A DNA stretch of 64,000 nucleotides from Chondrosia reniformis (Eukaryota > Porifera > Demospongiae > Chondrillida > Chondrillidae). Under the pieces are notes generated by a model. That model worked only from the letters and a program-made list of their open reading frames with translations, did no database searches and was not told the DNA's origin. Shown in pieces: positions 1-64,000 of this stretch (position 1 is its first letter; every line of letters starts with the position of its first letter). A program made the translations under genes and the position numbers. The stretch lies in contig OX359191.1 of the NCBI GenBank assembly GCA_947172415.1, positions 6,200,001 through 6,264,000 on the forward strand, written 5' to 3'.

Positions 1-186
1 GAATTCCATCCTTCATCTGTGACCCTGGGAATCTTTAGCTCATGTTATCCTAATACTACCGTATGCTCACTCAGTGTTGTCAGTATAAGTACATTGCCAG
101 TATACGTACATTGTCTATATATGTACATTGTCAGTATACGTACATATATGCGATATTCAGTAGATATTTTCTTTTACCTTATATAG

Positions 187-2345
187 CAACAACATGATTG
201 CTTTTTGGGAACTAAATCTACAAATTCAAGGAATTTCAAAAGTGATTGTAAATACTTGTATCGATAATGTGTCTTATCATGGCTTCATGTGTCTTGTGAC
301 ATCTTCAGTTATTCTCTTCTCCTCCTTGTGCTTGCAGAGATATTATACTTCTTCAATCCTGTCAGGAGGGACGGTGCAGGATGTGTGCTGGGACCCAAAG
401 GGTGGTAGGATGGTTGCCGGGGACGACCAAGGGAGGGTGGCTCTGCTCTATCTCCCAAAGGTGTGTCACACTATCATAACATCTATCAGCAGCACATGCT
501 CAACATCTAATTATATTAGCGGCTAGCCACTGCCATATGTACATACATACATACTTATGTATGCCACTGCTACGTATATGTATATACGTACTTACTTATT
601 TGTAAAGGGATTCAGATGAGTCTCAGCAACAAAATTTTTTTATCAAATTTGGACGTTTCCACCCGAAAGTCTTCATCAGCATTTGCATTTCACATTTGCT
701 GATGAAGACCTTCGGGTGGAAACGTCCAAATTTGATAAAAAAATTCTGTTGCTGAGACTCATCTGAATCCCTTTACTAATATGATTGCAACAAACAATCT
801 GTACCATTTCATACTTACTTATGTATGCCACTGCTACGAATATGTATATACTTACTTATGTATGTAGCCTAATGGTGCATGTGACATTGTGTTGCCATAC
901 ATTGCACACAGAAATTATTGAACATCTGTTGTCTCGGACATACATTTATAAATACTTTTTTTCCTTAATTTGCATAAGTGGCTTATTTGAGAACGTGCAT
1001 ACTAGAGGTAGTAATATTGGTCTAATTTCTAATTTCAAGTCCCTGTAAAATTAACAGTGATTGTAGAAACAATTTGTGGTTTGGCATTGATTTTTGATTT
1101 TGATTGATTTTTGATGCACGTTCATGTTATATGTATATATGTATGTTATATTGTATATTGAAGTACGTACGTACGTATGTGTGTGTACATGTAGCTTTCG
1201 AGGAAGATTGATCCTTTCAAGAGGACTGATGAAATCATGTACCAAGACCAAGGCCCTGTCATTCAAGTAGATATACACTCTGACCTCATCCTTGTCTCTC
1301 TGTGGACAAGATGTGTCCTGCTCAAGACAACTAGCAAAGGCATTGAAGTGGTACAGGTTGGCAAGAAGGCAAGGTACTTACGTACATACTTACGTACATA
1401 CTTACGGATGTCCACTTGTATATGAATGAGATACCGTAATTTGGAAAATTTCTTTGTTAAAATATTTTTGAGGTATTTGTGCTCATTCATTTGTTCATGC
1501 AAATCAAGAAGTGCAGTTGGCTCAGACCACAAAAATATTTCTAACCCAAAAATTTTTCACATGCAAATTAATTGCTGTACTTAACACTTTTAGTGACTCC
1601 ATGTTTCCATACACAATGAAGAAGCAGTTGAACCCATACAAGATTGTACACTTGTCTGTTCATTGATCTTCTTAGGGAAGGCAGTTTTGGGAGCTGCTTC
1701 TTTGTGCCACATAAAGGGGCTGTAAAGGTGTATGCTGCCAGACCAGGTGGGCGTGTCTGGGAGGCAGGACTTGATGGGAGAGTGTCAGCTACACATAAGC
1801 TGAAGGACTTATTGACAGTGCCTCCATCTCCTCTCCTCGGATCTGCGTAAGTTATGGGAGTACGTAGTCTAATAGGTCACACAGTTAAAGTAATTGTGCA
1901 TAAGGGATTAAATTATTAATTAATCAGTGTGATTTACTTTACTGTCTCTACCACTTTGTAGGATTGTTCCAGATTTTGCTCCAACACAAGATAGTTATAT
2001 GGCATCAACTAGTATATCACAGATAATACGTCTAAGGTTAACACATGCTTATATATACGTAATTATTATTTAGTGTTTGATCAGTGTAGTATTCTCCCTT
2101 CATTTCTCTGCAGCCCACACTATGTTGCTGTGTGGATCAGGTCAACCCTGTTTGTGTTTAGTTTGGTGGAGAGGCACTTGATTGGATGGTATGAATTGGG
2201 GGATGAAGTCAATAGCTTATGTTGCCATGCCAATAGCATCTATGCTGTGACAGATAGTGGTCAGGTTTATAGGATGTCATACAAAGGAATGAGGGAAACC
2301 CTTCTATTACTGGCAGACTTCCAACTGGACTCCCAAGTGGTACAG
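187..2345 (+). CDS. HPS5: HPS5 exons encoding the WD40-like beta-propeller
   Basis: Six exons (187-241, 338-460, 1195-1373, 1676-1846, 1962-2036, 2114-2345) encode propeller blades. The strongest blade reads GSCFF then YAARPGGRVWE, matching the HPS5-specific segment that precedes the LLxxPPxP turn (here LLTVPPSPLL). The last exon, with HYVAVWIRSTLFVFSL and IYAVTDSGQVYRM, is the final blade. The first exon here carries FWELNL, so roughly 100 residues and the start codon lie upstream of position 1. Introns of roughly 100-730 bp contain only AT-rich sequence and, in 461-1194, the inverted hammerhead repeat. Confidence 0.85.
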
Positions 2346-5300
2346 GTAAATTAGGAACCCGTCTATGAATGTGGACACAGCACTCTTTATATGCAATGTA
2401 GCTGAATGCTGTTATGATAGGATGCTACATATACGTACATATATAACCCTATGTTCAGTTGTGATTGACAACAGCATTATCTACGTATGCTCTAATTTAC
2501 TGTACACTTTGACTATGTTTGTATAATTAATTCAAATATGTACATTAAAAAGGTGGAATCCTTTATTTCTGGTAGCATGCAGAATTGATAGCTACGTACA
2601 TACGTACGTATATATGTAATTTTACCATCATTTGTCTATACCACACAACTAAAATACGTAACACTTACAAAGTCTTTCAATCACTCTAAGAAACATTTTA
2701 GTAAGTTGCAGATCTGTACAACATACATACATAAAGGTTGCATCTATTGTTACAGCAAAACAAACATGGTAGCAGCCAAGTCTGGGTTGATTCCAATCCT
2801 GGTTACATAATTATGTACTACGTATGTGTATAAAATTATCTAAAAATACTATGCAATCAGTATTGGAATCTACTAAAAGTATACTTCAAGGGAATGTCTG
2901 TTAAAAGTGATGATGGTGTTAAACATGTTAGTATTCCCTTTTGAATTCTCTTTCTTCTGTTGCTGTCCTGTCCTTAAATTCACTGTCTGTCTGTTTCTGT
3001 TCCAACCTCCCTTCTAGTGCAGTGACCCTCTGTTTTAGTGTCTCTTTGTCTGCTTCAGACGCTGCCAGCCTCTCCTTGAGGAGGGCACACTCCTCTGAAC
3101 ACTTGTCAAGTTTCACTGCCATGTCACTTAGCTTGTCCATGGCCAGCTCAAGATGTCGCTCCTTGCCGGCCTGCAGGTGATCACCTTGCTTGCTCCTCTC
3201 CATCTTGGTAGTGCATCCTAGCGACTTGTACTTGCAGTTGATCCTCTCCTGATCGCATGTTTTCATATGTGCATTCATCTTGCAACGTGGGATATCCACC
3301 TTACCACAACCATTTGGACAACTCTCTGGAAACCACTGGCAATCCTGGTAATGCGAAGTGACTATATACATGTATTTATCTTGCATGCCACAGTGAGAGC
3401 ACTTTGATGGTCTATAGTCGCAGGTTTTCTCCAAGTGGGCCTTCAAATTTTTACGAATTACTCTCTTCTTACAGTTACGGTTGGAGCATGTCACAATTTC
3501 ATAGTTACAGTCTCTCCAGTGACTCTCTGCTTCTATAAGTGGTCCTCTCCAGGTGCAACCCTTCTCCTCCCGTGAACACATTACCGTGAGGTTTGATATT
3601 ATCCTCTTTGTCCTGGCGTCCTTGGTTGGTGTGTAACTCTTGCGACAGATGGGACACTCTTCATTACCTCCCTCCTCCAGGCACTTGCCACAGAAGAGGT
3701 GTCCACAGCTCGTCTGAACGGGATCATCACTTATTTCCAGACATATAGAGCACTTTAGGTCTTCTAAATAGTGCTTCAATTCGCCTACGATGGAATAGTT
3801 GGTTCCCTTAAAATGGTACTGGAGGATATCTTCCTTTAAAGAAGGCGAAGATTTTATAATCTCACTAGCGCACTTTTGGTTCTGTCTTTCTAATCCTTCT
3901 GCCTTTGTTGGAATGCTGGAATGACTGAAAATACTTGTTTTAGGCTTTACTAAAGGTTGCCTACGTCTCTCAGTTATAACACAGTCATCCTTTGCTAAGG
4001 CAACGTTAACCTTCGTCGACTTCGAAGCCATATTAGTTAATCATGTGATTGCTTAAGCCATTAATCGTATTCATTGCACGTATCATTCGACTCTCTTTGT
4101 ACGTTCCTACGTATATATGTCTACGGGAAATAGTGTTTTAGAGAACGCAGGCCTAGTCTACGTCTGTACATTGTTATAGTAAATAGAATACTAATGAACC
4201 CATAAACTATTAAAACTTAATCCATAAAATCTTAAAATGCTTCTGGAAACAGTGACATATCAAATATCTGACGCTACAAGAATGCGTAGGACTTCATTGA
4301 AACACCTGTATAGAACGATCGCTCTGGTGTACAAAGCAATGAAATGCGGAATGCGTTGCCTGTTACAGCGTCACGAAAAATTCGAACCCCATCCAAAAAC
4401 GGACCCCCACTTTTGGCGGGGGTAGCTTTCTGGCATTACACCGTCTTGGCCAAAAACGGACCCCCTGTAATACCAAAAACGCACCCCCCCTGGGGGAGTG
4501 CGAATTTGCCAGCACAGGTCCTATGCGCAGGTGTAATAATATATGTACCAAGTTGAATGAAAACCATATCCTCATCCAAAGCTCTTTATGCTCTTAACAG
4601 ATAAGCATTACATTTAGGCTATTACGTATATTAGTATGTTTCATAGACGCACAGAATGTCAGCCTTAGGCATACAGGAAAATGGTGTTTTTAGGCTACTG
4701 TGAATTAGTTATGGAAATTCCACAGTACAGTAGATCCTTGCCAATCCAAATCACGTTAATCCAAAACCTCGCAAATCCGAATGACTCACATTTTGGCCTT
4801 ATGCGGACGATTCCAGGTTAAGTACTTGTGATGGCGTCTATAAAGGCCAAGAGAGTGCACAAGACCCTAACTGTTGATCACAAACTGAAGCTGCTCAGAA
4901 AGAAATCCTATACAGTGCTCTGCAACAAAAATTGAGTTTTGATAATTAAGACTATATTTGTATTTGTAACTTTATCTATAGCACATTTTGTGAAACGTTT
5001 ACTGGCGAGGATCCACTGTACTGACAAGCATCCAGTCAGTAAAGGGAATTCGCTTTTAGTGACTTTCCTATTCTTCTCTAGACTACATTTTAGAGATTGG
5101 GACAGTCTACGTACACCTTCATAGTAACATTCACATCTATGGTCTATAATATCTGCTCTATTTCTCTATGTGTACAGTGTATATAGTCCACTCTTATGTG
5201 TGTACAGTATATATAGTCCACTCTTATGTGTGTACAGTATATATAGTCCACTTTCGTGTGTGTATAGTGTATATAGTCCACTTTTATGTGTGTACAGTGT

Positions 5301-8300
5301 ATATAGTCCACTTTTATGTGTGTACAGTGTATATAGTCCACTCTCTTGTGTGTACAGTATATATAGTCCACTCTCTTGTGTGTACAGTGTATATAGTCCA
5401 CTCTTATGTGTGTACAGTGTATATAGTCCACTCTCTTGTGTGTACAGTGTATATAGTCCACTTTCATGTGTGTAGTTGTGTGCTGCCTACCCCAGCAAGG
5501 TGCTCCTGCAGTTCTACAATGACCAAGTAGTTAGACAGATTATCTCAGCTGCCATTAATAAAACTGCATCCTCCAAACACAATGAAAGCACTGATCTGAA
5601 AAATGAGCTCAGTGTTGTAAAAGAAATTGTGAGAAGTGAGGATTGGTTGCTTGGTGACAGGAATGTCACAATCACTGCACAAGATGTGTCTGAAGGAAGT
5701 CACAATTCCCAGTCCCATTCTAAAGACAAATCTGTAGATTTGAAAGTGGAACCTTTCACAGAATTAGAAGTTAAAATAATTAGCAATAGTAGCAATGACC
5801 GTGACACAGGAAGTACATCAAGTGCAATGGTACCATCTGAGGTGGTCCAGGGCATCCTTCAGGATACAAGGTCCCCTTTTCACGAGGCCAGTCAGGGTGA
5901 AGTGCTCTCAAAGAACTCTTTGAAAGAAAAAGAAGGTACTACTGAAGCTACAGAGTCACACGTCCCAAATCAGGATAATCTTGTGGCTGACAAGCAGTTT
6001 TTTCATGATCAATCTAACACTGCAGAATTGGAGGTGAGTTTGACTGAGATTACTACACCACTGAGATCTTGGTCCTTCAAGAAGGAGGTGAAGGAAGGAC
6101 TCATGTATCAGGACTTTGCTGCGGTCAAAGTGTCACGGTCAAAGCCCAAGCAAATCAAGAAGACATCACAATCACCTTCTCAGGAATCATCTTCTGTGGT
6201 GGAAAAGAACAACAGTCAGACGTCTGCTAGTCCGCCAGTTCAAATTTTCTACTCAAGTCCCAAGGATAATGAAGTTCCTCCGGAAACCAATCAAGCTAAG
6301 AAGAGCATTTTTCTCTTGGAAGACAGCCAGGACCCAGCAAATGGTTTGGAGGGACAGGAACAGCCTCTGCAGAAAAAGGAAGTGCTGACATCACAGCAGG
6401 AAAAATTGGTCCAGGAAGTGACTTCATCAAGTGGATTTTCTTCCCTTTCTCAACAAAGCTCCACATGTTCTCTTGCACCATCACCTTTGGGTAGCAGGGA
6501 AATCCCCACAACTACCTCTCAAGGTGATAGTAAATCTTTTTTGCAATCACAGGAAGTAGTGGAAGAGAAACAAGAAGTTACAGGTACTTACTAGCCCTAT
6601 AGCAGTTAAGCAGCTGAAATAATACCAAAGTGTTTTAATATTTAAAATTATGTATGTATTCTTGTAGTAAAGGTTCATACTATCAATTTACTTTTTCTTT
6701 ATTTTGTAAGTAGTCAACTTTTCTAGAAAGAGAAATCCTTCAGATGCTCCTTCAGTTCCTTTACCAGATGCCTGTCCGCAAGGATTCAATGAGCCTGGCC
6801 CTGTCACAACTCTAAAGCAAGGCAAATCAGCTCTTTTCTCCAAAATGAAAAGTTTGGCAGAGAAAGGAAAAGATCGCTTCACTTCTATAGAACTTGGATC
6901 CAAAATGGAAGCCAAACTGGAAAGACCTGTTACAAAAATGAAGGAAATCCTTTCCTCACTTTCCACTCCAACTGCACCAATCACTGAAAACAGCCTCTCT
7001 AATGTAGAAGACTTTACTTCACAAGATGCTTTATCCAGAATTGCAGCATTAGTTGGCTATGGTGTAGAAGAGGTTGACAGTGGTAGCAGCCAGAAGAAGG
7101 AAGATAAAGAAATGTTAAGAGATGTCACTACAATCTTGCGGTATGATACGCACCTGAGGTACCGTATGCCAGTTTTAAATAATGTGAATCAGAAAGGATT
7201 TCCAATTTATTTTTACTTTACATACATACATATATCTCTCCACAAGCCTTTCTGAAAATGCTGCAGTTTTAATAGCTCAGGGTTTTCCTCACTGTTAGAA
7301 AGGATATGAGTGTATAGGATTGTAATTTTAATAAAATTCTAGGTGCTCCTAACTCTAATGTTCTCCTTTATAGGAAGTCTTCGGACACGCTATTAGCAGA
7401 TTCTGACGTGGAGTCACTAAAGCCTCTACTTAATAGGTGGATGGAAATATTGCTGAAGGGCTATACCTATTCATGCCATCATTCTAAAGGGATTGAGAGT
7501 GTGGACGGGTGGACTGGTGAGGCCTCTATTATATCCGACACTCCAATCAAGGCAGGAAAGGATCCTGAGGCTGATACTGCAGTTGGCAGTCCTCTTCCTC
7601 TAGTGTCCCCAAGTGAGGTAGATTCATCCGATATGGGGCACTTAGTGCTAGACGCCTCCAATGGCATCCACAAGAATGGTTACCAAGGAGATGGTGGGTC
7701 TTCACAACCGATCAATGTAGCTGACACTGCTGAAGCCCATTTACCACCCCCAGACCAAATTCAGAATGAAAGGCAATCTAGTGATGGATTTGTAGATAAA
7801 GATATTTTGAATGGAGAGGATGTAGATGGTCCCTTCAAGCTCCGCAGACAAAGGAAGAAAATACCTGATTGGCAATTTAATGGAGCAGCCATGCATAGGT
7901 GGGTCACTTCAGCATTCAAGGAGAGGCGTGACCTGCTGAAATATGTCAGGGAGTTACTCGTCCTCTTTGCTCAAGTGTCTGATTTTGAGGACCAGCACAA
8001 TCCCTTTGTTCGGTTTCATCAGGAAGTGTCAAGTGATATTACCCCAGATTTGAGCGACTTTGTGCAGCTTTTTGTGCTCCTCATTGATATTCCCATTCTC
8101 ATTTTCCATCTTGGGAATGAGTCTTTGGAAATGCGAAGGAAGTGTTGGAACTTTATGTCAACTTTACGACTAGGTATGATATATTGTAAGTATTGGTTTT
8201 CAGGTGCCTACATACTGTACATACCAGTTAGGCAGGCTTAATGGCAGGTCTCTTGGTTGACTATGTACTGTATTCATCACAATAGTGTCCTCATTAATTT

Positions 8301-11300
8301 CTATGATTCCTGTGCATGTGTATATATTGCTTGAATTTTCACACAATCTGCCTTTTTGTATTTCTATGTAGGTGATTTGGATAGCTCACAGAATAGCATA
8401 GAAAATGATGCCATTTCGTCAGCTGAATCACAATCTGATATATTTCCAGCTTGTCTGCAGAGGTACATGTATAGCATACATATATAAAGCTAGTACATTT
8501 GTACATGCAAACCATTCCTGATCATTCCCTTATACATACATACTGCACATACATGCATGTAAGCATGTTGAAAAATGATGTGTCAATTATCCCATACATT
8601 AGTGCTCCCAAGTAAATGTGCCACATTAAAAGACTGCTTTTTACAGTAACATTTCATACTCTGTGTTACAGACTTTTCCAGAAAGACCCAAAATGTGCCA
8701 TGTCTGTGTGCGGCAGGTGCTCAGCCATGCTGTTGCCATGGATACCACTAGTACTCTGTTTTGAGAAGATTCCTTTTCAGGACTACTTTGAAATGCAAAT
8801 GAGTATTGAAACCTGTCGATTGTTATCATTTTATCTGGAATCAGTATGGAATGAAGATAAAGACGCCCTTTTAGAGTCTTTGAAGGAAGACAGCAACACA
8901 TTTCTCTGCTTTCTGCATGCTCGTGTTGTACTCTTATCCAACAAAGAACATACAAAAGTAATCAGTGAAATTGTACAGTAAGTTGCTTCTGTAGAATGTC
9001 TGCACATTCATGGAAGTGTAGTAGCTTAATCGGTAAAGGTACATATGCATTCATAATATTGTCATATTTCAACCAACTGATAACCTGGTGTGGATGTAAC
9101 CAATTCATATCCGTCCTAAAATGTTGCCAATTGCTTTTTACCTACGTAGCTTTTTGCTAAAGTTGTAGTTGTGGTTTGACTATCACTCACTTTCAACTTC
9201 CCCCGTGCAGGTTAAACTCTTGGAGCGATGATGCAATACTGAAGGAATTGTCCTTATTGGCTGTGACGACCCCCTTGTCCTGCCATCCAGCCGTCCTCCA
9301 TCTTTACAGGTCACATGGTTATCACAAGGGGTATATACAGGTCTTATCGGGTTTACTGAAGAACCAAACTGACCTGTCTGCTGAAATTTATATACCTCAA
9401 TCTGATCCATCTTCTGCACCATTGGAAATGGTCATGTACACAGAAGCAGTTGGTGTTATATGTTCCATAGGAAATCTCACCCTGTTAGATGAATATGGTA
9501 CGTACATTGGTAATGTGTCAATGATAGCCTACACTATGCTACTTATGTACTTGATAGATACCGTCATCAGTGCATACTTAGGTACCTTGATAATTAGAAC
9601 AATGCAACTTTTACTAGTGCAATTATATGTAAAGGATACATGGAGGAGGTATTGCTGTGGCAATTGTAGCTCAGTGGCAGGTGGTCATAACCAGCTGTCC
9701 TGGGTTCGATTCCCAGCAATTGCTTCTTTCGTGTTTTTACCTCCTATTGATGTTTGACTGATTATACTTGTGGTTTGATTATCATTTCGATTATTCATGT
9801 ACTGTATATGTAGATGATGCATGTATATAGTACACACGTACTGTATATGTAGATGATGCACAGTTCAATACAAAAATGGTGTGGCTGTGTTGATAGATAT
9901 TCTGTATTATTTCACCAGATCTTAATCCTGTTACCATGGAACAAGGGAGACAACTCTTACATGTAGCTTGTGACCACTTTGGAAAGAGGCTATCTAATAA
10001 GGATCACTTTTCTCAAGAGGTACCACCAGGTCCACTTAAATGCCCAGCAGCAGACATCTTAAGGAGGTTGATAAGGTCCGGTCACTTGTATGGCAGATTT
10101 TGTACTGTTTCATACTGTATACGTCCATATAATTTGTTAAGAAGTGAATTAGCAAAACCTGAGAAATTCAAATGCCCATTGTTGCTGTACAAATATGTAA
10201 TTTTTCTCAGTTTCTGTATTATACATACATCCATCTTCTATAGTTATTTATTTTAGCATGAGCAATTAGGCTTTTAATTTAATAATTATCTCCTTTTATC
10301 TCATTCATTTTTCTTATCACCTATATCCCCTTTTCACCCAGTCATTTTATCCAGGAAATCCACATATGATGGATGCAGCATTCCTGTTGTTAAAATAGAA
10401 ATAATGATAATAAAGTCAAATTGGTAATCTTAGTCTTTTCTAGTCAGTATGGAACACTTTCTGCTTATTATATCTCATTAAAGAATACTTGCTTATTCTT
10501 TTTTCCAATTCAGGGTATTTGGTGCCAGTGCCACTCAGCAGCTCTTATCAGAGCTGTCTGATACAGGTCACTGCTGCAGCTGGCTGTCTGGGGGGTGTGT
10601 CCTATCCGGATTGGTCAGGCTGTGTGTCCTAGAAAAACAAATGTCCAATGTTGGTACAAACATCCTAAGTCAAATCAACACATACCTCTGGTCAGTAAGG
10701 GACACCAACCTGGCACCTCATGTAAGTACAAAATTAGTCAGTACAGTTAGTTTGTATGTTTGTATATACAATAATGTAACAGTTAAAGAGTCAGTTACTG
10801 GATGAGGGTAGTATTGATCATTTTGAGATTTAAAGTATGTATGTAGCAGATCTAATCATGTACCTTATGACTTAGTCTAGCACTTACTGAAATTGTCAGG
10901 TGATTGGTTGGAAAGTTGGGTGTAACATCAAGTCATTTATACAGTACAGTATAAGGATGCATGAGCTTCATTGATCAAGTATTAGCTAGAAATATTTCAA
11001 TTAAAGAGCCAATGACATTATTTATTCACATTACTAGAACTACAGGTACTGTATATTATAAAAACAATTATGTTGCCTTGTTAGTACTCTTGCACATAAG
11101 CACTCAAAAGTGACTCTTTAGTGACTTTTCCAAAGAGTACATTTCCAGTAGCTGAGAAGCTGAGAACTGGTCATATTCTAAATATAGTAAATCTATATAT
11201 ATGTATACGTACATTGTGTATGGACACATTTGGTAACCTGTACAGAGAGGAGAATGTTAATTCATTCTACGTCTCCCCTCTGCAGATGTCTCAGATGGAG

Positions 11301-12178
11301 TTGAAGGGAGGAGTGGCAGATGATGAGTCTCACCACAAGTCTACTGGTATACCACCCATGGAACACTCCTTATGCTTGGAAGATTCATTGACACACTGGG
11401 GTACCAAAATATCCAGGTACTGTACTGTACTGTACATATGCAGGGTTCATCCAGAAATTTTTATAAGGGGGCAAAATTGACTTTTGAAATTTTTCCAGGG
11501 CAGTTTCATACCTTGATAAAATACTAGTTAAGTGGCAACCTAAATCCAAGCATCAGCATCAAATAGCATTAGCGAGCTCTGAAAGAAAGGTTTTGACCCT
11601 GGAAGAAAGGACAGGAGTCTTAAAATTTATGGCAAATCTTGCCGTGAAGTAGCGAAGGATTTGGGCATTGGAAAAACGCAAATTTAGGGGATAGTGAAGG
11701 ATAAAGATGGCTGGCACCTCCCTTGAGAGACCACCACTTTTGAAAGACCATCTTAGACTGGTCCCTAATGGTGGTCTCTCAAAAGGGGTACTACTGTACA
11801 TGTATACTAAATCACTAATTTACAATATAAATACAATAAGAGAGTTGTATTATTAATGCAATAACTTTAGGGAATATGTTTGTATTTACTATAATTTTGC
11901 TGTGGATTTTTCTTCATGTAGTGTTGATAGAGTATGTGCCATATGTCAGGTTGCTTTGTATGAACAAGTATCTACTAGTATACCTGGAATAGTAGCTCTA
12001 CAATGTGGTGAGTCCAGAGAAACAGTCATAGTCTGATGCAACACTTTTCCTATATTACATCACGTATTTGCATCCTATATTCCTTTCTTGCACAGGCCAT
12101 GTTTATCACAGAAATTGTTTATCAGAAACTTCCTGTATTATCTGCTTTTCTAATAAAAGAAGACAGAGTTTTTTATGA
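187..12178 (+). CDS. HPS5: HPS5, BLOC-2 complex subunit 2 (5' end outside window)
   Basis: HPS5 joins HPS3 and HPS6 in BLOC-2, a cytosolic complex that delivers cargo to lysosome-related organelles. I join exons 187-241, 338-460, 1195-1373, 1676-1846, 1962-2036, 2114-2345, 5512-6583, 6714-7140, 7374-8173, 8372-8462, 8672-8977, 9211-9497, 9919-10075, 10514-10721, 11286-11416, 11922-12007 and 12096-12178. All are bounded by GT-AG and the phases agree at every junction. Family signatures are the N-terminal propeller stretches AFWELNLQ, VCWDPKGGRMVAGDDQGRV and YAARPGGRVWEAGLDG, and the C-terminal RSHGYHKGYIQVL and LCVLEKQMSNV. The N-terminus lies upstream of the window. The start of exon 5512 is chosen for phase; 5496 is a rival acceptor that breaks the frame. 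A short exon could be missing in the 2346-5511 intron. AATAAA follows the stop at 12207-12212. Confidence 0.85.
602..776. repeat. Near-perfect inverted repeat with two head-to-head hammerhead-like cores
   Basis: The two ~80-nt arms are almost identical in inverted orientation and meet near 685-697. Each contains CTGATGA, a short stem-loop and GAAACGTC; the plus-strand core runs 699-726 and the minus-strand core begins at TCATCAG 673-679. The ends carry the sequence seen at Penelope-like element termini elsewhere in this window. It lies in a HPS5 intron and would form a long hairpin in the pre-mRNA. Confidence 0.75.
2346..2927. other. HPS5 intron, AT-rich, no gene seen
   Basis: The stretch holds ACGTA-rich simple sequence and no ORF with recognisable content. 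It is the 5' part of the 3.2-kb HPS5 intron and lies downstream of the stop codon of the antisense TRAF-like gene. Confidence 0.5.
2928..4031 (-). CDS. RING and TRAF-type zinc-finger protein without MATH domain
   Basis: This is an uninterrupted 367-residue frame, probably a cytosolic E3 ubiquitin ligase or signalling adaptor of the TRAF class. A basic ~90-residue N-terminus is followed by a C3HC4 RING at residues 94-128 (CSICLEISDDPVQTSCGHLF then CGKC and CPIC). TRAF-type Cys/His fingers occupy about 150-285, and a coiled coil about 290-350 (KLSDMAVKLDKCSEECALLK and following heptads). A stop follows FKREY, so the MATH/TRAF-C domain of classical TRAFs is absent. The gene is antisense inside a HPS5 intron and has no intron of its own, suggesting retroposition or a nested gene. 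It could signal without receptor binding; the substrate is unknown. Confidence 0.85.
   Translation of the reverse strand: MASKSTKVNVALAKDDCVITERRRQPLVKPKTSIFSHSSIPTKAEGLERQNQKCASEIIKSSPSLKEDILQYHFKGTNYSIVGELKHYLEDLKCSICLEISDDPVQTSCGHLFCGKCLEEGGNEECPICRKSYTPTKDARTKRIISNLTVMCSREEKGCTWRGPLIEAESHWRDCNYEIVTCSNRNCKKRVIRKNLKAHLEKTCDYRPSKCSHCGMQDKYMYIVTSHYQDCQWFPESCPNGCGKVDIPRCKMNAHMKTCDQERINCKYKSLGCTTKMERSKQGDHLQAGKERHLELAMDKLSDMAVKLDKCSEECALLKERLAASEADKETLKQRVTALEGRLEQKQTDSEFKDRTATEEREFKREY
4032..4722. other. Upstream region of the TRAF-like gene, within the HPS5 intron
   Basis: No conserved coding sequence is visible. It must contain the promoter of the antisense gene if that gene is active. A G/C-rich patch at 4380-4500 contains repeated ACGGACCCCC-like units and looks like decayed repeat DNA. 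Confidence 0.4.
4723..5023 (+). mobile_element. Tigger/pogo-type deletion derivative (MITE) with CENP-B HTH remnant
   Basis: The ends are inverted: CAGTACAGTAGATCCTTGCC at the left and the reverse of CAGTACAGTGGATCCTCGCC at the right. Inside, a plus frame from about 4832 reads MASIKAKRVHKTLTVDHKLK, the start of a CENP-B-type helix-turn-helix as found in Tigger transposases. It then stops, so this is a transposase-start relic in a short element. Confidence 0.7.
5168..5476. repeat. 30-bp minisatellite, about ten copies
   Basis: The unit is about TGTGTACAGTATATATAGTC plus CACTCTTATG, with variants in the last ten bases. Because 30 is divisible by three, several frames stay open on both strands; these are not genes. 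The array ends about 35 bp before the HPS5 exon that starts at 5512. Confidence 0.9.
5512..8977 (+). CDS. HPS5: HPS5 central exons: disordered linker and start of alpha-solenoid
   Basis: Exon 5512-6583 encodes about 357 residues rich in Ser, Thr, Glu and Gln with no visible fold; it corresponds to the long unconserved linker of HPS5. Exon 6714-7140 continues the linker (KSLAEKGKDRFTSIELGSK). In exon 7374-8173, SDVESLKPLLNRWMEILL aligns with the conserved helix after the linker in vertebrate HPS5. Exons 8372-8462 and 8672-8977 carry helical, solenoid-like sequence (CAMSVCGRCSAMLLPWIPLV). Phases are 1, 2, 1, 2, 2 and match at each join. Confidence 0.82.
9211..10721 (+). CDS. HPS5: HPS5 C-terminal solenoid exons
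   Basis: Exons 9211-9497, 9919-10075 and 10514-10721 encode the conserved HPS5 C-terminus. RSHGYHKGYIQVLSGLL matches the vertebrate stretch with CGFWPGY, and the end VRLCVLEKQMSNV followed by YLWS matches the LRIAEKRQ and FLW end where vertebrate HPS5 terminates. The donor at 10075 is gtccgg, which is not ideal, but its phase fits the next exon exactly. A tRNA-derived SINE sits in the 9498-9918 intron. Confidence 0.83.
9660..9810 (+). mobile_element. tRNA-derived SINE, copy 1
   Basis: A tRNA-like head (9660-9723) has a perfect 7-bp acceptor stem (GCAATTG with CAATTGC), Pol III box A TAGCTCAGTGG at 9667-9677 and box B GGTTCGATTCC at 9703-9713. The anticodon arm is degenerate and the head is only 64 nt, so it is not a working tRNA. 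The tail ending near ACTTGTGGTTTGATTATCA is shared with the copy at 54871. It lies in a HPS5 intron. Confidence 0.75.
10076..10513. other. HPS5 intron, nothing recognised
   Basis: AT-rich intron between exons ending 10075 and starting 10514, with no repeat or conserved frame that I can identify. Confidence 0.4.
11286..12178 (+). CDS. HPS5: HPS5 C-terminal extension with RING-H2 zinc finger
   Basis: Three exons (11286-11416, 11922-12007, 12096-12178) continue the HPS5 frame past its usual end with matching phases 0, 2 and 1. They encode an acidic linker, then a RING-H2 pattern: CAIC, 18 residues, then CGHVYHRNC, then CIIC, followed by about nine residues and a TGA stop at 12176-12178. All eight ligands (Cys x2, Cys, His, His, Cys, Cys x2) are visible. 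Related HOPS/CORVET subunits (VPS8, VPS11, VPS18, VPS41) combine a propeller, a solenoid and a C-terminal RING; vertebrate HPS5, as I remember it, lacks the RING. Confidence 0.75.
11540..11800 (+). pseudogene. Tigger/CENP-B HTH transposase remnant with flanking inverted repeat
   Basis: Around 11580-11700 the plus strand reads, with a frameshift near 11620, RKVLTLEERTGVLKF then CREVAKDLGIGKTQI, the helix-turn-helix of pogo/Tigger transposases. It is followed by a short inverted repeat (GAGAGACCACCA at 11724 and its complement near 11770). It is a relic within the HPS5 intron 11417-11921. Confidence 0.6.
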
Positions 12179-12206
12179 TTTTACTGCAGCTGTACCATTT
12201 ATATTT

Positions 12207-12212
12207 AATAAA
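12207..12212 (+). terminator. Candidate poly(A) signal of HPS5
   Basis: AATAAA occurs 28 bases after the HPS5 stop codon, which would give a very short 3' UTR. Confidence 0.45.
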
Positions 12213-12492
12213 GTTGAATATCCTATAGTTGCATGTAGTTACTCTTTAAAAATTTCCTGATTGGCCAAAGAAAACAAGTGAGAGATGTTTTGTGGGAAAG
12301 AAGTAAATACATATATGTGCTTCAAACTACAAAATCTAGACAAGGAATGGTATATGAACAAGGATAATGCCTACATAATAATATTGATGTTGGTTATAGA
12401 GTTTTCTGAGTTTTAGGTTTGACGTTTTTAAAATGTGTTTCGTCAAGAGATAAAGAATTGGTAGCTTGGTTACTCTAATGAATTGCTACCCA

Positions 12493-12538
12493 GTGCTACT
12501 GATGAGGAGTGATATTCTCCGAAAAGGCCTTATAGCAC
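12493..12538 (+). ncRNA. Type I hammerhead ribozyme, canonical core
   Basis: All parts of a minimal hammerhead are in order. Stem I is GTGCTA 12493-12498 with TAGCAC 12533-12538. The core is CTGATGA 12499-12505. Stem II is GGAG 12506-12509 with CTCC 12517-12520 around a 7-nt loop, then GAAA 12521-12524. A very short palindromic stem III AAGGCCTT follows (12524-12531) and then A at 12532. Cleavage is predicted after 12532 (UUA site). With stem III so short it may work best as a dimer, as in retrozymes and Penelope-type hammerheads. A Pol III box-A-like TAGCACAGTGG overlaps stem I. Confidence 0.75.
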
Positions 12539-13097
12539 AGTGGTAAACTTGAGTTTTATGACGATTTTTACTAAGGAATGGTATAGCTTTTATTTACATG
12601 TATCGGGTATATATCCATAACGTTTCTAGTTATATAGTAATGAAAATGTAATACAATTATTGTTCATGTGGTTATCATGCCTATATATGAAGCTATGGAA
12701 ACAAAGAGAATAGACTAAAACACAACTTGATACACTAATGACTCAAAGCAAACCTATATATAGAACTTTGGATGAGGATACAGTTAGGCTTCTTTTCTTC
12801 CTTACTCCATTTGTCCAGAATGCTATTCCACCCTTCATCATTGACCCTATGAATGAGTCTTTGTCTTCTTCTTGGCCTTTGTGAATCCTTGGCCCAATAG
12901 AGAAAGGAAGAAAAGCTTGTATCTAACTGTATTCTCATCCAAATCTGTATAGATCTATTCATTAGGCCAATATTGCCCCTCCCCACTGGTATACATTATA
13001 CTTGATGAGTTAAAGTCGTTTCCATTCTAATGTCCCTTCTACATCAAGTCTGCTATCATTATAGGTTACGTCCCACCCTTAGTTTCCAGTCAAACAA

Positions 13098-13475
13098 GTG
13101 GAGATGGTTAGTGCTAAATGTATATACTGAGATGTCAGAAGCTAGTTAAATTGCTAAGTGTAAACTAACAAGTGAATAAACACAAACCACATGGACTGTT
13201 GTTAAAGCAAACTACTCCAGCATCCATATATATGGCCACAGTTATGCCTGCCTACTCCCTTATGATCACATTGAAATAGGGAGCCTTCATTGCCCCTGCA
13301 CTCTAAATCTTGGAACCAGATCGTCTGATCATGAGTAGTGCCCTCTCCAAAGAAGGCCCTCTTAATGGCATTGCTTGCATTATTATATCCCAGTTGTCGA
13401 CATACCACTTTGGTATCATTAATGTCCCATCCATTGTCACAGATAGTACCCCATTTGTTGTTATAAAACATCTCG
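13098..13475 (-). pseudogene. Frameshifted SRCR exon copy (antisense)
   Basis: The minus strand (13202-13475) encodes most of an SRCR domain (KWGTICDNGWDINDTKVVC). A one-base insertion near 13228 breaks the frame before the last conserved cysteine, and the N-terminal strand is missing. The block 13098-13475 is nearly identical to 14753-15130. At 13476 the similarity switches abruptly to the signal-exon region of the plus-strand gene. Confidence 0.8.
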
Positions 13476-13669
13476 ATAAGGTCTGACTTCCCTGGCTTGG
13501 CTTGAGTTACAATCACTAATTTTAGGTAGTGAAACTTTTTCTCTAAAATAAAGGTCTGCTGTGATCTCAATCAAGTTACAAGGAGATGCATCAGCGTACT
13601 GTCGGCCTACTGTTACTCGCTCTTTTTGCTATTCTTGCTGTGAATAGCAATCCAACAAAAGGTAAGGTA
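13476..13669 (+). pseudogene. Orphan copy of the SRCR gene signal-peptide exon
   Basis: This is a near-identical copy of 16518-16712. ATG 13586 opens [20 protein letters not shown] and ends with a phase-1 donor after 13661. No matching SRCR exon follows on the plus strand, so it probably arose from the rearrangement that fused it to the antisense SRCR copy. It could still act as an alternative first exon for the downstream gene. Confidence 0.6.
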
Positions 13670-14252
13670 ATGGTGTATAGAGCTCTTAATTTAAGCGGTA
13701 CTTACCTAACACAAGTGTAGGGTTCGGTATCCGTTTCCGGACGCCATTCTTAACTGTACGCCCTATAGCTCAGCCGTAAAGTACTCGATTCTTTCGATTG
13801 TTGGTCCATGCATGGATCAGAAGAATATAACACCGCACACGGTAAAGCCGCTTTGTTCACGTATTATTCAGCTAAATTATCACAGTCCGGTATCACATGA
13901 AAATAGACAGAAGTCATGTGTTTCCGGACGGTTACTCGTACATCGCGAGACGTACAGATTTGGCCACTTTTACCTCGTAGCTATTAGGGCACGCACACGC
14001 TCTCCTCATAGCAGAAATTTGGAGCAAATAATCCCTGCGACAGCCGAGTGCGGTTTCATGGAATCGAGTTCATCAATAACCGGACACACTTAATTGGAAT
14101 ACAGTTCAAATTTGCGAGTTGTCCCATAATTACTATTCCCTCTGTAAAGCACCTCGTGTTTACATTGTGGTTACAGCCACAATGTTTGTTTAGGAAACCT
14201 TACTAGTGTTTTACCACAAGACACTAGTAAGATTTCCTAAACAAACGGACAA
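13670..14252. other. Spacer with hairpin 14181-14245 and tRNA-like box A
   Basis: TAGCTCAGCCGTAAAGTACT near 13767 resembles a box A, but no box B follows in place. A perfect-looking hairpin has arms TGTTTAGGAAACCTTACTAG and its complement at 14181-14245. A 93-codon plus frame at 13812 has no recognisable content. Confidence 0.4.
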
Positions 14253-14462
14253 ATGTGTGTAGCCCTACATTTTAAATTGAGCATACCAAAAAAATGCATA
14301 TGGCAGTTTGTATTCCCCTTTCTTCAGATATGGCTGGTCATGCAGTCTATTCCATATCTTTCTACTGGTCACTTGACTTCAATTCAGTCTTGTTTGGCAA
14401 GGTCCAATGGTAAAGCACCTGTTAATGCGCCCTTTATCTATCAGCGCCTTCCATACAACAGA

Positions 14463-14751
14463 GGATACAGTGCTGTAGCTATGGAGAAAGGCTTATGAGG
14501 CAGCAGTAACAGGCACTATGAGTGTAAGGAGGGCTGCTGAAGAGTTTGGTGTCCCTCGTTCAACCTTGCATGAGAAAGTAACTGGAAAGGTGGCTCTGCA
14601 GGTTAAAAGAGGATCAAAGACTTACCTTTCTGATGAAGAGAATGCAAGCTTAGTTGAGTTTCTTATTGGCTGTGCTTCCATTGGCTATGCCAAGTTACCT
14701 TTTCAGTTACTTTCTCATGCAAGGTTGAACGAGGGACACCAAAATCTTTAA
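14463..14751 (+). pseudogene. psq/CENP-B-type helix-turn-helix fragment with local inverted duplication
   Basis: After a frameshift near 14490 the plus strand reads EAAVTGTMSVRRAAEEFGVP then RSTLHEKV, the helix-turn-helix of pogo-like transposases, followed by LVEFLIGCASIGYAK. About 45 bp of it (14545-14591) recur inverted at 14700-14748, so the frame ends in its own antisense. No DDE nuclease domain is present. Confidence 0.65.
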
Positions 14752-14820
14752 CAGTGGAGATATTTAGTGCTAAATGTATATACTGAGATGTTAGAAGCTA
14801 GTTAAATTGCTAAGTGTAAA

Positions 14821-15188
14821 CTAACAAGTGAATAAACACAAACCACATGGACTGTTGTTAAAGCAAACTACTCCAGCATCCATAGTATGGTTACAGTTAT
14901 GCCTGCCTACTCCCTTATGATCACATTGAAATAGGGAGCCTTCATTGCCCCTGCACTCTAAATCTTGGAACCATATCATCTGATCATGAGTAGTGCCCTC
15001 TCCAAAGAAGGCTCTCTTAATGGCATTGCTTGCATTATTATATCCCAGTTGTCGACATACCACTTTGGTATCATTAATGTCCCATCCATTGTCACAGATA
15101 GTACCCCATTTGTTGTTATAAAACATCTCAACACGACCAACTGTGGCATTGCCTCCAACCAGTCTGATCTTAATATCGGGCTCTTCAT
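14821..15188 (-). CDS. Antisense SRCR domain exon (terminal)
   Basis: The minus strand has an acceptor (cttacag) before 15188 and an intact group A SRCR domain: IRLVGGNATVGRVEMFYNNK, GTICDNGWDINDTKVVC, EGTTHDQMIWFQDLEC, GRHNC and DAGVVC, then about 13 residues and a stop. The entry phase is 1, like the plus-strand SRCR exons. No partner exons on the minus strand were recognised within the window, so it is either the last exon of an oppositely oriented SRCR gene or an isolated copy. Confidence 0.65.
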
Positions 15189-15806
15189 CTGTAAGAAATT
15201 AACAGAAAAATTAAAATCAAACCTTAATTGGAGTACAGAAAGATTATATATTTGAATATGATTCAGTATATCAATCAATCCATCAATCAATACTATTAGA
15301 GATCACCGTGCCCATTGGCACTAGGGCACTGATTGGCCCCATGCAGCACTTACAACAAGGCAAAATAAATAATATGAACATGCAAAATAGAGTTAACTGA
15401 ACCTTGCATGCCACATATACACAAGATATATAATCGACAAGGGTTCATAGTTGCTACATACATGTATATATATAAACTAGATGATCATAGAACGTATACC
15501 CTAGCTGTGCACTGCTGTACAGGTATACCACAGTTACGCTACTCAGAGTAGAAGGAGATGTACACGTAAGACTCAGTGCGAGTCACTGAGCTGACTTGGT
15601 TGAGACCACACGGGTGGCCTGTATATGGTTCCGGTTAAATAGCCACCCGTAAGCAGAAAACCTGGGGAAAAACATGCGCTCCTATTCTTCTAGGACTAGA
15701 CAAGGGAGTAGGCTCGTTTAACGACATGTACATGCGAAAAGCTGGCTGCAGGAAGCTTTCTGCAGAGATCTGAAAGTGGCAAGGTACTAAACGGCATTTG
15801 TTATAC

Positions 15807-15870
15807 ACATACACATACATACATACATACATACATACATACATACATACATACATACATACATACATGC
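15807..15870. repeat. (CATA)n microsatellite
   Basis: About 15 tandem CATA units. The rest of 15189-16030 holds no gene that I can see. Confidence 0.9.
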
Positions 15871-16030
15871 ATGCATATGGACACAAACAATTGCATGCTT
15901 AACCCTGCCGCATACTGATGCACACGGGGTAATAAATGAACAAAGGACCTTATCAACTAAATAGTAGGATTATATAAGTAAGTACATCTCTATAAATGAT
16001 ATTATATGATGTTACAGTAATGTATGTAAG

Positions 16031-16333
16031 TTAGCTCTTCAAAAGAGGGACAGTCTTCCAACAACATAGTCACCAATGCAATGTCCTTTGATTTTCTGAG
16101 AAACAGCAGTCAGAAAAACTGCATTGTGGTATGTGTGTGTTGCCACTAATGTTGCTAATGATAGATCAATAGGTTTCTTAAGATGGGGGTCAGTGCTGTC
16201 AAGAAAACCAAAAGAAAGGACTATGCATAACTTCCATTGACTGTAATTTTTAAATACTTACAAGAAAATCAAAGGACATTGGTGACTATGTTGTTGGAAG
16301 ACTAACAAAGATGTCCTTCTTTAGAAGAGCTAA
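16031..16333. mobile_element. MITE with ~70-bp terminal inverted repeats
   Basis: The left end TTAGCTCTTCAAAAGAGGGA and the following ACAACATAGTCACCAATG recur inverted at 16262-16333. No coding sequence is present. The transposon superfamily is not clear from the ends. Confidence 0.7.
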
Positions 16334-16628
16334 AACTAAAGCCTCTCTTTGTTTATCCTTTAGTAATTGATATACATGTGGACACCTTAGCCATGGTGTG
16401 AAGGTTTAATTGAGGGCGAATAAGCCCCGCCCTTATTGTGCTACAGAAATCGGGTCGAAAGTGGTCTGACCATAGATCTTATATACTTGTATACTTACGT
16501 AAGTATATCACGCAGTCGATAAGGTCTGACTTCCCTGGCTTGGCTTGAGTTACAATCACTAATTTTAGGTAGTGAAACTTTTTCTCAAAAAGAAAGGTCT
16601 GCTGTGATCTCAATCAAGTTACAAGGAG

Positions 16629-16704
16629 ATGCATCAGCGTACTGTCGGCCTACTGTTACTCGCTCTTTTTGCTATTCTTGCTGTGAATAGCAATCCAACA
16701 AAAG
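16629..16704 (+). CDS. Signal-peptide exon of the SRCR gene
   Basis: ATG at 16629 opens [20 protein letters not shown] then SNPTK, a short basic N-region followed by a hydrophobic core. The exon leaves in phase 1 through gtaaag, and the next exon follows after a 73-bp intron with matching phase. This sets the start of the gene. Confidence 0.8.
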
Positions 16705-19700
16705 GTAAAGTAATGGTGTATAGAGCTCTTGATTCAAGCATATTTAAGTGGCACTCACCTAACTCTTGTAGTTGTAGGGGCTACAAGTGCAAATACAGTT
16801 ATTAAACTAGTGAATGGAAGGCGGTATACAACTGGAAGATTGGTAGTGTACTACAACAACACTTGGGGTACAGTCTGTGATGAAGGATGGGACATCAGAG
16901 ATGCTCATGTAGTCTGTAGAATGCTTGGATTCAATCACGCTGTAGGTGCAAAGGCTGCTGCTTTCTTTGGAGAAGGAGGTGGACCTGTCTGGTTATCCAA
17001 CTTACAGTGCTCAGGAAATGAGTCAGATATCTCAGAATGTATTCACAGTGGATGGGGTGTGCAGAATTGTGGTCATAATAGAGATGTTGGAGTTGCGTGT
17101 ACAGGTGAGATGCTGCTCTGGATTTGGTACTTATATAGTTAAGATATAAGTATAATATAAAATTATTGCTCTTATAACTAAGTCAATGATACAACCTAAA
17201 TAACACACCACCTTAATACACAAACAAGTTTCATTCCTACTTCTTGTTTTTCTATTGATTACTATAATTGTAGTGATAGCAATTGTTTGTGCATTAACAT
17301 AGTATAGTATTATATGTATAGAGCAAGTTACTAAATACTCTGACACGTGGGACAACTATACAATTAGTAAAACCTCAGAATAAAGGACACATTGCATGGG
17401 ACTGGACTTTTTTGTCCTTTATAGAGAGTATTTCCTTTCTCGGAGGTTGCCCATATAATGTTTATAGATCCTTTTTATTAATACCATAATACTTGTATAC
17501 TGAAGGTATAGGCATATATAGCCTGGAAGTTTACACCTACGCATGATTGTTTATTCGTTCCCCTAGGACCACTAAAAAAAAACTTTCAGGCTTATTTCAA
17601 AAGACTGAAGCTGTACTTAGCCAGAAATTGATGATTTCTGGCTAAGTACAGCTTTATAGTTTCTAGGTTGTTTAGTTCAGAAGTTATAGGTGGCCAAATT
17701 TTGGTGTGGCCAAATTTTGATTTCCTACTCTATAAATTCGTAGGCCCTTTAATTAGCCAAAAATGATGCAAAATTCACCTAGCTTGAAACCTCCATTTTG
17801 TCTATTTGCACCATAGCAAAACACATCATACATTAAGTAGAGCAACAGCAGCCTAGTATGCCAAGTGCTAGACTACAGTCTCTGTAATTATTTCTTTCAA
17901 AAAATAGTCTTCTTAAAGGGGTAGTGCATTGACTAAAATAACTTCAGATGAACTTCATGGTCTTATGTGTATCTTCCCCCAATTGCAAGGGATGTACTTC
18001 ATTAAGATGATTCCAGACGTGCCAACCATACGAATTCTTCCGTATTTTTATGGATTTTTGATTTCCTGTACGATAGTACGGACCTGAACGGTTACTTACG
18101 AAAAACTAGCCACATGAATAACTCCGCGGAGTTATTCATATGGCTAGTTTTTTGTATTTGAGAATCTGCAAAGGAAATATGGCATCGTCTGATGAAGGGA
18201 ATTATGGAACACGATCTCCAGTGCCTCATCATTAAACTCTGGATTATACTGGAATATTCAATTTATACTGATTTCCCTTAGTGTTCATACTGATGGGTGC
18301 TTTAATGGGTTGGTAGAATCAAAGCTTTGGTATTACTCATTTAACCCTTTATTGACCGCAAACGATATACATCGTCGTGATAATTATATGCAGCCGATAA
18401 CCGTTGACGATATACATCGTCATAGATAGGCGGCAAAGCCTGCCGCCAAAGCAAACTCTAACAGGTGTTAAGTGGTCGTCAGACAGTTGCACTTTATGAT
18501 TAGTGCACACAGGTGACAGGAACCTTCCCTCTGTGGCGAAAAAAGCCTTCGAATTAACCGTATACCTTCCGTGTAAGTGAAGAGAACTGACCAGGCTCTG
18601 AATGCGACCGCATAGGGTTAGGGTTAGGGTTAGTGCCTAGTCCGTTCTCTTCACTTGATCTGAAAGGCTAAACTTGACGAGAATCCACTTCCTCAGTCGT
18701 AAAAACAACCTTACCTTACACCATAGATATACGTATATCTATGCTTACACGTAGCATTTACGTACATCACGTGGCCTTCGAAAAAGTCAGTCATAAGGTA
18801 TAGGGCCGCCCACGCAATAAGTTGGCGCGGAAAAGGTTAAGTGTTGTTCATGCAGTTATGATCCTCTACATCTTTAAAGATGCATGTAGGGTGCATAGGG
18901 CACATAACCACAGAAAGAGAGACGTTCACTTTTATATACATGTATTAGGATATTTGAAAAATAGCCATTAAATGAAGACTCATATTCTCAAAATTTTACA
19001 TATTTTGGTGTATTTTAAACTTCAGCAAATTTTTTTGAATTTGGGCATTATACATGTGATTATATAAACACACAAGTTTTCATTGCTGGTAGCAGGAGTG
19101 TATACACTTTAATAATGATGTCTATGCCACATGCCATGAATTCCATTTATACACACATATTCTATTCCACATGTAGCATTTCCTACATCCATATCTGTAA
19201 GGCTTGCTGATGGAAGTCATCCTGCTGAAGGTAGAGTGGAGGTCTACTACAACAACACTTGGGGCACAGTGTGTGATGAAGGATGGGACATCAGAGATGC
19301 TAAAGTATTCTGTAGAATGCTTGGATACCGTTATGCTGTAAGGGCTAGATCATCAGCATATTTTGGAGAGGGAAATGGTCCAGTTTGGTTGGATAATGTA
19401 GCTTGTGGTGGTTTTGAGGGACATTTAACTCGTTGTTCATATAGTGGAGTTGGTGTGAGCAATTGTAGACATGATAGAGATGCTGGAGTTGTCTGCTACG
19501 GTGAGTGATTTAATTGTTTTGACATACGCACATGCAGTGGAACCTTTATTCACTTTTGACAGATCCATTATACAACGGAGAGTCCAATGTCACTGTGAGA
19601 CTTGTTGGTGGGTCACATTCAGGTGAAGGAAGAGTGGAAGTGTATTTTGCAGGCGAATGGGGAACAGTTTGTGACCGTGCATGGAATATTCATGATGCCA

Positions 19701-22700
19701 AAGTGGTCTGTAACATGTTGGGATACCCTAGAGCTATTGCTACTGAATCTGCTTTTTTTGGAGAAGGAAGTGGACCCATTTGGTTGACCTATTTACTTTG
19801 TCGTGGAACAGAGTCTAACATTGCTTCTTGTCATTCTCGCTATGGATGGGGACAGAGTCACTTCTGCACTGGTGGACATTCACAAGATGCAGGAGTAGTT
19901 TGCTCAAGTAAGCAAATGTATATACATGTTATCATATCATAAATCCCATAATAAATTATACCTCATGATTCTTTTGCATTGGTTTAATGTGATTAGTTAC
20001 TGAAAATTGTGTATTTATGTGAGTAACAAATGTTATTGGTAAATTTGTATGACAATATCTGATTCAAGGTGGTAAATTACAATTGCATTGTATTATGCTA
20101 AGTATGCAAAGAATATAAAGAATGCAATTGTGTTGTGATTATTGGGGCAAGCCTGAGCAAGCCCCACACTGACGAGTTGAACGGCAATTTTGTCTGTATA
20201 TATTTCTGTATATATATGTGCCGTACGTCCTAACAAAAATGGCTCTCATTTGCTGTTGACATGACACGGCAATTAAAGGTAACGAACACATGCAAATTGG
20301 CAGTCAATCCCTTAATTCAATGCCCACACGAATGATACTGCATTCTGGCACTAATTGACAAAGCTACATTTCACAACGGTTTGTTTGCGATGTCACTAAA
20401 TGTGGCGTACTCAGTAACTTCGGATCAAAAGAAACCCATCTTGCTACTTTCTTGCTGTCCGTTATTTACATCAAACCACTTGGTTCCACTGTCTTTCCCC
20501 GCTCTTCATGGGCGATACGGCACCCACAACGACTCCAGGCTAAGCAAAGGCTTGCCCCCACGATGCCATGCATAAGCCTAGTACATACATAGCAAAAGGT
20601 TAATTTAATTAATTACTATCTCCACAATGTGATCACAAACACAATCATCTTAATGTATGTAATATAGAATCTTCTACAGTATTACCTACAAGACTATCTG
20701 GAGGTAGAAGACCTTCTGAAGGTAGAGTAGAAGTATTCATGAACAGTAAATGGGGAACAGTGTGTGACAATGGATGGGACCTGTTTGATGCTCATGTTGT
20801 ATGCAAAGGTTTGGGTTATTATGGAGCTTTGAATGCTACCAATGCTGCATACTTTGGTGAAGGAAGTGGTCCAATTTGGTTACACTATGTGGGATGTAGA
20901 GGAACTGATGACAATCTAATAGACTGTTTGCAGTATACCTACCTAAGAAGGAATCTCCCAAGCTACTGTAGCAGAGGACACTCTCAAGATGCAGGTGTTG
21001 TGTGTTCAGGTTTGTGTATGGTTTTATAGACTATAATTAGTAATATATATTAATGTATGTACTAATTATACCACACTCAAGTGTGATGCATAAGTGATAT
21101 CTACCCAAGGTGGAAGGTTGGGGGCGGATATCACTTATGACACTTGAGTGTGGTATAATTAATATGTGACCGTCCATACGAAAAGGGGCATTTTCGCATA
21201 TGCAACGGAAATTGCGTTTTTGGTATCATTTGAAAGGGCTTCCGTAGTACTAGCTAATGGTGCAATTGGAAGTGTCATAGCTGTTACGGATCTGAAGTTA
21301 CGACACTTTGAAACAGAACCATTGCCAAACGTAATATGTAAAACAGCTTTATTTCCGTTTAGTTAATAAAATGATGACATCATTGATTGTGCAATCTCAA
21401 GCAAATCAAATCAAAACTATCGAATGATAATGATATTCACTGTTCCGTATATAGAACAAAATGGCGTATTTCCGGTAGATTCTATTTAATAAGATCGGTT
21501 TTATCGCACAAAGAAGACTGAAATAACGACGGCGACATTGGGAAAGGTTAGAGTAACAAATATTTAATGATATTAAAAGAAAATGGCACTTTTGACTATT
21601 TTGTCACGACGTTTTTAAAACGCCCATATTGAACATATTGCTACAGCGCGAATATGCCCCTTTTCGCATAGACAGTCACTTATATCACATATGACTTGAA
21701 TCAATTGTAAGGTGATGATAAGTAAATATGAGTACACTCAATCCTCCCTTATCCGGGCACCTTGGGACCAGGCACTGTCTGTAACTCAGAAATGCCCGTA
21801 ACTCAGAAAACTTGAAGAGTTAACGTAGCTGTTTTATATACAAATTGAGTAAGGTACGATGCTTGCTGTGTGAGGAAAATGAATTTCAAAATCGACTTCA
21901 CACTTCGCAGCTGAACTAGTAAGCTATTATTCACATTCTTGGCGATCAATAAGATCAGTAAGCACGTTTACCTTTAAAAATCGCCTTGAATGCAACCGTT
22001 GTCATTGCCATTTTGTTTACTTGCTGACTCAGCAACTGCTTCATGCTGCCCGGTAGAGGGACGTGCCCGTATCTGGGGCGTCTGGATAAGGGAGGATTGA
22101 GTGTACTGGTGATATAACATTTATCACTTGTAGTTCAAGTGTGAAATATATATCACTAGTTCAAGTGTGAAATATAAGGTCTGTAACACCCCAGATATCA
22201 CCCGGTTGCCCTGGTAACGTGATATATATAAATATGTCAAGTTTATAGCCTATCAAGGGCTATTTACATATCACTATATATGAACCACGCATTGGAAACG
22301 AAAGAACAATATATTGGCTAGGAACATGGAATGTCAGATCTGTCAAGAATAAGGAAACTGAGTTGATTCGGGAGATGGAACGGTATAACCTCAATGTTCT
22401 GGGAGTCAGCGAAACGAAAGCGAGGGGGAATGGGATGACGACGATCGATGGGGCTAGTTATGTGTATGCAGGATTGACAGAAGGTAGAGCAAAAAGTGGA
22501 GTGGGTATAGTGATAGCAGAGCGATGGGCAGATTGTGTGAAAAGCTGGAGGTGCATCAATGAAAGGTGCGTAACGCTGAGAATGAAGATCGCGGGGGTGT
22601 GGCTGACGCTGGTGCAGATCTATGCTCCAACAGATGATAGAGACAACGACATCAACGATGATTTCTACTCAGTACTGCAGGAGGTGTTAGATAGGGCTCC

Positions 22701-25700
22701 CAGAGGCGATAAGGTGGTGATCATGGGTGATCTAAATGCAAGGGCAATGTGACTCGATGGGAAGGTGTAATTGGAAAGCAAGGTGAAGCTGTGGAGAATG
22801 ACAGTGGGAGAAGGTTACAGGAGTTTCAGCGCAGAGAACAGTTTCAAGATACTGAACACCTACTATGAGCAAAAGGAGATACATAAACACACATTGATAT
22901 GTCCAGGGAGAGGCCTACAATCGATCATTGACTATTTCCTGATAAGAGGAGATATGAAGAGGAATGTGAATGATTTGAAGGTAATCAGAGGGGCAGAAAT
23001 AGGCAATGACCACCACCTAGTACTCATGAAACTAAAGTTGTGTGGAAGAGTCCAAGTCAGAAAGGTGGAAAAGCAAAGTAGACTGAGGAGTGAAAGGTTA
23101 ACAACTGAAGAGGGCAAACTAAAATATCAAATCAGACTAGGGCGCAAGCTGAATGAAGCAAAATGGACGAATGGCAGTGATGTGGAAAAAATGTGGGAAG
23201 AATTTAAGAACAATACCATAGAGACAGCAGAAGTTATGTGTGGGAGAATAAAATACGGAAATGGAAACCAGAGAACTAGATGGTGGGGCAAAGAGGTGGA
23301 ATTATCAGTTAGGAAGAAGAAATTAGCATTTAAAAGATGGCTACAACTAAAAACCACAGAAGCAAAGGAAGAGTATCTGAGAGCAAAGAGAGCGGCAGGA
23401 CATGAAGTTAGAAAGGCAAAAAATGATGGAGAAGATTAGGTGAATCACTGCAGGGCGACTATATACACAATCAGAAGAGGTTCTGGGCAAACATTCGATC
23501 AGCAATGAAAGGCACCCATGAAGTGGGAAAAATATGTGATGAAAGCGGACAGGTACTGTGTGAAGAAGAAGAGGTCAGGACGAGGTGGAAAGACTACTTT
23601 GTCACACTGCTAGAGAGTGAACAGACCAACGATGCTCAGGTACCTCAATATGGGGAGGTACCTAGCCAAGCGAACCAGGCTGCAGAATGTACAGATAAGA
23701 TCAGTGTGGAAGAGGTGCAGGAATGCATTAGAAGGCTGAAGAACAGGAAAGCACCTGGAGTATGTGGAATAACAGGAGAAATGCTTAAGGCCGGTGGAGA
23801 TGCAGTGGTCCAGTGGTTACACAAAATCCTTTGTATGGCCTGGGAGAGTGGAACGGTGCCTGCAGATTGGAGGAAAGCACAAATTGTCCCTGTACACAAA
23901 AAAAGGCAGTAGAACACAGTGTAAGAACTACCGGGGTATTAGTCTACTAAGTGTTCCAGGGAAGGTGTACGCTACTGTATTGGATAAGAGGATACAAGCC
24001 ATCACTGAAGAGATCGAGAGTACTAGAAGAACAGGGTGCATTCCGGAGGCAAAGAAGCTGCATTGATCAGTTATTCACAGTGAGACAACTCGGGGAGAAG
24101 ATAATTGAGAAGAACAAAACAATGAACATGGTGTGCATAGACCTAGAAAAAGCCTTTGACAGAGTGAATAGGGTGTTGCTATGGCTGGTGTTAGAGAGAT
24201 ATGGTGTCAGGGGGAGGCTGAAGGAAGCAGTGAAGTCTCTGTACCTAAGAAGTGAAGCATGTGTACGGATACAGGGGCAAAATTCAGACTGGTTTGGCAT
24301 AGAGAGAGGGTGTGAGACAGGGGTGCACCTTGTCGCCTTGGCTTTTTAACTTATTTTTGGACAACATAATGAGGGGGGCAAGGGAGAGTTTCCAGGGTGG
24401 TGTGCAGTTGGAAGCAAGTAAGGTACAATTTCTGATGTTTGCGGATGACCTAGCGGTAGTGACTGAAAAGGGGGAGGACATGAAAAGAAATATTGAAGTG
24501 CTCAATGAAGTAATGACAAAGTGGAAGATGAAGATAAACTGGGAGAAGACCAAGGTGCTGGTAGTGCAGTGGGGAGATGGCACATGTCACATAGTTGTGG
24601 ATGGAGTTGAGGTGGAAGGAGTACAGACAGCAAAATATTTGGTGGCCATGTTTAATGAGGAAGGATCATGTAATCATGAGATTGAGAACAGGATTGGGGC
24701 AGCAGCAAGAATGGTGGGGGGCATTAAGAAGTGAAGTTATTGAATGCAAAGAGCTGAGCAAAGCTACGAAGCTAAAAGAGTTATCAATGCCATGGTTTTA
24801 CCAACTCTACTGTATGGGAGTGAGATGTGGACCCTACAGAGAAGACACAGAAGTAAGATCCAGGCAATGGAGATGAGGTACCTTAGGAGAGTAGAAGGTG
24901 TGACCAGAATGGACAGATTAACAAATGAAGACATTAGAAGAAGGCTGGAGGTTAAAGCAGTTTTAGAAGTGGCAGATAGGAAGAAGAAGGAGTGGAGAAA
25001 AAAGATTGAGGAAATGCCTCAGGAGAGGTTGGTGAGAAGAGTGTTTGAGGAAGAGGTGTGTGGTAAACAACCAAGAGGACGGCCATGAAAGAGATGGAAA
25101 GACGACACTTAATGATTTTTGATAAAAAGTTTCAATTGGTCAGATCACTTTGAAACCAATATATATCATGGTACATGTCTATGACAAACATCTGTTGAAA
25201 TTTGTTTAATTACAATTGCAAAATAATCCAGATATAATGAAGAATTCAAGGTTACGATTGTGCAATCTGGTGATGTATTATGATGTTTTTGTATTGTGTC
25301 ATCGACACCCTCATATGTCGCTCCGTACATGCACATGGTTGTGAATCTGTGACGTTGCATAAACGTCACCTCATTGTTACAAAAGAAGATTATCCCTTTG
25401 TGAACGGCTATGACAAGTCAACTCCCTCCTACGAGAAGGAGCTACCGAACAAGCGAGTTGTAGCGAAGGTTAGATAAAGTGTTTTTGTATACGTTACCGT
25501 CAGTTTGTCCGTAAGTTTGAGGTAGAGTTGTTCCTATATTGATACGAAAGACTGAATTCATTTGGTCGACCATATTACTTTGGTAATATAAGCTCTGTCT
25601 TCTTTTCTTATGTTATCTGTTAATATTTTACTTGTCCATGTGGAGTGTTTTTTGCGATCATTATGAGAATAAAGCTTTGTAAGTGTCAGCAACATGAATT

Positions 25701-28700
25701 TACTAATTTTCTATTTATACTGACTTGTATTCCCATTCCTCATGTATTGCTGATGAAGACCTCTGGGTCGAAACGTCCAGAATTAGTAAATTCATATTGC
25801 TGACCTTCAATAAGGCTTTATTCTTATCCATGTGTGTACGTTTTCCATGTGTACTACATACAGTAACGAAATTGCTCATAGTAAATGTCTATAAGTATAG
25901 TGAAATACTTTGTTAGCTAATTACGCTCAAGTACAGAAGTTACTAGCAAATATATAAAATATTAAAATTACAATCAAGTACTACACAGTACAAGTTATAA
26001 ATTTAAGAGATCCAGGTGACTATGTAATATTAAAATTACAATCAAGTACTAGCTACACAGTGCCAGTTACAAATTTAAAGAGATCCAAGTGACCCCTGAA
26101 GATAATCAGTATTTTTAAATAGTACGTATAGTTGCAGGCTTTGAAATCCTCAACTACTGCATAGAGAGTAGTAGTTGATACAGATCATCCAATTGCAAGG
26201 TAGAACACATGACCTACCAATTACCTTTTCACACCTTAGTATAGACTGAAGATGATGCATCTGCATGCCATATACCAACAGTCTTAAAGGGGTCTCAGCT
26301 AATAACCACAGCAGATTTGATTTGCCTTGTGAGGAGCTAAGAATACCGACAGTTGGTTGCATGCATTCACATAATCAACAGGGTTAGAGACCATTTTGTA
26401 ACTTGTACACAAAGGACATCATATGGCATACGTATATATAAAGGCCTTGGCCATAATATATGTCGGTTTCACAGTGATCTGACCAATTGATAAGTTTTAT
26501 CAATATAACACTTGGTTTCAATATATAGCTTTTCTATAGTCTTATGGCATTTTATATGTAGATTTTGTCCTCCATTTTCTGTTGCTAGTCCTTTCTTTGA
26601 GCCATATGATATTATATTATTTATATTAGATTATGGTAACTTATTATTTATTTATATTAGATTACCTTAGTATATTGTAACTTGTGTGGTGTGAACTCTT
26701 AGAATTTAGACTGATATGCTTATCTATTATTTATGTATGGTGTTATTATCATCTTAGTATGTTTTAGCATTCATATTTTGTGTGTGCTTGTGGTTATTAA
26801 TCTGTGATGTATCCAGTATGAGTGACTATACATACGGATGCAATCTTTGACAATACTACATGCTGGCAGAAGTGGGATCGACCTGAGCAACAAGAATGGC
26901 CAGCGTTCCCCTGCAATCCCCTGTGAAGTTTAATTTTTGCAACCCTGACGAATGGCCGAAGTGGAGAAAGGCAGCAGCTTCGTGTAGCATCCAGTATGGC
27001 AATTGAAAGCGAGGAGTGACAGAGCAACACCTTGTTATATTGCAGGAAGCAGAAGATGTCCTCACATCTAGAAACAACGACAGAAAAAAGTACGACCAAG
27101 TCTTGGGCAAGATGGACGAGTTCTTCAAAGTTTGAAAGAACATTATTTTCAAGAGAGTGAAATTCAATCGGCGAACGCAACAAGAGTTAGAAACAGCCAA
27201 ATTGTACATCACTAGTATGTACAGCCTGACAACTGACTGTCAATACGGAAACCTGCAAGACGAAATAATTTGCAATCACCCGATCGCCTAGTGGTTGGAA
27301 TCCGCGATAGCTCCTTGTCTGAGCGTCTCCAAATGGACCCCGATCTCACGCTAGAGAAAGCCAAGCAGATTGTCAGGCAGTGTGAAGCCATACGGAAGCA
27401 GCAAACCATCCTCAATGATGGGGAAAAGCTAGCTGAGATGACAGTAAGCTACGTAAAAACAGACAGGAGAAGCAGCAGCTATAGACCCAAAATCAATGTA
27501 GCACAACAGAGGTTTTAGCAGCAGCAGCGCAGCCAGAAGTGTGCCAGATGTGGAAAGGGCCCGCACTCCCGTGGAGCCTGTCCTGTAACTGCCGTAAGTG
27601 CAAGAAGGAAGGACACTACCGCTCCCAGTGCTTCAGCAAAGGGTAGCTAAAGTCACAACACAGCCTGTCAATGACATGGTTTACCTCAATACCATTGGGA
27701 CTGGAAGGCATAAATCATGGGAAGCCATGCACTGTTGGCATCAGCAACCAGGCCATGACCTTCAAGCCAGACATGGGCCGAGGTCACAGCAATCACAGAG
27801 CCAGCCTTCCTTCAATTAAAGGATGTACCCCTACAAGTGCCAACCAGGACCCTCTATGGACCTGATCATCAACCATTAAAAGTCTTTGAAGAGATTATCC
27901 TCACCCTGTCATCAAAGGTGGCAAGTCAGCACCCACATGGTCTTCGTGGTCAAAGACCTCGAACAGAATCTATTAGGCATACCAGCTATTGAGGAACTCA
28001 ACCTCTTGGCTAAGGTCACTGAAGTCAGGTAAGAACCTGATGATCTGGGTGATTTGATCAACCAGTTTCCCACCCTATTCTCAGGCCTCGGGACCCTCAA
28101 TGGAGAGTTCCAAATCCGTCTTGAGCCAGATGCCACACCCTTTGCCCTATACACACCCAGGAACATTCGGAGTCATCACCAGGGTATATGTCCCAACCCC
28201 CTGGTGTGCTGGAATTATTAATGGTTGTCATTCCCAAAAAGAATGGCACGGTCCAGCTTTGTGTTAATTTGAAACCCCTCAACACTGCAGTCATTCGGGA
28301 AACCCACTCTCTCCCCAAAGTTGATGACACCCTTGCTCAGTTGTCAGGTGCGGGGGTATTCAGCAAACTGGATGTCAACAGTGGGTTTTGGCAAATTCCC
28401 ATAGAGGAGCAGTCTCGTCATCTAACGATATTTATCACCCATTCGGCCATTTCTGCTTCAACAAGATGCCCTTTGGCATCTCCAGTGCCCCAGAGTACTT
28501 CCAGCAGAAAATGAACGAGGTACTTGACAACCTACCTGGTGTTCTGTGCCTGATGGACGACATCAATGATCATTGTCTTTAGGAAAGACCAACGGGAACA
28601 CAAGCAACGACTTCTTGCCACACTCCAGTGCCTCCAGACAGCCGGTGTCACCCTAAACCAAGAGAAATGTCAATTTGGCAAGAGCACCCTCAGTTTCCTT

Positions 28701-31700
28701 GGTCACATAATATCTGCAGACCCTAACAAGATTAGAGCTGTCATCAACATGAAGACACCAACCTCTACCCACAGAGCTTCGACGTTTTCTGGGCATGGCG
28801 AATCAGTTGGGCAAATTCCCCCCTGAGATTACTGAACTATCTAAACCATTCTGTGTACTGCTGAGTCTACTTGGCTGTGGGGACCCAGCAAAAGCTCAGC
28901 ATTTCAGAAGCTAAAGGCAGCCCTGACCTCACCTACAGTCTTGGCATGGTACAACCCATGAGCAGACATCAAGCTTTCTGCTGATGCTTCCACTTATGGT
29001 CTTGGAGCCGTATTGCTCCAGAAAGTGAATGGGGAAGAGTGGAAACCAGTGGCTTACGCTTTGAGGTCAATGACAGAGACCAAAATGAGGTACACACAAA
29101 TTGAGAAAGAAGCTCTCATCACCACTTGGGCGTTTGAACACTTTTCGGACTACATCCTGGGCAAAATGATTGCTATTGAGACAGACCACAAGCCACTTGT
29201 TCCCCTGCTGAACACCAAGCAACTGCACAACATCCCTCCCAGAGTGTTTTGCTTCCGCCTATGACTGATGAGATTTGACTACTCCATCATCCACATCCCA
29301 GGGAAGCTACTCTACACAGCAGACACATGTGGCACATGTTGCTGCCCTTATCTCGCAGCTTCCGGCCAGTGAGGCCTGGAAGTCTATTGCAAAGCCTAGG
29401 CAGAAGATCCCACTTGCGCTCTCATCATCTCATATTGCACCAATGGATGGCCAGAGAAGCACACTATCAATGGACAGTTGAAGTACTATTGGCAACCCAG
29501 ACACGACCTCACCATTGGTGAAGGCCTGCTACTGTACCAGTCACACATTGTTGTACCAGAAAGCCTGCAACATGAGATCCTCTGCAAGATCCACTAAGGC
29601 CATCAAGGCATCCAGAGATGGCCTCTACGTGTCACATCATCAGTATGGTGGCCAGGAGTATCTACTCAAATGGAGGAGTTTGTATAGAAATGCCCCACAT
29701 GCATGCATCTGAACCCTCCAGTCAGAGAGCCCATGGTACCCTCACCTCTTCCTACTTAAGTTGCCACCAACCTGTTCAAATTCCAAGGACAGCACTACCT
29801 ACTCCTTGTGGATTACTTCTCACGATATCCGGAAGTCATCAGGTTTCACTCAACCACTTCTGCATCTGTGAATCTCTGCAATGAAGTCTGTATTTTCCAG
29901 GCATGGCATCCCGAGTACCATAATGAGCAACAATGGCTCTCAGTACGACTCTGCAGAGATGAAGGCATTTGCATCATCCTATGGATTCAAACACATCACA
30001 AGTAGCCCCATTATCTGCAGAGCAATGGTCAAGCAGAACGCATAGTCAAAACTGTGAAGGGCTTGCTCCAAGATTCCCCAGACATATTCCTGTCTCTCTT
30101 GAGCTACTGTGCTACTCCCTTGCCTTGGTGTGGTCTTAGCCCAGGTGAACTGCTCATGGGCAGACGACTCAGGACAGACGTACTAGAAACCAAGAGACTT
30201 CTCACCCCAAATTGGCCTCACCTCAAAAGGGTATGCAGAGAAGGACAAGAAGATGAAAGAGCGACGGAAGGAAACGTATGATCAGTATTACAGAGTGTGT
30301 CCTTTCCCGACATTGCCAGATGATACTCCAGTATGGGTCAGCACTCAAGGTCGCCAAGTGCCTGGCAGAGTTGTTACAACTGCAGATACCCCACGTTCCT
30401 ATGTAGTTGAGGTACCCTCTGGTCTAGTTAGAAGAAATCGAGCAATATAGCAAATACCGCCAACAGGATAACCGAATCTCAATCAGGCATACCCATTCGA
30501 CCCCCGATTGCCTCACGTACTGGGGAAGGGGAGATGTGGTGTGAACTCTTAAAACTTAGACCGATATGCTTATCTATTAATTAAGTATGGTGTTTTCATC
30601 TTAATATGTTTTAGTATTTATAGTTTGTGTATGCTTGTGGTTATTACTCTGTGATCTATTGAGTATCAAGTACGAGTGACTACTGATACGGACGTGATCT
30701 TTGACAACACTACAACTTGTACTGTATATATATCTGTCAAAGATTGGGCGACACTCGGCTGGCTTTCGTTTTCTATATAGTTTAAAATTAGCTTTCTCTT
30801 CCTTAGTGTCAAACATTGAACAAGCGAAAAGGATTTAAAACCACCTTTACTAATACAATGTAAAACATACGCAAAACGTTTTCTATGAGATATGGCCTTA
30901 AAATTAACAGCAATCAAGCAACTGCCGGAAAGGGTTAACCGGATATCTCAGAACCAGCAAGTAGTTCGAGTTTGCATGGGGGCACCAGGCACCCCATGAG
31001 TTTTTTTACTCAAAATACTTGTTTCAGCCCATTCTTACTTAGAGAGAACTACCATATACACTCTGATAATATATGACTTGAAAACAGTTGTTATGAAGTT
31101 GATACATATTATACAGTGGACCCTCGCTTATCCGAACCCAACGAGACCGGACTATGTCCAGATAACTGAAACGACCAGAAATGCCGCCTCAATCGAGATT
31201 TTCAAGCGAGTAATGAGTAGTATTTCAGTTGATTTCGTCGAATAAGTTAGTTTGGTCTTTAAAGTACCACGACTACGCTTCCTTTTCAAGCTACAGCTAG
31301 TCATTGTCGTAAACTCATAAACGATGGATGTTAATTAGAAACGGAATCTAAGGCCGGATAATCCGAGCGGCCGGATACTCGAGGTCCAGATAAACAAGGG
31401 TCCACTGTATTACGTATGCAGTGGAGTCCCTAGTACTTAAATTTAACCATGTAAAGGGATGCTATAGACTTTTTAGCAGATTAGTATTCTTGTGGTCTAC
31501 TATATATATATGATCAGCCAGCTACAGATGTATGTACAGATAGGATGTTGCAAAAAAGCTGAATATAACAGTTGATACATTACATTTAAATATGCATATA
31601 GAGTTATTAGAGAAAAGAATCCCTTTTTGTTGAACTGTAGAGGTTCCCCTTGACATAAAGGTAAGGCTGTCAGGTGGTACTAATCCTGCTGAAGGAAAAG

Positions 31701-34700
31701 TGGAAGTGTATTACAACAATACTTGGGGAACAGTCTGTCCTGATAGATGGCATTTAAGAGATGCACATGTGATCTGCAAGATGCTTGGCTACTTGTATGC
31801 TGTGGAAAGTCGATCTTTAGACTTTTATGGAATAAGCAGCAGTAAAGTATACTGGTTGAATAATGTACAGTGCAATGGACGGGAGACAAATATAACAGAA
31901 TGTTTACATGATGGATGGTTTGAACATAGTTGTCAGTCCAATCAGGATGTTATTGTTAAATGTTTTGGTAAGCCTTACTCTTACTGATTTATGTAAGTTA
32001 TAATATTGCATCAATTTCTTATAATAATAAACATTTCCACTCATATGTACCAAAATTAATTACTCTTAATACAAATATAGATCCTTACACTTTCAAGAGT
32101 CCTATCCCAGTCAGACTTGTTGATGGATCACATTCTGCTGAAGGAAGAGTGGAAGTTAACGTGAAGGGTGAATGGGGAACAATTAATGACTACTTCTGGG
32201 ATATTAGAGATGCCACTGTAGTCTGCAGAATGCTTGGATACCAATTTGCCACCCGTGCAGACAGGGCTTCATCCCTTGGATTTGGGAGTGGCAGTGGACC
32301 AATTTGGTTTGGATATCTGAATTGTCTTGGATCTGAAAGGAGTATAGCTGATTGTAGTATTTACACACCAAGTTTATACGTCAATTCACGTTACTATGAT
32401 GCAGGAGTTGTTTGCTATACAGGTTAGTATAATGATTGTTTCACCAAAACAATAATATTAATCAGTTGCTATCATGTTAATTTATATACTATGTGATATA
32501 CTATTATAGAGGAAATAAAGGCCAGGCTTGTTGGTGGCAGTCAACCCAATGAAGGACGAATTGAGCTGTACTACAACAATACTTGGGGCTCAGTATGCAG
32601 CTACAGTGGGAACATCAGAGGGGCTAATGTAATCTGCAAGATGCTTGGATATTCCTTTGCTAAAAGAGCTTGGGGAGCAGGACAGTTTGGAGAAGGAAGT
32701 GGGAACACATCAGTTGATTGGCCTGAATGTAGTGGAACAGAGTCTAGTATAACAGAATGTTCTCACTCTGGATGGGGTACATCATGCAGTAGCAGTAGAT
32801 ATCAAGATCTTGGAGCTGAGTGTACAAGTAAGTGAGCTTAAACTCTGTATTATTGCAAAAGGATTCGAAGTACCATTGTCATACTGTAGGGTATCCCCCC
32901 TTTTTCATGTCCCCCTAGTGAATGAGGTCCCCACTTGGTGAATGTTGTCCCCTAGGACAGTATTCTCTAGTGAATAATGTCCCCACTTGGTGAATGTTGT
33001 CCCCACTAGGACAGTATTCTCTAGTGAATAATGTCCCCCCTTGGTGAATGTTGTCCCCCCTAGGACAGTATTCTCTAGTGAATAATGTCCCCCCTTGGTG
33101 AATGTTGTCCCCACTAGGACAGTATTCTCTAGTGAATAATGTCCCCCCTTGGTGAATGTTGTCCCCCCTAGGACAGTATTCTCTAGTGAATAATGTCCCC
33201 ACTTGGTGAATGTTATCCCCCCTAGGACAGTATTCTCTAGTGAATAATGTCCCCCCTTGGTGAATGTTGTCCCCCCTAGGACAGTATTCTCTAGTGAATA
33301 ATGTCCCCCCTTGGTGAATGTTGTCCCCCCTAGGACAGTATTCTCTAGTGAATAGTGTCCCCCCTTGGTGAATGTTGTCCCCCCTAGGACAGTATTCTCT
33401 AGTGAATAATGTCCCCCCTTGGTGAATGTTGTCCCCACTAGAACAGTATTCTCTAGTGAATAATGTCCCCCCTTGGTGAATGTTGTCCCCACTAGGACAG
33501 TATTCTCTAGTGAATAATGTCCCCCCTTGGTGAATGTTGTCCCCACTAGGACAGTATTCTCTAGTGAATAGTGTCCCCCCTTGGTGAATGTTGTCCCCTA
33601 GGACAGTATTCTCTAGTGAATAATGTCCCCCCTTGGTGAATGTTGTCCCCACTAGGACAGTATTCTCTAGTGAATAATGTCCCCCCTTGGTGAATGTTGT
33701 CCCCACTAGGACAGTATTCTCTAGTGAATAATGTCCCCCCTTGGTGAATGTTGTCCCCACTAGGACAGTATTCTCTAGTGAATAATGTCCCCCCTTAGTG
33801 AATGTTGTCCCCACTAGGACAGTATTCTCTAGTGAATAATGTCCCCCCTTGGTGAATGTTGTCCACCCTAGGACAGTATTCTCTAGTGAATAATGTCCCC
33901 CTTTGGTGAATGTTGTCCCCACTAGGACAGTATTCTCTAGTGAATAATGTCCCCCCTTGGTGAATGTTGTCCCCACTAGGACAGTATTCTCTAGTGAATA
34001 ATGTCCCCCCTTGGTGAATGTTGTCCCCTAGGACAGTATTCTCTAGTGATATAGATATAATACGGGTTCATACGCAACTATTATAACACTTAATTTATAC
34101 GTCAATACATCGTTTTTGCAAATGACGGCATTCAGAAAGCTTTGAAGCTTTTCCATTGGCCAGGTAGTTCGAGTTAATTCAAGTTTCTAAACTCGAACTA
34201 CTTGTTTTAACAACGAAATAATAATGCATTGTATGATCTATGTATATATAACATATGGTCACGCAAACAGCTGAGTGCGGGTAAAAATGACTCTCACAGA
34301 GATCCCTTTCGTAGTCCTCCATTTTCTCAATGTAATTACATGTGTATACATGTATATGGTACATATATTTTTGTGGTTGCTCCCAGACCACGATAATATT
34401 CAACACGAAAATATTTCCCAAGAAAATTTCTCGAATTACTGTAATAGCCAAATGATAGGGAGATAAATACATAGGGAGTATATAATGAATTTATTACACT
34501 TGCCCTCAGGCAGTAAATCCATTACATCCTAGAAGCCATGATGATGGTGGCTGGTAACTGTATAAATTGGCTCATTTGGATCCACAGGAAGTGGGCTGGG
34601 TTTGATTACAATCCAATATTAATCCAGGCAGATTACACACCACCCATACACACTCTCAGCTTCCTACTACTCAAGTAACTGAGTGGGCCCACACGATGGA

Positions 34701-37700
34701 ATACTCCTGCATGTTTGTACGTACTAGTAAATGTGAACTCCTAAAATGAGAACTTGTTCATATCTTATCCATAAACTAAAAAGCAAGAAATCTTGTGGTG
34801 TAGACAGCATTAAGACAATGCTAAAAAAATTATACAATACTGATCTATTAATAAAGCACCTTGAAAGTAACATTTTACTCCATCCTCTGAAGGCAGGATT
34901 TAGATAAGGCCACTCTACCCAGGCCTCACTACTCTCACTTATAGACAGTAGTTATAAAGCCTTGGATAGGGGTGAGATGGTTGGGGTAGAATCCTTGACA
35001 CATCAACTAAGGCTTTTGATACAAATAATCACACCCTTCTGTTAAACAAGCTTTGAGCTCAGTTATATCTGACTAATACTTTATATCTGTGGTTAGATTC
35101 CTATACCTGACAAATATATAGACAACAAGCTGTATCTATAAATGGCATATATTATTATAATTATTATCAGGGAGTACAATAGTACTCCCTATGTAGGGAT
35201 GACGCGTTTTTTTTCGTTTTCCCCATACATCGGTATAGGAGCAAAATCCCGAAATAGGCCGAAAATCGACAAAACAAGGCTATGTATAGCTAAATATATA
35301 ATATACATACTCTAAATAGACCTTAAAGGCAAGCGAATATGTTCCGCTGGTGAAATAATAAACTTTAAAAATTCCCATTTTCGTCTTCTTCGTCTTCTTA
35401 TTCTTCTTATTCTTCGTCAGCCATAACTAAAAAACTATACAAGCTTTTGGACTAATTGTTAAACGAAATTATTGCAAATTTTCTGAACTGTATGCTTTTG
35501 TAGAAGCGAGAGCGGTAACGCTCTTATTGAGTATGACGGTTTTCATGGCCCCAGAGTCAAGGCCTCAATAATTTTGCCATTTTAATCACGTCATAATCAG
35601 TCGAAGATTGTGAAACCAAAATGGTATAAAATTATAATTCCTAGCCCATACTCCATAAAAAGTACAGAAACTAGAAATATTAAAAATTTTCTACAAAAAT
35701 AGTGAAGATGTAGGGATGGCACAAAAAGTAGAGAAACAAGAAAGGGATGTTACACAGTGAAGTATTAGCTATACATGAATCCTACAAGCAAGGGTGTTGT
35801 ATGATTCATGCATAGCTAATACTTCACTGTGTAACACCCCTTTCTTGTTTCTCTACTTTGTACCATCCCTACATCTTCAATATTGTTGTAGAAAAAATTT
35901 AATGTTTTTATTATTAGAGTGCCCATGCTTACAATGAATGTATAAAAAGCAAACCAAAAGTGGTTAAGGGGCACAGGGCTACACCTGGACATGTATAAAC
36001 CATCGCCACTTAAGGCTACCAGGCCGTCCGCCCAGGTACATAGCCCAGCTGCCAGGGCACATTAAGCCATCACCACCTAAGGTTACCAGGCCACACTTCC
36101 CAGACAGCCACATACAAGCACCGAGTTCGGAGGTGGTGCATCATATAAGTGATAATAAGTGTTTGGTGTGGTGTATGTGGGTGTGGTTGTATTCAACAAA
36201 CAAGGTGAGTGAATATACATGTAAATAATAATTGAAATGTATACATATGTATAAAAACAAGGGTGATATGCAGGTAAGGGAGCCATGGGGGTTAATTGCC
36301 AGGGTAGGTACGTTTTTTACACATTGTCAACAGTAACGAACCAATTCTTTTACTTTTACAGGCCTCTCTTAATACTACTAATAATTTCTCTTCATGCATT
36401 TTACTGTCAAAACTAAAATCTACTTCTTTTAACTCTTCAAGCAGACTACGTAGCTCTTACATTTCTGAGACTAGGTTTTCCACACCTAAAGATAAAATGG
36501 GCACAGTCTTCCACTTCTATTAAGTTACAATTTTGGTATATTCTATCTTCCCTTTCTATCTGTAGCCACCTTCCCTCCTCAATCCTTTGTCTAGCTGTAC
36601 CACCTCTCAGTTTGGCTATCAGACTTCTAACCTCCCTATTTCTAATTTCAGTACTATAACTTGGTTCCTCACTATCCATCAGACTGGCTAGGTCCCTTAG
36701 CTTGCTACTACCATTCATACTGTCATTCCATTCAGACTCATTCCCCTGTAACCAAGTCTCAGTTATAGCAAGGATATCAGGTTGTAAGACAGCTATAACC
36801 TTGGCCCTTATATCATTTGGCCTAACACTACGTCCTATTTTCCCTTTATTAGAATTGGTCCATCCCTGCACGTTCCAACAAATAAAATTAAGCTTACTGG
36901 TTAGACTATCATTAAAATTAATTAAATTTGACATAGAGGAATCTAAACTCCTCAAGTTTGGTTGTAGGAGGACTAAGTCAGCCGCTGGGTCTCCTGTGCA
37001 GGATTCTCTAAAAAAATGAGACCTCTGGATGGAATAAACTTTCTCTAATTTCCAATAATCGTGTTTCCCACCACCCCAACCCAATATCACAAAGCAACAA
37101 CGGACAGCCATATATAATATCTAAATTTCTATCTTTAATTAGAGTTTGGGGTTCCACAAGGATCAATTTCAGGGCCAATCTTGTTCCTGTTGTTTGTATA
37201 TAAATGATATTCCAGAAATACTTAAGCTACATTTGTGGTGTCAAATCTGCTCACAATGCTGACGATACAACAGTCTTCACAATAGCCAAAAAGATTGAGC
37301 AAATTCAATCACTGCTCATATCATCTATTAATTAGAATTAGAAACAGACTTAAACTGTATCTAAAACAAAATTCATGATTATTTACTCAAATAGAAAACA
37401 ATCACAATGTATCAAGACTGAAGCAGTTGCCAGAAGTATCAACAGTTCCAGGGCACAAGACCTAAGATCTAGAGTAAAATGGTGCCTTAAACATGCCAAA
37501 CCACCCCAACCCAATATCACAAAGCAACAACGGACAGCCATACTCAGACTTCAAAGAGACGATTCCATCAAGATATTATCAGCTGACAAAGGGAAGGCCA
37601 CTGTCATCATCAACACCACAGAGTACGACTCAAAAATGGAGAAGCTCCTAATGGAAAACACATATGAGGAACTTAGAAAGAATCCAACATGCAAGATAGA

Positions 37701-40700
37701 GAGAGAACTCAACAACTCACTGAAGAAAGTAGAAGAGAAGGACTTATCGACAGACAAACAAGACTCAGGTTAGCCCCAGCCCATTGTCAACCACCAAGAA
37801 TCTATGGATTACCAAAGATTTACAAGCATGACAGAGACCACTTCGACCCATATATCGTCTCGTCCATCAATTCACCCACCTACAACCTAGCAAAGATGTT
37901 CAGTAGAATACTCAACCCTCTAGTGGGTAAGTCTTGCCATTCAGTCCAGAACTCCCACCATTTTGTCCAAATGCTGCATAAATTTGAATTACAACCAAAG
38001 GATATAATATTCAATTCCTATAATTAATTAATAATAAATTACTTGAATAGACTAATAATAAAATTAATCATACAATATCAAACACTACTGTACATGTTCT
38101 AATTGAAATTAAGGATTGAAAACATTGTCAATGTGATTGTCCTTGATTGTGCCCAGTACAGTAGCCACGTTGCCCCTCTGCATGGCAACCGAGATCCTCT
38201 GGAAGAGGAATTGGAGGGAACGTGGCTCTCCTGTTTCTGCCTTGAGGCGGTGTCCAAGTTCGCAGAAGAAATGCAGGGCCTCCAGACCACAGACTCCTGC
38301 AGTTTCTATGGCCACTGGAACGAAGTGGTGACTAGCTTCCAGCCAGCGTACTTCGAACGCTTCCTCTGTTCCACCTGAGCTGCTACGGTGCCTGCTTCTC
38401 TGGTCGCCAACGAGATGTGGGAGGGGGCATGTCGGGACAGGTTACGTCCCACACTAAGACCCGACCAGTCTTCCACGGCATGACTGTCGCTCCATCGGGT
38501 CGTTTCCCGTCCGATCGACAGATGCTGGTTGGTTCCAAGTGAGATGGCACCCCTGCAGATGTTAGTGATCTCTTAACAATATCATTGATGGCAGCATGGC
38601 GGGGGTGTCTGCCCTGGCTCCTGCGGCAACTTAGCCCATGGAGGCCCCGGTGGTCCACTTGTGCTTGGCAATGCAGGCACACATGTGGATGACACAGTGT
38701 GACCCCTAAGCAGAGATCCAGGGCCACCCGGACCACCTCCCTGTCCATGTGCAGGCCCAACGATGATACAGGAAGGGCCTGCAGCCAAGCTCCCGACTCC
38801 TTTGCGCGAGCAGCAACCAGGCATGCCCGTGCGGGTGTATCCGGAGCAGTCTCCAGGAGTTTCCTGTATGCCAATGTCACTCTGGGAGAATCCCAGGACC
38901 TCTGAAGGCAAGAGGCTAGGGCAGATGGAGGGGGCTCCTCGTGTCCACTACTCCAGAGGGTGAGCGCCACCTCATGAGAAGGGCAGGGTGCCCCCTGTAG
39001 TCCAGGTGGGAGGATCCGGTGGGTGAGCTCGGAGGAACCAGCAGCAGAAGCCAAAAAGGCAGAAGGTGCAAGCTGCACTCCGAACCCCCAAACCTCCGGA
39101 CCATACCGGGAGAACAGCTTGGGCCCAGGCTGGATCATTGGCATCAAGGGAGATGTTGGCGATGTCTGCCAGCAGAGATCTCTGTGGGTCATCGAAGCTC
39201 TGGAGCAGTGGGGATAGGAAGCAGGGGGCAGTTTGCAAGGTATAGAGCATCTTGGGTAAGGTGAATGCATTTCTAAGGAGGCAAAATGCAAGGATATATA
39301 GGTCAGTTTTGATGTAGTCAGTCTCTTTACTAAAGTCCCCATCATGGAAGCTGTTGACATCATCTCAGATCTACTACGTGGAGACTCTAACCTCGGAGAG
39401 GGGACCGACCTGACTCCTATAATATCATTACTGACCTGCTAAGAAAGTGCCTAACCACCACATATTTTCAATATCAAGACAGTTTCTACCAACAGACCGA
39501 AGGAGCAGCAATTGGATCACCCCTCTCCTCAGTCATCGCCAACATATTCATGGAGCATTTTGAAGATCTTGCCATCAGAACTGCCACAAAGCAACCCTCC
39601 CTTTGGCTTAGGTATGTTGATGACACCTTTGTTATCTGGAGACATGGACAAATAGGACTAGAAGACTTCCTCAGCCATCTTAACTCCATCAGAAACAGCA
39701 TCCAGTTTACAATGGAGGTTGCAGGGGAACTTCCATTCTTGGATGTCTTAGTTAAACGAAATGATGAAGAGTTCCACACCAGTATCTTCAGAAAGCCAAC
39801 ACACACAGATAGTTACATCAACTACTGGTCAAATCACCATCCAGCCACAAAGATCGCTACCATCCTTTGCTTGAAGAAGAGGGCTACAAAGAACCTGCAG
39901 ACCACTCAATGTCAAAGTAGTTCACAAAGCCCCCACAACTCTACGCTCCCTCTTAACAAAGGTGAAAACTCCAATTCCCCAAAACCAGCTGACTGCAGTT
40001 GTCTACCAAATCCCCTGCGAGTGCGGGGACACATACATCGGAGAAACCTCCAAGACCTTGGATGAAAGACGGAAGGAACATCAAAGAGCTGTGAGGAGAT
40101 TTGTTGAGTGATACAAGACAACAACAACAACTCACTGACAGTTGCAACCCATGTCAGGGACACTGGACATAACATCACTTGGAAGGATGCTAAAGTAATC
40201 CTAAAAGAAAGACACAAGACCAGAAGAAAGGTAAAAGAAGCCATCAAGATCAAGACTACCACCTGCTTTAACATGGATCAGGGAATCTCCCTTGATCCTA
40301 TTTGGAATGACCTAATCAATTAACTCCCTTAGCCTAGAATTCATTTTTATCTTAATTTAATATTCTGCGCAATTTCACAATCACATCATCTTTTCACACC
40401 TCTTGTCCAACTTCTATATAAACCCCAACCATTCCTCATTTATCATGTTTGCTGATGAAGACCTACGGGCTGAAACGTCCTATTATCAATAATTTATGTT
40501 GCTGTTGCTCAATAATACCTCTGGATTAAATCATGATCGCAACAAACAACCCTTATCACTTCAATGTATCAATCTACAGTAACCTTTAATGACTCTGATA
40601 TCAAACAGGTTGATTCTTTTAAGCTGCTTGGTATATATATTTATAGACCAACATCTTACCTGGAGACCACAAATTAACTATTTAATTAGAACCATCTCTA

Positions 40701-41138
40701 ATAAAATCTGCTTGATGAGAAGTCTATCTTGGTTATCGCCACCTGAAGCTCTCAAAAATCTCTTATTTTAGCTACACTTTTCCAGTTTGACTATTGCAAC
40801 CTGGTATGGTACCCTTGCACATCTCCTGATTTATGTGCAGAGATTGCAGAACTTTGCTAGCTAGCCTTCAGTGGAGATCATTAGAAGAGAGTTAAGCTAA
40901 CTAAATTGTGCAATTCTATGGCTAAGTCATCAGAGATATATCATCAACTATATAGATTTTTCCAATAAACATATATATATTTGATTAATTTAGTAAACAT
41001 CTCATTAATCATAAACACAACCAGAGGAGCATTGTGGAATCATCTCAAATTATGGGAAATAGCAATCAGCTACAGATTCATCAAGCACTACAATATAATT
41101 TATTAACTTTATCTCAACTTATTTACCTTTAGATACAA

Positions 41139-41196
<58 letters not shown>

Positions 41197-44100
41197 TCAG
41201 TCAGGCTTTTGTCTCCTATGCGGGAGGTGGCCGCCGTTCCACCTCATCTGCCTGTCCTTCACCATGTCCACCACCGCCACTTGTCCCAAAGACTTACAAA
41301 TATCCTCATTTCTCACCTTATCTATCCCTGACACACTCTCTATTGTTCACAAACACATCATTTCACAAGCCTGCAACCTGCTTTCATGCCTCTTTTGCAC
41401 TGTCCACGTTTTGCATCCGTACAGAAGAGGAGGCACTAGCATCACATTAAAGACCCCCAGTTTCGTTTCCTTCTTTAACTCCCTCCGCTCCAACACTTCC
41501 TTGCTCATCGCACCAATCACCCTTGTCGCAGCACCTATTCGCTGTTCAATATCTTCATCACTCGACCCATCAGCACTAATACTTGTCCCAAGATAATTTA
41601 GACTCTGCACTTCTTCAATCTTCTCACCATCCATTGTCACACTACATTCCTCTTCTGCTCTACTCACTACCATCACCTTAGTTTTCCCCAGATGCATCTT
41701 CATCTCCCACTTCTCCATACCTGCCTTTAGCACTTCAAGATTCGTCTGTATTTCCTACTTCCTCTCAGTGACCATTACAATATCATCAGCAAAAAGTATA
41801 TAGCACCTGCACATTTACGTTAGATAGCTGCACACCCCCTACAAATTTATCCATTGTCTCCTTAATTATTCCATCTATATACGTATATGTCGAGTTGTTG
41901 TTGGGATCGGCCAGGCGCTTTAGAGTAGGGACCCATCAGTTCAATGAACTATATTAAACAGCCATGACGACATTACACACCCTTGCCAAACACCTTGAGA
42001 TACAGGGAACCATCTTGAGAGTTTTCCATTTACCCGTACACATGCTTGACTCTCCCTGTGCAATGATCGAATAGTTCTTATATAGTAACTGTCCACCTAC
42101 TTTATACCTCACCAACATTCTCCAAAGGTTCTCCCTGTATACTCTATCATATGTATACGCCTTCTCCAAATCAACACACGCTATTATCATCTGCTTATCT
42201 TTCTCTAGAACCTTTTAACTCAGCTGTCTGATGGTAAAGATCTGGTCGACACAGATTCTCCCACTTTTGAAAACCCCTTGCACTTCCATCACCATATTCT
42301 CCGTTCTACTCCCCAGCCTACTATCCAAGATTTTGGCATACACTTTACTCAGTATACTTAACAAGTTAATCCCTCTATAATTGCTGCACGCCAATTTGCT
42401 GCCCTTCTTATGCAATGGTACTATGATAGCTCTTTTCCAATCTTCCACCACTTCAACCCTTTTCCACATCAACTGTATAACTGAGTGTAACCATTCAATC
42501 CCCTCCTGCTTTCAACGTTTCAGCATTAATTCCACACACCTCTGGTGCCTTTCTATTCTTTAGCTTTCCTATGGCCTTAGCCACTTCCTCATACCTGATA
42601 TCATCCTCTTCTTGTGATTCATCTACAACATCACCAGCCCCATCATCTGTCCCCTGGGTATCCCTTTGCAGCAGTCCAGCAAAACACTCTCGCCAGTGTT
42701 CCAGAATACCATGTTCGTCACCTATCACTTGACCATCAGCAGCATGCACTTCACCAGATTCTTCTCTATTTCTCTCAGATGCCAAAACCTCTGTTGGTTT
42801 TTCTCAAAATCATTTTGAAGGGATTCTCCACCCACTCTTCATTTTATACTTGTCTTATTACTCTCCTTGCATTTTCTTAGCTGTTTGGTAGGCTTCTTTT
42901 GCTTCCCCTGTCTTCTGCTGCAGCCATCTCAGGTATGCTATCTTCTTTTGCTTCACAGCTTCCTTTACGTCATTGTTCCACCACCTTGTTCTCTTCCTAC
43001 ATTCCTTGGACCGTCTTACCCCACATACCTGTACTGCCACACCAATCACACCCTCCTTAAACTCCAACCAAACATCTTCTGCACTCACTCCTGGATTCTC
43101 TCCTCCCTACTTAATCCCCGCTCATTCATCTTCCCTAGCAATTTCGCTTGGAACTTTATTTTCATCTCTTTCTCTTTTAACCGATCTGTCCAGATTGCCA
43201 CATTCACAGCCTTCTTTCCAGCATTTTCACCTTGCACCTCATACTCATTCTCATCAACAGTAGATAGTGGTCACTACTGACATCTGTTCTCTCACCACCT
43301 TGACATCCTTCACTCTCACCCGGGTGTCCCTTCTTACCACAAAATAATCAATGATACTCGTTAGATCTCTACCTGGGCAGACCCACGTAAACTTATGTAT
43401 AATTATCCTTATGTTGAAACCAGGAGTTCATCACCAGTATGCCATTCACAGCACAGAACCACAGCACAGAACCTCAACAACCTGCTCCCACTGTCATTTT
43501 TCAGCTCCTCACCGTTTCTGCCTATGACACTTCCCCAGACCTTGCAATCCTTCCCCACTTGAGCATTAAAATCTCCCATGATACCCAATGTCTCCTTCCT
43601 ATCTAACTTATCGATAACCCCCTGTAGATCACTGTAGAAACGTTCCTTTTCTTCAACATTACTACCATCAGTTGGAGCATATACTTGCACCAGGGCCAGC
43701 CACTCTCTGCCTACCTTCATTTTCACCACCATTATTCTTTCATTCACACACTGCCAGCTTTTCACAAACCTACTTGTATCTTCTGTCATGAGGACCGCCA
43801 CACCCACTTTCGCTCTACCATCACTTACACCAGAGTACACTACATAGCAATCATCCACGTTTTCCCTTCCATTTTGTCTCACCCATGCCCCAGTATATCT
43901 AGCTTGTACTTTTTCATCTCCGCAATCACTTCCATATCTTTTTCTTTCAAAGATCGTACATTCCATGTTCCGAATCTGAACAAATCATCCTTAATCTTGG
44001 CACTCTTCAACTCCCAGGAAACCTGATTACATAACTTTCTGTACATCTTCCAGTCATTCTCTAACTTACTCCTTTTATATAGCTTTCTTAGCAAAGTGCT

Positions 44101-47100
44101 TTCTAGTTCTCATTGGGTTTCTGACATCACTACTAAACCATAGGAGGGATTTTGCTATAACTCAAACCTTCCCCATAGGAATATATGAATCAATATGCAA
44201 ATATGACCTCTGATACACCCAGCTGAGTTCAAGTCCAACATAACAGCTTCAACATTGCAGCGGTTTTAGCATCTAATAAGCTGAAGGCACTGCTGTTGCT
44301 TTTCCAACGTATATATTAGCAAAGATCCCAACCCTATGATCACTTACTCCTATTTCCTCACAGCCAACTATCCTGAAAGAGAGTGGAGCTAAGGATAACT
44401 GTAAATCTCTCATGATACCTTTAGTCTCAGTCACCCTGGTAGGACATTCAATTATCTGAGTAGGGCCATATATACTCCATTACCACTCCCAATAACTTAA
44501 GAACACTACTACCCTCCTTCAGAAGGTCACAGTTAAAGGCACCCAATGCAAACACATATCAATCTTCCCCTTGGATGCCTTCTCCAAAAATATCCTGCCA
44601 GATTTTCCATCCATAAAACGTGTGCTTTAGGAGGCTAATACACATTATAGACTAATATAGTCCCAACGACCTGCCATAATTTCAACTACTGCCTCAATAA
44701 CTTTATCTTCCAGGTCACTTCTCTTTTAACTACCTGTAATTTCTTTGAAGTGAACGACCATCAATCAGCCTCCATTTCTATTATGATCCCTCCTCATAGA
44801 GTTTGTAGTCAGGTACTGCCTTATACCTCTGAATCTTCCATTAACTCATTAAACCAAGTCTCACTAAGGCCACACCATTTCTTTTTATTATCAATTTTTG
44901 GCCCTTATAATGTTAATCACAACATTAGAACCTCGACATCATCCAAGAGGTCAAAGAAGAGCAAGACCACCTTTGCTATGTACTTTCCAAACCTTGAGCT
45001 GCTCCACAACTATATCATCGGTGCATATACGTACATAGACAGGGATTCAAGAAACCAGATGTGATTAACAGAGCCCACAATTTTAGTCATTCTAAGGCCA
45101 CATAATCATACTAAAAGTACCTAAATAATCATTTCTCATTTGTTTTATTCAAAATAGTTAAGACTTTTGCACTGCTACGTACACCTAATCTAGCAGTGAG
45201 TAATGTTTACATTTTTATTTACTTCTAATGTCAGTGATACAGGCTGAAAATTGATCATAAATGGCTCACTATGAATGAAAAAATCTCTTTTCTTTGGTTA
45301 TCCTGTAGATGTTACAATTTAAATATTGTAACAAGGCACTACATAGTTGTTGTTATGCTTTGAAGTTTTGATTTCAATTGCAAGTATATGTATTTAATTT
45401 GATTTTACTGTTTGTACTGTAGAAGAGAGGAGAGAATTTTAAGTTTAAAAATATTTTCCAAGTATATAACAATATCAATAGTGTCGACGTCCTAGCCTAT
45501 AATGTCTTATATAAGTCTCCCAAGTATTGGGTATTCCTGAAACTGTAGGTAGCTACATGTATAGTAAGAGGATGTTCTAAAGGTATATCTCCTCCCTCCA
45601 TAGATCAATCAACATCAGTTAGACTGGTTACTGCTGATGGTGCATCTTCTAATGAAGGTAGACTGGAGGTCTACTACAACAACACTTGGGGTACAATGTG
45701 TGAAAGAAGATGGGACATCACAGAAGCTCATGTGGTCTGTAGAATGCTTGGATATCCATTTGCACTTCAATACAGAACATCAGCTTACTATGGAGAAGGA
45801 AGTGGTCCAGTGTGGAGGTCTTGGCTCTCTTGTAAAGGAATAGAGAATAACATAACAGACTGTTACCATAATGGATTTACAACATTATCACACTGTAGTC
45901 ATAGCAGTGATGTTGGTGTGGTGTGTGCAAGTAAGATCATGCATCATTCATTCATTCAAGTAGGAATGTGAAATTACGTATTTCAACTATAGTCCTCTCC
46001 TCTGCAAGTGGCTACAACTATTATATTAAGTGTGTATATACATTCCATATAAAGTACTGATATATACAGTGCATAGTACTGTATATTGGGAATGGAATGT
46101 ATGTGTGTACCCGATATCCAGAGTCAACTGTTGATGATATCTGAACTTAAGATTAGTTTTTGATCTTAAAGTCTACTTTTGCATATACATTTGTATGTAT
46201 ATTTACACTTACATGATTAATATTGTGCAGAAAACATTTCTTGACTCTTCTCCACTAGCTAAAAGCTATCTAAACATTTGTTAGTTTACAAAAACATTTT
46301 AGTTTCAGCATCTAGAAATGTAGTTCGTTCTTTTTAAAATCAGACTTTTAGACTCTGGGAGTTTTCTTTAGCAACTGAAACTGCCTGTAGATAAGTTGGG
46401 TGCAATTACAAAAAATCTGTATCATCTAGTATAGTAATTTTAGGAAATATACGTATATACAGTGCAAGTTACAATATACTATATATATACAGTACAAGTT
46501 ACAATATACGTACTAAGGTGTATATACAGTACAAGTTACAATATACTATATAAAGGGTCAATTACAATCAAGTACTACACAGTACAAGTTACAAATTTAA
46601 GAGGTCCAAGTGACTAGTATATAATATTAAAATTACAATCAAGTACTAGCTACACATGCAGTGCAAGTTACAAATTTAAAGAGATCCAAGTGACCCATTG
46701 GATAATCAGTACTTTAAACAGTACAGGACATAAAAGGCCAAGGCCTTTATATATATACGTATACCTTATGATGTCCCTTGTATACAAGTTACAAAATGAT
46801 CTCTAACCCTGTTGATTATGTGAATGGATGCAACCAACCGCCGGTATTCTTAGCTCCCTCACAAGGCAAATCAAATCTGCTGTGGTTATTAGCTGAGACC
46901 CCTTTAAGACTGGAAACTTTGTTGATATATGGCATGCAGATGTATCATCTTCAGTCTATACTAAGGTGTGAAAAGGTAATTGGTAGGCCATGTGTTCTAC
47001 CTTGCAATTGGATGATTACTACTACTCTCTATGCAGTAGTTGAGGATTTCAAAGCCTGCAACAGTGTGACTAAAGTCATATACTGTTTAAAATACGGATT

Positions 47101-50100
47101 ATCCTATGGGTCACTTGAATTTCTTTAAATTTGTAACTTGCACTGCATGTGTAGCTAGTACTCGATTGTAATTTTAATATTATATACTAGTCACTTGGAC
47201 CTCTTAAATTTGAAACTTGTACTGTGTAGTACTTGATTGTAATTTTATAATTTTATGTATTTGCCGGTAACTTTCACTGTGTAGTGTACTTCAGTATAAA
47301 TAGCCAGTAAAGTACTTCGCTATACTTAGACATTCACTATGAGGAATTTCGTTATGAGATTCTACTGTATGTACACATGGAAAACGTACACACATGGATA
47401 AGAATAAAGCCTTATTGAACGTCAGTTTACTAATTCTGGACGTTTCAACCTGGAGGTCTTCATCAGTAATACAGGAATGGGAATATTAAGTAGGAAATTA
47501 GTAAATTCATGTTGCTGACGCTCAGCAAAGCTTTATTCTCATAATGATCGCAACAAACACTCCTTAATTCATACACATGGAAAGTAAAATATGAACAAAA
47601 ACATAAGAAGAGAAGACCGAGCTTAAATTACCAAACTTTAATACAGTCAACTAAACGAATTTCTTTTGCATCAATATAGGGACAACTCTGCCTCAAACTT
47701 AACGGGAACGTATATAAATACGCTTTATCTAACCTCCGCTACAAGTCGCTTATTCGGTAGCTCCTTCCTGAAGGAGAGTGTCCACTTATCATAGTCGTTC
47801 ACAAAGGAGGATCTTCTTTAGCAAAGAGGTGGTGACGTTTTTGCAATGTCACAAGTTTTCACTAAATGTGTGTACGGAGCGACATACTAAGGTGTTGGTG
47901 ACGCTTTAGAAATACATCACCAGATTGTGTAAGCTTACATTCTTCATTATATCTTGATTATTTTGCAACTTTAATTAAGCAAAACTTCGCCAGACGTTTG
48001 TCATACACATGTACCATGATATATGTTGGTTTCACAGTGATCTGACGACTTGATAATTTTTATCAATATAACACATGGTTTCAATATAAATTTCCTATAT
48101 GTTTTCTATATTCCTATGACATTTTATATGCAGACTTTGTCCTCCGTTTTCTACCAAACGGAGACCTAAATAAAAAATCCCTTAATTTAAAACAAGTTTT
48201 ATACCATAAACTTTATGATACTATGCCCATTCTGTTGCTAGGTCCTTTCCTGGAGCCATATGAATTATTTATATTATTTATTTATTTATTTATATTAGAT
48301 TACCTTAGTATATTGTAACTTGTACTGTATAGAAACAAGTTTTATGATTACATAAGTCCATTAGAACTACAGCCTAGAACGGAGACTGAGTTAAATCTTT
48401 GGATGCAAACACTGATCTTCTGACATAGTTTGAGGTAAGATAATGGGTCTTTAGTTTTACATCTGGTACGCTTTCCAAGCTCGTGCAAGAAATCGAGAGC
48501 ATCTTTTCCAAATGATCCTGATGACTCCACTGCAATTGGAATGAAGGTATAGGATTGGCACAGGTCTGAGTATAGCAGTTGCTTGCTGGAGGCCGCACGA
48601 TCTGCTATAAAGCCAGCGAATGTTAGATGGAGCAAATGTGTCGTGACATGTCACGTCCCACACTAGGCACTGGCCTTGCGCCCAGGGGATGATGGAAATC
48701 CCATCAGGGCGCCTACCGTCTCCCTGCAAAGGCCACGGGGCTCCAGAGTACAAGGGACATATCTATGGCCGTCAAGGTGTGCTTGATGATATCATTCAGG
48801 CAAGAGTGCCTTGGCAGCCTACCATTGCTCCTTTGGCAGCTTAAGGCATGTACCCCAGACTCATCCACCTTAGCTCCGCACTGAGCACACTCATATGGAA
48901 GGCATAGGTCCAAGCCCAGGCGAAGCCCAACCACTATACGGATGCAGTCATCATCCATTCCAAGCTGAGAGCTGACATAGGCAGAGCCCTAAGCCAAGCA
49001 CCGGATTCCTTCTGCTGAGAAGCCAACAGGCGAGCCCTGGCAATGGGAGTTGCTCCCAAAGCGAGGCTGGAGGCACAAGCATCAGCGACTGGTCTATCCC
49101 ATGCCCTTTGGATGCTTGTCGTTGCTCCAGAGGGTGGATCTGAGGAGCCAGAACTGGATTTCCAGAGATTATTAAGTGCCTCCTCTTGGTGGGGGCAGGT
49201 GACAGGCAAAGATGTAGAACTGGGACTATGGAGGAAGTACCCGCATGCAGCAGAAGCCAAGAAGGCAGAAGGCACCAGCATGGTAGCACTCCTAATACCC
49301 AACCCTCCCAAATGAATGGGCAACAAGGCTTGAGTCCAGTTGATCACTGAGACGGATGTTACATATGGACTCAAAGAGGGATCGCAGAACACAGTCAAAT
49401 GAGGCCAGGACAGGTGACCTGAAACTTGGGGCCGTGCGGAGAATGTATAAGACCTTTGGTATGGCTAATGCATTTTGGAGAAGGCAGAGTGCATCATGCG
49501 CTCTGAGCTGCTTTAGTCGACTGCCAAGTGTCTCCAGCTGCTCCACCTTGGTCTCCCAGACAGTGTTCAACAAAATGTCCCCTCCAATGGGGGAGCCAAG
49601 GAGGGTTGCTTTAGCAGGGTCCACCGCACGGAGGGAAGGGGAAAGTGAAAGCATGCTTGACTTGGACGACTCATCAACACAAATAATTTCCGATTTGTCG
49701 TGGTTTAATTATATTATTTATATTATTTATATTTGATTACCTTAGTATATTATAACTTGCATTGTATATATATATACATAAGTATCCACATACAGTTGGA
49801 ACCTAATGGTTACTGACAACCCTAAGTGGTCTATAATCTTGCAAATTCCTAATTGTTTCTAAGTTCTATATTGAATAAGAATATTTGATTTTGGAAATAC
49901 AGTTAACATTTACTAACCAGAAGCAGTGTTTTCAATTAACACCAATTTTATATTTCCCCGCAGTATGGTTTTATGTAATTTATAGTAAACTATATAAGGA
50001 ACCAATGAATGACAGATCACTTTGAATATTCAGCAAAAAGGCATACATGCTTTTGTAATCAGGTCACCTATACCTCACTCTCTGTGTCCATATTGTATAA

Positions 50101-53100
50101 TTTATACTTTCCAATACATTTATATAGTTGATTGTGTAAAGATGCAGACAACAATCATATATAAGACCTGCAGATTTTTGTATGATCTACGTGTATATTT
50201 ATATTAGACTATGTAGCATATTGGTTTGGACTTTATATATACTTAGGCAGTGTCTACTTGGTTTATATAGATGTTTTTAATGTGTTTCTTCATGTTTTAC
50301 TTGTTAATTTAGTGACAGCTAATAACCTGAAAGTCAGACTATCTGGTAGCACTCACCCAAATGAAGGAAGAGTGGAAGTATACTTTAACGGCAAATGGGG
50401 AACCATCTGTGACAGTAGTTGGGATATTAATGAAGCTAATGTTGTGTGCAGGATGCTTGGATACAGTTATGCACTCTTAGCTAGACCTTCCTCTTACTAT
50501 GGAAAAGGACGTGGTCCTATTTGGTTGGACAGTGTTGAGTGTACTGGTAGAGAGATCAGTATTGGTGAATGTTACCATTCTGGATGGAGAGTACATTCAC
50601 GTACCTGTAACCACCGTAGAGATGCTGGTGTGTTGTGTTTAAGTGAGTCATTATATATATAATACAATCTACCAATTGCCAATGTAACCACTACCAGTAC
50701 TATGTACGTACATACAGTTGACTCCACTTATAATGAACTCGCTCTAACAAATTTTGGGTTATAACGAATGATTGTCAAAAGCAATTTCCTCTCCAATCAA
50801 TTCCTTCTGTTTATAACAAACAAACTTCTATAATGAACGTGTTAACTTATAAATTATGTATGTGTGAAGCCAAAAACAGCTTTATTTATCAAACTTAAAC
50901 TGAAGTTACTGGACGAAATGGATAAAAGGAGGAAGGAGAAGGGTATTTGTGACGAATTTTCAGTTGCAAAGTCCGTCCTGAGTACCATTAATATACTATT
51001 TTACGTAATTATAATTTTGTAAGTATTCTACAGCTGTTTACTGTATTAATACTGCACTGATGAGTATAGTTATATGCAAATAAAGTACATTTGGTTATAA
51101 AGAACAATTTGGTTATAATGAACAATTATGCTAGGATTTTGGTGTTTATTAGGAGTTGACTGTAGTATATAAAATGTAAGAACTATGTATATATAAGAAC
51201 TACATTATATACATTAACCTTTATGTTAAACTTTACTGTAATATATATATAAAAATGGTAATTGTTGATACATATAACTAATTAAATTTACAGTATATAT
51301 AATCAAGTCCCCTCTAATCCATAAACTATCAAATGTACTGTATATATTCATGATTGGCTATGTGTCCTCATTGCAGGGAGTTATATACATAATCAAATTA
51401 TATAACTGGAATACATAATACAAATTTATGTATTTCAGTTCCAAAAGTCAAAATTGGGATTTTTACGGTTATCGCAGCTTCAGTGTGTAATACATCTTTT
51501 ACTTTTTTTCTATATGGCTGTCTCCTTCCATTGAAGAGTAATAGCAAATAAAATTTTAAGATTCGAAAGAAGATGCAAAAACTTACGCTAAGTTGTGATG
51601 ACACATTTGATTCGTGTTATGGTCTACAAAGGTCATATTAACTCAGGACAAAAACCAGAAGAAAAACACTCTTTAAGGAACAAAATTCATATATCCATTA
51701 TGCGATTACATTTAGATTTGAACGAATACCATGCATATAAACCATTTATGTTTTTACTTCTCCTGACGTGTAACCTCAAATACATAAATTCCCATATAGG
51801 TCACCTATAATTTTATATACTACATATTCATTAACTACTTTCCATCTATATAGACCACATGGCTTAATAATTACATTTTCATAAATAATATATAGACTGT
51901 AGGTCTCATGTGTTACTTTAATCCAAAACGTGACATAGTATATACCTTGAGAGTAAGCTAAGACTAACATTTCAATATATATACTCATGCACTTACAAGG
52001 CTTCTGGATTATAGATCATCTTGTAACTTGCACATAAGAGCTTGGTGGTTTTGTTACAAAATGTTCAGTCTTCAGCTTTTCATGGCCCTTTGTGCATACT
52101 GAACTATTTCTATGGGATAATTCCATATACAGTGGGCCCTGGTTTAACTGACACTGTTTGTTTCAATCAAAAATGGATAAATCAGGTGTCAGATAAAAAA
52201 TGGGTTGAATAAAATAGAGCAACCTTAAGCATGAATAGTCAAGAACTAGAGCATTAACGCTTATTTCATCTCATAGTGTGGTAGTCTCTTCTTCGTGTTG
52301 ACGGAATCCTCTCAAGGACGATTCTTTAAGGATATTGCTGACGGTCGATCGTTTTTCTGCTATTCTCTGAAACTTTCTTAATTTACTCCCCAACAGTCAG
52401 ATAATAAAGGTTAAAAATATACACCCACCTAAATCCGTATTGGAAAATAGTATCAAATACGGGAGGTTGGATATACGAGGGCCTAAAGTATTATGGGGAC
52501 TATGATTTAGATTGGTTTCAGTCGATTTCGTTTGGTTAAATAAGGTTGTCGATTAACTTGAAGTCAGTTAAACCAGGGCCCATCTGCATAGGAGCTTTAT
52601 TTAGTCACAGCATTACTTGTATATTCATGTAGGAAAGATTAAAAAAAAAGAAAAGAAAAGAGAAGTATCAATAAAGTTAGCTAATTCCACAAATGTGAGT
52701 GGAAGACTGGTTGTACGCTACAACAACACTTGGGGCACAGTATGTGATGAAGGATGGGACATTAGAGATGCTCATGTAGTCTGTAGAATGCTTGGATTCC
52801 ATCACGCTGTAGCTGCAAAGGCTGCTGCTTTCTTTGGAGAAGGAGCTGGACCTGTCTGGTTATCCAACTTACAGTGCTCAGGTAATGAGTCAGATATCTC
52901 AGAATGCAGTCACAGTGGATGGGGTTTGCAGAATTGTGGACATAATAGAGATGTTGGAGTTATGTGTACAGGTGAGATGCTCTATTTGCACTTTTTATGT
53001 ATAGGCAAGTTACCATGTATGTATAATTCATTTAAAGGTTAAGCTGATGGCCAATTCTAAGCCTGTACAAGTGTCAATTATGTATTTAAATATATACCAA

Positions 53101-56100
53101 ATTCCTTGGCATTGAAAGCTATAAAACACATTCATTTATTTGAGATATATTTTTAAAAAGTACCATAGCAATAAAATCTCAAATATATTATTATTAGTTA
53201 GAAGTATAATATATGCATCTTTTGGATGGAGTATTTTTCAGCTTGTTGAGGATCTAAAGGCACAGTTTTTGATATAACTTTAGGTTGAACATTTCAACCC
53301 CGAGGATCTTTATCAGCAACTGCTCATGATGGATTTGTTCTGCCATTGTATTTCATAGACTATTTATCCCAATATGTAAATTTCTCTCACATAATCCTCA
53401 ATTGTAAGCAAACAGTAGGAAGTGTAAAAACATTTCCAGGAATGTTATGAGGTGATTCCTTGGCCTAGGCTCATACTTACTCGACATGGCTGGATCCTTA
53501 AAGTTTCCTTGATCCTCCTCCAATACCAATTTACTTCACTATCAGCAATAGTATGGCCTGTCTGGAGAGAATGAACAGCAAGACTATTGTTTACATCACC
53601 TATTTAGACTGCTTTTTTGTGTTTTGGTCATTCTTGCCTTCAAGGTTCTTCCTGTTTCTCTCATATACGTACACTGCAGAGCACTGAGAGGAGGTTAATA
53701 TAAAAAGAAAATTGGAGACTCAATCCTGATGAAGACCCTCAGAGTTAAAATTTTCTTCCCCTATATATACCAAAAACTGTGTCTTTCAATGCACAAATGT
53801 CAAAAAAGGTCCAAAAGTTAAGTTTAACACAGTTAGAATACTTATGTAATCGTGTCGAGATTACTCGAAAGATCAAGATTCACTCACACGCTTATGGCAA
53901 GAAGGGGAATAATCATCAGGTACAAACTCTGAAAAAGGTGTGTGCACATACAACAAAGAATAAAAGGTGGTGTGGGCAGCACAAACAGGAAGAATTAAAT
54001 TATGCAACATGGAAGTGTAAATTGTTACCACCAAACCTAATGTTTGCAACAGTTAACTTGAAAATGTTTACACTCACATGAGCACACTGCTACACTTGCT
54101 TTTTCACATTCAGTGTGTATTAAATTAACATATGTAATATATCTGTAAATTTCCTGGTTCATATATACCATTATAATTTACACAGTATATTTTGGAATTT
54201 GCATTATCTTTTAATTTGTGTTTAACTATTGTATTTTGTGATATATATAGATCATCAAAACATATTTTGACATGTAGAAAAATGCATATATATATCTGCA
54301 AATGTACGTAGCTAAAAATCACATAGTTGTTGATTAGTAATTATGATAATTAACTGTACACGGGCTGCCAAATGTTTCTGCCATCCCTACTTAGAGAGTA
54401 CTACTGTATTCTGTGATAAATATGCAGTCTGACTGGAATTACTTATATCCTTCTATACACTCAGAATACCCACAGACACAGTATGTCAGACTAGTTGATG
54501 GCCAACATCCAGCTGAAGGGAGGGTGGAAATGTACAATCCTAACACTGGTTCATATGGTACAATATACGCATCTGGTTGGGATCTTAATGATGCTCAAGT
54601 TGTCTGTAGAATGCTGGGATATCCTTATGCTATATATCCCAGAACAGGTTATGGAATATATGGATCTGGTTCCTGGTATCATATTGCACGTTCCTTTGGA
54701 TGTGTTGGAACAGAAACCAGTATCTTTAATTGCACCTTTCAGAATGACTACTCTTTATCGGATTACACTGCAGGAGTTGTATGTTCAGGTACAGCAAGTG
54801 CATTTCATAAATAATTTAGCACATATCAATATCATTATTAGAGTAAAAACATGAATGGAGCCTTGCTGTGGCAATTGTATAGTTCAGTGGTAAAGCACTA
54901 GCTGGTGGTTATAACCAACTCTACTGGATTGATTCCCAGCAATTGCTGCTTTTATGTTTTGACTTTGAGCTCTTTATGATGTTTGATATAGATTATTATA
55001 CTTGTGGTTTGAGTATCACTTCAATTATTGATATAAATAATTCAGATACGTATGGTATATCCTTATGCTGTATATATTAGAACAGATACTAGTAGAATAT
55101 ATGGATCTGGTTCCTGGTATGGATGTGTTGGAACAGTAACCAGTATCTATAATTGCACCTTTCACAATTACTACTATTTAACAAGTTCAATTGCAGCAAT
55201 TGTGCATATGTTCAGGTACATAAGTTTATTAAGTCTTTGTATTAATTCTGTATAGAGTACAACCTAGTAGCTTTTACAATATTATTTAGTCACTTTTTAT
55301 TTCTGCATACAGCATTTCCTATGCATGTATCTGTAAGGCTCACTAATGGCAGTCACCCTGCTGAAGGTAGAGTGGAGGTCTACTTCAATAACACTTGGGG
55401 TACAGTGTGTGATGAAGGATGGGACATCAGAGATGCTAATGTAGTCTGTACAATGCTTGGATACAGTTCTGCTTTAAGGGCTAGATCATCAGCATATTTT
55501 GGAGAGGGAAATGGTCCAGTTTGGTTTGATAATGTGACTTGTTATGGTTATGAGAGAAATCTAACTCATTGTTCACATCGTGGAGTTGGTGTGAGCAATT
55601 GTAGACATGATAGAGATGCTGGAGTTGTCTGCTACGGTGAGTGATTTAATTGTTTTGACATACGCACATGCAGTGTAAATCAGTTTAGTTGTATAGGAAC
55701 CTTTATTCACTTTTGACAGATCCATTATACAACAGAGAGTCCAATGTCACTGTGAGACTTGTTGGTGGGTCACATTCAGGTGAAGGAAGAGTAGAAGTGT
55801 ATTTTGCAGGAGAATGGGGAACAGTTTGTGACCGTGGATGGGACATTAATGCTGCCAAAGTGGTCTGTAACATGTTGGGATATCCTGTAGCTATTCATGC
55901 CACATCAGCTTATTTTGGAGAAGGAAGTGGACCCATTTGGTTGACCTCTGTACATTGTCGTGGAACAGAGTCTAACATTGCTTCTTGTTATTCTCGCTTT
56001 GGAGATTACTGCACTGGTGGACATTCACAAGATGCAGGAGTAGTTTGCTCAAGTATATTCAAAATGAATATTTTATTGTTACACTCATGTATTCATTGAT

Positions 56101-59100
56101 TCATTAACTTATAAAAGAATTTTGACATATGGCTGACTGAAATTAGTAAATTGTATTTGTGTGTGAGATAGTGTATCAATTTTTTAATGTAATCACAAAC
56201 ACAATCATCTTAATGTACTTACTATAATATATAGGATCTTCTAAAGTATTCACTGCAAGACTATCTGGAGGTAGAAGACCTTCTGAAGGTAGAGTAGAAG
56301 TGTTCATCAACAATATGTGGGGAACAGTGTGTGACTTTCAATGGGACCTGTTAGATGCTCATGTTGTATGCAAAGGTTTGGGTTATTATGGAGCTTTGAA
56401 TGCTACCAATGCTGCATATTTTGGTGAAGGCAGTGGTCCAGTTTTGTTACATTATGTGAGATGTACAGGAACTGATGACAATCTAATAGACTGTTTGCAG
56501 CATTCCTACCTAACAAGAAGTCTCCCAAGCTACTGTAGTAGAGGACACTCTCAAGATGCAGGTGTTGTGTGTTCAGGTTTGTGTATGGTTTTATAGACTA
56601 TAATTAGTAATATATATTAATGTATATAGATATGTAAAGTAACAAGGGTTGTATTACTATGAGTCCTGACTACAATCATAGCTAAGACTTAAGGGGTTAT
56701 AATGACCAGGCAAAACGATAATTAAGTGGTGATGCTAACAGTTAACTAGTCGTAGTTATAGATGGACACCACTGATAGTAAAACTCTCCTAAAGATCAAA
56801 TCTTTATTTGCAATCAGCTCTGCTAAAAATAATAAAATTAGAATCAGGGATGACTGTGTTATAACAGTGCATGAGTAGCACATCTGGGTAAATATGACGC
56901 TATCAGTTATCGTGTGAAAAGGCTAACCATACAGAAGTGGCATAATTTACATACGTAACTTGACCATATACATCACTTCTGTGTTCAGGAAGACTATAAT
57001 AACTGAAGTAGGGATAGTGTGCCTAAACACAATAATGTTTTAATCATCCCTATACTGTATATACTTATGGGGAACTCTCTGATAAAATATTGTTCTTCTG
57101 GAGTTGATAATCTGCTTGTGTGGTGGAGTTCCTGGAATCCAAGTACAGTACTTAGATTACTTTTGAAAGCTGAATTACGTAGCATGATACACATAGTATT
57201 ACGTACATACATTTATAATTAGATATATGCATACTTGTTAGAGTTATAAAGTTTCAGAAAAACAGCTATTCATCTCTTTGTTGAACTGTAGAGGTTCCCC
57301 TTGACATAAAGGTAAGGCTGTCAGGTGGTACTGATCCTGCTGAAGGAAAAGTGGAAGTGTATTACAACAATACTTGGGGAACAGTCTGTCCTTATGGATG
57401 GGGTATAGGAGATGCACATGTGATCTGCAAGATGCTTGGCTACTTGTATGCCGTGGAAATTCAATTTTTAGACTTTTATGGAATAAGCAGCAGTAAAGTA
57501 TACTGGTTGAATAATGTACAGTGCAATGGACGGGAGACAAATATAATAGAATGTCCACATGATGGATGGTTTGAACATAGTTGCCAGTACAATCAGGATG
57601 TTGTTGTTAAATGTTTTGGTAAGCCTGATTCTTACTGATTTATGTAAGTTATAATATTACAGCAATTTCTTATAATAATAAACATTTCCACCCATATGTA
57701 CCAAAATTAATTACTCTTAATACAAATATAGATCCTTACACTTTCAAGAGTCCTATCCCAGTCAGACTTGTTGATGGATCACATTCTGCTGAAGGAAGAG
57801 TGGAAGTTAATGTGAAGGGTGAATGGGGAACAATTAATTACCGCTCCTGGGATATTAGAGATGCCAGTGTAGTCTGTAGAATGCTTGGATACCAATATAC
57901 CATTCAGGCAGACAGGGCTTCATCCCTTGGATTTCGGAGTGGCAGTGGACCAATTTGGTTTGGATATCTGAATTGTCTTGGATCTGAAAGGAGTATAGCT
58001 GATTGTAGTATTGACACATCAAGGTTATATACTCGATACTACTACCATTATGATGCAGGAGTTGTTTGCTCTACAGGTTGGCATTTAATTATTGATTCAA
58101 CTGTATGCAGTAATTTATATTATGTAATATACAGTGGAACCTCGCTTAACGACCACCTCAGTATTAAGACCACCTCAAAATTGCAACACATTTTTTTGGT
58201 CCCGAGTAATTCTTGTATCTCGCGCTGTACTTTAGGTGTTCAGAAAAGCGACCACCTCAGAATTCACTTTTACGACCACTATTTTCGGACCGATATTATT
58301 AAAATAACCGACAACTAACCTCGGTATAACAACCAGGTGTGAAAACAAAGTTCGATTTCCGGTCGTTGCCAATGCCATATCTCATAGAAAACGTTTGTGC
58401 AAGCTTTACCTTAGTAAAATGCTTTCTAAATCCCTTTGGCTGGTTCAATGCTCGATGTTAAGGAAAAAAAAGCTTATTTTTAAGGTAGAAAACGAAAGCC
58501 AGCTGAGTGTCAGCCATTTTGTTGACAGATATTTCCTACGTGTACATGTATGTAATAATTTCAGAATTAGGACCACCTCAAAATTAAGACCAAAAAATGT
58601 GGTCCCAAAGGTGGTCGCATTTGTGAGGTTCCACTGTATTGTAATAGAGGAAATAAAGGCCAAGTTGGTTGGTGGCAGTCAGGATATTCTTTGGGTTCCG
58701 ACCACTATCGCAAACAGTACCCTAAATGTTGCCATGATAGTCTTCCATTGTCAGCGCTAGATCCTCCAAACAGTCTGACATCACCTTCCTTACAACCTGT
58801 TGGTGTCTCATCTATGTATGTATATACAGTGCAAGTTACAATATAATATACATTAATAATCTATACACATAATATAAACAAGTATTTTGAGTTTAAAAAA
58901 ATTCGTGGGGCACCAGGTGCCCCTAAGTAAACTTAAACTACCTGGCTGGTACAAATTAGATGTCTAGTTCTAATTAGATGTGCGGTTAACCGATTCTGGT
59001 CGACTCTTGTATGCCGTCAATTTTTCAAGGCCATAGCTCATAGAAACGTTTTCGCACAAGCTTTACGTTACATAGTATTCATAAATATGATTTCTAAATC

Positions 59101-62100
59101 CTTTTCGTTGGTTCAACATTTGACGCTAAGGAAGAGAAAGCTAATTTTAAGCTAGAAAACGAAAGCCAGCCAAGCATCCACCATTTTGGTGACAGATATA
59201 TATACATATATATAAAATTACAATCAAGTACTACACAGTACAAGTTACAAATTTAAGACATCCAAGTGACTATGTAATATTAAAATTACAATCAACTACT
59301 AGCTACAATGTGTTATAATAGTTGCATATGAACTTGTATTATATATATATATATATTGACTATACAATAGTAAAATTACAATCAAGTACTAGCTACACAT
59401 GCAGTGCAAGTTACAAATTTAAAGAGATCCAAGTGACCCCTTGGATGATCAGTATTTTAAATAGTACGTATAGTTGCAGGCTTTGAAATCCCCAACTACT
59501 GCATAGAGAGTAGTAGTTGATACAGATCATCCAATTGCAAGGTAGAACACATGGCCTACCAATTACCTTTTCACACCTTAGTATAGACTGAAGATGGATA
59601 CATCTGCATGCCATCAAATGTTCCAGTCTTAAAGGGGTCTGTCTCAGCTAATAACCACAGCAGATTTGATTTACCTTGTGAGGGAGCTAAGAATACCGGC
59701 GGTTGGTTGCATGCATTCGCATAATCAACAGGGTTAGAGACCATTTTGTAACTTGCACACAAGGGACACAATCGTAACCTTGAATTCTTCATTATATCTT
59801 GATTATTTTGCAATTTTAATTAAGCAATATTTCGCCAGACGTTTGTCATACTATACATGATACACATGTTGGTTTCAAAGTGATCTGACCAATTGAAATT
59901 TTTTATCAATATAACACTTGGTTTCAATATAAATTTTCTATAACCTTTCTATAGTCCTATGTGCAAACTTTTTCCTCCGTTTTCTACCAAACGAAGACCT
60001 AAATAAAAAAATCCCTTAATTTAAAATGAGTTTTATACCCTGAACTTTATGATACTATGCCCATTCTGTTGCTAGTCCTTTCTTGGAGCCATATGAATAT
60101 TTAATTATATTATTTATTTATATTACATTACCTTAGTATATTGTAACTTGTACTGTATATACTATATTGTAATCCATATCCTATGTACATCCTAATGTAC
60201 TGTAACTTAAAATCACACCCAGGTTTTGTGTTTCATTAGTATATGTATTTTCTTTTAGATGATCCAATATCAGTTCGACTGTCAGGTTCTTCATTTAATG
60301 GGACAAAAGAGGATTATGAGGGGAGAGTTGAAGTTCTGTATAATGGTGTTTGGGGTACTATTTGTGATGACATGTGGGACATAAACGATGCTCATGTGGT
60401 TTGCAGAATGCTAGGCTATCCATTAGCTATTCAGGCCCCATCCGAAGCGGCCTACGGGCAAGGAACAGGACCTATTTGGCTTGATAATGTAGACTGCTCT
60501 GGCCATGAAAATAGCTTAAATCATTGTTTCCATCGAGGCTGGGGCAATGAGATTTGCATTCACGCTGAGGATGCTTCAGTAGTGTGTGCTTGTAAGTATG
60601 TAGATTTTATTATTAGTGCAATTGGTTTACTTATTAACATGTTAAGAGTAATAATACAAGAGAAAATCTTATTAATTCAAGTCTTTTTATTGGAAGACTA
60701 TATTTCTATGCTTTTAATGATTATCTCCATTGCACATTATTGTACATTACACACACATATATTAACAAGCAGTTAATTTGAATGTGCTTGTTTGTTCTAA
60801 ATGGATACACAAACTGGGTTACCCTACATATTACAAGGCTGCCCCAAATCTACCTATTTGCACTAGATGAACTCCCTCAGTTACGCTTGGTTGATGGCTC
60901 AAGTAACAGCGAAGGGAGAATTGAAATATCCTACAATGGTGAATGGGGTACAATATGCAATCATGGATGGACTGACTACAATGCAAAAGTTGTCTGTCGA
61001 CAACTTGGGTTTAAGGCTACTTTGGGCAGTACTCTAAGGTTTGGTCCAGGGAATGGAACTATTTGGCTTGATGACGTTGCCTGTACTGGAAACGAAACAA
61101 CCATTCTTAAATGTAGTCACGGAGTACTTGGAAAATATTATTGTAGCCACTATGACGATATTGGTGTCATGTGTACAAGTAAGTCATCTGTATGTTTGCA
61201 ATACATCTAAGATTGCAAGCTCAGTGGATAAGAAAAGAGTATAGAAGGAGAAACATGTGTTAGATTATTCATACAATAGAAATGTTAATTGATGTACAGT
61301 GCATATATATTGTTTAACAATAGCTGCTGATATACGTTACGAACTAAAAGCATGGCAGGTATATACCCAGGAGTAGTAGTTAACCAATTTTCACTGTATG
61401 TGACCTAAAGTTAGTCATACAACTGATCAGATGTGTGCTATTTCTAACATGATCCACTTAGAAGATGTTTGATTAGAAATGACATATACATGTCATCTAT
61501 TATGTACGTATAACCTTTTATATAAGGAAAATATACCTGTAATTTATTATATATTGGTACATAGAGAGAGACCTCTATAATTAAATAATTTAAAACTCCT
61601 AAAATTCCCTAAGCTTACATTTCTTACAGTTGGCATATTTTGTTCTGTGACCCTCTTTGGAGGCCATATGATTATTTACGTATATGATGTAGGTAGTTTA
61701 CTATGATATATTGTAACTTGCACTGTATGTACATATATATAGATGAGGCACCTTGTAAGGAAGGTGAGGTCAGACTGATTGGAGGATCTAGCACTGACAA
61801 TGGAAGACTGGAGATTTGTCATGGCAACATTTGGGGTACTGTTTGCGATCATGGTTGGAACCCGAAGAATAGTTTAGTGGCCTGTAGACAGCTTGGCTAC
61901 AATGATGATGTGACTAACACTAACCCCAATCGCTTTGAAGTTAGCTATGGAGAAATATTTTATGATGATGTAAGCTGCTTTGGAAATGAAACTAGATTAA
62001 TAGACTGCCAACACAGAGGCCAGGGCATCCACAACTGCTATCATTATGAAGATATTATACTTAACTGCACAAGTGAGAGAATGTAGTTTAATATATGTAT

Positions 62101-63793
62101 GTGAGTGCCACCAGTAGACTGAATCACAGAAAATAGTCTCAGGTATATAAGGCAATCTGATGTAATTTAACGTAGATAATTAACATGGCTCCAAGAAAGG
62201 ACCTACAAACAGAATGGGCACATAAAATTGAAATTAAGAGATTTTTATTTAGGCCTCCGTTTGGCAGAAAACAGAGGACAAAATCTACCTATAAAAGGCC
62301 ATAGGACTATAGAAAAGCTATAGGAGCTTTATATTAAAACCATGAGTTATATTAATAAAAATGATCAATTGGTCAGATTACTATGAAACCGACATATATA
62401 ATGGTACATGTGTATGACGTCTTTTTTTAATTCTTCTTCTGTTTTCTGTTATTTTTTACTTATCCATGTGTGTATGTATGTAGGGGTGTAATTGGGTACG
62501 TAGGGATGCATTTGAATATATAAATATGCGTGCATGCAAAATCATGTGTGTCATTTCCATGTGCACATACAGTAGAATCTCATTATAGCAGAAGCACAAT
62601 CACTTATAGTGAATGTCTCAGTATAGTAAGTACTATTGGCATAATTATATATAATATTAAAATTACAATCAAGTACTATACAGTGCAATTTACAAATTTG
62701 TAGAGATGCAAATGAATCCTTGGATGATTACAGTACAAGACTTTTGCCACACTGCTACAGGCTTGATAAATCATTGAAATCCTAAACTTCTGCGTAGAGA
62801 GTATATATATATCCTCTAAGTTAGTTTCTTGTAATTATTTGGAGTAACATGTTCCATTTTTGGCTATTTAGCTGTCTGCTCTCCTACCTGTGAACATGGT
62901 ACTTGTGTTGCTCCTAATATGTGTGAATGTGAAAATGGATACATTGGTGCATTGTGTGATGAGCGTAAGTTGAGAGATGCATGGGTACACATTGGAAGCA
63001 GTGTGAAGTATTTCTGATACTTTTTATGTTTAGCTGAAGCAATACCATGCATTCTTTCTGATGGTTCTATGGTGGACGATGGGGCAAGCTTTAAATCCGG
63101 AAATCCCTGCATGCCAGATTGGTAACTCAAAGATTTAATAATATCCATATTTTCAAGATTTTTAAGTGATACATAGATTATAATAATATATATACTTTCT
63201 ATTTGTATTAGTACTTGCACAAAGGGAATTGCTGTTTGTCCAGTGAGTCTATCCAGCCTATCTATATAAATAATTGTGTATACCCAGGACTAGGAAAAGG
63301 GTCAATTTGGATCATCATCTGTCCTATTTTAAGATTTTGATATTGATGCATTTTACATATATGTTTGAAAACATACAGTTTCAGTGCAAAAAGATGGCCA
63401 AAAATTAACAGCCTCTATACAATTGATAATAATTGTAGGTTCTCCATTTTGTTATAATGATAAAGTTAAACCCCTTTTCCTCCCCCTAATATGTAAATCA
63501 CCTAATGACCCAGACCTTGACACATACGTATACACATATATCCTGAGACACTGTTCCTATCATGTAGCTACTACATATATATATATACCTATACGTATAT
63601 ACCCATTGTACTAATTCTGAAATATCTCACAAATCCTTCCATTTAAGGAAATCGCATGCCCCACTTGTGTTGCAAGTGCTAAAGCATTACCAGCTCCTGA
63701 CGGTGAATGTTGCAATGTGTGTGCCTGTCCATATAAGGGGAGAGATTTCATGCCTGGAGAAACCTTTGCTTTCGGAGATGGGTGTAACACATG
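16629..63793 (+). CDS. Multidomain SRCR-EGF-VWC secreted or cell-surface protein (3' end outside window)
   Basis: The gene model is a signal-peptide exon, 19 intact SRCR exons, one EGF-like exon and at least three VWC-type exons. Every SRCR exon is entered and left in phase 1, so they can be joined in any order without breaking the frame. SRCR domains bind protein or microbial ligands through a fold held by three disulfides, and sponges use SRCR proteins in cell aggregation and probably immunity. No membrane segment is visible, but the C-terminus lies beyond the window. Three introns exceed 4 kb (21010-31640, 32828-45603, 45931-50318), mostly transposon-filled, so two or more adjacent genes is the main alternative. 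Confidence 0.6.
16778..17104 (+). CDS. SRCR domain exon 1
   Basis: Begins [14 protein letters not shown]; the core [20 protein letters not shown] and six cysteines identify a group A SRCR domain. NNT before the tryptophan is a glycosylation sequon. Closest relative is exon 10 (52633), with which it shares the [17 protein letters not shown] stretch. Confidence 0.9.
17105..19176. other. Intron with hairpins at 17608-17654 and 18101-18152
   Basis: The first hairpin has a perfect 21-bp stem (AAGCTGTACTTAGCCAGAAA plus T) and a 5-nt loop. The second has a ~26-bp stem around ACTCCGCGGAGT. Both look like short foldback transposon relics. A piggyBac-like MITE (18341-18840) is listed separately. No gene is seen. 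Confidence 0.6.
18341..18840. mobile_element. Possible piggyBac-like MITE containing a telomere-repeat hairpin
   Basis: The segment starts TTAACCCTTTATTGACCGC and ends in the reverse of TTAACCTTTTCCGCGCC, with TTAA at both edges as in piggyBac insertions. Inside, GACGATATACATCGTC-like near-palindromes occur twice. At 18575-18656 an inverted repeat of 22 bp flanks three TTAGGG-type units (18614-18633). The terminal repeats are short, so the class is uncertain. Confidence 0.4.
19177..19500 (+). CDS. SRCR domain exon 2
   Basis: [50 protein letters not shown] and DAGVVC mark a complete six-cysteine group A SRCR domain. Exon 12 (55313) is its paralogue. The following intron is only 62 bp. Confidence 0.9.
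19563..19907 (+). CDS. SRCR domain exon 3
   Basis: [37 protein letters not shown] and [13 protein letters not shown] give a full domain with all six cysteines. Exon 13 (55720) is the duplicate. A few extra residues precede the last two cysteines ([20 protein letters not shown]). Confidence 0.9.
20144..20558. mobile_element. Possible MITE in SRCR intron
   Basis: GGGGCAAGCCT at 20144 recurs inverted at 20548-20558. The terminal repeat is short, so the call is tentative. Nothing else is recognised in the intron 19908-20667. Confidence 0.3.
20668..21009 (+). CDS. SRCR domain exon 4
   Basis: [50 protein letters not shown] and GVVC mark a complete domain with six cysteines and a longer last loop. 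Exon 14 (56235) is the duplicate. Confidence 0.9.
21068..21163. repeat. Hairpin with 40-bp arms
   Basis: TTATACCACACTCAAGTGT and the ATAAGTGATATC segment recur inverted at 21128-21163. It is probably a foldback MITE at the start of the large intron 21010-31640. Confidence 0.65.
21735..22103. mobile_element. Tigger/pogo-type MITE flanked by TA
   Basis: CACTCAATCCTCCCTTATCC at the left and its inverted copy at the right, each bordered by TA, as in Tc1/mariner-class insertions. No transposase frame is seen. The 575 bases before it hold no gene. Confidence 0.75.
22262..25130 (+). mobile_element. Decayed APE-type LINE retrotransposon A
   Basis: The element reads from an AP endonuclease ([41 protein letters not shown]) through a linker to reverse transcriptase ([48 protein letters not shown]) and its thumb. 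At least four frame breaks (near 22752, 23440, 23912 and 24312) and stops make it non-functional. It lies in a SRCR intron on the sense strand. Its 3' end at about 25100 runs directly into another repeat family. Confidence 0.88.
25100..26684. repeat. Interspersed repeat family X, copy 1 (split by the LTR element)
   Basis: Segments of this stretch recur at 46500-48335 (mostly inverted), 59215-60170 and 62180-62800. It contains a hammerhead-bearing piece (25680-25860) and a core with a minus-strand frame (26150-26362, [16 protein letters not shown]). Its terminal sequence ACCTTAGTATATTGTAACTT is where the Ty3/Gypsy element inserted. Confidence 0.7.
25750..25777 (+). ncRNA. Hammerhead-like ribozyme core, Penelope type
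   Basis: CTGATGA, an extra A, a perfect 4-bp stem II (GACC-TCTG-GGTC), GAAA and CGTC. The self-complementary ACGT would make stem III only between two copies. A related sequence lies inverted at 47439-47466. Confidence 0.55.
26685..26860 (+). repeat. Left LTR of the Ty3/Gypsy element
   Basis: Direct repeat of 30535-30714. TGCTGGCAGAAGTGGGATCG follows it and contains the probable primer-binding site. Confidence 0.9.
28060..29270 (+). pseudogene. Reverse transcriptase and RNase H remnant of the Ty3/Gypsy element
   Basis: RT motifs appear in shifted frames: [55 protein letters not shown] and LCLMDDI, followed by [11 protein letters not shown]. RNase H follows with [18 protein letters not shown]. 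Frame changes occur near 28450 and 28575. Confidence 0.85.
29480..30450 (+). pseudogene. Integrase remnant of the Ty3/Gypsy element
   Basis: The zinc-binding region and catalytic core are recognisable ([64 protein letters not shown]), spread over several frames with stops. Confidence 0.82.
30535..30714 (+). repeat. Right LTR of the Ty3/Gypsy element
   Basis: Matches the left LTR with several substitutions and small indels, and is followed by the ACTTG target duplication. Confidence 0.9.
30725..30920 (-). repeat. Dispersed repeat (third copy of the 58380 and 59033 family)
   Basis: Reverse complement of sequence present at about 58375-58530 and 59030-59195 (shared GAAAACGAAAGCCAGC and TCATAGAAAACGTTT). 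Function unknown. Confidence 0.65.
31114..31407. mobile_element. Tigger/pogo-type MITE flanked by TA
   Basis: CAGTGGACCCTCGCTTATCC at the left and its inverted copy CAGTGGACCCTTGTTTATCT at the right, each bordered by TA (31112-31113 and 31408-31409). Confidence 0.85.
31641..31967 (+). CDS. SRCR domain exon 5
   Basis: [55 protein letters not shown] and VIVKC mark a six-cysteine domain. The middle loop is divergent ([11 protein letters not shown] instead of a FGEGSGP turn). Exon 15 (57292) is the duplicate. Confidence 0.9.
32081..32422 (+). CDS. SRCR domain exon 6, lacking one disulfide pair
   Basis: [47 protein letters not shown] and DAGVVC define the fold. The first core cysteine is Asn here (WGTIND), and its usual partner before DAGVVC is also missing, so only four cysteines remain. 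Exon 16 (57732) shares the loss. Confidence 0.9.
32510..32827 (+). CDS. SRCR domain exon 7
   Basis: [50 protein letters not shown] and LGAEC mark a complete, fairly divergent domain with six cysteines. Its duplicate at 58646 is truncated. Confidence 0.88.
32940..34050. repeat. 54-bp minisatellite, about 20 copies
   Basis: The unit contains GGACAGTATTCTCTAGTGAA then TAATGTCCCCCCTTGGTGAA then TGTTGTCCCCACTA. Two related sub-repeats (AGTGAATAATGTCCCC and GGTGAATGTTGTCCCC) suggest an older 18-bp unit. As 54 is divisible by three, long minus-strand frames stay open ([14 protein letters not shown] repeated); I do not call them genes. It lies in a SRCR intron. Confidence 0.92.
34051..34739. other. 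Intron sequence, nothing recognised
   Basis: AT-rich sequence between the minisatellite and LINE B. An imperfect inverted segment around 34160-34205 repeats AGTTCGAGTT. No conserved frame. Confidence 0.4.
35156..36445. other. Inserted segment of unknown origin around the hairpin
   Basis: Begins near AGGGAGTACAATAGTACTCC and contains no recognisable gene. CATATAT-like sequence borders both sides of the larger insertion (35148 and 37108), a possible target duplication. Confidence 0.4.
35704..35876. repeat. Long near-perfect hairpin
   Basis: Arms of about 75-80 bp start GATGTAGGGATGGCACAAAA and meet around 35785. The loop is short. It lies in the segment inserted into LINE B and is probably a foldback element. 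Confidence 0.8.
36446..37069 (-). pseudogene. Internally deleted LINE fragment: endonuclease start fused to C-terminus
   Basis: The minus frame reads an AP-endonuclease start ([35 protein letters not shown]), then jumps directly to the Cys-rich C-terminal region of a LINE protein ([28 protein letters not shown]). The whole reverse transcriptase is missing although the frame stays open. Confidence 0.7.
37070..37111. repeat. 42-bp segment identical to Penelope sequence at 37502-37543
   Basis: CACCCCAACCCAATATCACA and the following AAGCAACAACGGACAGCCAT occur in both places. It lies at the edge of the deleted LINE fragment and supplies its first codons on the minus strand. Confidence 0.8.
38007..39289 (-). 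mobile_element. 5'-truncated LINE with restriction-like endonuclease, inserted in the Penelope-like element
   Basis: On the minus strand, a thumb-like region ([20 protein letters not shown]) leads to a zinc motif ([18 protein letters not shown]), [16 protein letters not shown], and [15 protein letters not shown] then [10 protein letters not shown]. The last stretch matches the RPD to DVT core of R2-type restriction-like endonucleases. AAGGATATA is repeated at 37998-38006 and 39290-39298, marking the insertion. Confidence 0.8.
40452..40479 (+). ncRNA. Hammerhead-like core at the Penelope 3' end
   Basis: CTGATGA, A, GACC-TACG-GGCT (two good pairs and a wobble), GAAA, CGTC. It lies downstream of the GIY-YIG domain, where Penelope-like elements are known to carry hammerhead motifs in their terminal repeats. 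Confidence 0.55.
41141..41200. repeat. (ATT)n microsatellite at the joint 3' ends of two LINEs
   Basis: About 18 ATT units lie between the end of LINE B (plus) and the end of LINE C (minus); the tail of one or both LINEs is the likely source. Confidence 0.85.
41201..44094 (-). mobile_element. Decayed APE-type LINE C, same family as LINE A
   Basis: Read on the minus strand: [60 protein letters not shown], then a linker ([20 protein letters not shown]), RT ([47 protein letters not shown]) and thumb ([20 protein letters not shown]). The order and motifs match LINE A at 22262. Stops and gaps break the frame. Confidence 0.87.
44140..44950 (-). pseudogene. LINE endonuclease fragment
   Basis: Translating the minus strand in pieces gives [11 protein letters not shown], a YRPPK-like block, [11 protein letters not shown] and [20 protein letters not shown] then VSDHRVGIF. 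These are the successive motifs of an AP-type LINE endonuclease. Several frameshifts are needed, so it is a relic. Confidence 0.6.
45604..45930 (+). CDS. SRCR domain exon 8
   Basis: [50 protein letters not shown] and DVGVVC mark a complete six-cysteine domain. It has no partner in the duplicated block. Confidence 0.88.
45931..46500. other. Intron sequence, nothing recognised
   Basis: AT-rich sequence between SRCR exon 8 and the family X copy. Confidence 0.4.
46556..47262. mobile_element. Foldback element with ~155-bp inverted arms and a conserved internal frame
   Basis: Arms 46560-46715 and 47100-47260 are near-identical inverted copies (ACAATCAAGTACTACACAGT and following). The core encodes a 116-codon plus frame ([51 protein letters not shown]). 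The same frame recurs on the minus strand at 26150-26362 and 59411-59813. Function unknown; it may be a fragment of a larger element. Confidence 0.65.
47439..47466 (-). ncRNA. Hammerhead-like core, Penelope type
   Basis: On the minus strand: CTGATGA, A, GACC-TCCA-GGTT, GAAA, CGTC. Stem II has four pairs including one wobble. Flanking sequence matches 25680-25860 inverted. Confidence 0.5.
48343..49708 (-). mobile_element. 5'-truncated RLE-type LINE, second copy
   Basis: The minus strand gives [75 protein letters not shown], then [33 protein letters not shown] and [20 protein letters not shown]. It is the same family as 38007-39289. Frames are broken near 48720 and 48950. Similar AT-rich sequence (TTACCTTAGTATATT and TAACTTG) occurs on both sides. 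Confidence 0.8.
49709..50318. other. Intron sequence, family X end then nothing recognised
   Basis: Starts with the family X terminal sequence (ATTACCTTAGTATATTATAA) and continues AT-rich without a conserved frame. Confidence 0.4.
50319..50642 (+). CDS. SRCR domain exon 9
   Basis: [49 protein letters not shown] and DAGVLC mark a complete six-cysteine domain. The open frame upstream (50258) is hydrophobic ([14 protein letters not shown]), but the acceptor at 50318 fits the phase of exon 8. Confidence 0.88.
50715..51162. mobile_element. Tigger-type MITE with CENP-B HTH remnant, flanked by TA
   Basis: CAGTTGACTCCACTTATAAT at the left and its inverted partner CAGTTGACTCCTAATAAACA at the right, both bordered by TA. 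Around 50895-50995 the plus strand reads [16 protein letters not shown] then [10 protein letters not shown], the helix-turn-helix of a pogo/Tigger transposase. Confidence 0.78.
51163..52129. other. Intron sequence, nothing recognised
   Basis: AT-rich with short frames on both strands that show no family signature. Confidence 0.4.
52130..52586. mobile_element. MITE with inverted ends
   Basis: CAGTGGGCCCTGGTTTAACT at the left recurs inverted at 52567-52586 (AGTTAAACCAGGGCCCATCT). TA precedes the left end. No coding sequence. Confidence 0.75.
52633..52971 (+). CDS. SRCR domain exon 10, with a lysine-rich N-terminus
   Basis: [31 protein letters not shown] and [20 protein letters not shown] are near-identical to exon 1. 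The first 13 residues are replaced by a basic run ([16 protein letters not shown]), so the exon start was rebuilt after duplication. The phase still fits. Confidence 0.85.
53220..53790 (-). mobile_element. Penelope-like element relic: GIY-YIG fragment with decayed hammerhead cores
   Basis: On the minus strand, 53460-53700 reads [18 protein letters not shown], then [17 protein letters not shown], the second half of a GIY-YIG nuclease. A decayed hammerhead core follows at about 53290-53330 (CTGATAAAGATCCTCGGGGT then TGAAAT), and another faces the other way at 53728 (CTGATGAAGACCCTC). Confidence 0.6.
53791..54464. other. Intron sequence, nothing recognised
   Basis: Contains a 100-codon plus frame (53779-54081) with many Lys, no recognised fold and no splice context; treated as chance. 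Confidence 0.4.
54465..54788 (+). CDS. SRCR domain exon 11, lacking one disulfide pair
   Basis: [38 protein letters not shown] and AGVVC identify the fold. The first core cysteine is Tyr (GTIYASGWD), and its partner near the C-terminus is missing ([11 protein letters not shown]), so only four cysteines remain. The glycine-tyrosine-rich middle ([11 protein letters not shown]) is unusual. Confidence 0.85.
54871..55040 (+). mobile_element. tRNA-derived SINE, copy 2
   Basis: The tRNA-like head 54871-54946 is 76 nt, has the acceptor pair GCAATTG and CAATTGC, box A TAGTTCAGTGG (54880-54890) and a mutated box B GGATTGATTCC (54926-54936). The tail TACTTGTGGTTTGAGTATCA matches copy 1. It ends next to the truncated SRCR exon at 55047. 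Confidence 0.72.
55047..55250 (+). pseudogene. 5'-truncated copy of SRCR exon 11
   Basis: [20 protein letters not shown] and [14 protein letters not shown] are clearly derived from the second half of exon 11. The first half and an acceptor are missing, and the end (IVHMFR) has lost the last cysteine. It begins right after the SINE. Confidence 0.75.
55313..55636 (+). CDS. SRCR domain exon 12
   Basis: [37 protein letters not shown] and [13 protein letters not shown] are near-identical to exon 2. Six cysteines. The following 83-bp intron is a slightly longer version of the one after exon 2. Confidence 0.9.
55720..56052 (+). CDS. SRCR domain exon 13
   Basis: Near-identical to exon 3 ([33 protein letters not shown]). 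The last loop is four residues shorter. Six cysteines. Confidence 0.9.
56235..56576 (+). CDS. SRCR domain exon 14
   Basis: Near-identical to exon 4 ([54 protein letters not shown]). Six cysteines. Confidence 0.9.
56577..57291. other. Intron between exons 14 and 15, nothing recognised
   Basis: The equivalent intron after exon 4 is 10.6 kb because transposons entered it; here it is about 0.7 kb. No gene or clear repeat is seen. Confidence 0.5.
57292..57618 (+). CDS. SRCR domain exon 15
   Basis: Near-identical to exon 5 ([52 protein letters not shown]). Six cysteines. Confidence 0.9.
57732..58076 (+). CDS. SRCR domain exon 16, lacking one disulfide pair
   Basis: Near-identical to exon 6 ([40 protein letters not shown]) and, like it, has Asn in place of the first core cysteine (GTINYRSWD) and no partner before DAGVVC. 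Confidence 0.9.
58132..58636. mobile_element. Tigger/pogo-type MITE flanked by TA
   Basis: CAGTGGAACCTCGCTTAACG at the left and its inverted partner CAGTGGAACCTCACAAATGC at the right, both bordered by TA. It contains one copy of the repeat also seen at 30725 and 59030. It sits immediately before the broken exon 7 copy. Confidence 0.83.
58646..58815. pseudogene. Chimeric broken exon: start of exon 7 copy joined to an inverted piece of exon 19
   Basis: 58646-58680 repeats the start of exon 7 ([12 protein letters not shown]). From about 58681 the sequence switches to the reverse complement of the start of exon 19 (61743): read on the minus strand it gives [13 protein letters not shown] and a WGTVCD-like remnant. 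The fusion destroys the seventh exon of the duplicated block. Confidence 0.75.
58816..60258. repeat. Intron with family X copy 3 and dispersed repeats
   Basis: 59030-59200 is the third copy of the repeat at 30725. 59215-60170 repeats family X, including the foldback core (minus frame 59571-59813, [20 protein letters not shown]) and its terminal ACCTTAGTATATTGTAACTT. No gene. Confidence 0.65.
60259..60591 (+). CDS. SRCR domain exon 17
   Basis: [12 protein letters not shown] then [50 protein letters not shown] and ASVVC mark a six-cysteine domain. It has an insertion (NGTKEDY) near the start. Confidence 0.9.
60867..61178 (+). CDS. SRCR domain exon 18
   Basis: [55 protein letters not shown] and IGVMC mark a complete domain. 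CRQLG rather than CRMLG sets it apart from exons 1-17. Confidence 0.9.
61179..61742. other. Intron, nothing recognised except a family X end near 61700
   Basis: TATATTGTAACTTGCACTGT at 61708 matches the family X terminus. Confidence 0.4.
61743..62072 (+). CDS. SRCR domain exon 19 (eight cysteines)
   Basis: [56 protein letters not shown] and LNC mark the domain. Two extra cysteines (APCKEGE and LEICHG) precede the usual six, so this last SRCR departs from the group A pattern and may carry a fourth disulfide near its N-terminus. Confidence 0.88.
62073..62871. other. Intron with fragments of repeat family X
   Basis: 62180-62410 and 62630-62800 match pieces of family X (GATTTTTATTTAGGCCTCCG and ATTAAAATTACAATCAAGTA). 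No gene. Confidence 0.55.
62872..62964 (+). CDS. EGF-like domain exon
   Basis: The exon encodes [20 protein letters not shown] then GYIGALCDE, a six-cysteine EGF-like pattern (CxxxC, CxxxxxxC, CxC, GY, C). Entered and left in phase 1, like the SRCR exons. Confidence 0.85.
63034..63121 (+). CDS. VWC-type domain, first exon
   Basis: Encodes [20 protein letters not shown] then SGNPCMPDC (last codon split), the start of a von Willebrand C-type module. Leaves in phase 2. Confidence 0.7.
63212..63242 (+). CDS. 31-nt micro-exon of the VWC-type module
   Basis: Encodes [10 protein letters not shown] between acceptor tattag and donor gtgagt. It completes the split Cys codon of the previous exon and supplies the CTC motif of a VWC module; both phases fit. 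Confidence 0.65.
63648..63793 (+). CDS. VWC-type module, end of first and start of second
   Basis: Encodes [20 protein letters not shown] then CCNVCAC, the CCxxC ending of a VWC module, followed by [19 protein letters not shown], the start of another. It leaves in phase 2; the continuation was not found in the last 207 bases, so the gene goes on beyond the window. Confidence 0.78.
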
Positions 63794-64000
63794 GTAAGCC
63801 TATATATAATGATCATGATCTGACCCTAGATTTACCCCACCTACTCATGTCCCCTGAGGAGTGCAATGAGCTAATGGGCAGAACTGAAGTCCACTTAATG
63901 GGAGTCTCCTAATGCCACTTAAAGTCTCCTTAAAGTCTCCTCTTTGTTTCATTCTTATTATATAGGACTTATCAGTATATATGGTATACAATCAATAGGT

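Follow-up and report, generated by a model that had tools for sequence, protein, structure and literature searches.

A dispersed hammerhead repeat, likely of the retrozyme kind, inserted head-to-head with two fixed ends in the genome of Chondrosia reniformis

Introduction

The non-LTR retrozymes of animals were described by Cervera and de la Pena (2020) as tandem repeats of 170-400 nt, and autonomous Penelope elements were named as strong candidates for moving them, on the grounds that the two share hammerheads, form tandem copies and occur together (PMC7229834). The same paper reports that axolotl hammerheads with a stem III of 1-2 bp cleave weakly on their own but efficiently when built as dimers. 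Penelope insertions consist of head-to-head arms with an optional tail on one arm, a layout for which Arkhipova et al. (2013) favor self-priming on an antisense template (PMC3846280). According to the accessible text of a later study, a Penelope protein initiates at two internal sites of the RNA and extends both target strands, the start site being no different between strands, and insertion in the assay was unchanged by hammerhead mutants (Frangieh et al. 2024, PMC11167929).

Here, we analyze a hammerhead locus in a 64-kb stretch of C. reniformis DNA (the window), together with its copies in the 117-Mb genome. We consider it likely that the feature is a non-coding retroelement of the animal-retrozyme kind, young and non-autonomous, built on an RNA repeat of about 335 nt, each unit of which carries a single type I hammerhead.

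Results

A preliminary description of the window had proposed a canonical type I hammerhead downstream of the gene HPS5. All of the parts that it listed are present at 12493-12538 (Table 1), including CUGANGA, GAAA, three ordered helices, NUH at the cut and an open stem I, and we regard the motif as confirmed to be a genuine hammerhead sequence. In the predicted fold of the window copy, loop II has 7 nt and the outer stem I is bulged. A hammerhead descriptor found a single place on the two strands of the window; in 100 windows resampled from a first-order Markov model, its loose rule gave six matches and its strict rule one. The Rfam check suggested in the preliminary description came out negative: no hammerhead family matched the window at the gathering score, none matched 12300-12750 at E values up to 10, and none matched the copy-bearing loci L010, L089, L090 and L091.

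The term canonical holds for the core, every residue of which is present, but not for stem III, which is very short. The palindrome AAGGCCUU is there as described, but a 4-bp hairpin cannot form from it without a loop; since AAGGCCUU contains the last A of GAAA, an intramolecular stem III would be limited to two A-U pairs capped by a GGCC loop. Such a 2-bp stem within an 8-nt palindrome points to dimeric cleavage, and cleavage of the window hammerhead is predicted to be probably dimeric. Among the predicted monomer folds, the catalytic one has -7.8 kcal/mol versus an optimum of -16.6, and the best predicted dimer fold, at -43.1 kcal/mol versus -16.6 per monomer, is a double hammerhead whose stem III has 8 bp.

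Table 1. Coordinates of the insertion and of its hammerhead in the window
Feature	Position	Strand	Sequence or remark
Flanking direct repeat, left copy	12342-12354	.	AAGGAATGGTATA; target-site duplication
Short inverted arm, 12 nt	12353-12364	-	TATGAACAAGGA; ends at unit 112, 3' end outwards
Direct arm, unit 119-335	12368-12573	+	91% identity to the L018 copy
Possible outer stem I, 5' side	12487-12492	+	UACCCA; predicted pairing
Stem I, 5' strand	12493-12498	+	GUGCUA
Catalytic core	12499-12505	+	CUGAUGA
Stem II, GGAG/CUCC, loop UGAUAUU	12506-12520	+	arms 12506-12509/12517-12520
Core GAAA	12521-12524	+	
Palindrome	12524-12531	+	AAGGCCUU; stem III of 2 bp with GGCC loop (monomer) or 8 bp (dimer)
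A upstream of the predicted cut	12532	+	C in family 2
Stem I, 3' strand	12533-12538	+	UAGCAC
Possible outer stem I, 3' side	12540-12545	+	GUGGUA; predicted pairing
Flanking direct repeat, right copy	12573-12585	.	AAGGAATGGTATA; target-site duplication

The feature extends well beyond the 46 bases originally assigned to it, for the ribozyme sits in an insertion of about 220 bp, at about 12353-12573, which is bordered by a 13-bp direct repeat. Its inverted arm matches the 10-base terminus of the 112 end with 0 mismatches, and the bases TA are common to the arm and the duplication.

A 40-base core, searched with up to three mismatches, occurs at 104 places in the genome (44 forward, 60 reverse) and the reversed-pattern control at none, a recurrence that is a stronger argument for the motif than the descriptor scan. 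By a hand count among the 100 places listed, the base before the predicted cut is A in 70, C in 28, T in one and G in one. A DNA search with 12400-12640 gave at least 47 genome matches (40 of 144 candidates scored), and a search with 30 bases from the 3' end, allowing two mismatches, found 70 places against 0 for its control. The genome search called for in the preliminary description therefore did reveal dispersed copies; most of these are head-to-head, and direct-order pairs of hammerheads, the layout described for retrozymes, were seen at just two loci (spacing, 331 bp in L086 and 341 bp in L088).

Merging of 83 loci gave 65 regions. The L018 copy was used as a 340-base ruler for unit coordinates, and because its first and last five bases are identical, the period is about 335. 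We call unit positions 1-112 B and 113-340 A; the predicted cut falls after 294. The unit of about 335 bp is non-coding, and copies cross the 340/1 and 112/113 borders unbroken, so that the template repeats, with no ORF in between. The feature thus combines the traits by which retrozymes are recognized, namely a non-coding unit in the range of 170-400 nt, a type I hammerhead and many copies. The reading frame with reverse transcriptase and GIY-YIG domains that marks Penelope elements is absent from the 335-bp unit and from the copies examined, and for want of such a frame the repeat is not itself a Penelope element.

A second family, with a unit of 341 bp, is diverged from the first yet still alignable with it, the ribozyme and a piece of B being among the parts most alike in the two. 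The sampled copies with C before the cut (L089, L090 and L091) belong to family 2, as do L087 (G) and L088 (C and T). A hairpin in B is CGCC..GGCG in L086 (family 1) and CACC..GGTG in L088 (family 2), which reads as one compensatory change. Family-1 copies lie about 2% from their majority sequence; across 29 of 30 copies, L035 being omitted, departures from the majority were counted at 24 of 1769 ribozyme sites versus 86 of 3815 flank sites (Fisher p 0.03), which suggests a slight extra conservation of the ribozyme region in this young family. A rod-like, very stable circle was considered and rejected by comparison with 50 mononucleotide shuffles per family: the family-1 circle is no stabler than its shuffles (-66.6 versus a mean of -69.3), and that of family 2 lies 1.6 sd from them (-81.3 versus a mean of -72.6). 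Four pairs of loci, each with the same arms, look like duplicates of a single insertion (L043/L044, L028/L035, L076/L077 and L020/L023); in L020/L023, the sole pair whose flanks were compared, 69 of 70 flank bases are common.

Insertion architecture was analyzed with the four family-2-only loci omitted, the remaining 61 regions yielding 62 clusters, one of which is the family-2 copy in L090. In 44 of the 62, including the window copy, the arms lie head-to-head with a 3' end at either outer border, one at about 112 (accepted range, 100-126) and one at about 340 (320-340); in eight of these, the 112 arm is short and was recognized from its terminal 10 bases, no more than one mismatch being allowed. 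The other clusters show the 340 end alone (10), the 112 end alone (1), 340/135 (2), 340/340 (1) or other ends (4), and 112/112 does not occur. Where both ends could be typed to 112 or 340, they differ in 44 of 45 clusters. Measured from the predicted cut, the ends are 46 and about 153 nt downstream, and an insertion usually has one of each. Arms that start from 340 extend back through an intact cut site, and a cleaved linear monomer was therefore not their template.

An exact flanking repeat of at least 10 nt, mostly of 12-13, borders 29 of the 44 head-to-head insertions, and the remaining 15 have no 10-nt flanking repeat. With random placement within these regions, such a repeat was found in 16 of 1240 cases. 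An earlier, wider repeat search had given 32 of 69 clusters and, at random, 35 of 1340. These target-site duplications exceed 4 bp, as is typical of retrozymes of this kind, and the 29 repeats have an A+T content of 70% versus 61% in the window. The family-2 copy in L090 follows the same plan, with an inverted and a direct arm and the 12-nt flanking repeat TACCCCTAAATT at both borders, 262 bp apart.

The inner ends of the arms were counted in 42 of the 44 insertions, the near-identical neighbors L044 and L077 being omitted. Fourteen of the 42 340 arms stop at 102-122 (112 +- 10), around the start of the other arm (p 2.5e-6 versus an even spread, for an interval chosen post hoc; 13 of 41 if only one of L020 and L023, both counted here, is retained). 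The 112 arms could be measured in 34 cases, the eight short ones found by their 10-base terminus lying outside this measurement; 25 of them stop inside B, 16 at unit 80-96 and 5 at 1-9 (p 0.07), and nine continue into A. In L092, L093 and L094, the inner end coincides with the predicted cut or lies no more than about 4 nt from it, as does, by coordinates alone, that at C9:4354459. Places of the L092-L094 type were chosen because the match began at unit 295, and their inner ends, which would fit templates ended by cleavage, are suggestive only; against this reading, microhomology blurs the ends, L095 ends elsewhere and L096 has a diverged full motif.

The window also contains five Penelope-type cores, CTGATGAAGAC..GAAACGTCC, at 679(-), 699(+), 25750(+), 40452(+) and 47466(-). 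As had been noted, the hammerhead studied here is distinct from all five in having no extra A after CTGATGA. The cores at 25750(+), 40452(+) and 47466(-) read CTGATGAAGACC..GAAACGTCC, and a downstream sequence, AGAATTAGTAAA, is common to those at 25750 and 47466. The cores at 679(-) and 699(+), of the Penelope-type minimal form, are carried by a head-to-head palindrome at 597-781, whose arms (597-681/697-781) are 96% complementary and around which no flanking repeat longer than 5 nt was found. In the genome, at least 38 GIY-YIG matches were found on scoring 150 of 382 candidates; open frames of 549-772 aa hold four of them.

Two further proposals concerned the surroundings of the ribozyme. The idea of a small Pol III element was not supported: the box-A-like TAGCACAGTGG is mostly stem I, and scanning with the Pol III box A and box B consensus gave no box-B match in the unit or in the window copy. 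Family 2 retains stem I but reads TAGCACATTGG, which on inspection no longer fits box A, and a tRNA scan of the window returned 0 hits. A Pol III SINE was rejected for its lack of a box B. Nor could the position downstream of HPS5 be substantiated, as ten neighboring open frames (frames rather than spliced exons) gave no Pfam match; one neighboring frame had no match in the PDB and another had a single unnamed relative. An open frame of 367 aa at 2928-4031(-) has RING and TRAF-type zinc-finger matches.

Discussion

We propose that the units of this repeat are transcribed as multimers and that AAGGCCUU serves to pair two hammerheads, from separate units or molecules, into a double hammerhead, which would cut after A (C in family 2) and release monomers that a cellular ligase may convert into circles. 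A Penelope-like reverse transcriptase/endonuclease would make a staggered cut in the target, and DNA synthesis on the RNA would be primed from both target strands, at unit 340 from one and at 112 from the other; the joining of the two cDNAs would leave a head-to-head insertion within a 12-13-bp target-site duplication. Inverted arms with a tail on one of them are the published layout of Penelope-like insertions, and it is by this analogy that we infer a Penelope-type enzyme. The stops of the 340 arms near 112 fit a model in which two syntheses run into each other on one template; the cluster of stops at 80-96 and the nine arms that reach into A are not predicted by that model. A more general view, which we put forward as tentative and open to real doubt, is that animal retrozymes of this kind are Penelope pLTR-plus-tail units whose reading frame has been lost and whose RNA circle, made by the hammerhead, is copied at once from two fixed sites, one per strand of the staggered cut, to give both arms. 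The clustering of 340-arm inner ends at the start of the 112 arm is in line with a single circle and two start sites, as are the five 112 arms that stop at unit 1-9.

The copies could instead be solo pLTR-plus-tail pieces of an ordinary autonomous Penelope element, to which the hammerhead would belong, rather than a self-contained retrozyme. The order of hammerhead, first start site, tail and second start site is identical, the arms are head-to-head, and Penelope-type pieces and GIY-YIG frames are present in the genome. We nevertheless think this origin unlikely, as upstream of A the copies re-enter B rather than the end of an ORF, with examples that span unit 1-340 (L018), 3-340 (L084), 32-340 (L019) and more than one unit (L086). 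In a tail-plus-B search, none of the at least 49 matches (40 of 105 candidates scored) was shown to be joined to an ORF, and neither a joint frame nor a common flanking repeat was found for L092 and the GIY-YIG frame of 146 aa that lies 2.1 kb from it; an autonomous partner with these ends was found neither in that search nor in the L092 neighborhood. For the same repeat, the head-to-head layout could also have arisen without Penelope priming on both strands, either by self-priming of antisense RNA, which has been proposed for head-to-head Penelope insertions on an antisense template (PMC3846280), or by LINE twin priming, given that the 15-bp duplications of retrozyme-like repeats in Nematostella have been compared with those of LINEs (PMC4918200). 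Two different fixed end positions in 44 of 45 typed cases make such a route quite improbable, the folding back of a single cDNA being no obvious source of them.

Two readings in which the insertion is not a retroelement of this kind have very little in their favor. The independent ribozyme RNA originally envisaged, transcribed by Pol III from a site downstream of a gene, would account for an intact core and for the overlap of TAGCACAGTGG with stem I; a 13-bp flanking repeat, about a hundred dispersed copies and the missing box B make it extremely unlikely, and a lone ribozyme gene was rejected on the flanking repeat and the genome copies. If the insertion were a fold-back DNA transposon (MITE) that carried a hammerhead by chance, inverted arms and flanking repeats would likewise be present, but unequal arms and two end positions led us to reject this reading, and the variable inner cut points and the copies longer than one unit leave it with scarcely any credibility.

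The non-autonomous retrozyme that we favor resembles the LTR retrozymes of plants in being a non-autonomous hammerhead element, and is unlike them in that theirs are type III hammerheads, with LTRs and 4-bp duplications (PMC4918200). It shares with the axolotl HHR_Amex1 and HHR_Amex2 a stem III of 1-2 bp, closed by a tetraloop and, in Amex1, palindromic (PMC7229834), and differs from them in sequence, host and copy layout. As in Penelope-like elements, the arms are head-to-head, one arm has a tail, there is a target-site duplication (PMC3846280), and the hammerhead lies upstream of two RNA start sites (PMC11167929). The duplications are mostly of 12-13 bp here versus the 8-10 bp reported for Penelope-like elements, the segment between the ends is of about 107 nt versus 30-40 nt, and, unlike Penelope-like hammerheads, the one described here closes its stem III with a loop and lacks the extra A after CTGATGA (PMC3846280, PMC11167929).

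The closest likeness in content is to the non-LTR retrozymes of animals, with which the repeat shares a non-coding unit of about 335 bp, a GC content below 50%, a type I hammerhead, longer target-site duplications and coexistence with Penelope-type pieces (PMC7229834). In our search of the accessible open-access literature, no description of a head-to-head layout for retrozymes was found. With regard to the enzyme that moves the retrozymes of animals, the copies in this genome preserve a trace of the insertion step itself, namely two fixed ends, one per arm, together with flanking repeats of 12-13 bp. Animal non-LTR retrozymes have been described as tandem repeats, the word "inverted" being absent from the accessible text of their description (PMC7229834), whereas the C. 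reniformis copies are mostly head-to-head and end at two fixed positions.
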